Assembly (NCBI GenBank): GCA_018069525.1
Contig: JAGPUQ010000025.1
Span: forward strand, 1 to 64,000
Source of the DNA: Porticoccaceae bacterium
Lineage (GTDB): Bacteria > Pseudomonadota > Gammaproteobacteria > Pseudomonadales > Porticoccaceae
DNA length: 64,000 bases
Reading direction: 5' to 3'
This document shows positions 1 to 64,000 of the stretch, piece by piece. The position numbers and the translations under genes are program-made. Positions within the stretch are counted from its first letter, which is position 1. Each line of letters opens with the position of its first letter. The notes beneath the pieces are model-generated. The model was not told the DNA's origin. It saw nothing but the letters and a program-made list of their open reading frames with translations, and searched no databases.

Positions 1-180
1 CCACAGGCACCAAACCACAGACACCAAACCACAGGCACCAAACCACAGACACCAAACCACAGGCACCAAACCACAGACACCAAACCACAGGCACCAAACC
101 ACAGACACCAAACCACAGACACCAAACCACAGACACCAAACCACAGACACCAAACCACAGACACCAAACCACAGACACAA
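1..180. repeat. 14-bp tandem array, 12 full units plus a partial
   Basis: Twelve consecutive 14-bp units of the form CCACAG[G/A]CACCAAA, then a truncated thirteenth. Position 7 alternates G,A,G,A,G,A,G,A and then stays A for the last units, so the left part is a 28-bp higher-order repeat and the right part a later 14-bp expansion. The array continues off the left edge. It runs directly into a hairpin terminator. There is no spacer structure and no reading frame of interest in it. It may be the 3' tail of an unseen plus-strand gene. Confidence 0.97.
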
Positions 181-212
181 AAAAGCCGACACCATAAGTG
201 TCGGCTTTCGTT
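180..212 (-). terminator. Rho-independent terminator after the crotonase gene
   Basis: An 11-bp perfect stem (AAAGCCGACAC at 182-192, GTGTCGGCTTT at 198-208) with a 5-nt loop. On the minus strand it is followed by a run of six T, so it ends leftward transcription from the crotonase gene. A weaker T-rich stretch on the plus strand may make it bidirectional. Confidence 0.88.
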
Positions 213-247
213 TTCATTACCTCTAGCCTTAAACCGGCTAGCACTAA

Positions 248-300
248 GCTCTATTAAAAAGTCCTATTACAAAGCTCTATTAAAGAGCTCCGTTAAAAAA
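248..300 (-). repeat. Stop-codon ladder after crotonase gene (13-bp units)
   Basis: On the minus strand, just after the crotonase stop (303-305), four units follow each other: TTTTTTAACGGAGC (14 nt), TCTTTAATAGAGC, TTTGTAATAGGAC and TTTTTAATAGAGC (13 nt each). Every unit carries TAA or TAATAG. Because 13 is not a multiple of 3, stops fall in every frame. A fifth, strongly decayed unit may extend to 235. Confidence 0.85.
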
Positions 301-302
301 CC

Positions 303-1112
303 CTATGAATTGCCTTTAGCAGAGGGAAACTTAGCTGGACGCTTTTCTCTTACCGAGGCAATACCTTCGGCGGCATCAGGAGTTAAGAAGCACTGCATTT
401 CCATACGCAGGGAGTCTTCAAAAATCGGTCGGGCCTGATGAATCCAGCCGTTCAGTGTGGTTTTAGTGCCGCGGATAGCGTGTTGTGCGCCGGCTGCCAG
501 TTGATCGGCGACGGCCATGGCTTTGGGTAGCACTTCTTCGCGTGGCACGCTCATGCTGACCAGGCCAACTCTGTCGGCTTCTTTGCCGTCGATAAATTCG
601 GCGGTCATCAGATAGTACTTCGCCTTCGCCATGCCACACAACAGCGGCCATACGATGGCGGCGTGATCACCTGCCCCCACACCGATTTTGACATGGCCGT
701 CGGTGAACTTAGCGGTTTCGGACATAATGCTGATGTCGGCCATCAGTGCGACCGCCAGGCCAGCACCCACTGCAACGCCATTAATGGCAGAAATAATCGG
801 TTTTTGCAGATCGAGCATGCGATAGACGATATCGGCGGCTTCTTTCTGAATGCGCTGCACGCCCTCAGGGTTGCCAACTACGCTGCCTACCCATTCCAGG
901 TCACCGCCGGCTGAAAACGCTTTGCCTGCACCGGTTACGACGACGACATTGGTTTCGTCATCATCGGCAACGGTGTCCCAAATTTTAGTCAGTTCCCAGT
1001 GCATACGCGCATTGGTGGCGTTCATAACCTCGGGGCGATTAAGGGTAATGACTAATACGCCGTTAGGTTTGTGTTCAAACAACAGGAATTCATAATCCGA
1101 ATAGTTCATCAT
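303..1112 (-). CDS. Enoyl-CoA hydratase/isomerase family protein (crotonase fold)
   Basis: A 269-residue crotonase-superfamily protein, the usual length. These enzymes act on acyl-CoA thioesters in the cytoplasm, and the oxyanion hole is visible as GKAFSAGGDL (about 63-72) and NGVAVGAGLAVAL (about 111-123). The stretch where classical hydratases carry a catalytic Glu reads TDGHVKIGVGAGDHA, so that Glu is absent and an Asp/His motif sits there. Plain 2-enoyl-CoA hydration is therefore doubtful; isomerase, hydrolase or another crotonase chemistry is possible. Two Met codons start the frame. It is followed by a degenerate repeat and a strong terminator. The upstream neighbour on the same strand is a CMD-family gene 57 bp away, perhaps co-transcribed. 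Confidence 0.9.
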   Translation of the reverse strand: MMNYSDYEFLLFEHKPNGVLVITLNRPEVMNATNARMHWELTKIWDTVADDDETNVVVVTGAGKAFSAGGDLEWVGSVVGNPEGVQRIQKEAADIVYRMLDLQKPIISAINGVAVGAGLAVALMADISIMSETAKFTDGHVKIGVGAGDHAAIVWPLLCGMAKAKYYLMTAEFIDGKEADRVGLVSMSVPREEVLPKAMAVADQLAAGAQHAIRGTKTTLNGWIHQARPIFEDSLRMEMQCFLTPDAAEGIASVREKRPAKFPSAKGNS

Positions 1113-1169
1113 TTTTCTCGCAGTGATTTAAAAGTTAATGGTTTAATAATTTAAAAAGATCGTAAAAAA

Positions 1170-1739
1170 TCAGGCTCGACGTACCAGCTCCGGATCGAGC
1201 TCCATACCTTCGTCGAGCTGTACGCCCAGGGTATTGAGGGCCATCGATACTAAATTATACTGGCCGACGGTAAACACGACGTCCATTAGCTGCTGGGTGT
1301 TGTAACTTTTCGACAAACCCGCCCAGGTAGCATTGGAGATAAACGCATCGGCGTGTAATTCGTCGGTGGCTTTGAGCAACAGGGCTTCCTGTTCGGTCCA
1401 GCCCTCGGCATCGGCACCTAGCTTAATGCGTTCCATTTCTGCATCGCTGAGATCGCACTCTCTGCCGATCACGACATGCTGCCCCCACTCGTACCCGGAC
1501 TTGCACAACCAGCCAATGCGCAAAATTAGAATCTCGCGCTCGCGCAACGAAATTTTCGACTTACCCATAATGTGATTGGCAAATACCAGCCAGCGCTTAC
1601 CCAGTTGCGGGTGATTGGCCAGGGTCTTAAAAATATTGAGGATGCGCCCGCCCATTTTGACTTCGCCAAAAATAGCGCGCTGCTCGTCGCTCCAATCTTC
1701 CGGCTGTACTGGCGGCACGCGGGGGGTTTGCATACGCAT
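1170..1739 (-). CDS. Carboxymuconolactone decarboxylase (CMD/AhpD-like) family protein
   Basis: A 189-residue all-helical CMD-superfamily protein. The family signature lies around 70-107: LREREILILRIG, then a Cys and EWGQHVVIGRECDLSDAEM, giving the conserved Glu/Cys/His constellation. There is no AhpD-type CxxC, so a peroxidase-reductase role is not supported. Family members include decarboxylases and hydroperoxide-handling enzymes, and the substrate cannot be read from sequence. It sits between greA and the crotonase on the same strand, which hints at a small catabolic unit tacked onto the greA end of the core cluster. Confidence 0.82.
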   Translation of the reverse strand: MRMQTPRVPPVQPEDWSDEQRAIFGEVKMGGRILNIFKTLANHPQLGKRWLVFANHIMGKSKISLREREILILRIGWLCKSGYEWGQHVVIGRECDLSDAEMERIKLGADAEGWTEQEALLLKATDELHADAFISNATWAGLSKSYNTQQLMDVVFTVGQYNLVSMALNTLGVQLDEGMELDPELVRRA

Positions 1740-1790
1740 AGTTATTTCCTCGACGAAGATTATTTAAATAGTATTGGGTGGAGTAAACCT

Positions 1791-2267
1791 TTAGATATAT
1801 TTGACGGCGTCGATTTCGTACTCGACCACGCCAGATGGCGTTTGCACCACGGCAACATCACCGATTTCTTTACCTATCAAGGCGCGGGCAATCGGCGACT
1901 GATAGGAAATTCTGTGCTCTTTCACATTAGCTTCATCGTCGCCAACAATTCGGTACACCACCTCTTCATCACTCTCTACATTAATCATGGTGACGGTGGA
2001 GCCGAAAATAACTTTTTCGCTCGGCGGAATTTTGCTGATATCGATAACCTGGGCATTGGCCAGCTTGCCTTCGATTTCCTGAATTCTACCCTCGGCAAAA
2101 CTCTGCTGGTCGCGGGCAGCATGGTACTCGGCATTTTCTTTAAGATCGCCGTGCGCACGCGCCTCGGCAATGGCCTGCACAATGCGCGGCCGATCGATTT
2201 TTTTTAACTGCTCAAGTTCGGCCCGTAAACGCGCTTCGCCCTCGACAGTCATTGGAACGTTACTCAC
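1791..2267 (-). CDS. greA: Transcription elongation factor GreA
   Basis: A 158-residue GreA of standard length. The N-terminal coiled coil carries the tip acidic residues in [16 protein letters not shown] (about 36-51), which insert into the RNA polymerase secondary channel and trigger cleavage of backtracked RNA. The C-terminal FKBP-like domain contains [14 protein letters not shown]. Its start overlaps the end of carB by 8 bp, so translation is probably coupled. carAB-greA is a conserved order in gammaproteobacteria. Confidence 0.97.
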
Positions 2268-5200
2268 TAGTTAAATCTCCCTGCAATTCCTGCAAACTAC
2301 GCACGGTGCCGATGTTGCCCTCTGCGAGCGCGGTACAGACGGCGTTACCGCCAGCCAGGGTCGTAGTGTAATACACGCCGTTAGCTTCTGCGCTGGAACG
2401 AATCGTCGCCGAGTCGGCAATGGCTTTGCGCCCTTCGGTGGTGTTTACAATCAAACTGATTTTGCGATTTTTAATCATATCGACAATATGCGGGCGACCT
2501 TCGGCCACTTTATTGACGATCTCAACGTCGATTCCGGCATCGGCAATCAATTGCCCGGTACCGCGGGAACCAACCAGCTTAAAGCCCAGCTCCGACAAAC
2601 GCCGCGCCACATCGACCACACCGTGCTTGTCGCAGTCTCGCACACTGATAAACGCAGTGCCCGAACTTGGTATTTCATCACCGGCGCCCAACTGTGCTTT
2701 GGCATAGGCTTCGGCAAAGGTTACGCCGACACCCATTACTTCGCCGGTGGATTTCATTTCTGGGCCAAGAATCGGATCGAGGCCGGGGAATTTATTAAAC
2801 GGGAATACCGCTTCCTTAACACTAAAGTATTCGGGAATAATTTCCTCGGTAATACCCTGATCCTTCAAGCTAGTGCCCGCCATACAGCGCGCGGCTACTT
2901 TGGCTAGCGATACGCCGATGCACTTGGACACAAAAGGTATGGTGCGAGAAGCGCGCGGATTCACTTCAATGACATAAACTTTTTCGTCTTGCCAGGCGAG
3001 CTGAACATTCATCAAACCGACGACTTTCAGTTCGCGAGCCATGATCTTAACCACTTCGCGCATTTCGTCCTGCACCGCGGCGGGTAGACTATAGGGCGGC
3101 AAGGAACAGGCCGAATCACCGGAGTGAATACCGGCTTGCTCGATGTGTTCCATAATGGCGCCGACCACGACATCTTTACCGTCGGAAACCACATCAATGT
3201 CTACTTCAATAGCCGAGGATAAAAAGTAGTCGAGCAGTACCGGAGAATCTTCCGACACCAACACCGCTTCGCGCATATAGCGCCGCAACTCATCCTCGCC
3301 GTACACAATTTCCATGGCCCGACCACCCAACACATAGGATGGGCGCACCACCAGCGGATAGCCAATTTGTTCGGCCTTTTCCACCGCAGCGGCAACAGAA
3401 CGCACCGTGGCATTAGGTGGCTGTAGCAAACCGAGTTTTTCAATCATTTGCTGAAAGCGTTCGCGATCTTCCGCCTGATCAATGGCATCCGGGGTAGTAC
3501 CAATAATCGGCACCCCTGCGGCTTCCAGGGCGCGCGCTAATTTCAGTGGGGTCTGCCCACCAAACTGTACGATAACGCCTAAGGGTTTTTCCAGCGCGAT
3601 AATTTCGAGTACGTCTTCCAGTGTCACCGGCTCAAAGTAGAGTCGGTCGGAAGTGTCGTAGTCGGTGGAAACCGTCTCTGGATTACAGTTGACCATGATG
3701 GTCTCGTAACCGTCTTCGCTCATCGCCAGCGCGGCGTGAACACAGCAATAATCGAACTCAATGCCCTGACCAATACGGTTAGGCCCGCCACCGAGCACCA
3801 GAATTTTCTGTCGATCCGTGGGCTCCGCTTCGCATTCTTCCTCGTAGGTGGAATACATATAGGCCGTGCTGGTGGAAAATTCAGCGGCGCAGGTATCGAC
3901 GCGTTTATAAACCGGGCGAATATTTAATTCGTGCCGCCGGGCGCGAAAAACCTGTTCGGACACACCGAGCAATTCGCCCAGGCGCTGATCGGAGAAACCT
4001 TTTTGCTTAAGTCGATATAGCGCGTCGCGATCCAGTGCATCGAGACCGGTGCCAATCAAAGCGGTTTCTTGCTGAATTAAATCTTCAATTTGCGCGAGGA
4101 ACCAATGGTCAATCGCGGTACTGGCGTGAATTTCGTCTCGACTGATACCTGCACGAAACGCGTCGGCGACATACCAAATACGCTCGCTGCCGGTGGATGC
4201 GAGTTCCTCGTGTATCTTGGCCATACCCGCTTTGGTGCTGATATCCACCATGGGATCAAAACCACTGACGCCGACTTCTAAGCCGCGCAGGGCTTTCTGC
4301 AGCGACTCTTGAAAAGTGCGCCCAATCGCCATCACCTCGCCCACCGATTTCATTTGCGTGGTGAGCAGTGCGTTAACCCCGGTAAATTTCTCGAAGGCGA
4401 AACGCGGAATTTTAGTTACTACGTAATCGATACTGGGTTCAAACGATGCCGGAGTAGCGCCACCGGTGATGTCGTTTTGCAGTTCGTCGAGGGTATAACC
4501 CACGGCGAGTTTGGCCGCCACTTTGGCGATGGGGAAACCGGTCGCCTTAGACGCCAATGCTGAAGAACGAGACACCCGTGGGTTCATCTCGATCACCACT
4601 AAACGCCCGTCTTTTGGGTTCACCGCAAACTGTACATTGGAACCACCCGTTTCCACGCCAATTTCTCGCAGCACGGCGAGGGAAGCGTCGCGCATGATCT
4701 GATATTCCTTATCAGTCAAAGTTTGCGCGGGGGCGACAGTAATGGAGTCGCCGGTGTGAATGCCCATGGGATCTAGATTTTCGATGGCACAAATAATAAT
4801 GCAGTTGTCTTTTTTGTCCCGCACCACTTCCATTTCATACTCTTTCCAACCGATGAGAGACTCGTCGATGAGTAGTTCTTTGGTAGGCGATAAATCAAAA
4901 CCGCGACGGCAAATTTCGTCGAACTCTTCCCGATTGTAGGCAATGCCGCCGCCGGAGCCACCCATGGTAAACGAGGGCCGAATAATGCAGGGAAAGCCGA
5001 AGCGATCCGGCGCTTGCTGCGCCTCTTCCATGCTGTGTACGATCACCGAACTCGCGGTACCCAGCCCAATGGACTTCATAGCTTTGTCGAAGCGTTCGCG
5101 ATCTTCGGCCTTGTCGATGGCATCCTGAGTCGCGCCAATCATTTCGACACCGAATTTTTCCAGCACGCCTTCGCGAGCCAGGTCGAGCGCGCAATTAAGT

Positions 5201-5484
5201 GCGGTCTGGCCACCCATGGTCGGCAGCAGCGCGTCGGGACGCTCTTTCTCAATAATCGCCGCCACGGTGCGCCACTCTACGGGTTCAATGTAGGTGGCGT
5301 CGGCCATATCCGGGTCGGTCATGATGGTGGCCGGGTTGGAATTCACCAACACAACTCGGTAGCCTTCTTCGCGCAAGGCTTTACAGGCTTGTGCGCCGGA
5401 GTAATCAAACTCGCAGGCCTGACCGATAACAATAGGCCCGGCGCCAATAATCAGAATGCTGTGAATGTCGTCTCTTTTTGGCAT
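2260..5484 (-). CDS. carB: Carbamoyl-phosphate synthase large subunit
   Basis: 1074 residues, essentially the E. coli length. It makes carbamoyl phosphate from bicarbonate, ATP and glutamine-derived ammonia for pyrimidines and arginine. Two homologous ATP-grasp halves are visible, each with a glycine-rich start ([20 protein letters not shown] near residue 11; [16 protein letters not shown] near 560) and [11 protein letters not shown] / [11 protein letters not shown] loops, followed by an MGS-like allosteric domain at the C terminus. It lies 2 bp after carA and overlaps greA, forming carA-carB-greA on the minus strand. Confidence 0.99.
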
Positions 5485-5486
5485 GC

Positions 5487-6653
5487 TTACCTGGCCCGCT
5501 TTGCTGTTTGGGCTTGCGCCATCAGTTCAATAAAATGATCAAATAAGGGCGCTGCATCCTGCGGCCCCGGACTCGCTTCGGGATGCCCCTGAAAACTAAA
5601 CGCGGGTTTGTCCGTGCGCCGAATACCTTGCAGCGAACCATCAAACAATGATCGATGCGTAGCGCGCAGAGTATCCGGCAAGGTGGTTTCGTCTACCGCA
5701 AACCCGTGGTTTTGACTGGTAATCATCACCACGCCAGAGTCGAGCACCTGTACCGGGTGATTCGCGCCGTGATGACCGAACTTCATTTTTTCGGTGCGCG
5801 CCCCTGAGGCCAGCGCCAACAACTGGTGGCCCAGGCAGATGCCAAACAGCGGCATATCCGCAGCCAGCAACTCGGTAATGGCGGTGATGGCGTAGTCGCA
5901 GGGTTCCGGATCGCCGGGGCCGTTGGACAAAAATACGCCGTCCGGCTTCATGGCCAGCACTTCGGCTGCGGGGGTTTGTGCGGGTACCACGGTGAGTTCG
6001 CAGCCGCGATCCACTAACAAACGCAAGATATTGCGCTTTACGCCGTAATCGTAGGCGACAACTTTGTACTCGCCTTTCGACTCTGCGTCGCGATGGCCTT
6101 CACCGAGCACCCAGCTCTGGCTCGTCCAGTTATAGCTTTCGGTCGTGCTCACTTCTTTGGCCAGGTCTAAACCCTGTAAGCCTGCAAAGCTGCGCGCTGC
6201 GGCCAGGGCTTGCTCTTCGTCAAGCGCCTGCGAACCCGCCATCAGGCAGCCGCTTTGTGCGCCCTTCTCGCGCAAAATTCGGGTTAATTTACGGGTATCG
6301 ATGTCGGCGATGGCGACAATGTTGTGTCGCTTGAGGTAGGTGTCGAGGGCTTCTTCGCTTCGAAAGTTACTCAGCAACAGAGGGTAATCGCGAATCACCA
6401 GGCCTGCGGCATGGACGGACGAGGACTCTTCGTCCTCGGCGTTTACGCCCACATTACCAATGTGCGGATAGGTGAGCGTAACGATTTGACGTGAATAGGA
6501 GGGATCGGTGAGGATTTCCTGATAACCAGTGAGCGCCGTATTGAACACCACCTCCCCCGTGGACAGGCCTTCGGCCCCAATGGAGGTACCGCGAAAAAGT
6601 GTGCCATCAGCGAGTGCCAATAAGGCGGGCTGACGACGAGTTTGGGCGCTCAA
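5487..6653 (-). CDS. carA: Carbamoyl-phosphate synthase small (glutaminase) subunit
   Basis: 388 residues. The N-terminal CPSase_sm domain is followed by a class I glutamine amidotransferase with nucleophile motif [15 protein letters not shown] (about 265-280) and the His/Glu in GHPEASPGP (about 352-360). It supplies ammonia to CarB. The start codon is TTG (6651-6653), preceded by AGGAGA at good spacing. As I recall, E. coli carA also starts with UUG, so this may be a conserved feature. Nothing indicates which regulator acts on the leader. Confidence 0.98.
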
Positions 6654-6690
6654 ACTGTTCTCCTGTCTAGTTATAATCCGCTCAGGCGGC

Positions 6691-6737
6691 TTACGTGTCT
6701 TACCTGTACCAGCCTTACCGGTGCCTGTCTTACTGGT
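6691..6737. repeat. Degenerate 15-bp repeat in the dapB-carA intergenic region
   Basis: Read on the minus strand, ACCAGTAAGACAGGC (6723-6737) and ACCGGTAAGGCTGGT (6708-6722) are followed by a shorter ACAGGTAAGAC (6697-6707) and ACGTAA. Each holds GTAAG. The 378-bp gap 6654-7031 contains this repeat, the dapB terminator and no convincing gene. The same ACCGGTAA core appears in the repeat after dnaK. Confidence 0.7.
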
Positions 6738-6844
6738 GCTAGCACGGTCGGAATCAAGACGCCGGCCAGGCGCTTCCGTAAATCATTCTGTATGGGCTTT
6801 ATATGTACCGGAAAGATCCGCCGACGATTCTGGAAGAAATTCGT

Positions 6845-6880
6845 AAAAAAGCGAGATGAAACCTGTGTCTCATCTCGCTA
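6845..6880 (-). terminator. Rho-independent terminator after dapB
   Basis: A 10-bp perfect stem, AGCGAGATGA (6850-6859) with TCATCTCGCT (6870-6879). On the minus strand it is followed by six T. It separates dapB from the carAB unit. A T-run further out on the plus strand could give weak bidirectional activity. Confidence 0.88.
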
Positions 6881-7031
6881 CGAATTTGTTTTTTGTGGTC
6901 GCCGATTCAGGCTCTCCGATTGATAGAAACCTGAGCGGAAATTTTAGGGTAAGGGGGCTACTCTGTCCAGTGAAATCGCAGTTTCGAGGCCAATTAAGTC
7001 GCACTTTGACCCGGCTACTGTGAAGCAGGCG

Positions 7032-7874
<843 letters not shown>

Positions 7875-7954
7875 TTAATCAAAGCCTTAAGCCAGCGCAA
7901 AGCGAACTGAGCTAGGCTGGTCTGGTCAATATAAATCGGTCGACGCAAACGAGC

Positions 7955-9058
7955 TTATCGTGAAAAGCCATCAACGAATTTTTTAGCAGCATCAAACCAG
8001 GAAGTCTTACGTGGCGAGTGCTTGCCACTTTCCAGGGTTTGCTGAAATTTCCGCAACAGGTCTTTTTGTTCGCTGGTTAATTTAACCGGGGTTTCCACCG
8101 CGACGCGACACAACAAATCTCCGGGCGAGCCACCGCGCACGGGCACCACACCCTTGCCGCGCATGCGGAACAGTTTTCCGGTTTGCGTTTCCGCAGGAAT
8201 TTTTAACTTAACCCGGCCCTCGAGCGTCGGCACTTCCAGCTCCCCACCCAACGCTGCATCGGCAACGGAGATAGGCACTTCGCAGTACAAATTAGAGCCG
8301 TCGCGCTGAAAAATCGCGTGATCTCGCATCACTACCTGAACATAAAGGTCGCCCGCCTGACCGCCTTCCGGCCCAGCTTCGCCCTCTCCGGTCAAGCGAA
8401 TACGATCGCCAGTATCGACGCCCGCAGGTACTTTTACCGACAGTGTTTTAGTTTCTTCGACCCGGCCCTGCCCATAACAGGAATTACAGGGTTCGGTAAT
8501 CATCTTGCCGCGACCACGGCAGGTAGGGCAGGCTTGCTCCACCGCAAAAAAGCCCTGGGAACGTCTAATTTTTCCCGCTCCCTCACAGGTGGTACAGGTA
8601 ATCGGCGATGTACCCTTGCGCGCGCCGCTGCCGGAACACTCCTTACAGGCAGTGAGAGTCGGCACTTTAATCTTGATGGTTTTGCCTTTAGCGGCATCCT
8701 CGAGGTCAAGCTCCAGGTCGTAGCGCAAGTCCGAACCACGGGGTGGCCCGGCTCTACGACCGCCACCAAAAATATCGCCAAATACGTCGCCGAACACGTC
8801 GCTGAAGCCGGCACTCCCGCCGCCAGCATTCCCGTTCACGCCAGCATGGCCATATTGATCGTAGGCCTGGCGTTTTTCCTGATCGGAAAGCACCTCGTAA
8901 GCTTCGGTAGCTTCTTTAAAGCGCTCCATGGCCTCCGGGTTATCTGGGTTGCGATCCGGATGATCTTTCATCGCGATACGGCGATAGGCCTTTTTTACAA
9001 CAGACTCTTCCGCGCCGCGCTCGACCCCCAGTATTTCGTAATAATCCCGCTTTGCCAT
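7955..9058 (-). CDS. dnaJ: Chaperone protein DnaJ (Hsp40)
   Basis: 367 residues with the full type I layout. The J domain (about 1-70) has the HPD triad in [11 protein letters not shown], then a Gly/Phe-rich linker (about 75-105), then a zinc domain with four CxxCxGxG motifs ([32 protein letters not shown], about 137-205), then the substrate-binding C-terminal domains. It stimulates DnaK ATPase and delivers unfolded clients. A strong terminator lies between dnaK and dnaJ, so dnaJ probably depends on read-through or a weak promoter. The only Shine-Dalgarno-like stretch (AAGG) lies unusually close to the ATG. Confidence 0.99.
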
Positions 9059-9103
9059 AACCTTGTTCGCTTACAATAATTTATTGTGTATTTTTAAATT
9101 GCA

Positions 9104-9131
9104 AAAACGCAGGTGCGAACACCTGCGTTTT
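9104..9131 (-). terminator. Terminator between dnaK and dnaJ
   Basis: A 12-bp perfect stem (AAAACGCAGGTG 9104-9115; CACCTGCGTTTT 9120-9131) around a 4-nt loop that reads TTCG on the minus strand, the very stable tetraloop. It is followed by T-rich sequence. It would trim dnaJ expression relative to dnaK. Confidence 0.88.
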
Positions 9132-9143
9132 ATACTTTCAGCA

Positions 9144-9203
9144 ACTCTTGCCGATTTAGTTACCGGTTTGCTTACCGGCTGACTTGCTAGCTTACTTGCC
9201 AGC
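9144..9203 (-). repeat. Stop-codon ladder at the dnaK 3' end (12-bp units)
   Basis: Starting inside the last dnaK codons, minus-strand units of 12 bp follow one another: GCTGGCAAGTAA (contains the true stop), GCTAGCAAGTCA, GCCGGTAAGCAA, ACCGGTAACTAA, and a decayed fifth, ATCGGCAAGAGT. Because 12 is a multiple of 3, read-through of the stop would add about 11 residues repeating the SAGK theme before the next in-frame TAA. Confidence 0.85.
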
Positions 9204-11126
9204 AGAGCCGCTTTCGGAATCGTCTACTTCTTCAAATTCCGCATCGACAACATCTTCACCACCGGCTTCTGCCGAGGCAGCTTCAGCCTGCTCGGCTTGC
9301 TCTGCCTGCTGCGCATAGAGCTTTTGGGCCAGTGCAGCCGATGCTTCCGACAGTGCGTTAGACGCCGTATCAATGGCATCTTTATCGTCGCCCTTCAGAG
9401 CTTCTTCAACGCCGGCGATACCGCTTTCAATGGCCTGCTTTTCTTCGTCGCTGGCTTTATCACCGGCTTCGTCGAGAGTTTTACGCGCGGCGTGAGCCAG
9501 ACCGTCGGCCTGGTTGCGCGTCTGTACCATTTCCTCAAACTTGAGATCGGCCTCGGCGTTAGCTTCGGCATCTTTCACCATGGTCTCGACTTCTTCATCG
9601 CTCAAACCCGAGGACGCTTTAATTACAATGGATTGCTCTTTGCCGGTCGCCTGATCTTTCGCCGACACGTTAAGAATGCCGTTGGCATCGATGTCAAAAG
9701 ACACTTCAATTTGCGGCAGACCGCGCGGGGCAGGCGGAATATCCGCGAGATCAAAACGACCCAGCGATTTATTCTGTGCGGCTTGCTTGCGCTCACCCTG
9801 TACCACGTGAATGGTTACTGCTGTCTGATTGTCGTCAGCGGTCGAGAAGGTCTGTGATTTTTTGGTGGGGATCGTGGTGTTTTTCTCGATCAAAGGCGTC
9901 GCTACGCCACCCATGGTTTCAATACCCAAAGATAGCGGAGTTACGTCGAGCAACAGTACGTCGGTAACGTCGCCAGAAAGTACGGCACCCTGAATCGCTG
10001 CACCTACCGCAACGGCTTCGTCGGGATTCACGTCCTTGCGTGGCTCCTTACCAAAAAAGTCGGTCACGCTGCGCTGCACTAAAGGCATGCGCGTTTGGCC
10101 ACCGACCAAAATAACTTCGTCAATTTCACTGGCCGATTTACCGGCATCCTTGAGTGCAATTTTAACCGGCTCCAAAGATCGAGTGACCAGGCTTTCGACC
10201 AGCGACTCTAACTTGGCCTGAGTTAACTTAACGACCAAATGCTTCGGCCCAGTCGCATCGGCAGTGATATAGGGCAAATTCACTTCGGTTTGCTGACTGG
10301 AAGACAGTTCGATTTTGGCTTTTTCAGCGGCCTCTTTCAGACGCTGCATCGCCAGGGGATCGCCCTTCAGATCAATGCTGCTTTCGGACTTAAACTGCTC
10401 TGCCAGATAATTGATCAGGCACAGGTCGAAATCCTCACCACCGAGGAAGGTGTCGCCGTTGGTAGACAGCACTTCGAACTGAACTTCGCCATCGACGTCG
10501 GCAATTTCAATAATGGAAATATCAAACGTACCACCACCGAGGTCATACACCGCAACGACACTATCGCCCTTAACGGCTTTATCCATACCGTAGGCCAGCG
10601 CTGCCGCCGTTGGCTCGTTGATAATACGTTTTACTTCCAGGCCCGCGATGCGGCCGGCATCTTTGGTGGCCTGACGCTGGGAGTCATTAAAATAAGCCGG
10701 CACGGTAATGACCGCTTCAGTGACCGTTTCACCGAGATAATCCTCGGCGGTCTTTTTCATTTTCTTCAATACTTCAGCAGAAATTTGGGGTGGTGCTTTT
10801 TTATCGCCTTTGACTTCGATCCAGGCATCGCCGTTGTCGGCCTTAACGATTTTGTAGGGCACCATGGTGATGTCCTTCTGCACGACGTCATCTTCAAAGC
10901 GCCGGCCAACCAGGCGCTTAACCGCATACAGCGTATTGTGGGGATTGGTGACAGCCTGACGCTTGGCGGCCTGGCCAACCAGAATTTCACCATCCTCGGA
11001 ATAGGCCACGATCGAAGGCGTAGTACGTCCGCCCTCTGAATTTTCGATAACCTTGGCTTTGTCGCCCTCCATCACAGCCACACAAGAATTGGTGGTGCCG
11101 AGGTCAATGCCGATAATCTTACCCAT
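9192..11126 (-). CDS. dnaK: Chaperone protein DnaK (Hsp70)
   Basis: 644 residues. The N-terminal ATPase has phosphate-binding loop [14 protein letters not shown] at 4-17 and the YDLGGGTFD motif near 198. The substrate-binding domain and lid follow, with an acidic tail containing [13 protein letters not shown]. It folds and protects nascent and damaged proteins with DnaJ and GrpE in the cytoplasm. It is downstream of grpE with a 144-bp gap holding a second sigma-32-like promoter. Its 3' end runs into the 12-bp ladder and the terminator before dnaJ. Confidence 0.99.
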
Positions 11127-11181
11127 ATCACTTATCTCCTAACTGAAACTTTTACGGTGTTAAATGCTGTTCTTGCGCCTT

Positions 11182-11210
11182 ATATTTGGCTGGTACACCG
11201 GGATTTCAAC
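11182..11210 (-). promoter_or_regulatory. Candidate sigma-32 promoter for dnaK
   Basis: Minus strand: GTTGAAA (11204-11210), 14-bp spacer, CCAAATAT (11182-11189). The heat-shock consensus I use is CTTGAAA and CCCCATNT. The fit is 6 of 7 in the -35 element and good but imperfect at -10. The position, about 55-85 bp upstream of the dnaK start, is right. Confidence 0.6.
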
Positions 11211-11270
11211 CCTGTTCGGGTCGGTTTACCGGGGTTTTATTCACCTATCTCTAAGCTATCTTGACCTAAG

Positions 11271-11864
11271 TCAGCCTTTGCTCTCATCGCCGCCGCCACC
11301 TTGCGACACTACGACCATCGCTGGCCGCACCAAGCGACCACTCAGGGTATAGCCCTTCTGGAAGACCTCAGTCACCGTATTAGCGGGTAAATCCGGGTGC
11401 GGAGCCATCGTCACCGCCTGATGTAATTCCGCATCAAAAGCCTGTTCAAGGGGGTTATGTTGCTCGACCTTGTTGCGGGTCAGCGCGTCGAGCAGGCTTT
11501 TTAGCGTTAGCTCCACGCCTTCCCCAACGGCTTTAAATACGTCGTTATCGTGGTCGATGAAGGTCGTTGCTCGCTCCAGGTTATCCACTACCGGGATAAG
11601 TTCGTTGACGAATTTCTCCAGGGCATACTTGTGCGCATTCTCAACATCGCGCTCGCCACGACGCCGCAGATTTTGCATTTCGGCCTGGGTGCGCAAGACC
11701 TGATCCCGCGCTTCGTCCAATGCGGCCTGCAACTCTTCCAATTTGGCTTCGGGGGAGATGTCCTCCGCAGCAGCTGATTCCTGTTCTGCTGGGGCTGACT
11801 CCTGCCCTGCTTCAGCCCCTTTCTCTTCCAAATCCTCGTTCAGATCATTTTTTTCCTTCGTCAC
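11271..11864 (-). CDS. grpE: Nucleotide exchange factor GrpE
   Basis: 197 residues. An acidic, low-complexity N terminus leads into the long dimerisation helix (about 40-100, with QVLRTQAEMQNLRRRGERDVENA) and a C-terminal beta domain with PHPDLPANTVTEVFQKGYTL split across residues 165-185. It releases ADP from DnaK. The start is GTG (11862-11864) with AGGAG upstream. It is divergent from recN. It heads the grpE-dnaK-dnaJ string and has a near-consensus sigma-32 promoter. Confidence 0.98.
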   Translation of the reverse strand: MTKEKNDLNEDLEEKGAEAGQESAPAEQESAAAEDISPEAKLEELQAALDEARDQVLRTQAEMQNLRRRGERDVENAHKYALEKFVNELIPVVDNLERATTFIDHDNDVFKAVGEGVELTLKSLLDALTRNKVEQHNPLEQAFDAELHQAVTMAPHPDLPANTVTEVFQKGYTLSGRLVRPAMVVVSQGGGGDESKG

Positions 11865-11914
11865 CCGTATTCACTCCTAACGCGCTGTTTAATTTGTCTT
11901 ACCTAACTCCGATT

Positions 11915-11941
11915 TATTGGGTCATCTGCCTCGCTTTCAAG
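11915..11941 (-). promoter_or_regulatory. Sigma-32 (heat-shock) promoter for grpE
   Basis: Minus strand: a perfect CTTGAAA -35 (11935-11941), 13-bp spacer, and CCCAATA (11915-11921) against consensus CCCCATNT. It lies about 50 bp upstream of the grpE GTG, exactly where a heat-shock promoter is expected. This is a visual match only. Confidence 0.8.
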
Positions 11942-11948
11942 ACGGTGA

Positions 11949-11978
11949 TTGCACTCATACCCGTAGATTAGGTATAAC
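11949..11978 (+). promoter_or_regulatory. Candidate sigma-70 promoter for recN
   Basis: TTGCAC (11949-11954), 18-bp spacer, TATAAC (11973-11978). The start site would fall near 11985, about 28 nt before the recN GTG. I see no LexA-type CTG-N10-CAG palindrome here, although recN is an SOS gene in E. coli. Confidence 0.5.
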
Positions 11979-12012
11979 GCTACCTGTATCAACCAAATCA
12001 AGCGTACCCATT

Positions 12013-13752
12013 GTGCTAACCAGCCTGACCATTAACAATTACACCCTTACCGAGCAGCTCGAAATCGACTTCGTTACCGGCATGTCCGCCATTACCGGAG
12101 AAACCGGGGCGGGCAAGTCTCTGGTGATTGACGCTCTCGGCATGGCCCTCGGTGATCGCGGCGATACCGGTCGCATCCGGCCCGGCGCCAATAAAGCCGA
12201 AGTCGCGGCCCACTTTAGCCTCGACGGCAACGCAGAAGCCGCTGCCTGGCTGGCCGACAACGACTATCAGTCCGAGGAGGACACCTGTTTGCTGCGCCGT
12301 GTGTTCACCAGCGAAGGTCGCTCCCGGGGCTACATCAACGGTCAGTCGGCCACCATGCAACAGCTCAAAGACCTCGGTGAGCGCTTAGTCGACATTCACG
12401 GCCAACACGAACACCAGTCGCTGCTGCGCCGAGATAGCCATCTGCGCCTGCTCGACGAATACGGCAATCACGCCAAACTGTTGGCCGAACTGGCTGAGCA
12501 CTACCAGCAATGGCGCGCCGCAGCCCAGCTCCTGGACCAGCTCGAAAACCAAAGCGGCGAGCTGGAGGCACGTCGAGACTTACTGACCTTTCAGGTACAG
12601 GAACTCGATCAACTTACTCCCATCAACGGCGAAGTCGGCAAACTCGAAGGCGAACAACAGTTGCTTGCCAACGCCGATACCGTACTCAGAGATTGCCAGC
12701 AGGCGTTGACACTTTGTCAGGGTGATGAGGCTGCCAGCAGCAATGGCGGTGAGCAGGTCAATATTACCCACAACCTGCATCAGGCCTTACAACTCATCCA
12801 GGATTTAGTCGCAAAGGGCCTTGCCAATAACAGCGCCAGCCTTACCAGCAGCATCGAACTGCTGAAATCTGCGCATATTCAGGTTCAGGAAGCGGCACAG
12901 GAAATCGAACACTTTGTCTCCGGTGTCGAGATCAACCCGACTCGCCTGCAGGAAGTGGAAGAGCGGCTCAGCGGCTTTTATCAACTGGCCCGCAAGCACC
13001 GAATAGAAACTCACGATTTACCACACCTCCATCAAACCCTGGCGGCGGAATTGCGCGAGCTGTCCGGCGGCGACGGCGATGTGGAACAATTGCGCAAGCA
13101 ACGCGAGCAACTGGCCGAGACCTACCGCAGCTGCGCCCAAAAACTCAGCAAGGTGCGCAAAACCAATGCCGCCAAGTTTGCTAAACAGGTGAACGCCCAA
13201 CTGGCGGATTTGGGCATGGCCACGGCCAGTCTGGAGCTGTCTCTTACTCCCCGCGAGAAAGATGACCTGCACCTGCTGGGTATGGAGAAAGTCGAACTGC
13301 TGGCCCAAACCAACCCCGGCCACCCCCATCGGCCTCTGGCTAAAATTGCTTCCGGGGGCGAGCTCTCGCGCTTTAGCCTGGCGATTCAGGTAATCGCCGC
13401 ACAACGCGCGCAAATTCCAGCACTGATTTTTGACGAAGTCGATGTGGGCATCGGTGGCGCCACGGCCGAGGTGGTCGGCAAACTGTTGCGGGAACTCGGC
13501 GAGCGCGGTCAGGTAATCGCGGTTACTCACTTACCGCAAGTCGCCTCCTGCGCCCATCAACATTTAGTCGCCACCAAGACAACCAACGGCAATGACAATG
13601 ACAATGACACTGTCACCCACAGCCAGTTGTTTACGCTTAACGAGGATAAGCGCGTCGATGAAATTGCGCGGATGCTGGGTGGCACAGAAATTACCCGTCA
13701 AACCCTGGCCCACGCTAAAGAGATGCTCGAAGGTGGGCAGCTTGCTGGCTAG
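12013..13752 (+). CDS. recN: DNA repair protein RecN
   Basis: About 579 residues from the GTG at 12013, chosen because RecN proteins begin close to LTSLTINNYTL and the longer upstream frame crosses the promoter region. It is an SMC-like ATPase in double-strand break repair. Walker A GETGAGKS lies near residue 32, a long coiled-coil middle spans about 160-360, the ABC signature SGGELSR is near 450, and Walker B LIFDEVDVGIGG near 475. The start has no clear Shine-Dalgarno. It is divergent from grpE. In related genomes fur follows recN, but here other genes intervene. Confidence 0.96.
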   Translation: MLTSLTINNYTLTEQLEIDFVTGMSAITGETGAGKSLVIDALGMALGDRGDTGRIRPGANKAEVAAHFSLDGNAEAAAWLADNDYQSEEDTCLLRRVFTSEGRSRGYINGQSATMQQLKDLGERLVDIHGQHEHQSLLRRDSHLRLLDEYGNHAKLLAELAEHYQQWRAAAQLLDQLENQSGELEARRDLLTFQVQELDQLTPINGEVGKLEGEQQLLANADTVLRDCQQALTLCQGDEAASSNGGEQVNITHNLHQALQLIQDLVAKGLANNSASLTSSIELLKSAHIQVQEAAQEIEHFVSGVEINPTRLQEVEERLSGFYQLARKHRIETHDLPHLHQTLAAELRELSGGDGDVEQLRKQREQLAETYRSCAQKLSKVRKTNAAKFAKQVNAQLADLGMATASLELSLTPREKDDLHLLGMEKVELLAQTNPGHPHRPLAKIASGGELSRFSLAIQVIAAQRAQIPALIFDEVDVGIGGATAEVVGKLLRELGERGQVIAVTHLPQVASCAHQHLVATKTTNGNDNDNDTVTHSQLFTLNEDKRVDEIARMLGGTEITRQTLAHAKEMLEGGQLAG

Positions 13753-13853
13753 ATTTGAAGCGCAGTAATTTTAGGCAAAGGATTTTAGGTAAAGGGATTT
13801 CAGATCTAAAATTGACGCTGAATTATTTTATTAGGCATCATGCATAACGAACA

Positions 13854-14729
13854 CTATAAATAACGCGAACAACGCCCTTCAAGCAGATCGATTTTCTCCT
13901 CAAACAGACCCACCAAAAATTCCCGACAGACGCGCACCCGGGCGGTAGCGCGCAAATCCGCGTGACTCAACACCCAAATCCCCCACTCCGAGGGCGGGAA
14001 TTCGATACGCATGCGATACAGTTGTTGGTGCTGATCTGCAATGTGGCAGGGCAAACGTGCGATCCCCAGGCCCGCCTGCACCGCCGCCACCATCGTCGCA
14101 ACATCATCTACTCGCAAAGCCACTTTCGCCTCGGGGTAGTAGGTTTGCACCCAATCGAAGGGCTCGGGGTCACTGCGCCACAACACCAGCTCGTCCTGCT
14201 TTAAGGCCCGCTTAATATAATTGTCCGAGGTGTAAACCCCGTGCACAAAGCAGGCAACCTTGCGGCCGATGAGGTGTTCGGGCGGCTGTGGAGTGCCGCG
14301 CACGGCGATATCCGCCTCCCGTGCCGAGAGATCCCGCACATCGGTGCTAACGATCAATTCGAGGTCGATATCCGGGTATTGCTCGCGAAAGCGCCCCAGC
14401 TCGGGAACAATCACCTGGGTCGCAACGCCGTGGTAGCAGGTGACGCGTACCGTACCCTGCAAACGGGCGTCACGACCAAACAGCTCGCGTTCAACCGACT
14501 GTACGCGCTGCTCAATTTCAAGGGCGTAGTGGTGAATGTGTTCTCCAGCCGCCGTCAGCTCGTAGCCGGTTTGCACCCGCTCGAATAAACGCACATCATG
14601 TGATTTCTCATAGGCATTTATGCGGCGTGAAACCGTGGAGTGATTAACCCCCAACTGGTTCGCCGCCCCAGATATACTGCCCGCTCTCGCGACAGCCAAG
14701 AAAAACCGCAAATCATCCCATTCACTCAT
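13854..14729 (-). CDS. LysR-family transcriptional regulator
   Basis: About 291 residues from the ATG at 14727-14729 (a TTG six codons upstream is the alternative). The winged helix-turn-helix spans about 1-60 (DDLRFFLAVARAGSISGAA, then HSTVSRRINAYE), followed by a periplasmic-binding-protein-like co-inducer domain (about 90-285). It probably controls the divergent small genes at 14.8-15.3 kb or the acyl-CoA dehydrogenase operon beyond them. A TTGCA-N9-TGCAA dyad lies just upstream. The ligand is unknown. The gene belongs to the block inserted between recN and fur. Confidence 0.92.
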   Translation of the reverse strand: MSEWDDLRFFLAVARAGSISGAANQLGVNHSTVSRRINAYEKSHDVRLFERVQTGYELTAAGEHIHHYALEIEQRVQSVERELFGRDARLQGTVRVTCYHGVATQVIVPELGRFREQYPDIDLELIVSTDVRDLSAREADIAVRGTPQPPEHLIGRKVACFVHGVYTSDNYIKRALKQDELVLWRSDPEPFDWVQTYYPEAKVALRVDDVATMVAAVQAGLGIARLPCHIADQHQQLYRMRIEFPPSEWGIWVLSHADLRATARVRVCREFLVGLFEEKIDLLEGRCSRYL

Positions 14730-14739
14730 ATTTGCATTA

Positions 14740-14758
14740 TTGCACAACCAGTTTGCAA
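14740..14758. promoter_or_regulatory. Dyad between lysR-type gene and small ORF, candidate operator
   Basis: TTGCA (14740-14744) and TGCAA (14754-14758) form a 5-bp inverted repeat with 9-bp spacing, 10 bp upstream of the regulator start. LysR-type proteins usually bind imperfect dyads of this size in the divergent promoter. Function is inferred from position. Confidence 0.45.
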
Positions 14759-14843
14759 TTCAAGGGAATTTTCACACAGGTCTTTTCTCCCTATTATTCC
14801 CCTCAAGCCACTAATGGCGACAGGAGATAAAGGAGTAAAGACC

Positions 14844-14966
14844 ATGATCAAGCCCATCAAAACCTTAACACTGTTTGGCGCAGGCTGCGTCGCCACCCTG
14901 GCGAGCTACGCCTACGCACCGTCTTTAGTATCACTGATGCACCTCTCTCAGCCCAGCTTATTTTGA
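14844..14966 (+). CDS. Tiny hydrophobic protein, 40 residues, possible small membrane protein
   Basis: ATG at 14844 preceded by a strong AAGGAG (14830-14835). The product starts MIKPIKTLTLFGAGCV, has one hydrophobic segment (about 8-33), and ends LMHLSQPSLF. I do not recognise a family. It is divergent from the LysR-type gene across the TTGCA dyad. The next small gene at 15159 has the same plan: strong ribosome site, one hydrophobic segment, and an ending in Pro-Ser/Thr-Leu-Phe. That pairing makes a real gene likely. Confidence 0.55.
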   Translation: MIKPIKTLTLFGAGCVATLASYAYAPSLVSLMHLSQPSLF

Positions 14967-15158
14967 TAGTGGGCCTTAACAGCACTTAAGTCTGAGAAAG
15001 ATATTTATGTAGCAAAGGAATAGTCCCAGACGGAATGTTATTTATGAGAAATAATCATTGGTTATGCTTTAAATTTTTTGATATATTTTTTAATATGTTG
15101 ACCGCGACGAGAAATCAAAGCGCACAACATGAAAATCACCCTCAAGGAGCACAATCTC

Positions 15159-15296
15159 ATGTCAGTTAAACAAGAGTTGCAATCACCCACCAATAGAATT
15201 GCCGGCAGCTTAGTACTCTCGTTTGTCTTATTCATGGTAGCGATACAACTGTTCGGGATAGGCACACCCATGCTATCGGCCCCGACATTATTTTAA
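15159..15296 (+). CDS. Tiny hydrophobic protein, 45 residues, possible small membrane protein
   Basis: ATG at 15159 preceded by AAGGAG (15144-15149). The product begins MSVKQELQSPTNRIAGS, has a hydrophobic helix (about 14-35, SLVLSFVLFMVAIQLFGIG) and ends PMLSAPTLF. It resembles the 40-residue neighbour in size, topology and C-terminal P-[ST]-LF. The last 17 bp of the gene, including the stop, are repeated twice more downstream, and a good terminator follows at 15377. No family is recognised. Confidence 0.6.
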   Translation: MSVKQELQSPTNRIAGSLVLSFVLFMVAIQLFGIGTPMLSAPTLF

Positions 15297-15330
15297 CCCC
15301 GACATTATTTTAACCCCGACACTACTTTAA
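15280..15330 (+). repeat. Stop-codon ladder at small ORF 3' end (three 17-bp units)
   Basis: CCCCGACATTATTTTAA occurs at 15280-15296 (ending with the true TAA stop) and 15297-15313. A diverged third copy, CCCCGACACTACTTTAA, lies at 15314-15330. With a 17-bp period the three TAA codons fall in three different frames. Confidence 0.95.
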
Positions 15331-15376
15331 ATAGACGCATTAAGCCTACGCCGACTTAACACCAGGCAAGCCGTTT

Positions 15377-15414
15377 AGCAGGGACTATCCAATAGGGTTT
15401 CCCTGCTTTTTTTT
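15377..15414 (+). terminator. Rho-independent terminator after the small ORFs
   Basis: AGCAGGGA (15377-15384) pairs with TCCCTGCT (15400-15407) and is followed by T7. It ends rightward transcription of the tiny genes before the convergent acyl-CoA dehydrogenase operon. A second T-rich stretch follows at about 15420. Confidence 0.85.
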
Positions 15415-15468
15415 GCCTGCTTTTTTTGTCTGAGCCGCTTGCTGCTATTTTCTGGTAAGCGCTTACTT

Positions 15469-16635
15469 CTACTTACTGGGCAAGCCCAGTACGGCCTTGG
15501 CCAAAATATTGCGCTGCACCTGACTGCTGCCACCGTAGATAGTGGAAGGTCTGGAGAGATAATAGGGATTGATGGGCTTTAGCGTTGAGCCGTCGCTTAA
15601 CGGAATCACTGCCTCCGTACCGCCAAACTCCCCCGCCGCTTCCAGCATCAGATCGGTCACGCGCTGATACAACTCGGTAACCGCCACTTTCAGTATAGAA
15701 ACCTCGGGGCCCAACTGTTCGCCGCGCCGCAATACTTCCAGCAAGCGCACGTAAAGCGCACCCATATCCTCGACTTCCATGGCCAGGCAAACGAAACGCG
15801 CCTTGAATACCGGGTCGTCAAATAGTCCAAACTCGTTCGCTAAGGCCTGCAAGCGTTGCAGGGGAAATTTAGCCAGCTTGGGGCTACCCAGCAAGATTCG
15901 CTCGGCGCCCAGCAAGGCCTTGGCCATGGTCCAGCCCTGGTTGACCTCGCCGACCATACTGGTTTTAGGTATCCGCACATTGTCGAAAAACACTTCGCAA
16001 AACTCGGAATAACCGCCGATATTGTCGATCTCTCGCACGGTAATACCCGGCGCATCCATTGGCAGCAGTAAAAAACTAATACCCCGCTGTTTTTTAGCGT
16101 CTTTATCGGTGCGCACCAGCAAGAAAATTCGATTTGCCTGCTGGGCCATGGTGGTCCAGGTTTTTTGGCCGTTAACCACGTACTCGTCGCCATCCAGTTC
16201 GGCGGTAGTACGCAAGCTGGCCAGATCGGAACCCGCACCCGGCTCCGAGTAACCCTGGCACCAGAGATGCTCACCCGACAGTATTTTAGGTAAATATTCG
16301 ACACGCTGGGCTTCGGTACCGTAGCCCAGCAGCAAGGGCCCGAGCATGGTGATACCGAAGTTGGGCAACACCATCACCCCAACTCGATCCATCTCTTCAG
16401 AAAACATAACCTGCTGATAAGCGGTCAAGCCCATACCGCCATACTGCTGCGGCCAGCCGGGGGCAACCCAGCCTTTTTTAGCCAGGGCTTTGTGCCACTG
16501 CAAGGATTGCTCAAAGGTATGTCGCCGCGTGGGGAAGCGCATTTCGACCGGAAAATTGGCTTCCAGCCAGGTCCGCACATGACCACGAAATTCATCGTCG
16601 CCCGTCGGTAGCGATTCCACAGCGTCGATTGTCAC
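15469..16635 (-). CDS. Acyl-CoA dehydrogenase family protein
   Basis: 388 residues with the full ACAD layout: N-terminal helices, the middle beta domain with CQGYSEPGAGSDLASLRT (about 125-142) and WTTMAQQANRIFLLVRT (FAD contacts), and a C-terminal helical domain ending GGSSQVQRNILAKAVLGLP. It should oxidise an acyl-CoA with FAD and pass electrons to ETF. The C-terminal YGGS-x-VQRN form is typical of subunits that work as heteromers on bulky or branched CoA esters, which is inference here. Last gene of three; it overlaps the preceding one by 4 bp. Confidence 0.95.
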   Translation of the reverse strand: MTIDAVESLPTGDDEFRGHVRTWLEANFPVEMRFPTRRHTFEQSLQWHKALAKKGWVAPGWPQQYGGMGLTAYQQVMFSEEMDRVGVMVLPNFGITMLGPLLLGYGTEAQRVEYLPKILSGEHLWCQGYSEPGAGSDLASLRTTAELDGDEYVVNGQKTWTTMAQQANRIFLLVRTDKDAKKQRGISFLLLPMDAPGITVREIDNIGGYSEFCEVFFDNVRIPKTSMVGEVNQGWTMAKALLGAERILLGSPKLAKFPLQRLQALANEFGLFDDPVFKARFVCLAMEVEDMGALYVRLLEVLRRGEQLGPEVSILKVAVTELYQRVTDLMLEAAGEFGGTEAVIPLSDGSTLKPINPYYLSRPSTIYGGSSQVQRNILAKAVLGLPSK

Positions 16636-17804
16636 GATGGCAGTTTCAATACGGCTTTAGCCAGGATATTGCGCTGCACCTCATTGCTACCGCCGTAAAT
16701 CGTGGTGGGACGTGCGCCAATAAAATCACCCGCGGCGCGCGCTACGCCATCGGCGGTTTCCAGTTCACCCCAAACGCCCCCGTGCTCACCGGCAGCATCG
16801 AGCATTAAATCCATCACCCGCTGCTGGGTTTCAGTGTTCCAGATTTTTAACATCGATACTTCGGCACCAATGTGGCCACCGCGCTTAAGCACTTCGACAA
16901 AGCGCTTATAGGCCGCACCGAGATCGGCAATATCCATTTTCAACTGGGTGTAACGATCCACAAACAGCGGGTCTGCAAACAAGCCGGCCATATCGGCCAG
17001 GGCCTTGAGTCGAGACATCGCGAGGATGGCAAACTTGGGGCTACCAATAAAGATACGCTCGTGGCCGAGCAGCGCCTTGGCGATGCCCCAGCCTTGGTGT
17101 TCACCGCCCACCACATTGGCCACCGGCACGCGCACGTCGTCGAAGAAGACTTCGGCAAACTCGTCGTGCATACCCAAGTTGACTATCGGTCGCACGGTGA
17201 TACCAGGAGTATCCAGCGGCACCAGCAAGAAGGTAATACCCTGCTGCTTTTTGCCTTCTTTGTCAGTGCGCACCAGGACAAAAATCTGGTTGGCATCCAT
17301 CGCCAAAGTAGTCCAGATTTTGTGGCCGTTAACCAAATAGTCATCGCCATCGCGCACCGCAGAGGTACTCAAATTTGCCAGATCGGAACCCGCACCCGGC
17401 TCGGAGTAGCCCTGACACCAGATGTGTTCACCGGCCAGGATTTTCGGTAAGTAATGGGCGCGTTGCTCTTCGGTGCCGTGCTGAATCAATAGCGGCCCGA
17501 CCATAGTCATGCCTTGATCCGGCGTACGTCCAACACCATAGGACTCATTTACATCCATAAAAATGAGTAGCTTGTTGGCATCTAAACCCATGCCGCCATG
17601 TTCGGCGGGCCAACCTGGGGCCAACCAACCTTTTTTAGCCAGGGTCATATACCAGTCACCACACTGATCCCAGTGCATGCGCTCGGGTGGAAAACGCAGT
17701 TCTTCCGGATAATTTTCTACAAACCAATCGTGCACCATTTGACGAAAAGCATCGTCGTCCATGCCGTTGTAATTTACTTGCTGAGTCGTTGTCGTGTTTG
17801 TCAT
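16632..17804 (-). CDS. Acyl-CoA dehydrogenase family protein
   Basis: 390 residues, closely similar in plan to the 15469 gene: CQGYSEPGAGSDLANLST (about 128-145), IWTTLAMDANQIFVLVRTD, a central GGEHQGWGIAKALLGHERI, and a C terminus with TIYGGSNEVQRNILAKAVL. It lies between two other ACAD genes on the same strand, 15 bp after the first and overlapping the next by 4 bp, so the three are one operon. The substrate is unknown. The pairing of two long ACADs with a divergent shorter one suggests degradation of a complex acyl chain, such as a sterol side chain or a branched acid. Confidence 0.95.
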   Translation of the reverse strand: MTNTTTTQQVNYNGMDDDAFRQMVHDWFVENYPEELRFPPERMHWDQCGDWYMTLAKKGWLAPGWPAEHGGMGLDANKLLIFMDVNESYGVGRTPDQGMTMVGPLLIQHGTEEQRAHYLPKILAGEHIWCQGYSEPGAGSDLANLSTSAVRDGDDYLVNGHKIWTTLAMDANQIFVLVRTDKEGKKQQGITFLLVPLDTPGITVRPIVNLGMHDEFAEVFFDDVRVPVANVVGGEHQGWGIAKALLGHERIFIGSPKFAILAMSRLKALADMAGLFADPLFVDRYTQLKMDIADLGAAYKRFVEVLKRGGHIGAEVSMLKIWNTETQQRVMDLMLDAAGEHGGVWGELETADGVARAAGDFIGARPTTIYGGSNEVQRNILAKAVLKLPS

Positions 17805-17819
17805 CTCTATTCCTCCCCC

Positions 17820-18959
17820 TTACAAAGTCAGTTCAGCGTAGCGCGCGCGATGTGCACTTGCGCTGCCGAGCCAGGAGGACAGGTACATGGCTTTTTTCAG
17901 ATATAAGCCAATATTGGCTTCGTCGGTGTAACCAATACCACCGTGAAGTTGAATCGCATCTTTGCCGACGGTCAGCGCTGCGTCGGAACAACGCGCTTTC
18001 ACCTGGCTGGCCGCGATGGCCCGCTCCTGCGCCGAGGCGTCGGAATCAAATACCGTCGCCGCTTGCAACAGAACCGAACGGGAAATTTCAGTCAAGATAA
18101 ACAGATCTACCGTTTTGTGCTGCAAGGCCTGAAAACTACCGATGGGCTTATCGAACTGCACACGCTGCGCAATGTAATCAACACTAATTTCCAAAGCCCG
18201 CGTCATCACGCCCAGTAATTCAGCACTGACCGCTACCCGGGTCTCATCCAGCACAGCGGCAAGCACCGCTTCGCCCTGACCTTCGCCATTACCAGCGGCT
18301 GCGACCATATCGCTCACCGGAGTATCGGCAAAAGTAATGTGCCCGTAAAAACCACCATCGACACGCTGTTCATACTCAATGCTGATGCCAGCGGCGTCTT
18401 TGTCTACTAAATACAAACCCGTGCCTGTATCCGTAGCGGCGGAAACAATAAAGGCATCGGCACCACCGGCGTCCGGCACAAAAAGTTTCACACCGTTAAG
18501 CACATCATTAGCGCAGGTAACGGCGCTGGCTTTTTCCGATAAGTTAGCACGAACTTCCTGCCAGGCCAGAGCGGGCGTCCACTCACCGGCAACCAGCAAG
18601 GGCAGCTTTTCTTTTTTAAGTGCTTCGTTATCACCCTTCACCAGGGCGCGAGCCGCAGCAACGGCGGTGGAGACAAACGGGACGGGCGACAAGCCCTTGC
18701 CCAGTTGAATCAACACCAAATTCAGCTCAGAGAACGATAAGCCAACACCCTCGTATTCCTCGGGTACCAAAAAACCAAGCCATCCGGACTCCGCCATTTC
18801 TTGCCACACGGCTTTATCGTAGCCGGGCTGGGTAAAGCGGCTAGCACGTACGCGTTTTAATTCTTCATCCTGCGCAATAAAAGCAACGGCGCTGTCTTGT
18901 ATCAGCACCTGCTCTTCGCTCAACACGTCGATCTTGGACTGCAAACTAATATCTTCCAC
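17820..18959 (-). CDS. Acyl-CoA dehydrogenase family protein, divergent subunit
   Basis: 379 residues. It begins MEDISLQSKIDVLSEEQVL, carries the LGFLVPEEYEGVGLSFSEL helix region (about 57-75), and ends with LHGGIGYTDEANIGLYLKKAM followed by GSASAHRARYAEL. It lacks the clear SEPGAGSD signature of its neighbours; the corresponding region (about 120-150) is degenerate. This matches the small or non-catalytic partner type seen in heteromeric ACAD systems. First gene of the three-gene operon. It is read away from fur, with a 157-bp gap that contains the fur 3' repeat. Confidence 0.9.
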   Translation of the reverse strand: MEDISLQSKIDVLSEEQVLIQDSAVAFIAQDEELKRVRASRFTQPGYDKAVWQEMAESGWLGFLVPEEYEGVGLSFSELNLVLIQLGKGLSPVPFVSTAVAAARALVKGDNEALKKEKLPLLVAGEWTPALAWQEVRANLSEKASAVTCANDVLNGVKLFVPDAGGADAFIVSAATDTGTGLYLVDKDAAGISIEYEQRVDGGFYGHITFADTPVSDMVAAAGNGEGQGEAVLAAVLDETRVAVSAELLGVMTRALEISVDYIAQRVQFDKPIGSFQALQHKTVDLFILTEISRSVLLQAATVFDSDASAQERAIAASQVKARCSDAALTVGKDAIQLHGGIGYTDEANIGLYLKKAMYLSSWLGSASAHRARYAELTL

Positions 18960-19092
18960 TAGGGACTCCTGTGTTCGGTATTTTCTGTAAGGGTAAATTT
19001 AGGTTAAGGGCAATCTTCCCAAACACCAGTGCTCTTGTTTCTGGTAAGTGGTGTCTGGTAACTGGTGGTTGCCTTGAACGATTAATTTCAAA

Positions 19093-19127
19093 CTGCTGGT
19101 TTTAATCCTGCTAACTTTAATCCTGCT
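19093..19127 (-). repeat. Stop-codon ladder at the fur 3' end (15-bp units)
   Basis: On the minus strand AGCAGGATTAAAGTT (ending the fur frame; TAA is the stop) is repeated as AGCAGGATTAAAACC and then a partial AGCAG. A second short duplication, CACCAGTTACCAGA / CACCACTTACCAGA, lies further downstream near 19040-19070. Confidence 0.8.
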
Positions 19128-19536
19128 CCGTCGGCAGTGGTCGCACATACAACACCAGACTGTGTCCGACCAACTCATAGCCCGCCTCTTCGGCAGCTTT
19201 GGTCTGCATGTCTTCAATATCTTCGTTATGAAACTCCATAACTTTGCCCGTGACCATGCACACCATATGATCGTGATGGGCACCCCGATTTATTTCGTAA
19301 CGGGCGGCACCATCGTCAAACACATTTTTTTCGATCAACCCGGCAGCCTCAAACTGAGTCAACACCCGATAGACCGTGGCAATACCCACATCTTCACCGG
19401 CTTCGGTAAGCCCGCGGTAGACGTCGTCGGCGGTCATGTGCTTTTGCTCCGACTCTTCCAACACCTGCAAAATCTTCACGCGAGGGTGGGTGACCTTGAG
19501 TCCGGCCTTTCTTATTTCCAGGTCTTCGTCAGACAT
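19117..19536 (-). CDS. fur: Ferric uptake regulator Fur
   Basis: 139 residues. The N-terminal winged helix carries ATVYRVLTQFEAAGLI (about 53-68). The metal site has HHDHMVCMVTGKVMEF (about 87-102). Only the first Cys of the usual CxxC zinc pair is present, the second position being Thr; Pseudomonas aeruginosa Fur is, as I recall, similar. It represses iron genes when loaded with Fe(II). It is divergent from bamE with a 75-bp shared promoter region, the arrangement also seen in Pseudomonas. Its 3' end is duplicated. Confidence 0.97.
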   Translation of the reverse strand: MSDEDLEIRKAGLKVTHPRVKILQVLEESEQKHMTADDVYRGLTEAGEDVGIATVYRVLTQFEAAGLIEKNVFDDGAARYEINRGAHHDHMVCMVTGKVMEFHNEDIEDMQTKAAEEAGYELVGHSLVLYVRPLPTEQD

Positions 19537-19611
19537 GATATTGTGTACCCCTTCTCACCAAATAGCCGTTTCGGTATTATCACCTCTCGACCCTCTAACT
19601 GGAACCCCACA

Positions 19612-20112
19612 ATGCTTCATCACTTCCGCGCGATCGCGTTTACCCTGGCCATCGCGACACTTTCGGGGTGCTCTTACCTCAAACTGCCTGGCGTGCATAA
19701 ATTCCCTATTCAACAGGGGAATATTGTCACCCAGGAGATGGTCGACCAACTCAGACCGGGCATGACCCGCTCGCAAGTGCGCTATGTTCTGGGCACGCCC
19801 CTCGTTGCCGACACCTTTAACCAAAGCCGCTGGGACTACTGGTACAGTGTAAAACTACCCAATGGCTTCGAGTTGCGGGAGCAAGTGGCGGTGCATTTCA
19901 CCGACGACGCCCTGTCGGGGATTACCGGGGATTACCTGCCTTCCACTGCCAATAATGGGGCTCCGGCGGCGAGCTCTTCGTCTGCCGGTGCCTCTTCAGC
20001 AAACACGGCACCAGCAAAACCTAAATTTGAAGCGCCTCTCGCCGTACCGATTCCTGAGGAAAGCGAAATTGGTGTTGAAGATCAGTCTAGCGTTCTCGAT
20101 CAGGATATCTAA
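19612..20112 (+). CDS. bamE: Outer membrane assembly lipoprotein BamE (OmlA/SmpA)
   Basis: About 166 residues from the ATG at 19612. The signal peptide has lipobox ATLSGC (Cys about 19), so the mature protein is an outer membrane lipoprotein. The BamE core includes MVDQLRPGMTRSQVRYVLGTPL (in the order MVDQLRPGMTRSQ, VRYVLGTPL) and RWDYWYSV. It belongs to the BAM complex that inserts beta-barrels. The C-terminal 55 residues are Ala/Ser/Pro-rich and then acidic, longer than in E. coli. An open frame runs upstream of the ATG but overlaps fur and is not used. Confidence 0.95.
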   Translation: MLHHFRAIAFTLAIATLSGCSYLKLPGVHKFPIQQGNIVTQEMVDQLRPGMTRSQVRYVLGTPLVADTFNQSRWDYWYSVKLPNGFELREQVAVHFTDDALSGITGDYLPSTANNGAPAASSSSAGASSANTAPAKPKFEAPLAVPIPEESEIGVEDQSSVLDQDI

Positions 20113-20159
20113 GCCGGCCTTTTAACTAGCCGCTGGCCCGGCTTACGAAAGAGTCCGAC

Positions 20160-20528
20160 TTACCCGGCCTTTCCTGCCTCTTTTTCCGCAGCCTTTTCCG
20201 CAGCCCTGCGCGCTTTGGCCTCCGCTGCGCGGCGCTTGCGCACCTCTTTAGGGTCGGCGATTAAGGGCCGATAAATCTCAACTCTATCCATCGACTGCAA
20301 CTGGTATTCATCCGCTGGCGGCAAGCCCTTGCTACCCAGGGTTTGACTAAAAATACCCATCGCCGCACTGTCCAAATCAATCTCTGGAAACACCTCGGTG
20401 ATTTTCGACAGCCGCACGGCTTGCGCCGCAGTAGTACCCGCAGGCACTCGCAACGCGATAATTTTTTGGGTATCCGGTAGGGCGTAAGCCACTTCTACGC
20501 TTAGTAACTGTTCACTCACAACTTGCAT
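20160..20528 (-). CDS. rnfH: RnfH family protein (ubiquitin-like fold)
   Basis: About 122 residues from the ATG at 20526-20528; a TTG nine codons upstream lacks a ribosome site. It has the compact RnfH fold, with VEVAYALPDTQKIIALRVPAG at the N terminus, MGIFSQ and the end motif DRVEIYRPLIADPKEVRKRRA. The tail is Ala/Lys/Glu-rich and low in complexity. Function is poorly known; it is usually next to ratA, as here, though not a toxin-antitoxin pair on present knowledge. Convergent with bamE. Confidence 0.9.
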   Translation of the reverse strand: MQVVSEQLLSVEVAYALPDTQKIIALRVPAGTTAAQAVRLSKITEVFPEIDLDSAAMGIFSQTLGSKGLPPADEYQLQSMDRVEIYRPLIADPKEVRKRRAAEAKARRAAEKAAEKEAGKAG

Positions 20529-20603
20529 CCAATGCCTAAATAAAGAAGTGCGCAATTTTAACCTATAAAATGCGCTACCCCACAGCCTTTCCGAACTCGA
20601 TTA

Positions 20604-21065
20604 TCAGGCCTGCTTATCTCCGGCCGCAACGCCATAAAGCGTCACCGCCCGCTCCGTCAGCGAGGTCACCAGGTTATTGGCGACGCTGGTAAACAAGGTC
20701 TGCGCGGGTTTGCTCAACAGTCGATGGCTGAGTACAAAGTTAATCTCCAGGCTGACCTTACTGCCCAAATCACCCAGGGGCAGAAAGCGCCACACCCCGG
20801 AAAATTCTTTAAACGGCCCTTCTTCCAGGCTTAGCTCAATGCTTTCGGGATAGTGTTGGCGGTTGCGGGTGACAAAACTTTGTCTAATCCCGGCTTTTTT
20901 TAAATCGAGTCGCGCTACGACTTCGCTCGACTCGCTGGATAAGACTTCAGCACCCACACAACCGTCCATATATTCGGGGTAGCGCTCTATATCCGTCACC
21001 AGATCAAACATCGCCTCGGCGCTGTAAGACACCAGCGCGCTGCGTTGGATTCGCGTTTCACTCAT
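20604..21065 (-). CDS. ratA: RatA/COQ10-like START-domain protein
   Basis: 153 residues of the polyketide-cyclase/START fold: IQRSALVSYSAEAMFDLVTDIE (family N terminus, MFDLV/DIERYPEY), FVTRNRQ and the terminal helix with FTSVANNLVTSLTERA. In eukaryotes COQ10 binds ubiquinone; E. coli RatA is reported to block 70S ribosome formation. Which applies here cannot be told. The position beside rnfH and near smpB is the conserved one. Confidence 0.93.
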   Translation of the reverse strand: MSETRIQRSALVSYSAEAMFDLVTDIERYPEYMDGCVGAEVLSSESSEVVARLDLKKAGIRQSFVTRNRQHYPESIELSLEEGPFKEFSGVWRFLPLGDLGSKVSLEINFVLSHRLLSKPAQTLFTSVANNLVTSLTERAVTLYGVAAGDKQA

Positions 21066-21094
21066 AAACTCATTATTTCCCAGCTAGTCGGTAA

Positions 21095-21171
21095 CTTACC
21101 CTGCACTCACCCTGTACTTAATTTGAACTTATCCTGTACTTAACTTGCACTTAACTTGCACTTAACTTGAA
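21095..21171 (-). repeat. Stop-codon ladder after symporter gene (seven 11-bp units)
   Basis: Minus strand, beginning in the last codons of the symporter: TTCAAGTTAAG (true stop), TGCAAGTTAAG, TGCAAGTTAAG, TACAGGATAAG, TTCAAATTAAG, TACAGGGTGAG, TGCAGGGTAAG. All seven units are exactly 11 bp and all carry TAA or TGA at the same place, so successive stops step through all three frames. It fills almost the whole gap to ratA. Confidence 0.95.
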
Positions 21172-22559
21172 AAGGTATCGTACAGGCCATAGACCAGCAC
21201 CAATGCAATACCCAGGGGACAGACCCAGCGCAGCATCCAAAACCACAAGCAATACGCCACCGAGCCCTCGCCGTTCAACTCATCCTTCGACAGCACCCTG
21301 GGCATCACCCAGGCCACAAATACCGCAATCAACAAGCCGGTGGTTGGCAACATAATGCGGGAGGTCAAAAAGTCCATCCCGTCAAAGAAAGTAAAACCGA
21401 ACACCGTGTATTCCGACCAATCGTTAAACGACAACACCGTCCCCAAACCCAACACCCAGGCGATCAGTGCTAACAACAGGTTGGCGGTAAAGCGATTAAA
21501 GCCTTTGTTCTCAATCAACCAGGCCACCCCCGGCTCGATCAGGGAAATCGCCGAGGTCCACGCCGCAATGGTCACCAGAATAAAAAATACCGTGCCGAAT
21601 AGCACGCCGCCGACCATATTGCCGAAGGCAATAGGCAAGCTGATAAACAGCAGTTCTGGCCCGGCACTGGGCTCCAGTCCCGGGTGGGCAAACACGATGG
21701 GGAATATGGCCAGACCCGCCATCAGCGCCACCAGGGTATCGAGACCGCCCACCATCAACACCGTCTTGCCGATGCTCGCCTGTTGGGGCATATACGCCCC
21801 GTAGGCCATGATCGACCCCATACCCAGGCTTAGGGTAAAAAACGAATGCCCCAGCGCAACCAGTACCGATTCACCGGTCAGCGCCTCGAAATTAAAGTGG
21901 AACATAAACTCAAAACCGCGGGCAAAATCCCCCTGCTGCCAGGCAAAAACCAACAACGCCACGAGGATCAAAAACAACAGCGGCATCAGCAGGCGCACCG
22001 CCACACCCAAACCCCGACTCACCCCAAACACCACCACGCCGGTGGTGAGCAGCATAAAAATCGACTGGTAGTAGATCAGCCCATTGCGATCCGCCCGCAA
22101 GGCATCAAAGCGCATTTTCACCTGTTCGGCATTGGCTCCCTGAAATAAACCCTGAGTCATATCCGGGATATAAGCCAGCGCCCAACCTGCAATTACCGAG
22201 TAATAGGACAAAATCAATAAGCCAGCCACCACGCCCAACCAGCCGATGCCATTCCAAAATTTCCCCACGCCGGCTTCGCGGGTTAGTGCTGCCATAGTGC
22301 GGATCGGGCTTTGCCGTCCCCGCCGACCCAGCATTACTTCCGCCACCATCACCGGAATACCCAACATTAAAATGCACAGCAAATACACCAGCACAAACGC
22401 GCCGCCACCGTTCTCCCCCGCGATATAGGGAAATTTCCACAGATTACCCAGCCCCACTGCGGAGCCCGTCGCGGCCATAATAAAGGTCCAACGGCTCGAC
22501 CAGCGGCCATGGCGAGTGTTCGCCACCGACTGTGCAGGTTTATTCGTGCTTACCGCCAT
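21162..22559 (-). CDS. Sodium-dependent symporter, SNF/NSS family
   Basis: About 465 residues from the ATG at 22557-22559; a TTG nine codons upstream, with AAAGG before it, is the alternative start. It is a polytopic inner-membrane protein of the LeuT fold, probably 11-12 helices. TM1 has the sodium and substrate loop GSAVGLGNLWKFPY (about 31-44), followed by the unwound-helix motif ENGGGAF. Such proteins import amino acids or related amines with Na+. It sits between ratA and smpB, where Pseudomonas has no such gene. Its 3' end starts the 11-bp ladder. Confidence 0.95.
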   Translation of the reverse strand: MAVSTNKPAQSVANTRHGRWSSRWTFIMAATGSAVGLGNLWKFPYIAGENGGGAFVLVYLLCILMLGIPVMVAEVMLGRRGRQSPIRTMAALTREAGVGKFWNGIGWLGVVAGLLILSYYSVIAGWALAYIPDMTQGLFQGANAEQVKMRFDALRADRNGLIYYQSIFMLLTTGVVVFGVSRGLGVAVRLLMPLLFLILVALLVFAWQQGDFARGFEFMFHFNFEALTGESVLVALGHSFFTLSLGMGSIMAYGAYMPQQASIGKTVLMVGGLDTLVALMAGLAIFPIVFAHPGLEPSAGPELLFISLPIAFGNMVGGVLFGTVFFILVTIAAWTSAISLIEPGVAWLIENKGFNRFTANLLLALIAWVLGLGTVLSFNDWSEYTVFGFTFFDGMDFLTSRIMLPTTGLLIAVFVAWVMPRVLSKDELNGEGSVAYCLWFWMLRWVCPLGIALVLVYGLYDTFSS

Positions 22560-22642
22560 ACTGAAACCCCATATCTCATCGTTCAAGTTTAACCTTTATC
22601 GCTAACATGCATAAACATCCGCATGTGACCCCGCGCACACGA

Positions 22643-22648
22643 TATAAT
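22643..22648 (+). promoter_or_regulatory. Perfect -10 (TATAAT) immediately upstream of smpB
   Basis: TATAAT ends 6 nt before the smpB ATG (22655). A transcript from it would start at or beside the A of the start codon, giving a leaderless mRNA. No Shine-Dalgarno is visible before this ATG, and no convincing -35 is seen. Confidence 0.5.
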
Positions 22649-22654
22649 TAACCC

Positions 22655-23131
22655 ATGGCCAAAAAACCCAAAAAGAAAGACACCTCCCCTACCATCGCAC
22701 TCAACAAACGGGCGCGGCACGACTACCATCTGGAAGATCGCTTTGAAACCGGCGTCGTCCTGCTCGGCTGGGAAGTTAAAAGCCTGCGCGAGAAAAAAGT
22801 GCAGATCGTCGACAGCTACGTCCAGTTCACCCGAGGCGAAGCATTTTTAATGAGCGCCAATATCGTGCCTCTGCCCACCGCCGCCAGCCACTTTGTCACC
22901 GAGCCCACTCGCCCCCGCAAATTGCTCTTAAACCGCAAGGAACTGGGTAAGCTCGAAGCCGCCGTCAATCAAAAGGGCTACGCCTGCGTACCCACGGCCA
23001 TGTACTGGAAAGGTCATCTGGTCAAATGCGAAATCGCCCTCGCCAAAGGTAAAGACAAGCACGACAAACGGGACTCCGAAAAAGATCGCGACTGGTCGCG
23101 GCAAAAGCAGCGGATTCTGCGGCACAGCTAA
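22655..23131 (+). CDS. smpB: SsrA-binding protein SmpB
   Basis: 158 residues, typical length. It begins [25 protein letters not shown] in short pieces (basic tail, then NKRARHDY), then [18 protein letters not shown] (about 32-49) and the C-terminal basic tail [13 protein letters not shown] that inserts in the mRNA channel. It delivers alanyl-tmRNA to stalled ribosomes. The gene lies 124 bp upstream of ssrA on the same strand. The start has a consensus -10 six nt upstream and no ribosome-binding site, so it may be read as a leaderless message. Confidence 0.98.
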
Positions 23132-23166
23132 ATCGCGCCTGGCACACACCTGCCCAGCAGCCTCCG

Positions 23167-23175
23167 TGATATAAT
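23167..23175 (+). promoter_or_regulatory. Candidate extended -10 promoter for ssrA
   Basis: TGATATAAT (23167-23175) is an extended -10 (TGn plus TATAAT). Transcription would begin near 23182 and give a precursor with about 73 nt to trim before the mature tmRNA 5' end at 23255. No good -35 is visible, which suits an extended -10 promoter. Confidence 0.55.
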
Positions 23176-23254
23176 CCCAGCGTGATTCTGGCGAACCAAT
23201 ACTCGCCGTTCGAGTCATAGAAAGGAGTCTTGTAAAAGAAAGTCACACAGTTTT

Positions 23255-23667
23255 GGGGGCGTTTTGGATTCGACGCCGGTTACAAAACCTGTAGTGCATG
23301 CCGAGAGGGTGACCAATCTCGTAAATCCAAAGTCGCAAACTTTATAGTTGCCAACGACGACAACTACGCACTCGCTGCCTAAGAAACAGTAGAGCGCCAT
23401 CTGACTGGAGCCGTGCTTGTGCGTCCAGGCTTCAACTACCTCAGGCGTCAAACCCCGGAGTAGCGGCGAAGCATTCAGGTGTCATATTTCACAAGATCGC
23501 GAGGAAACACGTCCGGGGTGGACTCGCTAAAACCTAAACCGGAATCGCTACGTTGCGCGCCCTGTCGGTCGGGCTGTGACGAGCTAAATATAATAGACCT
23601 GACTAAGCATGTAGAGCTGCCGGCAGCGGACTGACGGACGCGGGTTCAATTCCCGCCGCCTCCACCA
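23255..23667 (+). ncRNA. ssrA: Transfer-messenger RNA (tmRNA)
   Basis: 413 nt from GGGGGCG to the encoded CCA. The 5' end (GGGGGCG, 23255-23261) pairs with CGCCTCC (23657-23663) to make the acceptor stem, the T arm is GCGGG-TTCAATT-CCCGC, and the 5' GTTTTGGATTCGACG element is the usual tmRNA start. The tag frame at 23350-23382 encodes ANDDNYALAA followed by TAA, one residue different from the E. coli tag ANDENYALAA. It rescues stalled ribosomes with SmpB. The 3' end (last 9 nt) is duplicated 146 bp downstream. Confidence 0.98.
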
Positions 23668-23672
23668 ATAAC

Positions 23673-23705
23673 AAACCTCACCACTGAAAAGTGGTGGGGT
23701 TTTTT
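23673..23705 (+). terminator. ssrA terminator
   Basis: A 13-bp stem (AACCTCACCACT arm, GAAA tetraloop, AGTGGTGGGGTT arm) followed by T6. It lies directly after the tmRNA CCA. Confidence 0.92.
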
Positions 23706-23818
23706 ATTGGCCGATTCGCAGACTTCAACGCTTTTGCGCTACGGGTGGCGCACAGGACGTGCGTCTGTCGCGTAGGCCAAGGATGGCCGAGAGCGACGCA
23801 GTTCCCTCCACCAATAAC

Positions 23819-23851
23819 AAACCTCACCATTGAAAAATGGTGGGGTTTTTT
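23819..23851 (+). terminator. Second copy of the ssrA terminator
   Basis: The same hairpin 146 bp further on. Its inner stem reads CCATT-GAAA-AATGG where the first reads CCACT-GAAA-AGTGG: one C-G pair has become T-A by two matched changes, so the stem is intact. Confidence 0.88.
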
Positions 23852-24164
23852 ATTGGCCGTAGCAGCAAGATTAAACGCTTTTGCGCTGCGGGTGGCGCAC
23901 AGGACGTGCGTCTGTCGCGTAGGCCAAGGATGGCCGAGAGCGACGCAAGGATGTTCGTCTGTCGCGAAGGCCAGGAGAAGGTGAGACCACGAGGTCGAGA
24001 AGCTGGCCTGGGCCAAGCCCGAGAGCGGCCCAATTCCCACACTAGCCTTATAATCGATCTACATAATCATAAAACTGCTCAATCATCGCCTCAGATCTAC
24101 CACACTGTTTTTCTATCTCGTAAGCGCTAACACCCATCTATTCACTCGCCTACTTACCATTGAC

Positions 24165-24965
24165 TCAATTCGGCTTTCTTGCACGTATCAAAACCCGATC
24201 GGTGTGGTAGCGTAGTTCATCATCAAAGATGGACTGACTGTGATCATCGGCTGGATTAGCAAGCAGGCCTGAACTTTCCTCGACGACAAATCCGGCTTGC
24301 TTAAGCAGGCTGATAATCGTCGCGGTCTCGATGCGATGTAATTTCTCATTATCATTCCCGGCCACGCCAACGTGGTCACTTACGACCAGAATTCCGCCGG
24401 GTTTGAGGGCTTGCTTCATAGCTTGCAGGTCTTTCAGGGCCGCCGCTTCGCCGCCTTCGTTCTCTCCGCCTTCATTATAGACATCGTGGATATTAAACGC
24501 CCAGTTCACCAGGTCGATTGAGCCACTGAACGGCATATCTTCGGCATCGACAATAAGGTAGCGAACATTTTCAAGACGCTCCCCACGCAGCCGCTCGACC
24601 ATTGCATCGTGGTGCCTGCCACCTATTAATTTTAGTATAAGGTGCGGATTCTGGGCATAAACAAGACCTTCCGGCCCCACGGCCGCAGACAGTATCTCTG
24701 TGCTGTAGCCAGCGCCGGTGGTGATATCAAGCACGGTCATCCCAGCCCTCACCCCAGAAAACTGCGCCACTTCAACAGGCTTCCGGCTGGCATCCTTAAC
24801 ATTGTCGTACTGGTCGCGACCCGGCGCATTTTGCTGCTCGGTAATTCGAGCGGCCATAGCCTGATCATTATCGGCGGCCAGGCTAGCGGTAGCCGTCAGG
24901 CCAAGCACAGTAAATAAGACGGCAAAAATATAGTGTTTTATTTTATGTATCTTGCTTTTCTTCAT
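24165..24965 (-). CDS. Predicted SAM-dependent methyltransferase with a signal peptide
   Basis: About 266 residues from the ATG at 24963-24965, chosen for its GGAG site 7 nt upstream. The N terminus is basic then hydrophobic (HYIFAVLFTVLGLTATASLAA), a Sec signal peptide cut near AADN. The body is a class I methyltransferase: motif I VLDITTGAGYSTEIL (about 78-92), an acidic VDAEDMPF, and HDVYNEGG. It resembles the group of predicted exported methyltransferases (COG4798-like). SAM is not expected in the periplasm, so catalysis or location is open. It is followed on the same strand by a haem-c lipoprotein gene. Confidence 0.82.
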   Translation of the reverse strand: MKKSKIHKIKHYIFAVLFTVLGLTATASLAADNDQAMAARITEQQNAPGRDQYDNVKDASRKPVEVAQFSGVRAGMTVLDITTGAGYSTEILSAAVGPEGLVYAQNPHLILKLIGGRHHDAMVERLRGERLENVRYLIVDAEDMPFSGSIDLVNWAFNIHDVYNEGGENEGGEAAALKDLQAMKQALKPGGILVVSDHVGVAGNDNEKLHRIETATIISLLKQAGFVVEESSGLLANPADDHSQSIFDDELRYHTDRVLIRARKPN

Positions 24966-25055
24966 CTTGATTCTCCATTTTGGCTCTCTATTTTTGTTCG
25001 CCATTTTTGCTAAGAGGGAAGATTTTCTTACACCCAGTTTGTGAGTCTGGAAATG

Positions 25056-25412
25056 CTACTTACCTGTCTCCTGCTTCAGGTAGGTAGCCAGATCGTTGAG
25101 CTGAGTTTCATTCAGATTATCAAAATTTGGCATTTCCCTGTGTTTATAGCTACCGACAATCCATTCTTTTAATTCATGCTCCGAACGCCTGTTTAGCAGT
25201 TTTTTAGGCAGACGCTTGAGATAGTTACCCCGGCCTGTTCTCGGGTGACAACTGGAGCAGTTTTCCATAAACAAAGCCTCACCGGCAGCGAAAGAGGCTC
25301 GCGCCTCTGCCTGGGATAGAGCGTCATCACTCTCCGGCTCACCCGGCATACATGCCGAAAGCAGCAGGACCATCAGTACAGCAAGAATATTGACCAATTT
25401 CACTCTTCTCAT
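25056..25412 (-). CDS. c-type cytochrome lipoprotein
   Basis: 118 residues. The signal peptide ends in lipobox LLLSAC (Cys about 21), and a single haem-c site CSSCH lies near 53-57 followed by a Met-containing stretch REMPNFDNL that could supply the axial ligand. It is a membrane-anchored periplasmic mono-haem carrier. AGGAG precedes the ATG. It sits upstream of the exported methyltransferase-like gene on the same strand with a 90-bp gap, so the two may be co-expressed. Its electron partner is unknown. Confidence 0.88.
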   Translation of the reverse strand: MRRVKLVNILAVLMVLLLSACMPGEPESDDALSQAEARASFAAGEALFMENCSSCHPRTGRGNYLKRLPKKLLNRRSEHELKEWIVGSYKHREMPNFDNLNETQLNDLATYLKQETGK

Positions 25413-25587
25413 ATCTTACTCCTGGAGTTCCTGCGTCATGACTACGCATCCTAGTTTTCCACAATCCGGCCAAGGTCGGCAATCGACAGCTAAGACGAAG
25501 TACAATCTAGATGATTAAGGGAGCCTCTGATTAATTCCCCACCTAGTTCCGCAATACCGTGGATAGAATAACGAAGGCCCACCATAA

Positions 25588-25800
25588 TCACGACAAATAC
25601 TTATCCCAGACACCAAAAATGATTAAGCCCCAGAGGAAAAACATCATTGCCAGCTCTAGCAGGGTTTTCCTCGGCTTCTCGGCTTCATAGACAATACTTT
25701 TCCGAGCGCTTCTTATATTGAAGGAACCACACCCAGGACAATTTCCGCCGGAAAAGCCCTTTGCTGATTTATAGCTGCAATCCATACATTGGTAGGCCAT
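25588..25800 (-). CDS. Small zinc-ribbon membrane protein, 70 residues
   Basis: Start set at the ATG 25798-25800, since the N terminus is then MAYQCMDCSYKSAKGFSGGN and the upstream frame looks non-coding. Two CxxC pairs (CMDC near 5-8, CPGC near 21-24) form a rubredoxin-like zinc ribbon, and a hydrophobic helix (about 48-64, LAMMFFLWGLIIFGVW) ends the protein. No specific family is recognised. It stands alone, in an accessory stretch between the PucR-type regulator and the cytochrome gene. Confidence 0.65.
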   Translation of the reverse strand: MAYQCMDCSYKSAKGFSGGNCPGCGSFNIRSARKSIVYEAEKPRKTLLELAMMFFLWGLIIFGVWDKYLS

Positions 25801-25923
25801 GTCGCGCTCTTTCGAATTTATTTTTTCTTCGCCAAACTTATACTCAACGGAACGAATCCTATCAAGCCTTGCTAAACCCATCTACTGGACATTTCTCCAC
25901 TCCTAAACGCAGTCTCTCACTAC

Positions 25924-27210
25924 TTAATACCGCGCGCTATCTGCAACTAACAGCAATTCGGTTAAACGATGATAGGAACGCGCATCCAAACCCGTAATAT
26001 CGGCTATTTTTTGCATTCTGAAATAGACGGTATTGGGGTGGATCGACAAACGGGCACCGGCTTTTAATACGTTCATATTCGCGTCGGCATAGGCGCGCAG
26101 GGTATCGATCAGTACGCCGTCGGACTTTTTGTCGGCGGCGATGAACGCCCTGGCCCACTTCGGTAACGCGCGATGTATTTCTGCGCCGACAGATTGCAAC
26201 ATGATATCTCGCATTGACATATCGGCGATTCTGACCACGCGTTTGGACACTCCCGCCAACTCTAATGCGAGCAGTGCTTCTCCATAGGCATCCGGTATAT
26301 GTGAGGTAGCCTGCACATCGTTACTAATACCGACCAGAGCCGCATTCCCGACGTCAAACAATGGCAAAGACACGCGTTCGTTTAACGGCTGTTTGGGCGT
26401 GGTCCACCCGGACAGGCGATGCACGTCCGAAATTACGGCAATCACACGGTTATCGCGGATATCAATAACTCGAGTGATGGCATGCTGACGCATGATTTGA
26501 TCGACCGAGTCGACCAGGCGGCGCGCGCGTTCGGAGTTCAGCATTTCGGCCGGATCGACGGAGCGGATAACCGCAACGCAATAGCTTTGACGGCCTTCAA
26601 GATAGCCGGCTTCGCGCAAAATATTGGCCACGCGGCCGTCGGATTCATCGTAACCCTGCAATAAAATACGCATTAATTCGCTGCGCTTGTCCATTGTCAC
26701 GTCGGCCGTGAGACGGGTCTGAGTTAAGTACTCCCTGGCTAGAATAGTGCTGACGGCATCGGTGTATTCCAGGGCAAAATCGGCCGTTGCCGAAACTTGC
26801 TGTAAATGTGCGTCTGGATCTGACGCAATTTGCAGCATAGCCTTGCGCAACCACGAGGCGAACACTTTGTGACCACAGCGATAAGCATGCAATGTGGCCT
26901 CCAGAGGGAAATGTTGTTTTGCCCGCGTTCGAGCGTGGGCCGCAACGAAACTGAAGTCGCCGACATCGCCACTTTGTAACAGTCGTGTAATTTCTCTGAC
27001 GTGGTCTGGACCGTGTTCCGCGAGCTGGGCTAAAACCTCAGGATTACGGGATTCGCTAAACGCCGTAATTTCCGCGAGCACAGTGGCCGTCAACTCATCT
27101 GCGATCAGTCGGGTATGTTTACTCAGGTATTTGGCCGCGCTGATTCGAACAGCATGGACTCCGAGATTTTCGAGGGCAGTGGTGAGCGCCTTGGTATGGT
27201 AATCGGGCAT
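25924..27210 (-). CDS. PucR-type transcriptional regulator
   Basis: About 428 residues from the ATG at 27208-27210 (an upstream TTG is the alternative). The C terminus (about 365-425) is the PucR helix-turn-helix: TLRAYADANMNVLKAGARL, then HPNTVYFRMQKIADITGLD. The N-terminal 150 residues are helical (HARTRAKQHFPLEATLHAYR), with a GGDEF-like/CdaR middle portion. Such proteins activate catabolic genes in response to small molecules. An 8-bp perfect palindrome abuts the start codon. It is divergent from the YCII gene. No Shine-Dalgarno is seen. Confidence 0.85.
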   Translation of the reverse strand: MPDYHTKALTTALENLGVHAVRISAAKYLSKHTRLIADELTATVLAEITAFSESRNPEVLAQLAEHGPDHVREITRLLQSGDVGDFSFVAAHARTRAKQHFPLEATLHAYRCGHKVFASWLRKAMLQIASDPDAHLQQVSATADFALEYTDAVSTILAREYLTQTRLTADVTMDKRSELMRILLQGYDESDGRVANILREAGYLEGRQSYCVAVIRSVDPAEMLNSERARRLVDSVDQIMRQHAITRVIDIRDNRVIAVISDVHRLSGWTTPKQPLNERVSLPLFDVGNAALVGISNDVQATSHIPDAYGEALLALELAGVSKRVVRIADMSMRDIMLQSVGAEIHRALPKWARAFIAADKKSDGVLIDTLRAYADANMNVLKAGARLSIHPNTVYFRMQKIADITGLDARSYHRLTELLLVADSARY

Positions 27211-27229
27211 ATTGTGTAATCTACACAAT
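27211..27229. promoter_or_regulatory. Perfect palindrome at the PucR-type gene start, candidate operator
   Basis: ATTGTGTA (27211-27218), ATC, TACACAAT (27222-27229): an 8-bp perfect inverted repeat with a 3-bp centre. It touches the regulator start codon and lies 109 bp upstream of the divergent YCII start, so it could serve autoregulation or both genes. Confidence 0.6.
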
Positions 27230-27338
27230 TAATCCTTCAAAATCAGGTTATTTTGCCTAGTGTATTGTTATTTTAATGTTGATAGTCTCTGTTTTTCTAC
27301 TACAAATACTTGTAGGGGATACATACGGAGATAGACAA

Positions 27339-27653
27339 ATGGCTAAATATTTATATGTTTTTCACGGCGGTGGCGCGCCCTCTTCACCCGAAGAAGGCGC
27401 AAAGGTAATGGATGCCTGGGGCAAATGGATGGGTGGGCTGGGTAGTGCATTGGTCGATGGAGGGAATCCCGTCGGCAAATCTTCCACCGTACTGTCAGAC
27501 GGCTCGGTAATCGACAATGGCGGCGCCAACCCGGCCAGTGGTTACAGTTTGGTCGAAGCCTCGGATTTAAACGACGCCTTAGCAAAGGCCAAGGACTGCC
27601 CGATTTTGACTAGTGGCGGTAGCGTCGAAGTCGCCGAAGCGATGGATATGTAA
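27339..27653 (+). CDS. YCII-related (DGPF-type) domain protein
   Basis: About 104 residues from the ATG at 27339, preceded by GGAG at 27327-27330. An upstream in-frame extension lacks a ribosome site. It has the YCII ferredoxin-like fold: KYLYVFHGGG start, then MDAWGKWMGGLGSALVDGGNP (in pieces MDAWGKWM and LVDGGNP), and CPILTSGGSVEVAEAMDM at the end. Related proteins are small stress- or sigma-factor-associated enzymes of mostly unknown reaction. It is divergent from the PucR-type regulator, its probable controller. A hairpin follows the stop. Confidence 0.85.
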   Translation: MAKYLYVFHGGGAPSSPEEGAKVMDAWGKWMGGLGSALVDGGNPVGKSSTVLSDGSVIDNGGANPASGYSLVEASDLNDALAKAKDCPILTSGGSVEVAEAMDM

Positions 27654-27671
27654 TGAACCGTGTTGGGAATT

Positions 27672-27704
27672 GCAATGGGTCCCCGAGTTTGTGTGGCCCA
27701 TTGC
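27672..27704 (+). terminator. Hairpin after the YCII gene
   Basis: GCAATGGG (27672-27679) and CCCATTGC (27697-27704) form an 8-bp perfect stem with a 17-nt loop 19 bp after the stop. There is no T-run, so it is a weak terminator or an mRNA 3' stabiliser. Confidence 0.4.
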
Positions 27705-27714
27705 GATGCTTGAC

Positions 27715-27859
27715 GATATTCGGCGACGATATTCGGGGTCACCAGCGATATTCGGGGTCAGAGTACCACGATATTCGGGGTCATGTCGATATTCGGCGAT
27801 ATTCGGGGTCAGAGTACAATTTGTCATGAGATATTTAAAGATATTCGGAGTCAGAGTAC
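27715..27859 (+). repeat. Cluster of seven REP-like units upstream of the transposase
   Basis: GATATTCGG occurs seven times, at 27715, 27728, 27747, 27770, 27788, 27798 and 27840. Five continue as GGGTCA (or AGTCA in the last), and three carry the full core GGGTCAGAGTAC or its variant (27747, 27798, 27840). The last two full copies are followed by AATTTGTCA. Confidence 0.9.
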
Positions 27860-27927
27860 AATTTGTCAGACTAGTTGTTGCTTGATTCAAACCTATATTA
27901 AATCTTTCAAGGATGAAGGAGAAGAAC

Positions 27928-28623
27928 ATGGCAAGGTTGCCACGGTTAGATTTAGAAAACGTACCTCAACACGTGATACAACGAGGTAATAACAAGGATG
28001 TGTGTTTTGCATCGAACACCGATTATGCCGCTTATGCCCATTGGCTAAAGCTTGCAGCAAAAAAATATTCGGTAGATGTTCACGCTTGGGTATTTATGAC
28101 TAACCATGTGCATTTGCTGGTCACCCCAAAGCATAAAGGTGGCGTGTCCAAAATGATGCAATCACTGGGCAGACAATACGTACGATATTTTAATTTCACC
28201 TACCAACGAACTGGCACCTTATGGGAAGGCCGGTTTAAGGCATGCCTGATTGACAGTGAAGCTTACTTGTTAGCCTGTTATCGCTATATAGAACTCAATC
28301 CTGTCAGAGCAAGAATGGTGAGTGATCCCGGTGAATATCAATGGTCGAGTTATGGTGTCAACGCTTTGGGTAGGGATTCAACTTTGTGTGCGCCACATGT
28401 TCTATATCTTGGGCTTGGCTTAAGCAAAAATGAACGATTAGCAAATTATAAAAAATTGTTTGTTCAAGCATTGGATGACCATTTTCTTGATGACTTAAGA
28501 AATGCCACAAGTAAGGGATTAGTGCTTGGAAGACAAGATTTTATTGAGAAAATTGAATACTTGAGTAATCGAAGAGCAAGATCAGGGAAAGCAGGCAGAC
28601 CGAAGAAAGAAATAGTACTCTGA
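27928..28623 (+). CDS. REP-associated tyrosine transposase (Y1 HUH family)
   Basis: About 231 residues from the ATG at 27928, with AAGGAG upstream. The HUH metal motif is MTNHVHLLV (about 52-60), and the nucleophile Tyr lies in YRYIELNPVRARMV (about 115-128). Together they define the IS200-related single-strand endonuclease domain. The C terminus is basic (RRARSGKAGRPKK). It should cut and join REP-type hairpins rather than move as an ordinary IS. Flanked by GGGTCAGAGTAC repeats in inverted orientation. The stop codon itself lies inside the right-hand repeat. Confidence 0.92.
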   Translation: MARLPRLDLENVPQHVIQRGNNKDVCFASNTDYAAYAHWLKLAAKKYSVDVHAWVFMTNHVHLLVTPKHKGGVSKMMQSLGRQYVRYFNFTYQRTGTLWEGRFKACLIDSEAYLLACYRYIELNPVRARMVSDPGEYQWSSYGVNALGRDSTLCAPHVLYLGLGLSKNERLANYKKLFVQALDDHFLDDLRNATSKGLVLGRQDFIEKIEYLSNRRARSGKAGRPKKEIVL

Positions 28624-28683
28624 CCCTAATTTTCCTCTGACCCTAATTTTCAAGAAAGAAATAGTACTCTGACCCTAATTTTC
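28603..28683 (+). repeat. Duplicated 3' end of the transposase gene
   Basis: A 32-bp segment covering the last codons, the stop and the following bases (28603-28634) recurs at 28652-28683. Within it CTCTGACCCTAATTTTC (17 bp) appears three times (28618, 28635, 28667), the first and third preceded by GTA. The TGA of the first copy is the transposase stop. Confidence 0.9.
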
Positions 28684-28701
28684 TAATTTTCCTGTTAATT
28701 G

Positions 28702-28777
28702 CCTTTGTTTATGGGTACTTAAACGACTCTTGCTCATTAAACCATCCTAGATAATTTTATTTATCCAGGACAACCCC
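28702..28777 (-). mobile_element. Insertion-sequence left-end relic A (IS1595-like)
   Basis: On the minus strand an inverted-repeat-like tip GGGGTTGTCC (28768-28777) is followed by a CCTGGATAA...TTATCTAGG hairpin, then ATG (28735-28737) opening a frame MSKSRLSTHKQRQL that stops after 20 codons. The K-S-R-L-S-x-x-K-Q start is what I associate with IS1595-group transposases. The gene breaks off after KQR. About 85% identical to relic B. The gap 28684-28939 holds this relic and a terminator only. Confidence 0.55.
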
Positions 28778-28892
28778 TTATTTTTTATAAAAGTACCCGT
28801 CAAACTATGGCAGGTTCAACCGGGCCCCGATTTCCTGCCATTTGTCGCGCAAGATCGGTTAGTTATAACCCTCTAACCTGGTAAGACAAAAA

Positions 28893-28922
28893 AAGGGAGG
28901 AGCTCTTACGAGCTCCTCCCTT
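28893..28922 (-). terminator. Rho-independent terminator after the PKD-repeat gene
   Basis: GGGAGGAGCTC (28895-28905) and GAGCTCCTCCC (28910-28920) form an 11-bp perfect stem with a 4-nt loop. On the minus strand it is followed by T7. It ends the gene at 28940. Confidence 0.92.
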
Positions 28923-28939
28923 ATAGTGCCTACCCCTGA

Positions 28940-30997
28940 TTAATTCGTCGAGTCGTATAACTCGCCGCCATCAATGGCAACGCTTTTCTTGTTATGTGGC
29001 ACACACACGTCCACGGTGCCCGAGGCACTACCTTCGAAGTCCGACGCCGTGAAATTGATGTGATAAACGCGGCCATCACCTGTGCCCGAACGCTCGGCGC
29101 GCAGGGACACCGTACCGTCGCTATTGATGATTGCGTCAACCGCTGTGTCACCATCGCCCAGACCATTAGTCGCCTCGTCCTGGGTAACACTATCGATCGT
29201 AAAAACCGCGTTATCGTCTGGATCACTCACACCGGTGATACCAACCGCCACGAGCTTGTGGTTAGGCGGCCAGAGGCAATCGACCGTCGGCTGCGCTGCA
29301 GAGACCAGAGGCGGATCATTCGCATTCTGAACATGAACAACCACCTGGCTAGTTGCCGTGCCCCCGAAACCATCATCAACCATCAGTTGGAACGTGAGAT
29401 CCTCACCACCGGACATAACAAATGGTGCCGTAAAGCTCGGCGACGCTGTAGCCCCATCTATAAGGGCAACCGATGCACCACCGACCTGAGTCCATGCATA
29501 GGTCAGGGCGTCGCTGTCAGGATCACTACTAGCGCTTGCGTTCAACAGGACATTACCATTTTCATTGATGGTCTGATCTGGGCCCGCATTGGCAATCGGA
29601 TCATTGTTTACATTCGTGATTTCGACCGTCACAGCGTCCACGACATCTTCGAATCCGAAACCAGAAGCCGGAGCATCCGCCGGGAAACCATCGTCGACAG
29701 TCAGCGTGAAACCAAGTGTGGCCACGACACCAGGTGCGCCGCCGTCACCACCGCTCGGAGCGCTGAAACTCGGATAGGCCGTGTCTGCACCAGTAATAGT
29801 CACTAGCGGACCACTGGTCTGTACCCACTGATAAGTAATGGGATCGTCGTCGATGTCGAAGCTGTCCGAGCCGTTGAGTATTACCGGCGAACCTTCAGCA
29901 ATCGACTTGTCAATGCCTGCGTCGGCCACGGGGGTGTGGTTGATATTGACAACGGTAATGCTGACTTGATCGGTGTTGATTTCGCCACCATTAGTAAAGG
30001 TCAATTCAAAGGTAAGTGTCGCACCTCCGGGCGCGACGGCTGGAGCGGTAAAACTTGGCTGGCTCGTATCGGCGCCTAAAAGCGTCACATTCGGACCACC
30101 AACCTGTACCCAGCTCAACGTGCCTCCGACAGGAAGACTCCCACTTCCATCAAGGGTGACGCCTTGAAATTCGTTCACGGTCTGGTCTGGACCGGCGTCA
30201 GCAGTAGCCAGAGGCGTGGTGGTAAAGCCACTATAACGGACTACATCTTGTGAAAAATTGTAGAAGGCCAACCTACCATTGTTGAATGCACCATTGAGAT
30301 CAATTTCGAGCACACCATCCACAAATACCTTCAGCGAACTAGCGGTAAATTCGAAACTGAACGTGTATTCCCTATTAGAAACCCAAGCGGTATTTCCCAG
30401 TGTCAGAGCCCGCTGCAATTCAGTAAGCCCTTGCCCAGACGGTGAGCAAGAAGCGTTATCGTCTGTGTGCCCCCAGATCTCGTCCGAAGTCGGTATACCA
30501 GTTACGCGAGAAACAGCCAGTCCAGCCGCCGCAGTGTGCCCGGGCGTGCAAGAGGGGGCGGGAAAGTCAAAGGTTTGATTTCCTCCCTTCCAGTCAACCA
30601 GCAGGTAATTCGCGTTAGTGTTTATCGGATCACCAGGCAGGATGCCCAGAGCAAAACCAATGTAATCGTCGTCACCCGTGGGAAGAACTTCGATCTTGCC
30701 TTGGACAACGCTACCAAAAGCGTCGAAATCACTTATGAAAAACGTAGCCTCCCCATTATTTACCTGTGAGACATTGAGGTTACCTGGTTCGAGAACCCAC
30801 TCACTAGGATCAACAAATGATTCCGAAGAGTAGGATTCAGCAGTCCATGTACTAAGATCAACATCAGCCGCCTGGGCGGGATTAGTCGTTATGGTAGCTA
30901 TAGCCATAATCGCTAGCCCCGCAATGCTCGTTAGCTTTTTCTTCGCACGACCGAGATTCCGCACGGCCTGCCTATCAAGAATGGTTTGTATTTTCAT
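28940..30997 (-). CDS. Secreted multidomain protein with PKD-like repeats
   Basis: About 685 residues from the ATG at 30995-30997, which has AAGGAAAGG upstream; an in-frame extension lacks one. Signal peptide (LTSIAGLAIMAIATITTNPAQA, split at IMA). Residues about 50-235 resemble the thrombospondin C-terminal/lectin-like sandwich (DDDYIGFALGI, YLLVDWKGG). Three PKD/Ig-like domains follow, each opening with A-x-AG-x-D (ADAGPDQTVNE, ADAGIDKSIAEG, ANAGPDQTINEN). A C-terminal module has DCLWPPNHKLVAVGI and ends CVPHNKK. No LPxTG or PEP anchor is seen. It is likely extracellular or cell-surface, in calcium-dependent adhesion or glycan binding. Confidence 0.88.
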   Translation of the reverse strand: MKIQTILDRQAVRNLGRAKKKLTSIAGLAIMAIATITTNPAQAADVDLSTWTAESYSSESFVDPSEWVLEPGNLNVSQVNNGEATFFISDFDAFGSVVQGKIEVLPTGDDDYIGFALGILPGDPINTNANYLLVDWKGGNQTFDFPAPSCTPGHTAAAGLAVSRVTGIPTSDEIWGHTDDNASCSPSGQGLTELQRALTLGNTAWVSNREYTFSFEFTASSLKVFVDGVLEIDLNGAFNNGRLAFYNFSQDVVRYSGFTTTPLATADAGPDQTVNEFQGVTLDGSGSLPVGGTLSWVQVGGPNVTLLGADTSQPSFTAPAVAPGGATLTFELTFTNGGEINTDQVSITVVNINHTPVADAGIDKSIAEGSPVILNGSDSFDIDDDPITYQWVQTSGPLVTITGADTAYPSFSAPSGGDGGAPGVVATLGFTLTVDDGFPADAPASGFGFEDVVDAVTVEITNVNNDPIANAGPDQTINENGNVLLNASASSDPDSDALTYAWTQVGGASVALIDGATASPSFTAPFVMSGGEDLTFQLMVDDGFGGTATSQVVVHVQNANDPPLVSAAQPTVDCLWPPNHKLVAVGITGVSDPDDNAVFTIDSVTQDEATNGLGDGDTAVDAIINSDGTVSLRAERSGTGDGRVYHINFTASDFEGSASGTVDVCVPHNKKSVAIDGGELYDSTN

Positions 30998-31479
30998 GTT
31001 ACCTTTCCTTTTAATTTTATTTAATGGTGCTGCTTCTAGAGAGTCACACTGTTTTTGCCGGGGATTCCGTCCTGAACGTTGAATACTCATGCTACTTCCG
31101 ATAAAACTGCAGATCAATGATCTGTGTATCGAGCGCGGTACGGAGCACCTACTGGATTAAATGCTCGTCGACCAACATCCTAATGGCTTTCCAGGGGCCT
31201 TTAGGTTGGCACGCTGGAGACCAACCGGTCAACTTGCGCAAATACCACCGGCCTGTTACGTTAAGCCATTTACTTAAGCGCTCTAAGCGATGGCATCGCT
31301 ATACAAAAATATCTGAATTAACAGCGCACGGGAATAAAACAGGGCCATAAGAAAATCGGGGGTAAGTCTTGCTTTTTATTTTTATAATACGGCTGATCCG
31401 CGAATAATAATGCCCGTTTTTTAGCAATCTCACAAAGCCTTATTCGACACCACGACGCCATTACTATCGGCATAGACTA
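30998..31479. other. Non-coding gap upstream of the PKD-repeat gene
   Basis: 480 bp without a supportable gene. It holds the promoter side of the PKD-repeat gene and a small GGTTGG / CCAACC hairpin (about 31205-31227). Short frames here show no family resemblance and no ribosome sites. Confidence 0.6.
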
Positions 31480-31711
31480 TTCACCAGGCGTAAAGGTCAC
31501 GCCTTCCTTGCCGGGCTGTCCCGGCGCTGACCCCAGCCATCTATCCCTCGATGACAACTCCGACTGGGTTTGCGCCTGCCTCGATTTAATTGAACAAGCC
31601 GGGCTCACCGGTGCCGATATGACTGGAGCCTGTCTCGGCGGCAGCTTGCTGGCCGACCTTGCCGCCCACTCACCGCGAAGCGTGGGTCGTTTGGCGTTAA
31701 TCGCACCCTTT
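31480..31711 (+). pseudogene. Alpha/beta-hydrolase fragment, truncated at both ends
   Basis: The frame reads VKVTPSLPGCPGADPSHL, then a helix (CACLDLIEQAGL) and the nucleophile elbow MTGACLGGSLLADLAAHSP, then LALIAPF. This is the middle of an alpha/beta hydrolase (VxxPSxPGxGxS ... GxSxGG ... LxLIAPF). The nucleophile position is Cys rather than Ser. The N-terminal strands, the His/Asp part and a start codon are missing. It breaks exactly where relic B of the insertion sequence begins, so insertion destroyed the gene. Confidence 0.75.
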
Positions 31712-31783
31712 GTTTATAGATGCTTAAACGACTCTTTCTCGTTAATCCATCCTAGATAATTTTACTTATCCAGGACAGCCCCC
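31709..31783 (-). mobile_element. Insertion-sequence left-end relic B (IS1595-like)
   Basis: Minus strand: tip GGGGGCTGTCC (31773-31783), the CCTGGATAA...TTATCTAGG hairpin, then a frame in which ATG has become ACG and which reads RKSRLSIYKQR before running into the hydrolase remnant. It aligns with relic A at about 85% over roughly 76-88 bp, in the same orientation, and breaks off at the same codon. Confidence 0.55.
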
Positions 31784-31921
31784 TATTTTTTATTGATTCC
31801 GCCAATAAGATCGGCGGTATTTTTGTATAAATTTCTCCTGAAATAATAATCTTCCCAATAAGCACAAATTTTGATCCCAACCGTTTCTTAAATACTAGCT
31901 TTCGCCAAAAAAAGTCCGGCC

Positions 31922-32617
31922 TTAAGCAGAACAAATTTTACGTTTTGTTTTAATTTCCGCAGCAATCAAGTCACAAAAAACCATTCGTCGACCTGCATCA
32001 ACTGCGCGGCTTTCTAACCAACGGGCCTGACTGTGACTGAAGTCGACAGTACGTCGAACAGACTCCACCACCCGCTCTTTGGTTTCCTTATCAAGATCAA
32101 ACCAGGTGATTAAGCCCATTTCAGCTATACCCTTATTCGACTTTATCCGCCAGGGCCCCAATTCTGCTGAACGACGTAAAGCTGTTACAAACTCCTCATC
32201 AATCTCTCGCAGCCTCATCTTAGTGTAGGCTAAGCTCACCCAGGTATCGGGCCACATCGGTCTTGTCGCTACTGACTGGCGATACGCATCCAAAGCCTGT
32301 TGCCTGGACTCAGTTGCTGCCTCATCTCCAAAGGCTTGCTGAAACTGTTTCCACTCCCAGACTCGCCCTAAACGGTCATAGTAATCCGCGTTAGAGCCGG
32401 GGTGAAGTGCGATGGCATTGCTCGCAGCATCAAATGCGACCTGCCAGGCGACGGCATCGGGCTCCACCTTTTTTGCTTCCCAATCCAGTAAAAACGTATT
32501 CAACTGCTTAGCCCAAAGTGCAGAAAGCATAATTCTGCCTGAGTAGTACACAAGCACCAGGCTGAAACACAACAATAAATAAAACGAGTATTTACGCATG
32601 GCCAGTAATGTCTTCAT
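31922..32617 (-). CDS. VpsP-like exopolysaccharide accessory protein
   Basis: 231 residues: one N-terminal membrane helix (about 9-32, YSFYLLLCFSLVLVYYSG) and a periplasmic helical body with TPR-like pairs (DYYDRLGRVWEWKQF, ALDAYRQSVATRPMWPDTWVSLA in pieces). It resembles the VpsP family found in Vibrio-type exopolysaccharide clusters. That assignment rests on length, topology and position next to the phosphatase and kinase genes. It is the last gene of the 31.9-36.3 kb export operon; its start lies 9 bp after the phosphatase stop. Confidence 0.65.
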   Translation of the reverse strand: MKTLLAMRKYSFYLLLCFSLVLVYYSGRIMLSALWAKQLNTFLLDWEAKKVEPDAVAWQVAFDAASNAIALHPGSNADYYDRLGRVWEWKQFQQAFGDEAATESRQQALDAYRQSVATRPMWPDTWVSLAYTKMRLREIDEEFVTALRRSAELGPWRIKSNKGIAEMGLITWFDLDKETKERVVESVRRTVDFSHSQARWLESRAVDAGRRMVFCDLIAAEIKTKRKICSA

Positions 32618-32626
32618 AAGAAGAAC

Positions 32627-33349
32627 TTAAAAGTGACACTCGGCAATCTGCCAGGGGTTGTCCTGCACTAATTTATGCGCGGCTTCCTCACCAATAATCT
32701 CGACCGTCGCCGCTAAGCCCTCGGTCAAAATCGGAGGTCGATGGTTAATATTATGTGCATCCGACGCCAACACTGTCACCAGTCCTTGCTCAAGTAACTC
32801 CGCAGCAAATTTACGCACTGGCTTGCCAAAGCGTCCGGCAACAGAACCAGCCGTAAGCTGCAGCAAGCAGCCTTGCTCAAGAAAGGGTTTTAACTTTGAG
32901 GGTTTGGCTAATAAGCCTTTGTTGCGTTCTGGGTGGGCGATCATGGGCACAATGTCGCGTGCGATTAACCAGGCCGTGAGTTGTTCGGCTGCAAACGGTA
33001 TCGCCCCGTGGGGGAATTCCAGCAACAACACTTTTTTGCCTTGCCACTGCCCGAGCATAGGAACACTACCAGCAGCAACGTCCGGCATCCATTCAGTGTC
33101 GAAACGCACCTCGGCCGCGGTGGCAATTTGTAAATCTACCCCATGCTCCCGAAGCGCCCCCTCAAACACCTGTTTAGCAGCGGCAATCGTACTGATTGTA
33201 TTGTCGTGTCGACCGAGATGAATATGAGGAGTGCACACCAGATGGGTAATGCCGTCTGTGACGGCAATTTTAGCTAGCTTTATTGAGGTATCGACATCCG
33301 CCGCACCATCGTCAATACCCGGTAACAGATGGTTATGAATATCAATCAT
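32627..33349 (-). CDS. CpsB/CapC-type tyrosine-protein phosphatase (PHP fold)
   Basis: 240 residues with the PHP metal-binding motifs: MIDIHNHLLPGIDDGA at the N terminus, CTPHIHLGRH (about 39-48), AEVRFD, and DAHNINHRPP near 195. It dephosphorylates the C-terminal tyrosine cluster of the co-polymerase kinase, resetting polymer export. It lies 21 bp downstream of the Wzc-like gene on the same strand, the usual pairing. Confidence 0.93.
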   Translation of the reverse strand: MIDIHNHLLPGIDDGAADVDTSIKLAKIAVTDGITHLVCTPHIHLGRHDNTISTIAAAKQVFEGALREHGVDLQIATAAEVRFDTEWMPDVAAGSVPMLGQWQGKKVLLLEFPHGAIPFAAEQLTAWLIARDIVPMIAHPERNKGLLAKPSKLKPFLEQGCLLQLTAGSVAGRFGKPVRKFAAELLEQGLVTVLASDAHNINHRPPILTEGLAATVEIIGEEAAHKLVQDNPWQIAECHF

Positions 33350-33370
33350 CGCATGGGCCTGATTATGCCC

Positions 33371-35659
33371 TCACGCTTTGGTATTACTACTGTAACCGTA
33401 ATAATCATAATGATTACTAAAACTATAACCATATTTTTGCGCTTTACTAATGTCTACCTGATTCAACACAACTCCCGCCACTGGAGCATTGCTTTGCAAC
33501 AACTGCCCCATACCCTTCTTAGCGATCGGCACCGTAGTATCGTCGGACTTAATCACATAAATTACGGCATTGGCAAAAGTAGACAAGACCAGAGCATCGC
33601 TGACTGCCTGTACCGGCGGAGAATCTATCACGATTCGGTCGTATTTTTGATCCAAAACCCCAAGTAACTTGGCAAATCGCCGGGAAGACAACAACTCCAA
33701 TGGGTTGGGCGGAACAATACCAGCACAAATCACATCAATACCTCCGACCGAGTGGGTACACTCATCCACAGTCGCGGTCTCCGCCACGAGATTAGCCAGG
33801 CCCGGCGTTTCGATGGGAAAGCCAAAATTCGCAGCCACGCTGGGCTTGCGCATATCGGCATCAATTAATAATACCCGTTCCATTTTTCCTAATGAGAAAG
33901 CAAGATTTGATGCCACACTACTTTTGCCTTCTTTCGGTATTGACGACGTCACTACGAGTATTTTATGGGGGTTATCGATCCCCGACAACACCACGCCGGT
34001 ACGAATGGATCGAACAGATTCTGTAAACGACTTTTCGTTATCTTCTACCGACAGCTTAGCGATCACACTCGGTGTGTTTATTTCCATAAGAGGTAAAATG
34101 CCGAGCACCGGCAGGTGCAGATGACTCTCGACATCTTCAGTGCGCTTAAAAGTGTTGTTTAAGGCATCAAGTAACAGCGTCATGCCGACACCAAACATAA
34201 ATGCCAAAAATCCCGCTAGGGCAACCATCAATTTCTTTCTGGGCTTAAACGGTCTCGTGGGAACCACCGCCATTTCAACCACTCGGGCATTAGTTGCTTC
34301 GATGTCCGAGGTCGCCGAGGTTTCTTTTAAGCGCGTTAGAAACGTTTCATACAGTGAACGGTTAGCATCAACCTCACGCTGCAATCCACTCAGTTTAAAT
34401 TCCTTACGCTTAATGCTTTGGATATCACCCTTACTTTGTTCTACCGACGACGTTAGTGATCTTTCCGATGATCGTGCCAACTGATAGCTACGCTCGATCG
34501 CAGATACCACCGCGGCAACTTGAGCCTTAAGGTTGGTCGTGGCGGTTTTGAGATCAGAGCGAGCGGCCTGCATTTTTGGATGCTTTTCACCATAGCGGCG
34601 AGATAACTCCTCCACTTTGGTGCTGGCCCTGGCTTCATCGGCTTTAAATATTTGGACCAATTCGTTACTAATCACCACCGGTACCGTCGCCTGACTGCGC
34701 CATCCCGATGATTTCATCGATTGAATTTGACGATACGCACTTTCTGCCCCGGCTCGCTGCTGACGAGCATCCGCCAAACTCCGGCTAATCAGGTCTAATT
34801 CTCCGGAGCTGACACTGGTGATACCTTCTAGATCAAGCAGGTTTTCTTGTTCTCGGTAGGCTTGCAGCTTTAGTTCCGATTCTGCCAGTTCGCCTTTTAA
34901 TTCCAGCAAGCGCTGGTTCATCCAACTGGTGGCTGTTAAGGTCATGCTGACACGAGCCTCGAGCTGGCCACTAATATAGCCGCTAGCCAAAGCATTCGCT
35001 GCTGCGGTGGCCATAACGGGGTCTTTCATTGCAACAGACACCATTACTAGCTGGGTTTTAGAAACGGGGGTAATTTCAATACGCCCCATTAAACCCGCCA
35101 CCACTGCATCGTTAATTTTCTGCTCTTCAGACAAAGCAGGAGACGGCACAAGATGTTCCGGCTGGGTGACGGGCAGGTATTTAGTCAACGACGAGAAAAT
35201 CGCCCCGAAATTTATCAATGGTTCTGGTTGTTGACGTGGGTCAAGTTCAAAGTGATGATTTAGATCCAGTTGTGCAACCACTCTTTTAGCCAGGTCGCGC
35301 GATTTTAATAACTCAAATTGGGTTAACAGGTATTCGCGATACGCACCATCAGCCCCAAACATTTGCTCAATGGAAACCACCTGAGCTTCTTCTCGCCCCA
35401 CTAGCAAGGTCGCGCTCGAACGGTAGACTGGCGTTAAACTTAGAGCGATCAATGTGGTCAACATCACCACAACGGTGGTGAGTGAAATAATCGCCCATCT
35501 ACGCCGATAAAGAGTTAGCCACAACGCCCGAAGATCAATGACCTCGTCATCGACTTGATCATCGAAAAAAGTTCTATCCGCATTTCTCTTTCTAAACTCA
35601 CTATCCGAAGCCCGATTCCGAGCAAAGAATTTATCGTCGTCCGAGGAAGCCTTATCCAT
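33371..35659 (-). CDS. Wzc-like polysaccharide co-polymerase/tyrosine autokinase
   Basis: 762 residues: an N-terminal Wzz domain with TM1 (about 53-75), a long periplasmic coiled coil (about 200-440), a GNVR-type segment, TM2 (about 475-498), then the BY-kinase with Walker A SSIPKEGKSSVASNLA (about 575-590), LLIDADMRKP (Walker A') and RIVIDSPPVQ. The C terminus is the tyrosine cluster (Tyr in KYGYSFSNHYDYYGYS). It sets chain length and drives export with the Wza-like protein. Upstream of its phosphatase. Confidence 0.96.
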   Translation of the reverse strand: MDKASSDDDKFFARNRASDSEFRKRNADRTFFDDQVDDEVIDLRALWLTLYRRRWAIISLTTVVVMLTTLIALSLTPVYRSSATLLVGREEAQVVSIEQMFGADGAYREYLLTQFELLKSRDLAKRVVAQLDLNHHFELDPRQQPEPLINFGAIFSSLTKYLPVTQPEHLVPSPALSEEQKINDAVVAGLMGRIEITPVSKTQLVMVSVAMKDPVMATAAANALASGYISGQLEARVSMTLTATSWMNQRLLELKGELAESELKLQAYREQENLLDLEGITSVSSGELDLISRSLADARQQRAGAESAYRQIQSMKSSGWRSQATVPVVISNELVQIFKADEARASTKVEELSRRYGEKHPKMQAARSDLKTATTNLKAQVAAVVSAIERSYQLARSSERSLTSSVEQSKGDIQSIKRKEFKLSGLQREVDANRSLYETFLTRLKETSATSDIEATNARVVEMAVVPTRPFKPRKKLMVALAGFLAFMFGVGMTLLLDALNNTFKRTEDVESHLHLPVLGILPLMEINTPSVIAKLSVEDNEKSFTESVRSIRTGVVLSGIDNPHKILVVTSSIPKEGKSSVASNLAFSLGKMERVLLIDADMRKPSVAANFGFPIETPGLANLVAETATVDECTHSVGGIDVICAGIVPPNPLELLSSRRFAKLLGVLDQKYDRIVIDSPPVQAVSDALVLSTFANAVIYVIKSDDTTVPIAKKGMGQLLQSNAPVAGVVLNQVDISKAQKYGYSFSNHYDYYGYSSNTKA

Positions 35660-35724
35660 TTTAAAATCTTCCCATCTTATAATTTTTCCATCTTATAATT
35701 GTTCGCTTTTAAAGCATGCTTATG

Positions 35725-36279
35725 CTAAAAAAAGCTCTGCTCAATCGTCACTATATCACCGGGGTTAATGGGTGCATCCATTGAGATTTTTTGTGGCTGC
35801 TTATCGGGATCTCTGTCGCGGATGACAAATATTTTGGTTTTCGAGGCTCGTTCGGTCAGGCCTCCTGAAACCGCAATAGCCTTGCGTAAGGTTAAGCCTG
35901 GTTGGAAGGGATAACCACCGGGTTCTTTCACCTCACCATTAACAAAAAAACTGCGATACTCAATGACACTTACCGTCACTTTCGGGTTAATCAAATAACC
36001 ATCCTTTAAACCCAGAATAATAATGTTTTCCAGCTGTTTTGCGGTCTTGCCTTTCGCTCCTACTTCACCCAAAAATGGAAAAGATACTGTACCGGCATCA
36101 GTCAATAATATTTGATCAAAATTAAGTTCTTCTTCACCATACACTTGAATACTAATAATATCTCCGGAGCCCAACTGATACAGAGAATCCCCACCATCGG
36201 CAAAACTCAGCTGACCAGGCGACAAAACCCCTGCCAGTAAGACAACCATACAATATCGCATCAAGATCAATTTATTCAT
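35725..36279 (-). CDS. Wza-like polysaccharide export protein
   Basis: About 184 residues from ATG 36277-36279; an ATG four codons upstream is equally possible, and neither has a clear ribosome site. Signal peptide (MRYCMVVLLAGVLS) without a lipobox. The Poly_export domain starts YQLGSGDIISIQVYGE (about 34-49), and one SLBB domain follows (FFVNGEVKEPGGYPFQPGLTL). This is shorter than E. coli Wza (about 380 residues) and lacks its C-terminal pore helix, so a partner such as the beta-barrel next door may make the outer membrane channel. Confidence 0.9.
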   Translation of the reverse strand: MNKLILMRYCMVVLLAGVLSPGQLSFADGGDSLYQLGSGDIISIQVYGEEELNFDQILLTDAGTVSFPFLGEVGAKGKTAKQLENIIILGLKDGYLINPKVTVSVIEYRSFFVNGEVKEPGGYPFQPGLTLRKAIAVSGGLTERASKTKIFVIRDRDPDKQPQKISMDAPINPGDIVTIEQSFF

Positions 36280-36379
36280 TAGGTAGCACATTAAATAGTT
36301 GGCAAATCGGTAACCTATACTTGTGAAGGCTAGCCATTTTCGTCTCTGGCCCTCCGCAAATCACAGTCTCAGTTTAGGA

Positions 36380-37561
36380 TTAAAAACTCATCCCAATTTT
36401 CATCCCAAGTACGTTACGGTCGTATTCAGAAAATAAGTTATTCGAGTCGGTTTCGCTATACTCATAAAACAAGCTTACATCCAACCAGCGGCGCATTTTA
36501 TAATTCAAGCCAAGGCTTACAGTATCGACATCGTCTTCACGGTTATTAAAAAATGACGCCTGGTAGTCATAATTTTCAAATTTATAGCCAATATGTGAAT
36601 TCCACCTCGTAGTCCATTCATGATCCCACGTGAGTTCGGTAGCGGTCACTTCCGTCGACGTTTCCGTTCCGCCACCTTCCCAAATTAAACCCTCACTACT
36701 CAGAGTAAAGGTTGAGTAGGTTTTTGGTTGCCACCTAACGGAGGCCGCCCACGATGGTCTGGAAACGCTAGATATCGAACTCGCATCATAATCTCTGTTT
36801 TCTCTACCAAAGCTTATACGACCCCCGGTTTTGGCCGTTGCATTCCACTCCACACCCACGCGGTAGATTTTACTGTCACCACTTAACAGGCTTGTAGAAG
36901 ATTTATAATCATAATCAATATAAATCACTTCAGCCAAAACGCGGGTCTTCGCTCCGACGCGGTAGTAGAAGGCCCCACTGCCACCTTTTCGGTCATACTC
37001 GCTCTGCCGATTAAAGGACCCGGAATTACGATTATTATCATATCGCCGCTGCCCCATGTTCAGGCCGATATCAACCTGCCCTTTAGCCGATTTCGCACCA
37101 AAGCCATAAATAAAGCCGCCGTCGAACGTGCTTATCTCGTCGCCGGTCTCATTAAAAAACCGATTGGAGCTATCTCGCTCTTGCGTTTCGTCCACATAAC
37201 TAAGATTAAAATCCAGGCGATGTCGAGCAGTAAATTCAATACGCGCCAATACCTTAGCGTCGTGGTCAGTGTGCGAATCATCCTTACTGGAATGCACTTC
37301 GTCATGCAGCAAGTCATATTTAAATTGATATAAATTCAGGCCATCCTTCGCTCTGAATACCAAAGAGGGAGCAACCGTCGTTATCCACGACTCCACTTCA
37401 CCGCTGCGTGCTCGCCAAACGTTATCGTCGTAAGACTCGCCCACGGTTACAGACGGTATAAATCCAGTTTTGTTAGGATCTGGTTCGAGTGCCAGTGCCT
37501 GATGGCTAATTACACTTATCGTAAGCGCGACCAACACCCATGCCATTTTCTTGTTAGCCAT
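36380..37561 (-). CDS. Outer membrane beta-barrel protein of the exopolysaccharide locus
   Basis: 393 residues: signal peptide (VLVALTISVISHQALA), then alternating strands rich in Tyr, Trp and Asn over the whole length (SVTVGESYDDNVWRAR, IGYKFENYDYQASF, SLGLNYKMRRWLDVS), ending in the C-terminal Phe (MKIGMSF) that marks BAM substrates. It resembles the VpsM/EPS-associated barrel type. It probably forms or helps the export pore beside the short Wza-like protein. Upstream lies a small secreted protein gene on the same strand. Confidence 0.85.
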   Translation of the reverse strand: MANKKMAWVLVALTISVISHQALALEPDPNKTGFIPSVTVGESYDDNVWRARSGEVESWITTVAPSLVFRAKDGLNLYQFKYDLLHDEVHSSKDDSHTDHDAKVLARIEFTARHRLDFNLSYVDETQERDSSNRFFNETGDEISTFDGGFIYGFGAKSAKGQVDIGLNMGQRRYDNNRNSGSFNRQSEYDRKGGSGAFYYRVGAKTRVLAEVIYIDYDYKSSTSLLSGDSKIYRVGVEWNATAKTGGRISFGRENRDYDASSISSVSRPSWAASVRWQPKTYSTFTLSSEGLIWEGGGTETSTEVTATELTWDHEWTTRWNSHIGYKFENYDYQASFFNNREDDVDTVSLGLNYKMRRWLDVSLFYEYSETDSNNLFSEYDRNVLGMKIGMSF

Positions 37562-37618
37562 CGAAAGTCCCTGTCCGGTTCCTGAGCGACGTTCTTACTA
37601 TTCTTAAACCCTAATTAA

Positions 37619-37975
37619 TCAATTAGGACTTGCGCTGTTATTGTTAGACTCCGTTGGTGGGCTCCGTAAATGAGCGAACTTGTCACAGATGAAGGGCCCA
37701 CCGACGACAGCCGTCCTATCACAGAAGGTCGGAGAACTCAGAGTCTCGGTAATAAGCAAGCGATCTTCAGGTGTCGCGCCTTCAAGCAAGGCGTCAATGG
37801 CGACCACTAAAGCATCACCCTCGGCGGCCAAAATTTCTGCTTGCTGTACCTCGGTCAACTCAAGCCCGGCATCTAAAAGAGCCTGCACCGTGACTTCATC
37901 GGCAAGCGCCGCACTCACACTCATTATCATGGCCAGTAGTAAGGTCACTAATGGCGCAATTAACGTCTTTTTCAT
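37619..37975 (-). CDS. Small secreted protein of unknown function
   Basis: About 118 residues from the ATG at 37973-37975, with GGAG upstream. The signal peptide is LIAPLVTLLLAMIMSVSAALA. The mature part is acidic and helical (QALLDAGLELTEVQQAEILAA) and its C-terminal third holds two Cys (FCDRTAV, FICDKF) that could form a disulfide. No family is recognised. It is the first gene of the minus-strand export operon, so an accessory role in polysaccharide secretion is inferred from position only. Confidence 0.7.
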   Translation of the reverse strand: MKKTLIAPLVTLLLAMIMSVSAALADEVTVQALLDAGLELTEVQQAEILAAEGDALVVAIDALLEGATPEDRLLITETLSSPTFCDRTAVVGGPFICDKFAHLRSPPTESNNNSASPN

Positions 37976-38063
37976 GGCTCGCACTCCATTTCAAATCCCG
38001 GAGCATCAATTTGCTCTCTGATCGCTGCCTCATTTGTATTGCGTTTTGTTTTTATCTCTAGTT

Positions 38064-38098
38064 TCAGACCTCAGACCTCAGACCTCAGACCTCAGACT
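38064..38098. repeat. Heptanucleotide tandem repeat, five units
   Basis: TCAGACC repeated from 38064 (four perfect units and a fifth ending in T). It lies in the 265-bp gap between the small secreted protein gene and the divergent ligase-like gene, i.e. in or next to a promoter region. The rest of the gap is AT-rich with no other clear signal. Confidence 0.93.
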
Positions 38099-38240
38099 TT
38101 AGACCTCTTTTTGATCTTATGTTCCTGACAAACAAGAAAATTGTAACATACCTACCCCACTAATTTTGTATACTACCGAACGTTTTACGCATTTATTTAT
38201 GCGAATCTGCTTAAATGTACAATAATAAATACCCATCCCG

Positions 38241-39626
38241 TTGACATGCTATACAACAAACAGGCCAATTCTAATCACTCGACCCCAACAAAAAGCAGAC
38301 TTTGAGCAATTGCTCGCCTACGCCGTATTAGCTTTACTGGCCTGGTTACCCTTACCTCTGGGCAGCAATCGCCCCTGGTCTTCGATGTTACTGGTGCTCA
38401 TCACGGCTCTACTGAGTGCCGCCTGGGCCTGGACCAAACTACGAAGACCGTCGAACAAAACAAATAAAAACAATGTGTTACGTCACTCCAAGCCTTTGCT
38501 TTGCCTCCTGGCCGCAAGCCAAACATGGATAGGTATCCAATGGTTAACGGGCATCAGCCAAAACCACGGGGAGACACTACGCTACCTTATGCTCGGCTGT
38601 AGCTATGGCCTGCTCTATCTGCTGGTCATCAACCTTTTTTATACCCGCCAAAGACTGACTTTATTACTATCCGTCGTCGTCATAAGTGGCGCGGCTCAGG
38701 CTTTTTATGGCACGTTTATGACACTTTCGGGCCTGGAATGGCACTTTTTTGCCGTAAAAGAACATTACCTCGGCCATGCCACCGGGACCTTCGTTAACCG
38801 TAATCATCTTGCCGGTTATCTGGAAATGACCATCGCCTGTGGAATTGGCCTATTGCTGGCCTTGCGAGGCGGACAAAAATTTAACCTGCGCAACTCTATT
38901 GAACTGCTGATGGGCCCCAAAGCCCTAATCCGCCTGTCCTTAGTGATTATGGTAATCGCACTGGTGATGACCCACTCGCGCATGGGCAATGTGGCTTTCT
39001 TTAGCGCGCTGACAATTGTGGGTGGCTTGTTTATTGTCACCAACAAACAGCATCGAACCCGCAACAGCCTGGTTCTACTCAGCATTATCCTGATTGACAT
39101 GCTGGTTATCAGCCAGTACTTTGGCCTGGAAAACCTCAAAGACCGCCTGATTAACACCCAGATATCCGACCAGATCGTCAATGGCGAAGTGGTACAGCAA
39201 TCCAATGTCGTTCGCGACGATATTTTCGTTTCAGCCCTGCCACTGATTGAGAAATATGCCATCACCGGCGCCGGAGCGGGCAGCTTTGAATCGGTCTACC
39301 AACAATACCCGGGCGCAGACATTCAACTGCACCTCGACCACGCCCACAACGACTATCTACAATTTATTGTCGAATTTGGCCTTATCGGCCTATTGCCCCT
39401 TGCCCTGTTTATCGTCCTGTCCTTGTGGCACGCCCTGCAAGCCCTACGCTTTCACCAATCACCCTATCGCAGCGGAGTAGGCTTTGCCTCGTCCATGGGG
39501 ATCTTATCGCTCCTGATTCACTCTTCTACCGATTTTAATCTGCAAATCCCCGCCAATGCCGCTACCTTCACGGTACTCTGCGCAATCGCCGTGCTCGCAA
39601 AGCACCACGTGAAAACAGCTCCATGA
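38241..39626 (+). CDS. O-antigen ligase/polymerase family membrane protein (Wzy_C)
   Basis: 461 residues from a TTG at 38241; no ATG fits near the N terminus and no ribosome site is clear, so the start is uncertain. Ten or so membrane helices (LLAYAVLALLAWLPLPLG, YGLLYLLVINLFY, LSLVIMVIALVMTHS), and the large periplasmic loop ends at HLDHAHNDYLQFIVEFGLIGL, the Wzy_C signature. It either polymerises the exopolysaccharide or ligates glycan. It is the only plus-strand gene in the polysaccharide locus and overlaps the convergent VanZ-like gene by 59 bp. Confidence 0.88.
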   Translation: MTCYTTNRPILITRPQQKADFEQLLAYAVLALLAWLPLPLGSNRPWSSMLLVLITALLSAAWAWTKLRRPSNKTNKNNVLRHSKPLLCLLAASQTWIGIQWLTGISQNHGETLRYLMLGCSYGLLYLLVINLFYTRQRLTLLLSVVVISGAAQAFYGTFMTLSGLEWHFFAVKEHYLGHATGTFVNRNHLAGYLEMTIACGIGLLLALRGGQKFNLRNSIELLMGPKALIRLSLVIMVIALVMTHSRMGNVAFFSALTIVGGLFIVTNKQHRTRNSLVLLSIILIDMLVISQYFGLENLKDRLINTQISDQIVNGEVVQQSNVVRDDIFVSALPLIEKYAITGAGAGSFESVYQQYPGADIQLHLDHAHNDYLQFIVEFGLIGLLPLALFIVLSLWHALQALRFHQSPYRSGVGFASSMGILSLLIHSSTDFNLQIPANAATFTVLCAIAVLAKHHVKTAP

Positions 39627-39951
39627 GAGCCATAGCCAGCAGCACACCGATCAAATTTGCATAAACGTCATACATATCAAACAAGCGTAAAGGTCGAATG
39701 ACGCCTTGCAGATACTCCAGAATAAAAGCAGTGACCAACATCGCTAGCCAAAACCCGATTTTAGGCAGCATAAGAAAAACCATACGAGCGGTAACAGCCA
39801 ACGCCAAAAAAGCCACAACGTGATCAATCGTACCGGCATAACCGAAAACAGCCGGAATTGGCGTAGGACGAAAAATCGCGTACAACACAACAGCACTCAC
39901 GGACAAAAACAAAGCCCATCGCGCTATCACACTATTTTTAAAAGAAGCCAT
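39568..39951 (-). CDS. VanZ-like family membrane protein
   Basis: 127 residues, four hydrophobic helices (ARWALFLSVSAVVLYAIF, HVVAFLALAVTARMVFL, FWLAMLVTAFILEYLQ, NLIGVLLAMALMELF). The VanZ pattern is visible as D-H-x-x-A-F-x-x-L (DHVVAFLAL) and LEYLQ plus DVYANLIGVLLA. Function is unknown; such genes are common in polysaccharide clusters. Its 3' end overlaps the convergent ligase-like gene by 59 bp, an unusual antisense arrangement. Confidence 0.85.
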   Translation of the reverse strand: MASFKNSVIARWALFLSVSAVVLYAIFRPTPIPAVFGYAGTIDHVVAFLALAVTARMVFLMLPKIGFWLAMLVTAFILEYLQGVIRPLRLFDMYDVYANLIGVLLAMALMELFSRGALRARRLRRVP

Positions 39952-40057
39952 TAGCTTTAAACGAAGTCATACGTTTTAAAAAAAGTCATAAGCCTATTCT
40001 GGAAGAAAGGAAAAAATCTGCGCGGGAGTCAAATTTTAATATTGAATCTTTTGAGCA

Positions 40058-40104
40058 ATAACTCATAATTCGTAACTCATAACTCATAACTCAAGCCTCA
40101 TAAC
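40058..40104 (-). repeat. Heptameric repeat downstream of the manC-like gene
   Basis: On the minus strand GAGTTAT repeats about five times with small changes, starting 15 bp after the mannose-1-phosphate guanylyltransferase stop (40119). The 7-bp period carries a TGA in each unit (TATGAG), so stops occur in all frames. Confidence 0.85.
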
Positions 40105-40118
40105 AAAAAGTTCATTCC

Positions 40119-41606
40119 TTAAGATTTCATTTTCGGCTCGGAAACCTCCCGACCATAAACATCATCAATACGGATGATGTCATCTTCGCCGGTATACTCG
40201 CCCATCTGTACCTCAATCATTGCCAAATCGCTATCGCCTTTATTTTCGAGACGATGGACCTGGCCCATTTTTATATAAGTTGATTCATTGGGGTTGAGCA
40301 AAAACACATCCTCGTCAACCGTCACTGTAGCTATGCCGGAAACTACTACCCAGTGCTCATTGCGATAACGATGTTTCTGCAAAGACAATTTCGAACCTGG
40401 CTTGACCACAATTCGCTTAATTTTATAAAATTCAGAAGCCAATAAAACTTCATAGGTCCCCCAGGGCCGGTGTACCTTATTGTGCACCTTCGCCAACTCG
40501 GGCGACCTTAACTTAATTTTCTCTACAACTTGTTTTACTTTTTGAGAACTACCTTTTTTGGCTATCAACAAGGCATCAACGGTATCCACTACCAATAAGT
40601 CATCGACATCAATCAAAGCAACCTGACGCTCACCGGACACTAACAAATTATTATGTGAGTCAATATAAATGGGCTGGTTATCACCTTCTTCCATCGCTAC
40701 CAAAGCATTACCAGCATCTGCCTGACTTGCCGTATTACTACGTTTTACCTCGTCAAAAAGCGCATCAAAACTACCCAGGTCAGACCACCCCATATCACAG
40801 GGTACAACCTTGACCTTGCTGGATTTCTCCATCACTGCATAGTCGATACTGTCCGCAGGAATCGCCTGCATCGCCTCTAATTGAATGCGAATCTCTTTCC
40901 TGGCGCCGTCAGAGTCAGTCTCGGCAGAATCGATTGCTGCAATAGCCCGCTTACAGGCCTGATACATCTCTGGGGCGTACTGCTCCAGCTCGGCCAAAAA
41001 CACGCCTGCTTTGAAGCAAAACATGCCCGAGTTCCAATAGTAATTACCCTGTTCGATATAAGATTGCGCTAGCTCTACCGAAGGTTTCTCTTTAAAGGAA
41101 AGCACCTGTTCACCCAAGGCCGTCGTTTCATTTGCCCTGTCAACACCCGCACTTTGAATATAACCATAACCGGTTTCAGGGTAATCCGGTTTAATGCCGA
41201 AGGTGACCAACGCGCCCTGCTCAGCCAACTGTTCTGCGACAGAAATTGCCTGGTCATAGGCTTGTTGATTTTTCACCAGATGATCAGATGGCGTCACCAA
41301 AACCATGTCATCCTCATTGAGCGCAAAACAGGCCAAGGCAATAGCAGGGGCTGTATTTCGCCCAACGGGCTCCAGTAAAAACCTTGAATCCGCGACATTC
41401 AATTCAGACAACTGGTCAACCGCCAGAAAAAACTGATCCGTATTAGAAATAATAAAACTTGAATCACAACTATTTTCGTTACGAGTAACCGTATCTTGAA
41501 ACAATGAACGTCCGTCAAACAATCGAACAAATTGTTTTGGCAACATGGTTCGACTCAAAGGCCACAAACGCGTACCGGAGCCCCCACATAAAATAATATT
41601 AATCAT
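40119..41606 (-). CDS. manC: Mannose-1-phosphate guanylyltransferase / mannose-6-phosphate isomerase
   Basis: 495 residues of the bifunctional ManC/AlgA type. The nucleotidyltransferase half starts with IILCGGSGTRLWPLSR (3-18) and PKQF (Lys contact), then FKEKPSVELAQ. The C-terminal cupin-type isomerase half has RPWGTYEVL and QKHRYRNEHWVVVSG with metal-binding His. It makes GDP-mannose, the precursor for the gmd-fcl pair next to it. Confidence 0.97.
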   Translation of the reverse strand: MINIILCGGSGTRLWPLSRTMLPKQFVRLFDGRSLFQDTVTRNENSCDSSFIISNTDQFFLAVDQLSELNVADSRFLLEPVGRNTAPAIALACFALNEDDMVLVTPSDHLVKNQQAYDQAISVAEQLAEQGALVTFGIKPDYPETGYGYIQSAGVDRANETTALGEQVLSFKEKPSVELAQSYIEQGNYYWNSGMFCFKAGVFLAELEQYAPEMYQACKRAIAAIDSAETDSDGARKEIRIQLEAMQAIPADSIDYAVMEKSSKVKVVPCDMGWSDLGSFDALFDEVKRSNTASQADAGNALVAMEEGDNQPIYIDSHNNLLVSGERQVALIDVDDLLVVDTVDALLIAKKGSSQKVKQVVEKIKLRSPELAKVHNKVHRPWGTYEVLLASEFYKIKRIVVKPGSKLSLQKHRYRNEHWVVVSGIATVTVDEDVFLLNPNESTYIKMGQVHRLENKGDSDLAMIEVQMGEYTGEDDIIRIDDVYGREVSEPKMKS

Positions 41607-41680
41607 TCAGGCACCAATATTAGGTAAAAATGTTAGGCACAAATGGCATAACAGACATTAAACAAAAACAATGCAATTTT

Positions 41681-42643
41681 TCACGTCCTGAAATTATTCT
41701 GATTTTCCAAAAACCAGTCATAAGTCGCGGCTAGTCCCGCCTCCAAAGAGATTGAGGCTTGCCAGCCCAGGTCACTCAACCGAGACACATCTAATAACTT
41801 GCGCGGCGTACCATCTGGCTTGCTGGCATCAAACTCAATCTTGCCTTTATAACCCACCACCCGCGCCATAGTTTCGACCAGATCTTTAATCGTACAATCG
41901 ATACCCGTGCCCACATTAATATGCGAGAGCATAGGTTTGGTATGGCGTTGATACACTGCATTATCAAGATTCATCACAAAAACTGCGGCCTGGGCCATAT
42001 CATTCACATGTAAAAATTCACGCATTGGTGTACCAGAACCCCAGGCCGTGACAACTGGGTCGTCTTTAACTTTAGCTAGATGGAAACGTCGCATCAAGGC
42101 AGGGATAACATGTGAATTTTCTGGATGAAAGTTATCGTTCTCGCCGTATAAATTAGTGGGCATCACCGAGCGGTAATCCACCCCGTACTGTCGATTGTAG
42201 GACTCGCACAGCTTAATGCCTGTAATCTTAGCAATGGCGTAGGGTTCGTTGGTTGGTTCTAAAGTACCCTGTAACAACTCCGACTCTTGCATCGGCTGCA
42301 CAGCCATCTTGGGGTAAATGCACGACGAGCCCAAAAACAGCAGCTTCTCTACCCCCGCAACATAAGACTGATGAATGATATTTGCCTCAATCATCAGGTT
42401 TTCATAAATAAACTCTGCGGGGTACGCGTTATTGGCGTGAATACCACCCACTTTGGCCGCCGCTAAATACACCTGGTCGATGTTTTCATTTTCAAAGAAA
42501 CCTCGCACCTCAGCCTGGCACAACAAATCAAGCTCGTCGCGATTACGGGTCACGAGCTCTACATCGGCACAGGGTTCAAGTTGCCGGACAATGGCGGAAC
42601 CCACCATACCTCGGTGGCCTGAAATAAAAATTCGCTTTCCCAT
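41681..42643 (-). CDS. fcl: GDP-L-fucose synthase
   Basis: 320 residues of the extended SDR family: NADP loop [11 protein letters not shown] (8-18), catalytic Ser in GSSCIYPK (about 106-113) and YAIAKITG (Tyr/Lys about 136-140). It epimerises and reduces GDP-4-keto-6-deoxymannose to GDP-L-fucose. Follows gmd by about 50 bp on the same strand. Confidence 0.97.
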
Positions 42644-42694
42644 ATTTCTCTACTTGATATGCCCTGAGTCTTTTAACTCAGGATTTAAGATTTT

Positions 42695-43819
42695 TTATGA
42701 CTCCAGGCTGACATTAACCTCATGCCCATGCGCTTTCAATAAAGCGTGCCGTTTAGCGATATCCAGGTCATTGGTAATCATCTCGGCACACATCTCTTCC
42801 ACCGAAATCTCTGGCACCCAGCCTAATTTTTCCTTAGCTTTGGTCGGATCACCTAACAAGGTTTCTACTTCCGTCGGGCGAAAATAACGCGGGTCAACCT
42901 TTACCAACACATCGCCAACCGATACCCCCGGTAGCGGCTCTCTGGTAATGGCTTTAACGGCTCCGGTCTCTTCCAGGCCTTCACCACTAAACTTAAGCTC
43001 AATGCCTAACTCAGCCGCCGACAGCCGCACGAAATCCCGCACCGATATTTGCTTGCCGGTGGCAATTACAAAATCGTCTGGCGTCTCTTGCTGCAACATC
43101 ATCCATTGCATACGCACATAGTCTTTCGCGTGCCCCCAATCCCGCAGTGCATTCATGTTACCCAGATACAAACAATCCTCCAAACCTTGCGAGATATTGC
43201 ACAGGGAGCGAGTGATTTTACGGGTCACAAAGGTTTCGCCACGGCGCGGGGACTCGTGGTTAAACAAAATACCGTTGCAGGCATACATACCGTAGGCTTC
43301 CCGGTAGTTAATGGTAATCCAATAGGCATACATCTTTGCTACCGCATAAGGCGAGCGAGGGTAAAAAGGAGTCCGTTCTGTTTGTGGACTCTCCTGAACC
43401 AAACCATAAAGCTCTGAAGTCGATGCCTGGTAGAAGCGCGTCTTCTTCTCCATACCGAGAATACGGATCGCCTCCAGTAGGCGCAAGGTACCCATTGCGT
43501 CCGTGTCCGCCGTGTACTCTGGTGATTCAAAAGACACTGCCACGTGGCTTTGCGCACCCAGGTTATACACCTCATCCGGTTGCACCTGTTGCAATATGCG
43601 AACCAAATTAGATGTGTCTGTTAGATCACCATAGTGTAAGAAAAAATTCTTATTCGACTCGTGAACATCCTGATAAATATGATCAATTCGCTCCGTATTA
43701 AGCGAAGACGAACGACGCTTAATACCATGAACCTGATAGCCCTTCTCCAATAAAAATTCAGCCAAATAGGAGCCATCCTGGCCGGTGACTCCGGTAATCA
43801 ATGCTATTTTATTGTCCAT
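42695..43819 (-). CDS. gmd: GDP-mannose 4,6-dehydratase
   Basis: 374 residues: [20 protein letters not shown] (8-27), HYGDLTD, the catalytic set STSELYG and [10 protein letters not shown] (Tyr/Lys about 157-161), and [16 protein letters not shown], all diagnostic of Gmd. It makes GDP-4-keto-6-deoxy-D-mannose. Its start overlaps the WecG-type gene by 11 bp. Confidence 0.98.
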
Positions 43820-44591
43820 TTATATCTCTACTAAAATTTTTCTTGAACAGCCATTGCTGAAGAAAATACCAAACAAACCGGGGATTATGTTTTAGATAGC
43901 GCCGCCATAATCGCCCTGGCTCACAACAAAGTCGAAACAACCATTCCATGCCGATACTCTGCATCCAGCGGGGTGCGTGTTTTTTAGTGCCCGCAACAAA
44001 ATCGAACGCCGCACCAACACCAATCATGACACAATTCAGCTGCGCTTTATGCGCTGCCATCCAGATCTCCTGCTTGGGGCAACCTACCCCCACAAACAGC
44101 ACATCAACTCCCGCTTGATTAATGCGCTCTGTAATAATCTCATCTTCCGCTTGATCTAAAGCACGAAACGGCGGCGAAAAATCGTATGTTATCTTGATTT
44201 CAGGATATTGAGCTAGTAGATTAGACTTAACCAAATCGAGAATGGCCTGCGAGCTACCGCCGTATAAGCCAACATTGATCAACTTCTCGCCACTCCCTGC
44301 ACACAGTGCATGCATAATATCCTGGCCCCTCACCTGTGCTGCCTCTTTATGCCCTAAGAGCTTTTGAGCAACCGCAATAGGTTTGCCATCAGGAATCACC
44401 AAGTCGGCGTTATTTATTAGCTCACAGAAATGGGGTGAATCGAAAGCCTCCATACACATATGGACATTGGCCACACACACGTAAGCCCCTTTATTAGCAG
44501 AAGCCGACTGTAAAATTCGATCGACGGCAGGCGCTAATGCCGTTACGTCGACATCCATTGCAATAATGGTAACTCTACTCACCGCGTCCAT
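43809..44591 (-). CDS. WecG/TagA/CpsF-family glycosyltransferase (GT26)
   Basis: About 260 residues from the ATG at 44589-44591 (a TTG eight codons upstream is weaker). Motifs: [20 protein letters not shown] (about 77-96), the G-x-YGGS nucleotide loop and [19 protein letters not shown] (about 175-193). Family members transfer N-acetylmannosamine-type sugars to lipid-linked acceptors. A membrane-associated role near the C-terminal Arg-rich end ([20 protein letters not shown]) is likely. Downstream overlap with gmd suggests one transcript. Confidence 0.93.
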
Positions 44592-44685
44592 TCTCGTCTC
44601 ACCGCATTCATTCAATCAGCCTAACTATCATACAATTACCTACCGTTTGACAGCCAAGACTCATTCTACTGTCTGAACCGAGACC

Positions 44686-45870
44686 TCAAGGCTCTAAATT
44701 CAAAATCTGCTTATTATCTTCAATCGCCTGGTTATAAATATCCATTAATATTTCGTAGTTCTTGTCGGGCGTATATTTTTCCTCGTACTCTCTTCTAGCA
44801 TTACGCCCCATCTGTCGAGATTCTTCGGGATGACTAGCCATCCAACGTACTTTGTCGGCAAGATCATTCGCGTTACCCGCTTCAAAATGCAAGCCAGTAA
44901 CACCATCCGTAACAATCTCGGCCATGCCCCCAAGTCGGGATGCGATAATTGGTAAACCCTGAGAAAACGCCTCTACAAGCACCATTGGAAAGCCCTCATA
45001 ACACTCTGAAGGCATTACTAGAAAGGCAGCCTGCCCCATCTCTTTACGTACCGAATCCTGATTGAGCATCCCGAGTGCTTCAACCTTGTCACCGGTTAAA
45101 TTAGCCAATTCCCCTTCCAGCGGCCCGGCACCTGCTACTCGCAACGACACATTGAGCGATCTCCAGGCATTTAAAAGCGTCTCCATTCCCTTTTCCTGGC
45201 TTAAACGCCCAACAAAAAGTGCACCTGCTTTATTTGGGTTAACGTCTTCAGACAAACCGGCATCAACCACAAAATTTGATTTCACTGCTATTTTATGTTC
45301 CGGGAAACCCGCTTCGATAAATTTATTTTTCGCAAACTCTGTGAGCGCAATAAATCTATTTACCTTATGCTGCCAGGTACCCATCGACCGATGTTTCGCT
45401 ACCATTCGCGCTACCGCAAGCGAACCGATAGCCGACTCTCTGTAACAACCGTGAAGAACAGCTTGGTAAGCTGAACCTTTAATACATTTTTCACAAACCT
45501 TTCCATCACGCATCAATAGCCCACCCGGGCACATGGTTCTATAATTATGCAACGTTTGCACAACTGGAACACCTGCATCAATACAAGCATCGTAAATAGA
45601 GGGGGTTAGCAGAGGAAAAAAATTATGGATATGAACAATATCAGGTTCGTATTGTCGGATTTTTTCTCTCATCCATTTCAACGACTGTCGAGAGTGTGCA
45701 ACCTCCCAAAATACTTGCAATTTAGACTTAAAAGAATCGATTTCATTGTTATCCTTTAGTGCTGAGAAAACTAAGAGGCCCATTTCGGCAAGCAATTTAA
45801 TTTCAGCATCCATTACACTATCTTCGCCGCCTCCTTGCTTATATCGATTATGGACAAACAATATTTTCAC
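44686..45870 (-). CDS. Glycosyltransferase family 4
   Basis: About 394 residues from a GTG at 45868-45870 (VKILFVHNRYKQGGGEDSV start, typical of GT4). The N-terminal domain has HIHNFFPLLTPSIYD, a Cys-rich segment CPGGLLMRDGKVCEKCIKG often seen in this GT4 group, and the C-terminal GT-B domain holds FVGRLSQEKGMETLLNAW and PSECYEGFPMVLVEAFSQGLP (E-x7-E). It transfers a sugar from a nucleotide donor to the growing repeat unit. Confidence 0.93.
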   Translation of the reverse strand: MKILFVHNRYKQGGGEDSVMDAEIKLLAEMGLLVFSALKDNNEIDSFKSKLQVFWEVAHSRQSLKWMREKIRQYEPDIVHIHNFFPLLTPSIYDACIDAGVPVVQTLHNYRTMCPGGLLMRDGKVCEKCIKGSAYQAVLHGCYRESAIGSLAVARMVAKHRSMGTWQHKVNRFIALTEFAKNKFIEAGFPEHKIAVKSNFVVDAGLSEDVNPNKAGALFVGRLSQEKGMETLLNAWRSLNVSLRVAGAGPLEGELANLTGDKVEALGMLNQDSVRKEMGQAAFLVMPSECYEGFPMVLVEAFSQGLPIIASRLGGMAEIVTDGVTGLHFEAGNANDLADKVRWMASHPEESRQMGRNARREYEEKYTPDKNYEILMDIYNQAIEDNKQILNLEP

Positions 45871-45893
45871 AAACAAACATCCCAGGTATCAAA

Positions 45894-47174
45894 TTAGACA
45901 TCAACGGTTCTCGACCGCTCAAACAACTGAAATTGCTGCCATCTCAAGCCGATCAACCCCATAGTAAATAACATATATTGAGGCTCCTCCATCCACTGAA
46001 AAACCCACCCAAAAACCATAACCGTTATAACCAAAAATTTTGAAAAAAGGTCAACCGAGACATGCTTCCACACCAAATAATATATGTAAAGATAAACTGA
46101 CAGCCCAACTAAGCCAATATCACCAAAAATTCCAGCCCAGGAAAAAAACAATGAAAACATGCTGGAACCAGTTAGACTGTTAGACATGTAATGTCCTTGA
46201 TGCAACACCCAAATTTCAGTCGTTAATGGTGAAACCGTTGCACCCAATTTATCTAAATAGCTGGAATACTCTGGCAAAAGCATTGCCAAACGACCAACGG
46301 TATGCCCCGGACCCAACCCAAATAGAACGTTAAGAAAGGAGTCATAGGCATCAAATATCACGCCAAAAACAGAAAACTTTTGAACAAAACCTTCTTTCAG
46401 AAGATCAATTTCAACCCAATTGCTTAATTCTGGAAAAACCGTTTGAGACATTTTGTATAAAACAATACAAGACGCAAAAATCGAAACAGTCAAAAAAAAT
46501 ACTTTCCTAAAGCTATGCAAAGTAATCATCGTTAACAATGCCGAAGCAACCAAAAAAACTGCAAAAACCTGTTTGGCATCGGAAAATACTACGGTAGCAG
46601 CAAAAAGAATTGATATTGGAATACACATTGTGATGTACCTGAACGAAAATCGACCATATAATTCCTCCCCTAATAAAATAAAATAAACAGCTAAACTTAA
46701 CGCTATAGCTCCCGAAAGATGAGAACCCGCACCCATGCCAATTAAAAGCCCTTCAACGTCATCACCGCTATACCCTTGAACAAATCTCTGATATAAAATA
46801 AACATCAAATGAACAATAGCCACGAACACCATTCCACGCCTAAATATCAGCACCCCTTTCCCAGACCATTTAACTGAAATAATACAAAGAGCAAAGACCG
46901 GAGCTTCCATAAGAAGCACAAAATCTAAAAGTGCATTAACAAATCCAGCCTCATTAATAATCGAACTAAATAGAATCAATAAAAATAAAACAATTCCTGC
47001 ATACAAAAACGGCTTAGTTATGGCTGACTTTGATGCTCTTATTACCAACACAAACGACAAAAAAACTAGCGGGAAATGCACAAAATTTATCACAGATGGA
47101 AATCCAACATAGGAAGCGACTCTCGAAAACATAGCCGCACCGATAACGCACAAAAAAATCTGGGAAAAAAGCAT
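45894..47174 (-). CDS. O-antigen/exopolysaccharide polymerase-like membrane protein (Wzy)
   Basis: 426 residues, hydrophobic throughout, about 10-12 membrane helices (SFVLVIRASKSAI, FLYAGIVLFLLILFSSII, YITMCIPISILFAATVVF). A long periplasmic loop lies around residues 245-320 (WVEIDLLKEGFVQKF, GHTVGRLAMLLPEY). No sequence motif is decisive, as is usual for Wzy. The AT-rich composition and the position among transferases support polymerase. It starts 1 nt after the preceding glycosyltransferase stop, so translation is coupled. Confidence 0.75.
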   Translation of the reverse strand: MLFSQIFLCVIGAAMFSRVASYVGFPSVINFVHFPLVFLSFVLVIRASKSAITKPFLYAGIVLFLLILFSSIINEAGFVNALLDFVLLMEAPVFALCIISVKWSGKGVLIFRRGMVFVAIVHLMFILYQRFVQGYSGDDVEGLLIGMGAGSHLSGAIALSLAVYFILLGEELYGRFSFRYITMCIPISILFAATVVFSDAKQVFAVFLVASALLTMITLHSFRKVFFLTVSIFASCIVLYKMSQTVFPELSNWVEIDLLKEGFVQKFSVFGVIFDAYDSFLNVLFGLGPGHTVGRLAMLLPEYSSYLDKLGATVSPLTTEIWVLHQGHYMSNSLTGSSMFSLFFSWAGIFGDIGLVGLSVYLYIYYLVWKHVSVDLFSKFLVITVMVFGWVFQWMEEPQYMLFTMGLIGLRWQQFQLFERSRTVDV

Positions 47175-47175
47175 A

Positions 47176-48399
47176 TTATTTCATGCTCCCATTAATTTTA
47201 TCGTATACCGTAAAAACCTGATTAGCCCAACTCAATTGCTTTGCCCTACGCAATACTCCTTCGCTTAATTCGCCATTCAATTTTGATGACCCTAGATGTT
47301 TTTTCAACGCATCCCCTAGTTTTTTAACTACCTGTAACTCCGTGCAACCGTTAGTATCTATCGTGTAACCGCATGTTTCGTCTACGATAACACCCGGCCC
47401 GCCCAAGCTCAGGCAAATCACCGGAAGTCCATTACCCATCGCTTCAAGCACAACCATGCCACCCGAGTCATGCAGGCTTGGAAACAATAAAACATCATGA
47501 CCCTGGTATACCTCATCGAGCCCTCCTCTTGGCATCCATTCCAGCCACTCTACCGCGTGTTCAATGCCGAGCTGACATGACAGATTTTTTAACCATAGCT
47601 TATCCGGCCCTTTGCCAAGGATAGTCAACCTCGATTCAGGAAGGTGCTTTAGCAATAAGGAAAACGAACGAAGCGCTAAATGAACACCCTTCCAATACAA
47701 TAAATTTCCCACATATAAAACCCGAGGCTCAGGCCAAATTTCAAATTTTTTTATAGGTTTTTGAGGTGAGATATCTAACGCTATTCCCAGCTGCACAGAA
47801 GTTTTATTGTGAAATTTCTTTGGAATTAGGTGACAAGTATCTTCCGAGGTTACATAAATTTTCGTTGCAGTATGAAATGTCATACGCATCAACGGAGAGA
47901 ATTTAACCCATAGGTTAGCTAGATCCCGAATGGCATCTATCAAACAGCCTCGCGGTGGATAACTTTTTCGTAATCGAAAAGGTGTTCGCTCCCCCCCCCC
48001 CACCGGGCCAAAAATAAACGGTACACCCAACAACCCCAAAAAACTCGGCTGCCTAACGCTCACAAAAGTCACATGATGAATCACATCAAATGAATGTTTT
48101 TTGACGAGCCGCTTCGCAACGCTATAAATACCTATTTGCCATAGGAAATAATAAAGATGGACTCCACGCGCACCTTTCTTCCACGACTTAAGCCAATCAG
48201 GCAGGTCGTAATAGGTAAAATGCAAGTTATCACAAGGAGCCTCTGATAATGCGGCGATTATCGAGCGCTTGTTATTAGCCCTAGTTATCACATGGACTTG
48301 ATGCCCGAGCTTCGCTAATTCTATAGCCCAATTCCAGCCAACGCCCGGCTCAGAACCCTTATTTGGCTCGCAGGCATAGGCGGAGAGCAAAATATTCAA
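47176..48399 (-). CDS. Glycosyltransferase family 4, with a G11 tract in the coding strand
   Basis: 407 residues, starting at TTG 48397-48399, which overlaps the preceding stop. N terminus ILLSAYACEPNKGSEPGVGWNW, then FGPVGGGERTPF (the GPVGGG motif), and the C-terminal domain VLYVGNLLYWKGVHLALRSF and FPSLHDSGGMVVLEAMGNGLP. The GPVGGGE motif is encoded by a run of 11 G (47991-48001 as C on the plus strand), which could slip and switch the gene off. Coupled to the kinase-like gene upstream and the polymerase downstream. Confidence 0.94.
   Translation of the reverse strand: MNILLSAYACEPNKGSEPGVGWNWAIELAKLGHQVHVITRANNKRSIIAALSEAPCDNLHFTYYDLPDWLKSWKKGARGVHLYYFLWQIGIYSVAKRLVKKHSFDVIHHVTFVSVRQPSFLGLLGVPFIFGPVGGGERTPFRLRKSYPPRGCLIDAIRDLANLWVKFSPLMRMTFHTATKIYVTSEDTCHLIPKKFHNKTSVQLGIALDISPQKPIKKFEIWPEPRVLYVGNLLYWKGVHLALRSFSLLLKHLPESRLTILGKGPDKLWLKNLSCQLGIEHAVEWLEWMPRGGLDEVYQGHDVLLFPSLHDSGGMVVLEAMGNGLPVICLSLGGPGVIVDETCGYTIDTNGCTELQVVKKLGDALKKHLGSSKLNGELSEGVLRRAKQLSWANQVFTVYDKINGSMK
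47991..48001. repeat. Homopolymer C11 (G11 in the glycosyltransferase frame)
   Basis: Eleven consecutive C on the plus strand. In the gene they are GTG GGG GGG GGG G, coding V-G-G-G within the GPVGGGE motif. A change of one base would frameshift the enzyme at about residue 135. Confidence 0.95.
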
Positions 48400-49511
48400 T
48401 TCGCTAACACCAACGGAACTTGTTCGATCAGAAAATCCTTGAACTCACGGTTTTTATTACCATTCTTCTGAAACACCATACCCAGAAGATACAAAAGCAC
48501 CAAAGCTGCGTGATCTACTTTCTCAATCTCTAATTTTTGAAGATATTCTTTGATCAACCGCCCCGACAGGAACGATCTTACTCTCTTATTATCACCAAAT
48601 AGATACGCTTGAATATAATGGAAATGACAAAGATCCCATAACGGCAACCCATCAAACTCTGAATCCTCCCAATCTATCGCCGCTAATTGATTATTCGGCT
48701 GCCGCTTTAAGTTCCAGGGCGCAAAGTCACCATGGACCAATACAAGAGGAATATTTTTTTTTCCCTTAATCTGATTAATTGCTTTCTTAATTACGCCTGG
48801 AAGCTCAACAAATGAACCTCCTCCTGAACTTTCTATTAGACCGCATAAAATATCCTTTTGATGATCCAAAGTTGTTGTTGTATGCCTAGGCAACTTCAAG
48901 AGAAAATCAATATGGCTACGCGTCAATTTCCTTGACGTAAGCCTGCCTGAAATCACTGTCTGCCACGTGGGTCCATTCTCGTTGTCTATAGTTAGTAATT
49001 TTGGAACATTTCTAACGCCCAATTGAGCCAATGATTTGAGAGTTTCTGCCTCACGTTTTAGGCTTATACGCGCACCGGATTCCAACGCCACTTTCATAAT
49101 CACTAGCGGCTGGCCCGTGTTTAAGTCAACAAAAGTCACTACCGCCTTTTGCTGCGATCCGCGGGTACCAACATAAATAACCGGCGAAACTACCTTCTTA
49201 CTCCCCGCTACTATTACTCCCCTAACAACATTTGCAGTCACGCCCGTCACACCCGGCATTAGAGAAGCACATCTTAGGGAGTAAAGACATCGCAGCACAA
49301 ACCAGGCAACTTGAGATACCAAACCATAAGGATGCCATTGAGCCAACACTTTCTTTCCCAACAGCGGGTTAGCAGGTACTATCCAACGCAGCTTGTCATT
49401 TTTGGAAATCACAAAATACCGCTCATCATACGACGACACACTACCGTTCTGGTCGCAGGCGGCCAAATTTATTTCATGAAGGACTGTTTTAATCCGCGCG
49501 CTTTGAACCAT
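48396..49511 (-). CDS. Aminoglycoside-phosphotransferase-like kinase in the polysaccharide locus
   Basis: About 371 residues from the ATG at 49509-49511, with AAAGGA upstream. The C-terminal part has the APH/kinase motifs: VLVHGDFAPWNLKRQPN (Brenner loop HGDxxxxN, about residue 265) and AAIDWEDSEFDGLPLWDL (metal Asp). The N-terminal 150 residues are unfamiliar. It should phosphorylate a small molecule or sugar; similar proteins sit in some glycan clusters. It carries an A9 run (48754-48762, T on the plus strand). Overlaps the upstream NTase-kinase fusion gene. Confidence 0.78.
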   Translation of the reverse strand: MVQSARIKTVLHEINLAACDQNGSVSSYDERYFVISKNDKLRWIVPANPLLGKKVLAQWHPYGLVSQVAWFVLRCLYSLRCASLMPGVTGVTANVVRGVIVAGSKKVVSPVIYVGTRGSQQKAVVTFVDLNTGQPLVIMKVALESGARISLKREAETLKSLAQLGVRNVPKLLTIDNENGPTWQTVISGRLTSRKLTRSHIDFLLKLPRHTTTTLDHQKDILCGLIESSGGGSFVELPGVIKKAINQIKGKKNIPLVLVHGDFAPWNLKRQPNNQLAAIDWEDSEFDGLPLWDLCHFHYIQAYLFGDNKRVRSFLSGRLIKEYLQKLEIEKVDHAALVLLYLLGMVFQKNGNKNREFKDFLIEQVPLVLAN

Positions 49512-50838
49512 TAAATTTGTTCCTTTGCTTCTCACGTACTTGCATATAACTAAGGACTTCCGCTAAAACTTCATTAACAGTTCTATCTAACGATTGCGCG
49601 GTATCAATCACAACGCAATTACGCCGCTCTTTTGCAAAGGTCAAGTATGCCTCCTGCTGTCGCTTTGTTTCAGCTAGTTTAACCTCCGATTTTCTTGCAT
49701 GAATCACTTCGCAGGGAGCATCCAATACAACAATAAGGCCCGGATCAGGAACAAACCGCCCTAAAAACTTGGCAATCCGCATTCCCGCCCCATACCGGTA
49801 TCGTTTTGGATCGACATAAATGTCATAATAATATCTGTCCCAAATGCGCAACGTCGCATTCCGATGTTTATGAAAATAATTATCATACCAATATAATATT
49901 AACCACCATCCCAACTTAGCAATGGATATCACTTTGTTCCTGGGTGGCATACTGTGCGGATCATCTATAACTAGCCCGACGCTTGATCGAGATCTCTTCA
50001 AATCGGGCTTTAAGTGAATAAAAAATATTTCCTTCGCAACGCCTTCTAATTCCCGAGAAATTGCGGAAATAACTGACGATTTTCCTGACCCATCAACGCC
50101 GAGAAAGCATACATTTGTTATGGGGTACTGAGTAAACTGGACTTTAATTTCATCTACATGGTGCCTGACAGCGGAACAAAATGCTTTTATTGGATTCTTC
50201 CACAACTCACCAATAATTAGCTGGAACTTAATACTGGAAAGCAAAGTAAAAATAGCATCTCTATCATCATCTATCACGGCATTTAACAAAGAGTTTGATA
50301 GTTTTCTACTCAGAAAGCCCTGCAATATCTGCAGCACCTCAGCTCTATTATTAGCAAATACTGCCTGGACATTTTTTTGGTATTTTTCGTTAATCCACTT
50401 ACCTATTAAGTAACTTGAAAAAAAAGAAATAACGGCTTCATGACAAGGAGAAGGCCTCATGAGCATTCCACCTGATGAGGGCACTTCTATCATCTTATTG
50501 AATACTTCGTCACAACCCAGGTAAGGAAGACCTTTCCAATAGAAATTAGACGGCACGAAATCAAACTTGATTGCGGTTCGTGCATCACCCCAACTAACAC
50601 CATAAATAAAAATTGACTTGACATAAAAACGTCTTACAATCGTCGTAATTATTACTGAATCAATATCTTTAATAATCTTAACAATCGCTTCAAAATCGCT
50701 CTCCCGGATAAGCATATCGATATCATTCCCGGAGCTTCTATTAGGCAACCCTTCGTAATTACGCAGGACGCAGTGATCAATACCATCCCTATCCATACGA
50801 TCAATAAAAAATTCTAAAAAATTAACTAGCGATATCAC
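49489..50838 (-). CDS. Fusion of nucleotidyltransferase-like and thymidylate-kinase-like domains
   Basis: 449 residues from GTG at 50836-50838 with AAGGGA upstream. The N-terminal part (about 1-120) has CVLRNYEGLPN followed by GNDIDMLI, an NTase-fold G-x-D-x-D-like motif. The C-terminal part (about 240-440) opens with P-loop CFLGVDGSGKSSVISAI and has WDRYYYDIYVDPKRY (DR-Y of TMP kinases) and VVLDAPCEVIHARKSE. The enzyme substrate is unknown. It is followed by the APH-like kinase, an odd pair for a polysaccharide locus. Confidence 0.75.
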   Translation of the reverse strand: MISLVNFLEFFIDRMDRDGIDHCVLRNYEGLPNRSSGNDIDMLIRESDFEAIVKIIKDIDSVIITTIVRRFYVKSIFIYGVSWGDARTAIKFDFVPSNFYWKGLPYLGCDEVFNKMIEVPSSGGMLMRPSPCHEAVISFFSSYLIGKWINEKYQKNVQAVFANNRAEVLQILQGFLSRKLSNSLLNAVIDDDRDAIFTLLSSIKFQLIIGELWKNPIKAFCSAVRHHVDEIKVQFTQYPITNVCFLGVDGSGKSSVISAISRELEGVAKEIFFIHLKPDLKRSRSSVGLVIDDPHSMPPRNKVISIAKLGWWLILYWYDNYFHKHRNATLRIWDRYYYDIYVDPKRYRYGAGMRIAKFLGRFVPDPGLIVVLDAPCEVIHARKSEVKLAETKRQQEAYLTFAKERRNCVVIDTAQSLDRTVNEVLAEVLSYMQVREKQRNKFNGSKRAD

Positions 50839-50987
50839 CTAACTTCCCTTTTTTCAAAAAAATATTTAAAGTTTAAAAATATCATTAACTTTTTATGTAG
50901 TAAAATTATCTCGCCAAGCCCTATGCTCAAAACCGCCAAATAAATCGATTTTTCACGCATCAAAAATCAATACTTACAACAAACATT

Positions 50988-51647
50988 TCATTCTTCCGGA
51001 ACCCGACATAACACGCAAAACCCATCTGAAAAATATTGGAATACAGAAATTTTTCTAAGCAACTTATTAATAACTGCCGATACTTTCCCAGAATCACGCC
51101 AGTAAACTTTCCATTCAACAGCTTCAATTCCACACTTTTCAAATAAACTAGTTAGCGTTGACAGAGAAAAATAACAAACGTGGTCAGGATGAACCTCTTC
51201 GTTAAACCAAAATAGTCGGAATATTCTTTTTATTGGCGCAAAATTTGGCACGGTGATCAATATTAATGAGTCTTTATCGCACACACTTTTAAGGGACTGA
51301 ATAAAATTCCCCATGTTGGGGATATGCTCCAACACTTCTCCGGCAATCACCAAATCGAATTTTTCATCGAAGTAATCACCAAGCAACTTCACATCCGAAT
51401 CAACAACATGGAGATCATCAATTCCAGCAGCTTTCATAAAAGATACACCCATATCTGAAATATCCACTCCTGCCAATCTCGAAAATTTTGCATTTTTAAT
51501 TATACGCTGATGAAGAAGGGATCCCTTTTCAACCTTTCGCTTTGTAAATGGCATATCACTACAGCCTACATGCAAAACTTTTTTATAATCAGCCTGCCGA
51601 AAAATGTACTCCTCTCTATCGACAGACTTTATTCTCTCTAGTTTCAT
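50988..51647 (-). CDS. Class I SAM-dependent methyltransferase
   Basis: 219 residues. Motif I VLHVGCSDMPF (about 24-34), the acidic strand LAGVDISDMGV, DLVIAGEVLEHIPNMGNF (about 97-114) and LILITVPNF. It is a soluble methyltransferase that probably methylates a sugar or glycan end. It stands alone between the glycosyltransferase and the NTase-kinase gene. The 149-bp gap on its 3' side is AT-rich with nothing else visible. Confidence 0.88.
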   Translation of the reverse strand: MKLERIKSVDREEYIFRQADYKKVLHVGCSDMPFTKRKVEKGSLLHQRIIKNAKFSRLAGVDISDMGVSFMKAAGIDDLHVVDSDVKLLGDYFDEKFDLVIAGEVLEHIPNMGNFIQSLKSVCDKDSLILITVPNFAPIKRIFRLFWFNEEVHPDHVCYFSLSTLTSLFEKCGIEAVEWKVYWRDSGKVSAVINKLLRKISVFQYFSDGFCVLCRVPEE

Positions 51648-51773
51648 TTAACGATTCCTTTAATTACTCTTAGACTGCCTTATGGATACAGCCCTAGGCT
51701 TCATAAACTCACTGTACTTAACAAGTATTTATTCCTCAACCACCTACAGATTTCCAAATAATATCAACCATCT

Positions 51774-52895
51774 TCACATATAGAGATCTTTTAGAACCGA
51801 ATCTGCGATGGCAGTCCAGTTTAACTTTTCTTCTATCAAATTTAATGACCTACGACCTATCCCCTCAAGCTTTTTAGCATAAAATAATTCGCCAAATACT
51901 CCCATTTCTTTAGCGATAATTTCAGGAGTATTCTCACTAAGCACAATTCCATTACTATATTGCCTGACATATTCACCCATATTGGCTTCTTCACTAATCA
52001 GCAAGGGTTTTGCCAAAGCCGCCGCCTCTAATACCGCTATAGGCATTCCCTCCCATCGTGAAGTATGCACAAAAATATCCATCTTTTTTATTGTGCTAAG
52101 TTTATGGTCGCCAAACCTAGTGCCGAGGAAGCGGATTGATGCTGACGCACCCGCTTTCTCCGCAAGCTGGCTCAAGAGCCCCTTATCTGGACCATCTCCT
52201 ATTAACCAAAGCTCACCTTTACCTCCCATTTGTTTATAAGCAGAAAACCCTTGGATCAACAAATCAAGCCCCTTGTGATCCCAGGCAAGTCTGCCGCAAA
52301 ACCCAAATATAGGACGCTCATTAGGCTCTTCACACGCAACCGTGACAAATTTTACATCTTCGCATGATTGGCCATTGGGAATTAAGATGACCTCAGCCGA
52401 TGGATATAAATTCTTTATATCACTTACTTCGCTTTTACCTACTGCATGAATTCTTGTTGCGCCGGCAATAAGCGCCTTTTCAAAAAATCTCATATATATG
52501 GCTTTAGCTATTTTGTTCTTTTCCATACTACGTGAGTTATATCCGCTATGTGGCGACAATACCCACGAAATTTTATTTCTTTTTAATCTTTTGCTAACAG
52601 AAAACAGTTCAGGTAAAAATACCGAGTGCAAATGAAACATCACGTCTTCTTGATTAATAGCGTCAATAGTAATATTAAGCTCAGTTGAAAGCAAAAACCT
52701 TACCTTAGATGCTAAAAATAATTTCAATGGATAGTCATGCTGGTGTCTTATTACATCCGGCGTTTCGGTTAGGCCCCACACCTCCACATCAATTCCAAGG
52801 CGCAGCTGTTCTGTCGCCAAATTGTGGACTACTTTATTAACGCCATTCATCGTTTCCGGGTTCGCCTTCCCTTTAAGCACATGAATCACTTTCAT
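51774..52895 (-). CDS. Glycosyltransferase family 4
   Basis: 373 residues. N terminus MKVIHVLKGKANPETMNGV, acceptor domain with HLHSVFLPELF and SPHSGYNSRSMEKNK, donor domain FGFCGRLAWDHKGLDLLIQGF and HTSRWEGMPIAVLEAAALAKP (E-x7-E). One of three GT4 enzymes assembling the repeat unit. Its ATG overlaps the flippase stop by 4 bp. Confidence 0.93.
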   Translation of the reverse strand: MKVIHVLKGKANPETMNGVNKVVHNLATEQLRLGIDVEVWGLTETPDVIRHQHDYPLKLFLASKVRFLLSTELNITIDAINQEDVMFHLHSVFLPELFSVSKRLKRNKISWVLSPHSGYNSRSMEKNKIAKAIYMRFFEKALIAGATRIHAVGKSEVSDIKNLYPSAEVILIPNGQSCEDVKFVTVACEEPNERPIFGFCGRLAWDHKGLDLLIQGFSAYKQMGGKGELWLIGDGPDKGLLSQLAEKAGASASIRFLGTRFGDHKLSTIKKMDIFVHTSRWEGMPIAVLEAAALAKPLLISEEANMGEYVRQYSNGIVLSENTPEIIAKEMGVFGELFYAKKLEGIGRRSLNLIEEKLNWTAIADSVLKDLYM

Positions 52896-54151
52896 CCAGA
52901 CGCTCTCTTTTTTAACTGTGTTTTAAAGTACAGCAATAAACAAAAGAGCATGATTATTTGCGTACACAGAATACCCATCATAGCACCGTCAACACCCCAC
53001 TTTCCTACCATCACACCTGCAAATGAAATGGAAAATATCGTCATTAACATATAAGTAATAAAAATTGGCTGGGAGGCATCTAATACACGTAACCCTGCTC
53101 GGAGTGGTAAGCTAAAAAATATGAATACATAGCAAAGCGCGTACCAACGTAATACATAGCCGTAGCCTTGGTACTGCTCACCGTAAATCAAACGAAGCAA
53201 TGTGTCTGGAGATAAACTGACTGCCAAAGCAATCACCACTGTTGCCCCCCCGCCCCAGAAGGATACCTTTAACAGGTACTGCTTTAAGCCCACTAGTGAA
53301 TCCTTCATAAAGTGTCGACTCGCTGTTGAAGGTACTATATTTTCTAAGCCCTGAAATAGAATGTGAACAACCCCTATAATATTTTGAGTTGCCTTGAGTG
53401 CCCCCACCGCAACTGGCCCTACAAGACTACCTGTGGTTAATATAAAATAGTTGCCTGAGGTCCACTGCATTATGGCCGATGCCGTTAACCATTTCGACAA
53501 CACCCAGTGATTTTCAAATACGGACCATAATTGACTCGTATTAAAGTCCAGTTTATCCAACTGAAATAAACCAACAAGAACCGCTAGAGCAGAGCTTATA
53601 GCAATTATCCACAGAACATCGGCAGCGGCTGGGGAAGCACGTAAGAAAAACAACATCAACAGACTGATCTGCCCCAAATAGCTGACAGCATCATTAATCA
53701 GCGCTGCTAGTGGCCGCGCCTCGGCAAAGAACAACCTCCTTAAAAAATCCTGATTCTGGAAAAAAAAAAGACTCATCGCTAATGGCAACGCGAGATGGGC
53801 AACTTGCCACTGCGGGCTGATAAGATTGCTGAGAACAATCCCCAACCATAGCAATAAGGATGTAACAGTAGCGAAGATAAGCTGTTGCGCCACCACGGCG
53901 CCGTAATAGCCGGGCCTCTCTGTATCTGACTGCTTTGGCCCTATCGTCATCATCGGCGCGCTGATCATTGCCATTTGAATGGAGTTGACGAACAGCACGG
54001 ACATCCATACCAAGGTAAATACACCAAAGGCTTCAATGCCAAGAAACCTCGCTATCAGTAGCCCAGTGAGAAAATTAACGCCACTGACCATCGCCTGATC
54101 GACGAGAGCTAAATTTATATGGCTATACCGTTTTAGGAACTTTTTTAGCAT
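52892..54151 (-). CDS. Oligosaccharide flippase, Wzx-like (MATE/polysaccharide_synt family)
   Basis: 419 residues, about 12 membrane helices (VNFLTGLLIARFLGIEAFG, SLLLWLGIVLSNLI, LLMLFFLRASPA). It moves undecaprenyl-linked repeat units across the inner membrane. The coding strand has a T10 run (A on the plus strand at 53760-53769) coding S-L-F-F-F. It overlaps the downstream GT4 gene. Confidence 0.9.
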   Translation of the reverse strand: MLKKFLKRYSHINLALVDQAMVSGVNFLTGLLIARFLGIEAFGVFTLVWMSVLFVNSIQMAMISAPMMTIGPKQSDTERPGYYGAVVAQQLIFATVTSLLLWLGIVLSNLISPQWQVAHLALPLAMSLFFFQNQDFLRRLFFAEARPLAALINDAVSYLGQISLLMLFFLRASPAAADVLWIIAISSALAVLVGLFQLDKLDFNTSQLWSVFENHWVLSKWLTASAIMQWTSGNYFILTTGSLVGPVAVGALKATQNIIGVVHILFQGLENIVPSTASRHFMKDSLVGLKQYLLKVSFWGGGATVVIALAVSLSPDTLLRLIYGEQYQGYGYVLRWYALCYVFIFFSLPLRAGLRVLDASQPIFITYMLMTIFSISFAGVMVGKWGVDGAMMGILCTQIIMLFCLLLYFKTQLKKRASG

Positions 54152-54254
54152 AAACTTTAGGTCGAAATTCTTATATTAAATGCCGTGCGCCGAGAATTGA
54201 GAGGCCTATAACTCAACACCCAGGACTTAAAGCGGGCTAAGAAGGCGGGAGATT

Positions 54255-55649
54255 TCAATATATATCTCTCGCCAAAAGTGATAACGGCGTTTTAAGCAAT
54301 ATTTTAATATCCTGCCCTACAGACCAATTATTAATATAGCTTAGGTCGTAGTCTACCCGCGCTTTCATCTGTTCCACGGTTTCTGTTTCACCTCGGCAGC
54401 CATTAATTTGGGCAAGCCCAGTAATGCCCGGCTTGATGCGGTGCCGTGCCATGTAAGCGTCAATTTTGTCGGTATAGTAATTATTGTGTTCCAGTGCGTG
54501 GGGGCGCGGGCCGACGAGCGACATACGGCCCTGCAAGACATTAAAAAATTGTGGCAGCTCATCTATAGAGGTGCGGCGAATAAATTTTCCTACTTTGGTG
54601 ATTCTACTGTCACTTTGGGTGGCCTGTTTCACCTGCTGATCATCGTGCAAGTACATGCTGCGGAACTTCCACACTTCGATAATTTTTCCGTTCCAGCCCA
54701 GGCGTTTTTGCTTAAACAGGACAGGGCCGGGAGAGCTTAGCTTGACGACAATGGCGGTTAAGATAAACACCGGCAAAAGTACAATGACGGCAGATAGTGC
54801 CAGAACTTTGTCGATAGTCGTTTTTATTAACGCAGATCGCCTATAGGCCGTTAATGGGCTTTCATTGAGGTGGATGGCGGGCATGCCAGCGATATCTGAA
54901 ATGGAGTGGTTGAGCAGTATTAAGCCTTCGAGGTTGGGCATCCATATTACATCGACGTTCATATCCAGTAGCTCGATATAGAGTGCCTCTATTTTTTCGG
55001 CATCGGTAATGGATAAAGCGATATAGAGCTTTTCTATATTATGGCTAGCGAGCAAGGAACTTAGCTGACTGACATCACCGAGGACGGCTGGTGATTGCTC
55101 TATTTCGACCTCGCCGCTGTCGCGGTGGGAGATAAGCCCTACCAGGCGTTCGGTCTCATTGCCTGCGGTGGCTTTTACCAGCCTGTTCGCTAACTGGCCG
55201 ACACCGATGATCGCGGTATTGGTTTTGTTTTCGTCGCGGGCAGACCACAGCCTCGCCATTTTGTGCAGGCTGCCAAATGCGATTACCTGAAACACCATGC
55301 CCAGCACGGCCCATTGCAAAATAACTTCGCGGGAAAAAACGGCACTGGTTTTAGAGACAAAACCGACGGCACCCAGAGTAACCAGCACCGTTAACCAGGC
55401 CAGGATTAGTTTCCAGGCGCCGGTGAGGTAGCCCTCGTAACGGTTATAAACCCGTAAAATACTGTAAATAGGCAGTGCAAGGAGCGGTGTTAAGACCATC
55501 AGCACCAGGTAGGGCGGGTCGATGTGGCCGCCCTTGATGATGGTCAGGCCGGCTAGCAGTATCAGCAGTACGCCCATGGCGACAAGCCACTGAATAAAGA
55601 ACGTGAGGCCCCGTCGATATTGGCGATGCGCTGTTTGTGGAGGGTTCAT
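54255..55649 (-). CDS. Undecaprenyl-phosphate glycosyl-1-phosphate transferase (WbaP/WcaJ family)
   Basis: 464 residues: N-terminal helices (about 13-35, 40-62, 75-100, 108-130), a cytoplasmic Rossmann-like domain (IIGVGQLANRLVKA) and the C-terminal catalytic domain with a membrane segment at about 275-297, then KLSSPGPVLFKQKRLGWNG, WKFRSM, RRTSIDELPQFFNVL and LVGPRPH. It transfers hexose-1-phosphate to undecaprenyl phosphate and starts the repeat unit. First gene of the minus-strand assembly block. Confidence 0.96.
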   Translation of the reverse strand: MNPPQTAHRQYRRGLTFFIQWLVAMGVLLILLAGLTIIKGGHIDPPYLVLMVLTPLLALPIYSILRVYNRYEGYLTGAWKLILAWLTVLVTLGAVGFVSKTSAVFSREVILQWAVLGMVFQVIAFGSLHKMARLWSARDENKTNTAIIGVGQLANRLVKATAGNETERLVGLISHRDSGEVEIEQSPAVLGDVSQLSSLLASHNIEKLYIALSITDAEKIEALYIELLDMNVDVIWMPNLEGLILLNHSISDIAGMPAIHLNESPLTAYRRSALIKTTIDKVLALSAVIVLLPVFILTAIVVKLSSPGPVLFKQKRLGWNGKIIEVWKFRSMYLHDDQQVKQATQSDSRITKVGKFIRRTSIDELPQFFNVLQGRMSLVGPRPHALEHNNYYTDKIDAYMARHRIKPGITGLAQINGCRGETETVEQMKARVDYDLSYINNWSVGQDIKILLKTPLSLLARDIY

Positions 55650-55767
55650 TTCAGCATCTATTTATTTGTTTAAGTACAGGTTTGCCTAAGCGGTCCATCG
55701 TGAGGGATATTAACAGAAAACCGCTGTCGCATGACCAACCCTGGGACTATCGGCTGTAAGCCAAAAG

Positions 55768-55806
55768 AGCAGGCCAAAACAGAAAACCCCGGGGATAAAC
55801 CCTGCT
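55768..55806 (-). terminator. Possible terminator after ygiQ
   Basis: A 6-bp outer stem (AGCAGG 55768-55773; CCTGCT 55801-55806) encloses a CCCCGGGG inner palindrome. On the minus strand only four T follow. Weak support. Confidence 0.35.
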
Positions 55807-55817
55807 AATCAATCCTG

Positions 55818-58127
55818 TTATTTTTTGGATGGCGGTCGGTTTCGGTTTTTCCCGGTGTTGTTGCCGCTGTTATTACCCTTACCGCTACTCTTGCCACTGC
55901 TCTTTCCATTACCTTTTCCTTTCCCATTACCCAGGCGATTACGAATCCCCAGATGCTGGGTAGAAAAAGTTCGTTCTTTACTCCCCTTCCCGTAATTCCC
56001 TGTGGCGTTCCCTGTGGTATTGCGACCGCGTTTAAGTGGGCTCTCAGCGTTGGGTATTAAGCACCCTTCCCCGTCACCGATTAAGTTCGCGCGTCCGGTG
56101 CTGATCAGGTGCTCCCTGATCATTGGCCAGTTGGCGGCGTCGTGGTAACGCAGTAGGGCTTTATGTAGACGGCGCTTATCGAGATCGCGCACGCGACTGA
56201 CTTTTTCACCGCGCTTGTAATGCAAAGCACGCAAGGGGTTGCGACCGGTGTGGTACATAGTGGTGGCGGTGGCCATCGGCGAAGGATAAAAGGTTTGCAC
56301 TTGATCAGCGCGAAAATTGCGTTGCTTGAGCCACAGGGCGAGTTCGACCATGTCGTTCTCGCTGGTGCCGGGGTGTGCGGCGATAAAGTAGGGAATTAAA
56401 TACTGTTTTTTACCGGCTTTTTTGCTGTATTTTTCAAACATGGCGGCAAAGCGGTCGTAGGAGCCGATTTCCGGCTTCATCATTTTTGACAGCGGGCCTT
56501 CTTCGGTGTGCTCGGGGGCGATTTTCAAATAGCCGCCGACATGATGGGTAACCAGCTCTTCGACGTATTCTGGCGATTCCACAGCGAGGTCGTAGCGCAA
56601 ACCCGAGGCAATTAATACGCGTTTAACGCCCGACAAATCTCGAGCCCGGCGATACAGCTGTATTAAGGGGTTGTGGTCGGTATTTAGGTTGGGACAAATG
56701 CCGGGATAAACGCAGGATGGCAAGCGACAGGCCGATTCGATTTCGGGGGATTTACAGGACAGACGATACATATTGGCGGTGGGGCCACCGAGATCGGAAA
56801 TGGTGCCGGTAAAGCCGGGGGTAAGATCGCGAATTTTTTCGATTTCTTTAATGATGGAATCTTCGGAGCGATTTTGAATGATGCGCCCCTCGTGTTCGGT
56901 GATGGAACAAAAGGTGCAGCCACCAAAACAGCCGCGCATGATGTTCACCGAGAAGCGGATCATCTCGTAGGCGGGGATGCGCTGCCCCTCGTATTTCGGA
57001 TGGGGCACCCGCGCATAGGGCAGGTCAAACACGGCGTCCATTTCTTCGGTGGTGAGGGGAATCGGTGGAGGATTCAACCACACTTCGGTGTTTTCGTGGC
57101 GCTGCACCAGGGCGCGCGCGTTACCGGGGTTGGTTTCCAGGTGCAGCACTCTAGATGCATGAGCATAGAGCACGGGATCGGCTTTAACCTTGTGGTAAGC
57201 CGGTAGGCGAATCACCGTGGTGGCGCGATCAAGCTTTTCTCGGGGTGGTACGAAGTGTAAAACCTGCTCGTGGATCTCGTCACCAGCTGACGCTATCGCA
57301 CTTTTGGCCGTAGCACTTTCTGCCTTGTTCTCGACCCGACAGCTACCACCCGTGGCGGCGGCAAGTTCTTCGTCGGTCTCGTAGGGGTTGGACATCGACT
57401 CGATTGCACCGGGGCGATCCACCCGGGTGGAATCCATCACCACCCAGCCATCGGGTAAATCTGTGCGGAGTACTGCGGTGCCTCTAATATCGGTGACCCG
57501 ATTGACCGGCTGCCCACGGGAGATACGGTGCGCCACTTCCACGATGGCTCGCTCGGCATTGCCGTACAGCAAGATGTCGGCCTGGGAGTCGAACAGTACC
57601 GAGCGACGCACTTCATCGGACCAGTAATCGTAGTGGGCAATACGGCGCAGACTCGCTTCAATGCTGCCCAGCACAACGGGCACGTCCTTCCAGGCTTCGC
57701 GGCAACGTTGGCTGTACACAATAACGGCTCGATCTGGCCGCTTACCGCCTTCGTCATCCGGCGAATAGGCATCGTCGCTGCGCACTCGCTTGTCGGCGGT
57801 GTAGCGATTGATCATCGAGTCCATATTGCCCGCGGCGACCCCAAAAAACAGATTGGGCTTACCCAGGCGCATAAAGTCGTCTTTGCTACGCCAGTCGGGC
57901 TGATCGATGATGCCGACACGAAAGCCCTGAGCCTCCAGTAATCGACCAATAACCGCCATGCCGAAACTGGGGTGATCCACATAGGCATCGCCGGTGACGA
58001 TGATGACGTCGCAACTGTCCCAACCGAGAACGTCCATTTCCTCGCGACTGGTCGGCAGAAACGACGCGGTGCCGTAACATTCCGCCCAATACTTAGGGTA
58101 GGACGACAGATGCGGGGCTGTTTGCAT
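55818..58127 (-). CDS. YgiQ-family radical SAM protein
   Basis: 769 residues. N-terminal UPF0313 region begins [22 protein letters not shown] in pieces, followed by YVDHPSFG. The radical SAM cluster binds at CFGGCTFC (CxxxCxxC, about 399-406) in [20 protein letters not shown]. The protein is typical length but the C-terminal 60 residues are a low-complexity Gly/Lys/Ser/Asn tail ([19 protein letters not shown]). Substrate unknown. Preceding gene is the YgjP-like protease, separated by a stop-codon ladder. Confidence 0.95.
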
Positions 58128-58153
58128 GGGGAACTCTGGGTTTAACGGGCGGC

Positions 58154-58207
58154 TATTTTACCAGTGTTACTTGACCAGTGTCGCGTCCAAGGTTATTTGA
58201 TCAGTGA
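58154..58207 (-). repeat. Stop-codon ladder after the ygjP-like gene (14-bp units)
   Basis: Minus strand, reading away from the gene: TCACTGATCAAATAA, then after an 11-bp interruption ACACTGGTCAAGTA and ACACTGGTAAAATA directly joined (58168-58181 and 58154-58167). Each ends in or into TAA/TAG. It fills the gap to ygiQ. Confidence 0.75.
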
Positions 58208-58227
58208 CACACCCAGGACGCGCAAGG

Positions 58228-58914
58228 CTACAGCCCGGTTTTTAGCTCGGCGTCACAAAGCCGCCAGTTAGGCAGGAATTTGTCCATAATGGCGTAAAAA
58301 TTACGGTTGTGAGATGGCTCAAGCAGGTGTGCCAGCTCGTGCACCACAATGAATTCAAGGCATTGAGGCGACTTTTTTGCCAGCTCCAGGTTGATACGAA
58401 TGGAGCGCGCACTCGGGGTGCAACTGCCCCATCGGCTTTTCATTTTACGGATACTGAATTTCGCCACCGAGACGCCCATGGTGTTTTCCCACTGGGCAAT
58501 TAGCGGGCCGAGCTGTTCTTCTAGCTGCTGGCGGTACCAGGCGTCTAACGTTGATCGCCTGCTGTCTTTATCGGCACCGGGGCGCACCTGAAGCCGTATT
58601 GTTTCTTCGTCCACAGTGACTTTCGGATGAGCATTGCGCTCTATTACCTCCAGTAAAAATCGCCGCCCCTGAACGTAATGGCTTTCGCCATCGATGTACT
58701 CGTCGGGTGCTGAGTGGACTTGAGCGCGGCATTTATCCTGTTGTTTTTTTACCCAGGTCAGATTCGATAGCACAAAGTCCTGGATCTCAGCGGTTTTCAT
58801 CGACCGCGGCGCGGATACCTTGACGCTGCCATAGGGCGGCAGCACACGCAGATGTAAGCGCTTGATTTTTTTCCGGGTAAGCTCGACATCAAGCTCATTA
58901 ACTTTTAAATTCAT
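58228..58914 (-). CDS. YgjP-like metallopeptidase (DUF45, M48-related)
   Basis: 228 residues. The zinc-protease motif VVHELAHLLEPSHNRNFYAIM (about 188-208; shown in two pieces as VVHELAHLL and EPSHNRNF) and a conserved SRWGSCTPSARSIRIN stretch (about 160-176) are those of the YgjP/WLM-like family. Substrate unknown. It lies alone between ygiQ and the RluA-like gene. Short AT repeats (AATTCATAA) lie just upstream of its start. Confidence 0.9.
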   Translation of the reverse strand: MNLKVNELDVELTRKKIKRLHLRVLPPYGSVKVSAPRSMKTAEIQDFVLSNLTWVKKQQDKCRAQVHSAPDEYIDGESHYVQGRRFLLEVIERNAHPKVTVDEETIRLQVRPGADKDSRRSTLDAWYRQQLEEQLGPLIAQWENTMGVSVAKFSIRKMKSRWGSCTPSARSIRINLELAKKSPQCLEFIVVHELAHLLEPSHNRNFYAIMDKFLPNWRLCDAELKTGL

Positions 58915-59130
58915 AATTTATAATTCATAAGATGGTTGCTTAAGCATCGCTGTCAGCCATCACAGTTAATCAGCACCATTAAGCTTGGCAGGGCAAGCTC
59001 ACATCATAGGGGATACAATATCGGAGTCCAGTGTAAATCCTTCCCTCATACCACAAGCTCGATCTTGAAAAGGCTGAGCCTCAACAACATGACTATGCAA
59101 AAATGATTGCTCCAAAATGACTACACCAAA

Positions 59131-59802
59131 ATGACCATACCCACCGATACGTTTATCGCCCCTGTCTGCCATGAAGACATTGATATCTTGTTTGAAGATG
59201 AGCACATTCTGCTCATTAATAAACCCAGCGGCCTGCTAAGCCTTTCGGGCAAAAACCCTTTGAATAAAGATTCAGTGCATTTTCGTTTGGTGCAGCAGTT
59301 TCCGACGGCAACGATGGCACACCGCCTGGATTTTGGCACTTCGGGCATTATGGTGTTGGCGCTAAACAAAACGGTTAACGCACACCTCACCAAACAATTT
59401 CAGGATCGCACGGTACTTAAAACATATATCGCCGTGTTGAACGGACATCTCGCAGACGATCAAGGTTGTATCGATGCGCCTATTGCGAAAGACAAACCCA
59501 ATTTTCCGCTACAAAAAATTTGTTATGAGAGCGGCAAACCGGCCGTGAGTCATTATCAGGTGACAGAGCGCTTAACCTCCCCCTTGAGCACCAGGGTCGT
59601 GTTTACACCGGATACCGGGCGCACACATCAGTTACGCATCCATAGCCGCGAGATGGGCCATCCGATATTAGGTTGTGATCTGTATGGCACGGCGCAGGCA
59701 CAGGCGATGGCCAAACGTTTGTTGCTGCATGCGCTTACGCTGGAGTTTGACCACCCCATCTCTGGCGAGAGGGTTATGGGCAAGTGTCCTTGCCCGTTTT
59801 AA
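59131..59802 (+). CDS. RluA-family pseudouridine synthase
   Basis: About 223 residues from the ATG at 59131. A TTG eight codons upstream is the alternative. No good ribosome site is visible, and CCAAAATGAC is repeated just before the start. Motifs: INKPSGLLSLSG, then ATMAHRLDFGTSG with the catalytic Asp (about 75-83), and TGRTHQLRIH (about 160-169). It isomerises uridine in rRNA or tRNA; the exact target is not evident. It lacks an S4 domain. Its stop lies inside a 15-bp ladder. Confidence 0.93.
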   Translation: MTIPTDTFIAPVCHEDIDILFEDEHILLINKPSGLLSLSGKNPLNKDSVHFRLVQQFPTATMAHRLDFGTSGIMVLALNKTVNAHLTKQFQDRTVLKTYIAVLNGHLADDQGCIDAPIAKDKPNFPLQKICYESGKPAVSHYQVTERLTSPLSTRVVFTPDTGRTHQLRIHSREMGHPILGCDLYGTAQAQAMAKRLLLHALTLEFDHPISGERVMGKCPCPF

Positions 59803-59869
59803 GATGGCCCGTTTTAAGATGGCCCTTTTTAAGATGGCCCTTTTTAACCTGACCCTTTTAAACTGGCCC
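59796..59869 (+). repeat. Stop-codon ladder at the RluA-like gene end (15-bp units)
   Basis: GTTTTAAGATGGCCC (59796-59810, holding the true stop TAA), a second identical copy (59811-59825), TTTTTAAGATGGCCC (59826-59840), TTTTTAACCTGACCC (59841-59855) and a shortened TTTTAAACTGGCCC (59856-59869). The sequence decays outward. 127 bp to the next gene hold nothing else. Confidence 0.97.
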
Positions 59870-59996
59870 TTGCTAATAAGAAACAGAAGCTTGTAGGCAG
59901 TCGTATTAGTTTTTGCATAATACGAATGCTTCTGCCTGACTTTGGATCAAGCAAATAGATAGCGATACTTTGCGAAAGCTTTATAACTAAAGATAT

Positions 59997-61589
59997 TTAA
60001 AATTGAAAGGTAGCGCTGAACACGGTTTCGTTGCGACGATTGCCCGCCTCGCCCCAGAGGTCGCCCAGCGACCACGGCCCCTGCTCGCTACCGCTTTCCC
60101 GCCAATAAAAATGCTGCTCCGCCTTAAATACGATGTGTTTCGTCCACAAATATTCCAGCACGAGCTTATTATATGCGCCCGTTGAGCGGGGGTCATAAGC
60201 AAACACGAACTGTGGCTTCCAACGTCCGGCTCGTCCATAACTGGTGGAAGCGGAAAAAGTAATCACAAATTCGTCCCGGTCTAGTCGATTGGTATTAGTA
60301 CTTACAAATCGATCCGCTATTACTTCACCACCAATGCTTGCTGGAATTACCGATGAAACACCCTGGTAGAAACTGCTGTGATCGAGGTATCGCCGCCAAA
60401 AGAACTGGGTCGAGATAAAAAATGTACGTTGATCATTGAGCAACTTAATCCAGGTCGGGCGATCAATACCCAGCATTACCACTGACTGGCGAACCGTATC
60501 ATATTGATCCCCGTCTGAATCAATTCCAATCGGTGCGCCTGCCGCGATGGATACGGGGATGCCTTTGGTTAGCGTCGTTTCCAGACGAAAGACCGACTGA
60601 GTGTAGCGGTCTTCGGAGTAATTGGCCGTAAGACCAAGCACGTGTGTGCGCGGATAAACCTTATCGACTACAGCGCTTAATGTTTGGGTATCAAGGTTGA
60701 GTTGTGTCAGATCGCCACGAACTTTAACGCCCGGGGTCGCCGAAATACCGTAGAAATAATTAAGGCTAACTCCGACATCACCCAAGATACCTTTAAAACG
60801 GAAGCCGCCCTGGCCATTCCTTAGCTTTCTATCGGGCCTAATATCCCGAATGGTGAGATCCAGATCAAAAAGCTCATCGCCTATAATGGCTGAATTCGCG
60901 GTCTCAGCCAGGCCGGCTCCGGTAAACGCCCATGGGTGGCGCGGGTCAGTCGAGACCTTGTTCGGCTGAAAATCCCACGGTATTACGATGAGTTCAAAAA
61001 AAGATTCCTCAAAGGGGCCTATCTTGCCAATGTCATAAATACCCCGAGCCATCCACAAGGGAATACGAATGTCCTCCCACGATTCCCTGCTCCAGTGCCA
61101 GCTAAGGTCAAGCGGATTAATCACATCGAGCGCTCGGAAATTATCTGTTTCGCCCCACACGACCTGTTGACGGCCCAATCTCAATGTAAAAGGCGGCATT
61201 AGAAAATCGACAAAAGCCTCTCGCACTTTATACTCAGATTTACCTTTGTCGTCGGTATCCTCGTAGCTGTCTCGAATGTCATAAACAGAATCATAGGCGC
61301 CGCGAGCAAGAAATGTGAACGTTGCTTCTTCAATTGGCCCGGTTGAAAAACGACCAAAAGCTTTATTGTCCTCCAGAAAATAATATTTACCTTCTAGCTG
61401 AGCGGTATTGCGCTGCTGGATCAGCTCACCGTCGTGCAAACCCGAAGCACGCATTATATTCTGAGCTTTCACATACCCTTCGAGTTCCAGGTTATCGGTC
61501 ACATCGACAATACCCCAGGATACTGCGGGGAATAGCGTAAGACTCAAGAAGCTCAAAAAAAGAGCAATGCGGTTTCTAGACATAATCAT
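59997..61589 (-). CDS. DUF1302 family protein (outer membrane-type barrel)
   Basis: 530 residues: signal peptide (LFLSFLSLTLFPAVSWG), then a beta-rich body starting DNLELEGYVKAQNIMR with the family signature LRLGRQQVVWGETDNFRALDVINP (split here as LRLGRQQVVWGE and RALDVINPLDL), ending VFSATFQF with a terminal Phe. DUF1302 proteins usually sit next to DUF1329 partners and RND transporters in lipid- or steroid-degrading bacteria. No transporter is near here. AAGG precedes the ATG. Confidence 0.92.
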   Translation of the reverse strand: MIMSRNRIALFLSFLSLTLFPAVSWGIVDVTDNLELEGYVKAQNIMRASGLHDGELIQQRNTAQLEGKYYFLEDNKAFGRFSTGPIEEATFTFLARGAYDSVYDIRDSYEDTDDKGKSEYKVREAFVDFLMPPFTLRLGRQQVVWGETDNFRALDVINPLDLSWHWSRESWEDIRIPLWMARGIYDIGKIGPFEESFFELIVIPWDFQPNKVSTDPRHPWAFTGAGLAETANSAIIGDELFDLDLTIRDIRPDRKLRNGQGGFRFKGILGDVGVSLNYFYGISATPGVKVRGDLTQLNLDTQTLSAVVDKVYPRTHVLGLTANYSEDRYTQSVFRLETTLTKGIPVSIAAGAPIGIDSDGDQYDTVRQSVVMLGIDRPTWIKLLNDQRTFFISTQFFWRRYLDHSSFYQGVSSVIPASIGGEVIADRFVSTNTNRLDRDEFVITFSASTSYGRAGRWKPQFVFAYDPRSTGAYNKLVLEYLWTKHIVFKAEQHFYWRESGSEQGPWSLGDLWGEAGNRRNETVFSATFQF

Positions 61590-61669
61590 TTTTTAACCTT
61601 GGATACAAAAGGGAACTCGCAGGAAGCCCATGACGTAAGCGGCCTGCATGAAGATTTTTATCGATTATT

Positions 61670-62995
61670 CTAACGTCGACCGCTGATCATATTACGCAGA
61701 GAATAAAACTGCTTGGCTCGGGCCGGGGTGAAGTCTCGCTTAGCCACGTGACAGTGGGTAATCGTGGCGTGAGGCTTCTTCGCATTGATATCGGTTTCGC
61801 CAAGATGCATAAAGACCTTGTGCCCAATATTTTTGGAGAAATCCTGTTTCACATAGGACGACTGTGTGGCTGGCTCGGTGGCATAACTCTCTGAGTATTT
61901 GAGAAAATGCTGGGCCATGCGCAGCAACTGGTCATCTTCCTTATCAAAGGCGAACATCCAGTGCGTCCAATAAGTTTCCGCATCGATAAAAACAATTCGG
62001 TGGCTATAAGGGTGGTCTTTAGCTTTCGGCTCGATGAGTATTACGTGGGTATCACGCACCTCCCACCGGGTCTTGTGTGGCACCCACAGGCTGGGACCAC
62101 CAATCTCTGGGTTATCACTAACGTTGACTGTCGCAAGCACCTTGCGTTTGCCGAGATAAGCCCAGTTGTTTTCGTAAACTTTGCCCCCGAAACCATTTAG
62201 ATCTTCGCGAATCATATCCATACCCATCATCTCGCCGGTACGCTCGGAAGCCAGGGTACGTCGGGGCTTGCGCTGGGCGGGCATATACAGCCAGCCGGAG
62301 TCCTCTTTATAATGATCAACATATTCGATGGTCATGTTTTTAGCACCGGCCATATCTCTTGGAGATCGAAACTCCATAATTTTCTTACTTTTTACTTCTT
62401 CATAACCGGGCACTAAACTTTTATCGCCCCGGGCATAGGTGGTGTTAACCGAGGTATATTCCATTTCGCGATCCAGGCTGCCGTCTTCACTGCGCAACCA
62501 TGTCACCATAGGCATGTTGTAGTCATTAGATCCAGGGCGCCATAACATGTTCCAAAGCACTTTCTGCGCTGCATTTGGATCGTCACTGTTGATCTCGGAA
62601 AAAGGGAAACCACCACCGGTAAACCCGACAAGGGTGCCCTCTTCATCTAACTTATAGCCGGAGGCCATGTTCTCGCCCCAAGCGTCGGGCGCTGGGTAGT
62701 GCCCGGTTGCCGCAATCTCCATCTCCATGCCATCAAAAAAATAGTATTTCCATGCGGAATGAGGAATCAATGGCTCTAGAAGGCTTTGTCGGTCTTTTTC
62801 GGTGAGATGTTGACCCGGCATCACGGTTTCAGCACCAGGACGAGAGTCCTCAATCCATTTCATTAAGGACTCGTAACTTTGATCTTCAAGCGCATAAGAA
62901 GGCGCCGCCAGCCATAACAAGACGCCCGCCATCAGTATGCGCGGAGATGTCCGGCGATAATGCGTACCGTTGGTGAATTTCGCTTGTAGTTTCAT
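61670..62995 (-). CDS. DUF1329 family protein
   Basis: 441 residues with a signal peptide (ILMAGVLLWLAAPSYA) and the DUF1329 fold related to lipoprotein carriers: FPFSEINSDDPNAAQKVLWNM (given as FPFSEI and DPNAAQKVLWN), RRTLASERTGEMMGMDM (RRxxA and a Met-rich loop) and YWTHWMFAFDKED. It is probably periplasmic and thought to help move lipophilic substrates with DUF1302. Lies between the cytochrome gene and DUF1302 in one operon. Confidence 0.92.
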   Translation of the reverse strand: MKLQAKFTNGTHYRRTSPRILMAGVLLWLAAPSYALEDQSYESLMKWIEDSRPGAETVMPGQHLTEKDRQSLLEPLIPHSAWKYYFFDGMEMEIAATGHYPAPDAWGENMASGYKLDEEGTLVGFTGGGFPFSEINSDDPNAAQKVLWNMLWRPGSNDYNMPMVTWLRSEDGSLDREMEYTSVNTTYARGDKSLVPGYEEVKSKKIMEFRSPRDMAGAKNMTIEYVDHYKEDSGWLYMPAQRKPRRTLASERTGEMMGMDMIREDLNGFGGKVYENNWAYLGKRKVLATVNVSDNPEIGGPSLWVPHKTRWEVRDTHVILIEPKAKDHPYSHRIVFIDAETYWTHWMFAFDKEDDQLLRMAQHFLKYSESYATEPATQSSYVKQDFSKNIGHKVFMHLGETDINAKKPHATITHCHVAKRDFTPARAKQFYSLRNMISGRR

Positions 62996-63024
62996 GGGAA
63001 ACCTCTTTCTTTAAGTGCGATAAA

Positions 63025-63480
63025 TTATAGTTCCGGGTTCGATTGAATGGATTCGAGATAAGTGGTGAGGGCAGATATCTGCATACGAGCCTCGGTATCT
63101 GACTTGTCTCTTCGAAACAATTTTCCCCATACCGGCATCTGTCGAGAGCCATGGGCGGCAATGGGCTGCTCCCCATCAATATATTTCTTGACCAGAGTTT
63201 GGGGAAAAACGCCCCCATACCGAGTACTTATATAGGTTAGGTCAGGGGGAAATGCTTTTAAACCGGCAGCTGCTGGCCCATCACCTTTCCCGCTCTCGCC
63301 ATGGCAGGAGCCACAATAGGTCATGTAGATATCTTTCCCCCAGGCTAACGTCGGGTTTTCCTCCCCGGCCAGACCAGCCCGGGTAAACCCCAACAACGCA
63401 ACCAAAATCATGACCGTAATACCCGCATGATGCTCGTCGCGTTTGGTTTTTACGCTCGGATTTTTATCGTGTCGAATCAT
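63025..63480 (-). CDS. c-type cytochrome
   Basis: 151 residues: an N-terminal membrane anchor/signal (ITVMILVALLGFTRAGLA), one haem-c motif YCGSCHGESGKGDGP (about 56-70) and a downstream SRQMPVWGK with the axial Met. Periplasmic electron carrier. It heads an operon with DUF1329 (30 bp) and DUF1302 (80 bp). AGAGGA precedes the ATG. The upstream 300 bp to the next feature hold no clear gene. Confidence 0.9.
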   Translation of the reverse strand: MIRHDKNPSVKTKRDEHHAGITVMILVALLGFTRAGLAGEENPTLAWGKDIYMTYCGSCHGESGKGDGPAAAGLKAFPPDLTYISTRYGGVFPQTLVKKYIDGEQPIAAHGSRQMPVWGKLFRRDKSDTEARMQISALTTYLESIQSNPEL

Positions 63481-63795
63481 ATGTCGTCCTCTATAAACCT
63501 GGCATCCTTAACAAGGTGTTAATTACAACTTGGGGAGCCTTCATCAGGATTTGTGATGATCCGCACAACACCGATAATTAGCACGGAGGGTAAAAATATG
63601 CGCACCCAGATCTTCTATCAATATATTTCGATATTCCAGGGGAGTCAACCATTAATTCAATTTTTATAAGAAAGTACAGATATTACGCGTTGTTACCAAG
63701 CCAACATGGGCGTGCGGGGTAATTTGCGAAGCCTTAAAACCAGGTCATTAATATCCTTCGTAAACAACATGGCCACGGCTCGTCTCCGAACATAG

Positions 63796-63989
63796 AAATC
63801 AGCCATCACTCTTATTGATAAATCAAAAGCATCGCTAAATATATCGCTGGCCGCCTTGTTTAACGAAGGCAAACCAGAGGCGGCAAAGGCTTTTGGTCGA
63901 GCCAGTATGGCAGAGGGCCGGTAGAATTTTTAGATATTATGGATAAATGGCGCGCTGATGGCGATTTAAAAAGCATGGGCATTCGTTAA
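63796..63989 (+). pseudogene. C-terminal gene remnant with a frameshift, family unknown
   Basis: After a TAG (63793-63795) the frame reads KSAITLIDKSKASLN, then NEGKPEAAKAFGRASMAEG, then meets TAG. If one base is restored near 63919-63920 it continues VEFLDIMDKWRADGDLKSMG to a proper TAA at 63987. The composition and the continuity over the shift look like a real protein tail. I do not recognise the family. It may instead be a sequencing error in a live gene, although the upstream TAG argues for decay. Confidence 0.55.
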
Positions 63990-64000
63990 ATAATAGTTTT

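Follow-up and report, generated by a model that had tools for sequence, protein, structure and literature searches.

Genes for surface glycans are typical targets of phase variation (PMC5953494, PMC3068675), and the poly-G/C loci of Campylobacter, Neisseria and Bordetella are among the best comparisons: intragenic G/C runs of more than 8 bases in surface genes, in which gain or loss of one base turns the product OFF (PMC8355987, PMC5084427, PMC1891110). Of 30 long G/C tracts in Bordetella, 29 vary from one species to another (PMC1891110). In a meningococcal poly-G series, a strong dependence on length was found up to G10, mismatch repair had an effect for G5-G8 only, and its loss was without effect at G10-G13 in Neisseria (PMC4085013). 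The nearest precedent for the locus described here is the K locus of Acinetobacter baumannii, where capsule glycosyltransferase and flippase genes are known to be inactivated by slipped-strand events and phage-resistant mutants carry gtr6 A9>8 and wzx T9>10 (PMC10249906).

The present locus, an exopolysaccharide (EPS) gene cluster with a G11 tract in a glycosyltransferase gene, resembles the K locus in having mononucleotide runs in both a glycosyltransferase and a flippase gene (here G11 and T10), with products that a frameshift truncates. It differs in that the A. baumannii slips were observed as phage-escape mutants, whereas here there is one assembled allele, and in that the glycosyltransferase run consists of G rather than A. 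With the loci of Campylobacter, Neisseria and Bordetella it shares an intragenic G/C run of more than 8 bases whose length keeps the frame, a surface gene and OFF forms at one base more or less; those genomes, however, carry sets of tracts with length polymorphism, while here there is a single tract that is not conserved among homologues. The reading that we favor, with a probability of roughly 0.6, is that G11 is an incidental, slippage-prone tract in an EPS glycosyltransferase that is ON in the assembly, and not an evolved contingency locus.

The G11 tract and the glycosyltransferase gene

The longest homopolymer of the window, that is, of the whole 64-kb stretch of DNA analyzed, lies at positions 47991-48001. 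It reads as C11 on the plus strand, flanked by GGTGTTCGCT on one side and ACCGGGCC on the other, and as G11 on the coding strand of an open reading frame on the minus strand (47176-48399). Within this gene, the tract occupies nucleotides 399-409 and is spelled GTG GGG GGG GGG GAG, encoding V-G-G-G-E, the end of a GPVGGGE motif (residues 131-137; 47989-48009, minus strand; codons GGC CCG GTG GGG GGG GGG GAG). The reading frame is open across the tract, and the gene is intact in the assembly. An earlier note on this DNA had placed eleven G exactly within the GPVGGGE codons, an observation that is confirmed in position, length and frame. Its further claim that function needs the tract does not hold: it is the residues that are needed, any glycine codons serve, and relatives in the family and class use mixed codons.

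The gene begins with a TTG start and encodes 407 residues. The product was taken for a glycosyltransferase in the earlier note, and its profile match bears this out: PF00534 (Glycos_transf_1) scores 98.3 bits against a cut-off of 26.4 over residues 224-354, accompanied by weaker Pfam matches to GT4 N-terminal models and by matches to many GT4 NCBIfam models, all of the latter below cut-off. The structure model (mean pLDDT 82.7) has MshA and BshA as its closest PDB folds (probability 1.00) and predicts a GT-B-type fold, in which the GPVGGGE motif lies within the N-terminal domain, in the loop that follows strand 128-133. Both the profile match and the predicted fold give the enzyme the two-domain architecture of the GT4 glycosyltransferases (PF00534/PF13692); the GPxGGGE motif, by contrast, is particular to the present subgroup of homologues.

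The EPS cluster that houses the gene spans 31922-55649 and is lower in GC than its flanks (its genes have 37-52% GC, whereas almost all others have 49-59%). It encodes a Wzz/Wzc-type chain-length kinase, a Poly_export protein, GT4 enzymes, a WecG/TagA/CpsF-type transferase, a MatE flippase, a WcaJ-type initiating transferase and sugar-nucleotide enzymes, the identity of the last being judged by sequence only. This context suggests that the glycosyltransferase contributes to a surface structure. A search of three other genomes of the genus returned weak glycosyltransferase hits and no orthologue of the G11-bearing enzyme, which is why the gene looks accessory.

Immediately upstream, an APH/kinase-like gene (PF01636; 48396-49535, minus strand) overlaps the glycosyltransferase, the TTG start of the latter overlapping its stop codon. 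Downstream, beginning 1 bp after the glycosyltransferase stop, a membrane protein is encoded (45894-47174, minus strand) that is a probable Wzy-like polysaccharide polymerase; a Pfam search gave no match for it. Within the same EPS operon, a protein encoded at 49489-50838 (minus strand), whose gene overlaps the APH-like gene, has a thymidylate-kinase-like C-terminal domain scoring below cut-off. Of the 19 A/T runs in the genome that reach at least 9 bases, two lie in this operon, both further slip-prone sites: an A9 tract in frame in the APH-like gene (48754-48762, coding strand, minus) and a T10 tract in frame in the MatE-type polysaccharide flippase gene (53760-53769, coding strand, minus; A10 on the plus strand; gene at 52892-54151, minus strand). 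Their number fits the low GC and the codon usage of the operon.

A slip of one base frameshifts the enzyme, as had been proposed. Loss of one base (G10) gives a product of 152 residues and gain of one (G12) a product of 161, against 407 for the intact protein, while G8 and G14 stay in frame with one glycine fewer or one more. The truncation is clean, coming within about 10-25 codons, and both forms end before the donor-binding domain and lack the entire Glycos_transf_1 domain. Judging from the spacing of the two genes, the frameshift could also have a polar effect on the downstream polymerase-like gene.

Long G runs in the genome and the family

Pattern searches of the 2.73-Mb draft genome (27 contigs) found twelve separate G8 runs and a single G11, with neither a G9 nor a G10; this G11 is the sole G/C run of at least 9 bases in the whole genome. 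When the glycosyltransferase gene's own codons were shuffled synonymously, 17 of 2000 shuffles restored G11 at exactly this position; the probability of G11 at the site is 0.0025 with the glycine and valine usage of the other EPS genes and 0.0010 with that of non-EPS genes. GGG accounts for 8 of the 34 glycine codons of the gene outside the tract, for 20% of those in other EPS genes and for 14% in non-EPS genes, and this higher use of GGG in the gene and its EPS neighbors makes an all-GGG motif likelier. The 46 genes of the window strongly avoid G/C runs of at least 6 bases, since 3 are observed where synonymous shuffles give about 15. The survival of G11 despite this avoidance could mean either tolerance or benefit. 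An overall enrichment of homopolymers in the EPS operon was considered and rejected, A/T runs of at least 8 bases in EPS genes being as frequent as in synonymous shuffles (4 observed, 4.9 expected).

These counts bear first on the possibility that selection keeps G11 as a reversible switch of the glycosyltransferase, so that populations would be mixed for the complete exopolysaccharide. The classic contingency pattern invoked in the earlier note is indeed present in part: the run is long enough to slip by the threshold commonly used for C/G (more than 8 bases, as in PMC1891110), it lies in frame inside an open reading frame, one base more or less truncates the product cleanly, and homopolymers are otherwise avoided in these genes. 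Against an incidental origin, G11 is an outlier of low site probability, with no G9 or G10 beside it, in a surface-polysaccharide glycosyltransferase, which belongs to the classic target class. Contingency loci usually, if not obligatorily, come as several tracts spread over surface genes, however, and this genome has one tract, not a set. G11 is a real outlier, yet it was found by scanning, and a lone outlier per genome is weak evidence of selection.

Nor are long G tracts confined to genes of this kind in the family. Runs of at least 10 G are present in 54 of 110 family genomes. Among 30 such tracts that were inspected, most were intergenic or stood beside gaps or contig ends; those clearly within genes, apart from the present glycosyltransferase, were in an amidohydrolase, a LapD/GGDEF-EAL protein and a PBP2-type transpeptidase. 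The last is implausible as an on/off gene, so that in this family a long in-frame G tract is not by itself the mark of a contingency locus. Three sister genomes (G001, G002 and G003) have exactly one G11 run each, which was considered as a possible conserved tract and dismissed as coincidence: the runs (L088, L089 and L086, respectively) are unrelated in position and lie outside genes or at gene edges. The G11 of L086 is followed closely by a C8, a possible terminator-like hairpin. Two further runs, a C16 close to the beginning of a small open reading frame of 130 residues (L075, in G007) and a G17 near a contig end after a carbamate-kinase-like frame (L072, in G039), are possible artefacts or variable tracts. 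In the genome itself (L036) and in G563 (L143), G8 runs arise from the GGDEF motif, with Leu/Arg-Leu followed by GGG GGG GAT; here, too, conserved glycines give rise to a G run.

The motif and the tract in homologues

Full-length homologues that are 39-51% identical have a motif of constant length (GPxGGG or GPxAGG, followed by E or D) without any indel, which implies that the tract arose from third-position substitutions and not from repeat expansion. Pattern searches over 112 genomes of the family and 369 of the class found 10 and 51 other copies of GPxGGGE, respectively, and in all 61 the glycine codons are interrupted. GGG makes up 12 of their 183 glycine codons, and no copy has more than two. 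A tract kept at varying length in relatives would be expected of a contingency locus, and none of these family and class copies has one. The residues of the motif are, on this comparison, conserved, and the tract is not.

A search of 398 genomes across the phylum located the all-GGG motif pattern in three genomes besides this one, and only in G536, which belongs to another class, is the gene concerned a glycosyltransferase (L108 / L146, C74). This GT4 homologue is 37% identical over 393 residues and has an identical in-frame G11, its motif codons being GTG GGG GGG GGG GAA; GGG accounts for 25 of its 39 glycine codons. In congeneric orthologues of the G536 gene the run is interrupted, namely GTA GGG GGA GGG in G555 (74%) and GTC GGT GGC GGG in G527 (71%). 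It follows that the tract comes and goes within the genus by synonymous change, and the G536 tract is plainly a passing product of codon drift. By analogy, this case is the strongest evidence on the present G11, and the failure of the parallel tract to be kept within its genus counts against selective maintenance here. Among other candidates, the G10 matches in the phylum (L106, L109 and L110) were set aside as not being glycosyltransferases in the motif frame, and the G8 matches in the genus of G536 as being other proteins, at least one of them a GGDEF motif. A search of viral contigs with a gapped flank pattern for an allele of other length found nothing.

The genome encodes both MutS (1212 bits) and MutL (621 bits) in open frames. 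An intact repair system speaks against an evolved contingency locus, although in Neisseria its loss was immaterial at G10-G13 and, as its effect was limited to G5-G8 (PMC4085013), it leaves room for slippage at G11. Given the Bordetella polymorphism (PMC1891110), variation in length would be unsurprising here even without selection, and by analogy the length of G11 may well vary in nature. Taken together, the on/off reading of the earlier note is partly supported: the in-frame run in a surface-glycan glycosyltransferase and the truncation by single-base slips stand, while upkeep of the tract, which its family and class homologues are without, does not. A switch maintained by selection therefore appears unlikely.

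Readings of the tract and their meaning

The favored reading, an incidental tract, can be put as a sequence of steps. G11 would have come about through the choice among synonymous codons for a constrained V-G-G-G-E, within an accessory EPS glycosyltransferase gene of low GC. As is presumed from other long G runs, its rate of replication slippage would then exceed that of ordinary sequence. A slip of one base would leave the enzyme truncated, and it might also cut translation of the polymerase-like gene that follows. Selection could then act on OFF mutants and their revertants, phages that use the polysaccharide being one possible agent. We infer both that the polysaccharide would be lost on a slip and that no selection keeps the tract.

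A variant closer to a true switch can be conceived, in which a mismatch repair-proficient bacterium has a single-tract contingency locus, the glycines of the V-G-G-G-E being recoded entirely with GGG, whereby this most constrained stretch of the enzyme also serves as the switch, and the G536 tract representing convergence. We regard this proposal as quite unlikely. An error of sequencing or assembly, with a true tract of other length or an interruption that was collapsed, gains some support from the draft state of the assembly (27 contigs) and from several relatives in which poly-G stands beside runs of N or at contig ends (for example L071, L078 and L094), as is typical of artefacts. The present tract, however, lies deep inside a contig, its frame is exactly preserved, and the uninterrupted protein resembles its homologues down to the conserved length of the motif, all of which makes such an error very improbable. 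Programmed or leaky recoding, in which the ribosome or RNA polymerase would slip on the G run and yield a short second product by design, can be dismissed almost entirely, for although ribosomes can slip on homopolymeric sequence (frameshift motifs are surveyed in PMC4066793), the out-of-frame products finish in short tails that contain no domain, and the predicted folding of the surrounding RNA is no stronger than in shuffled sequences (z = -0.06).

If G11 does switch, one base would control the exopolysaccharide and perhaps, with it, phage sensitivity, grazing and biofilm traits, and it would do so in a bacterium that is not among the well-studied pathogens known for phase variation. Should G11 not switch, the locus calls for caution, since the G536 parallel, with its interrupted sister orthologues, indicates that a conserved glycine triplet and codon usage alone can mimic a textbook contingency tract.
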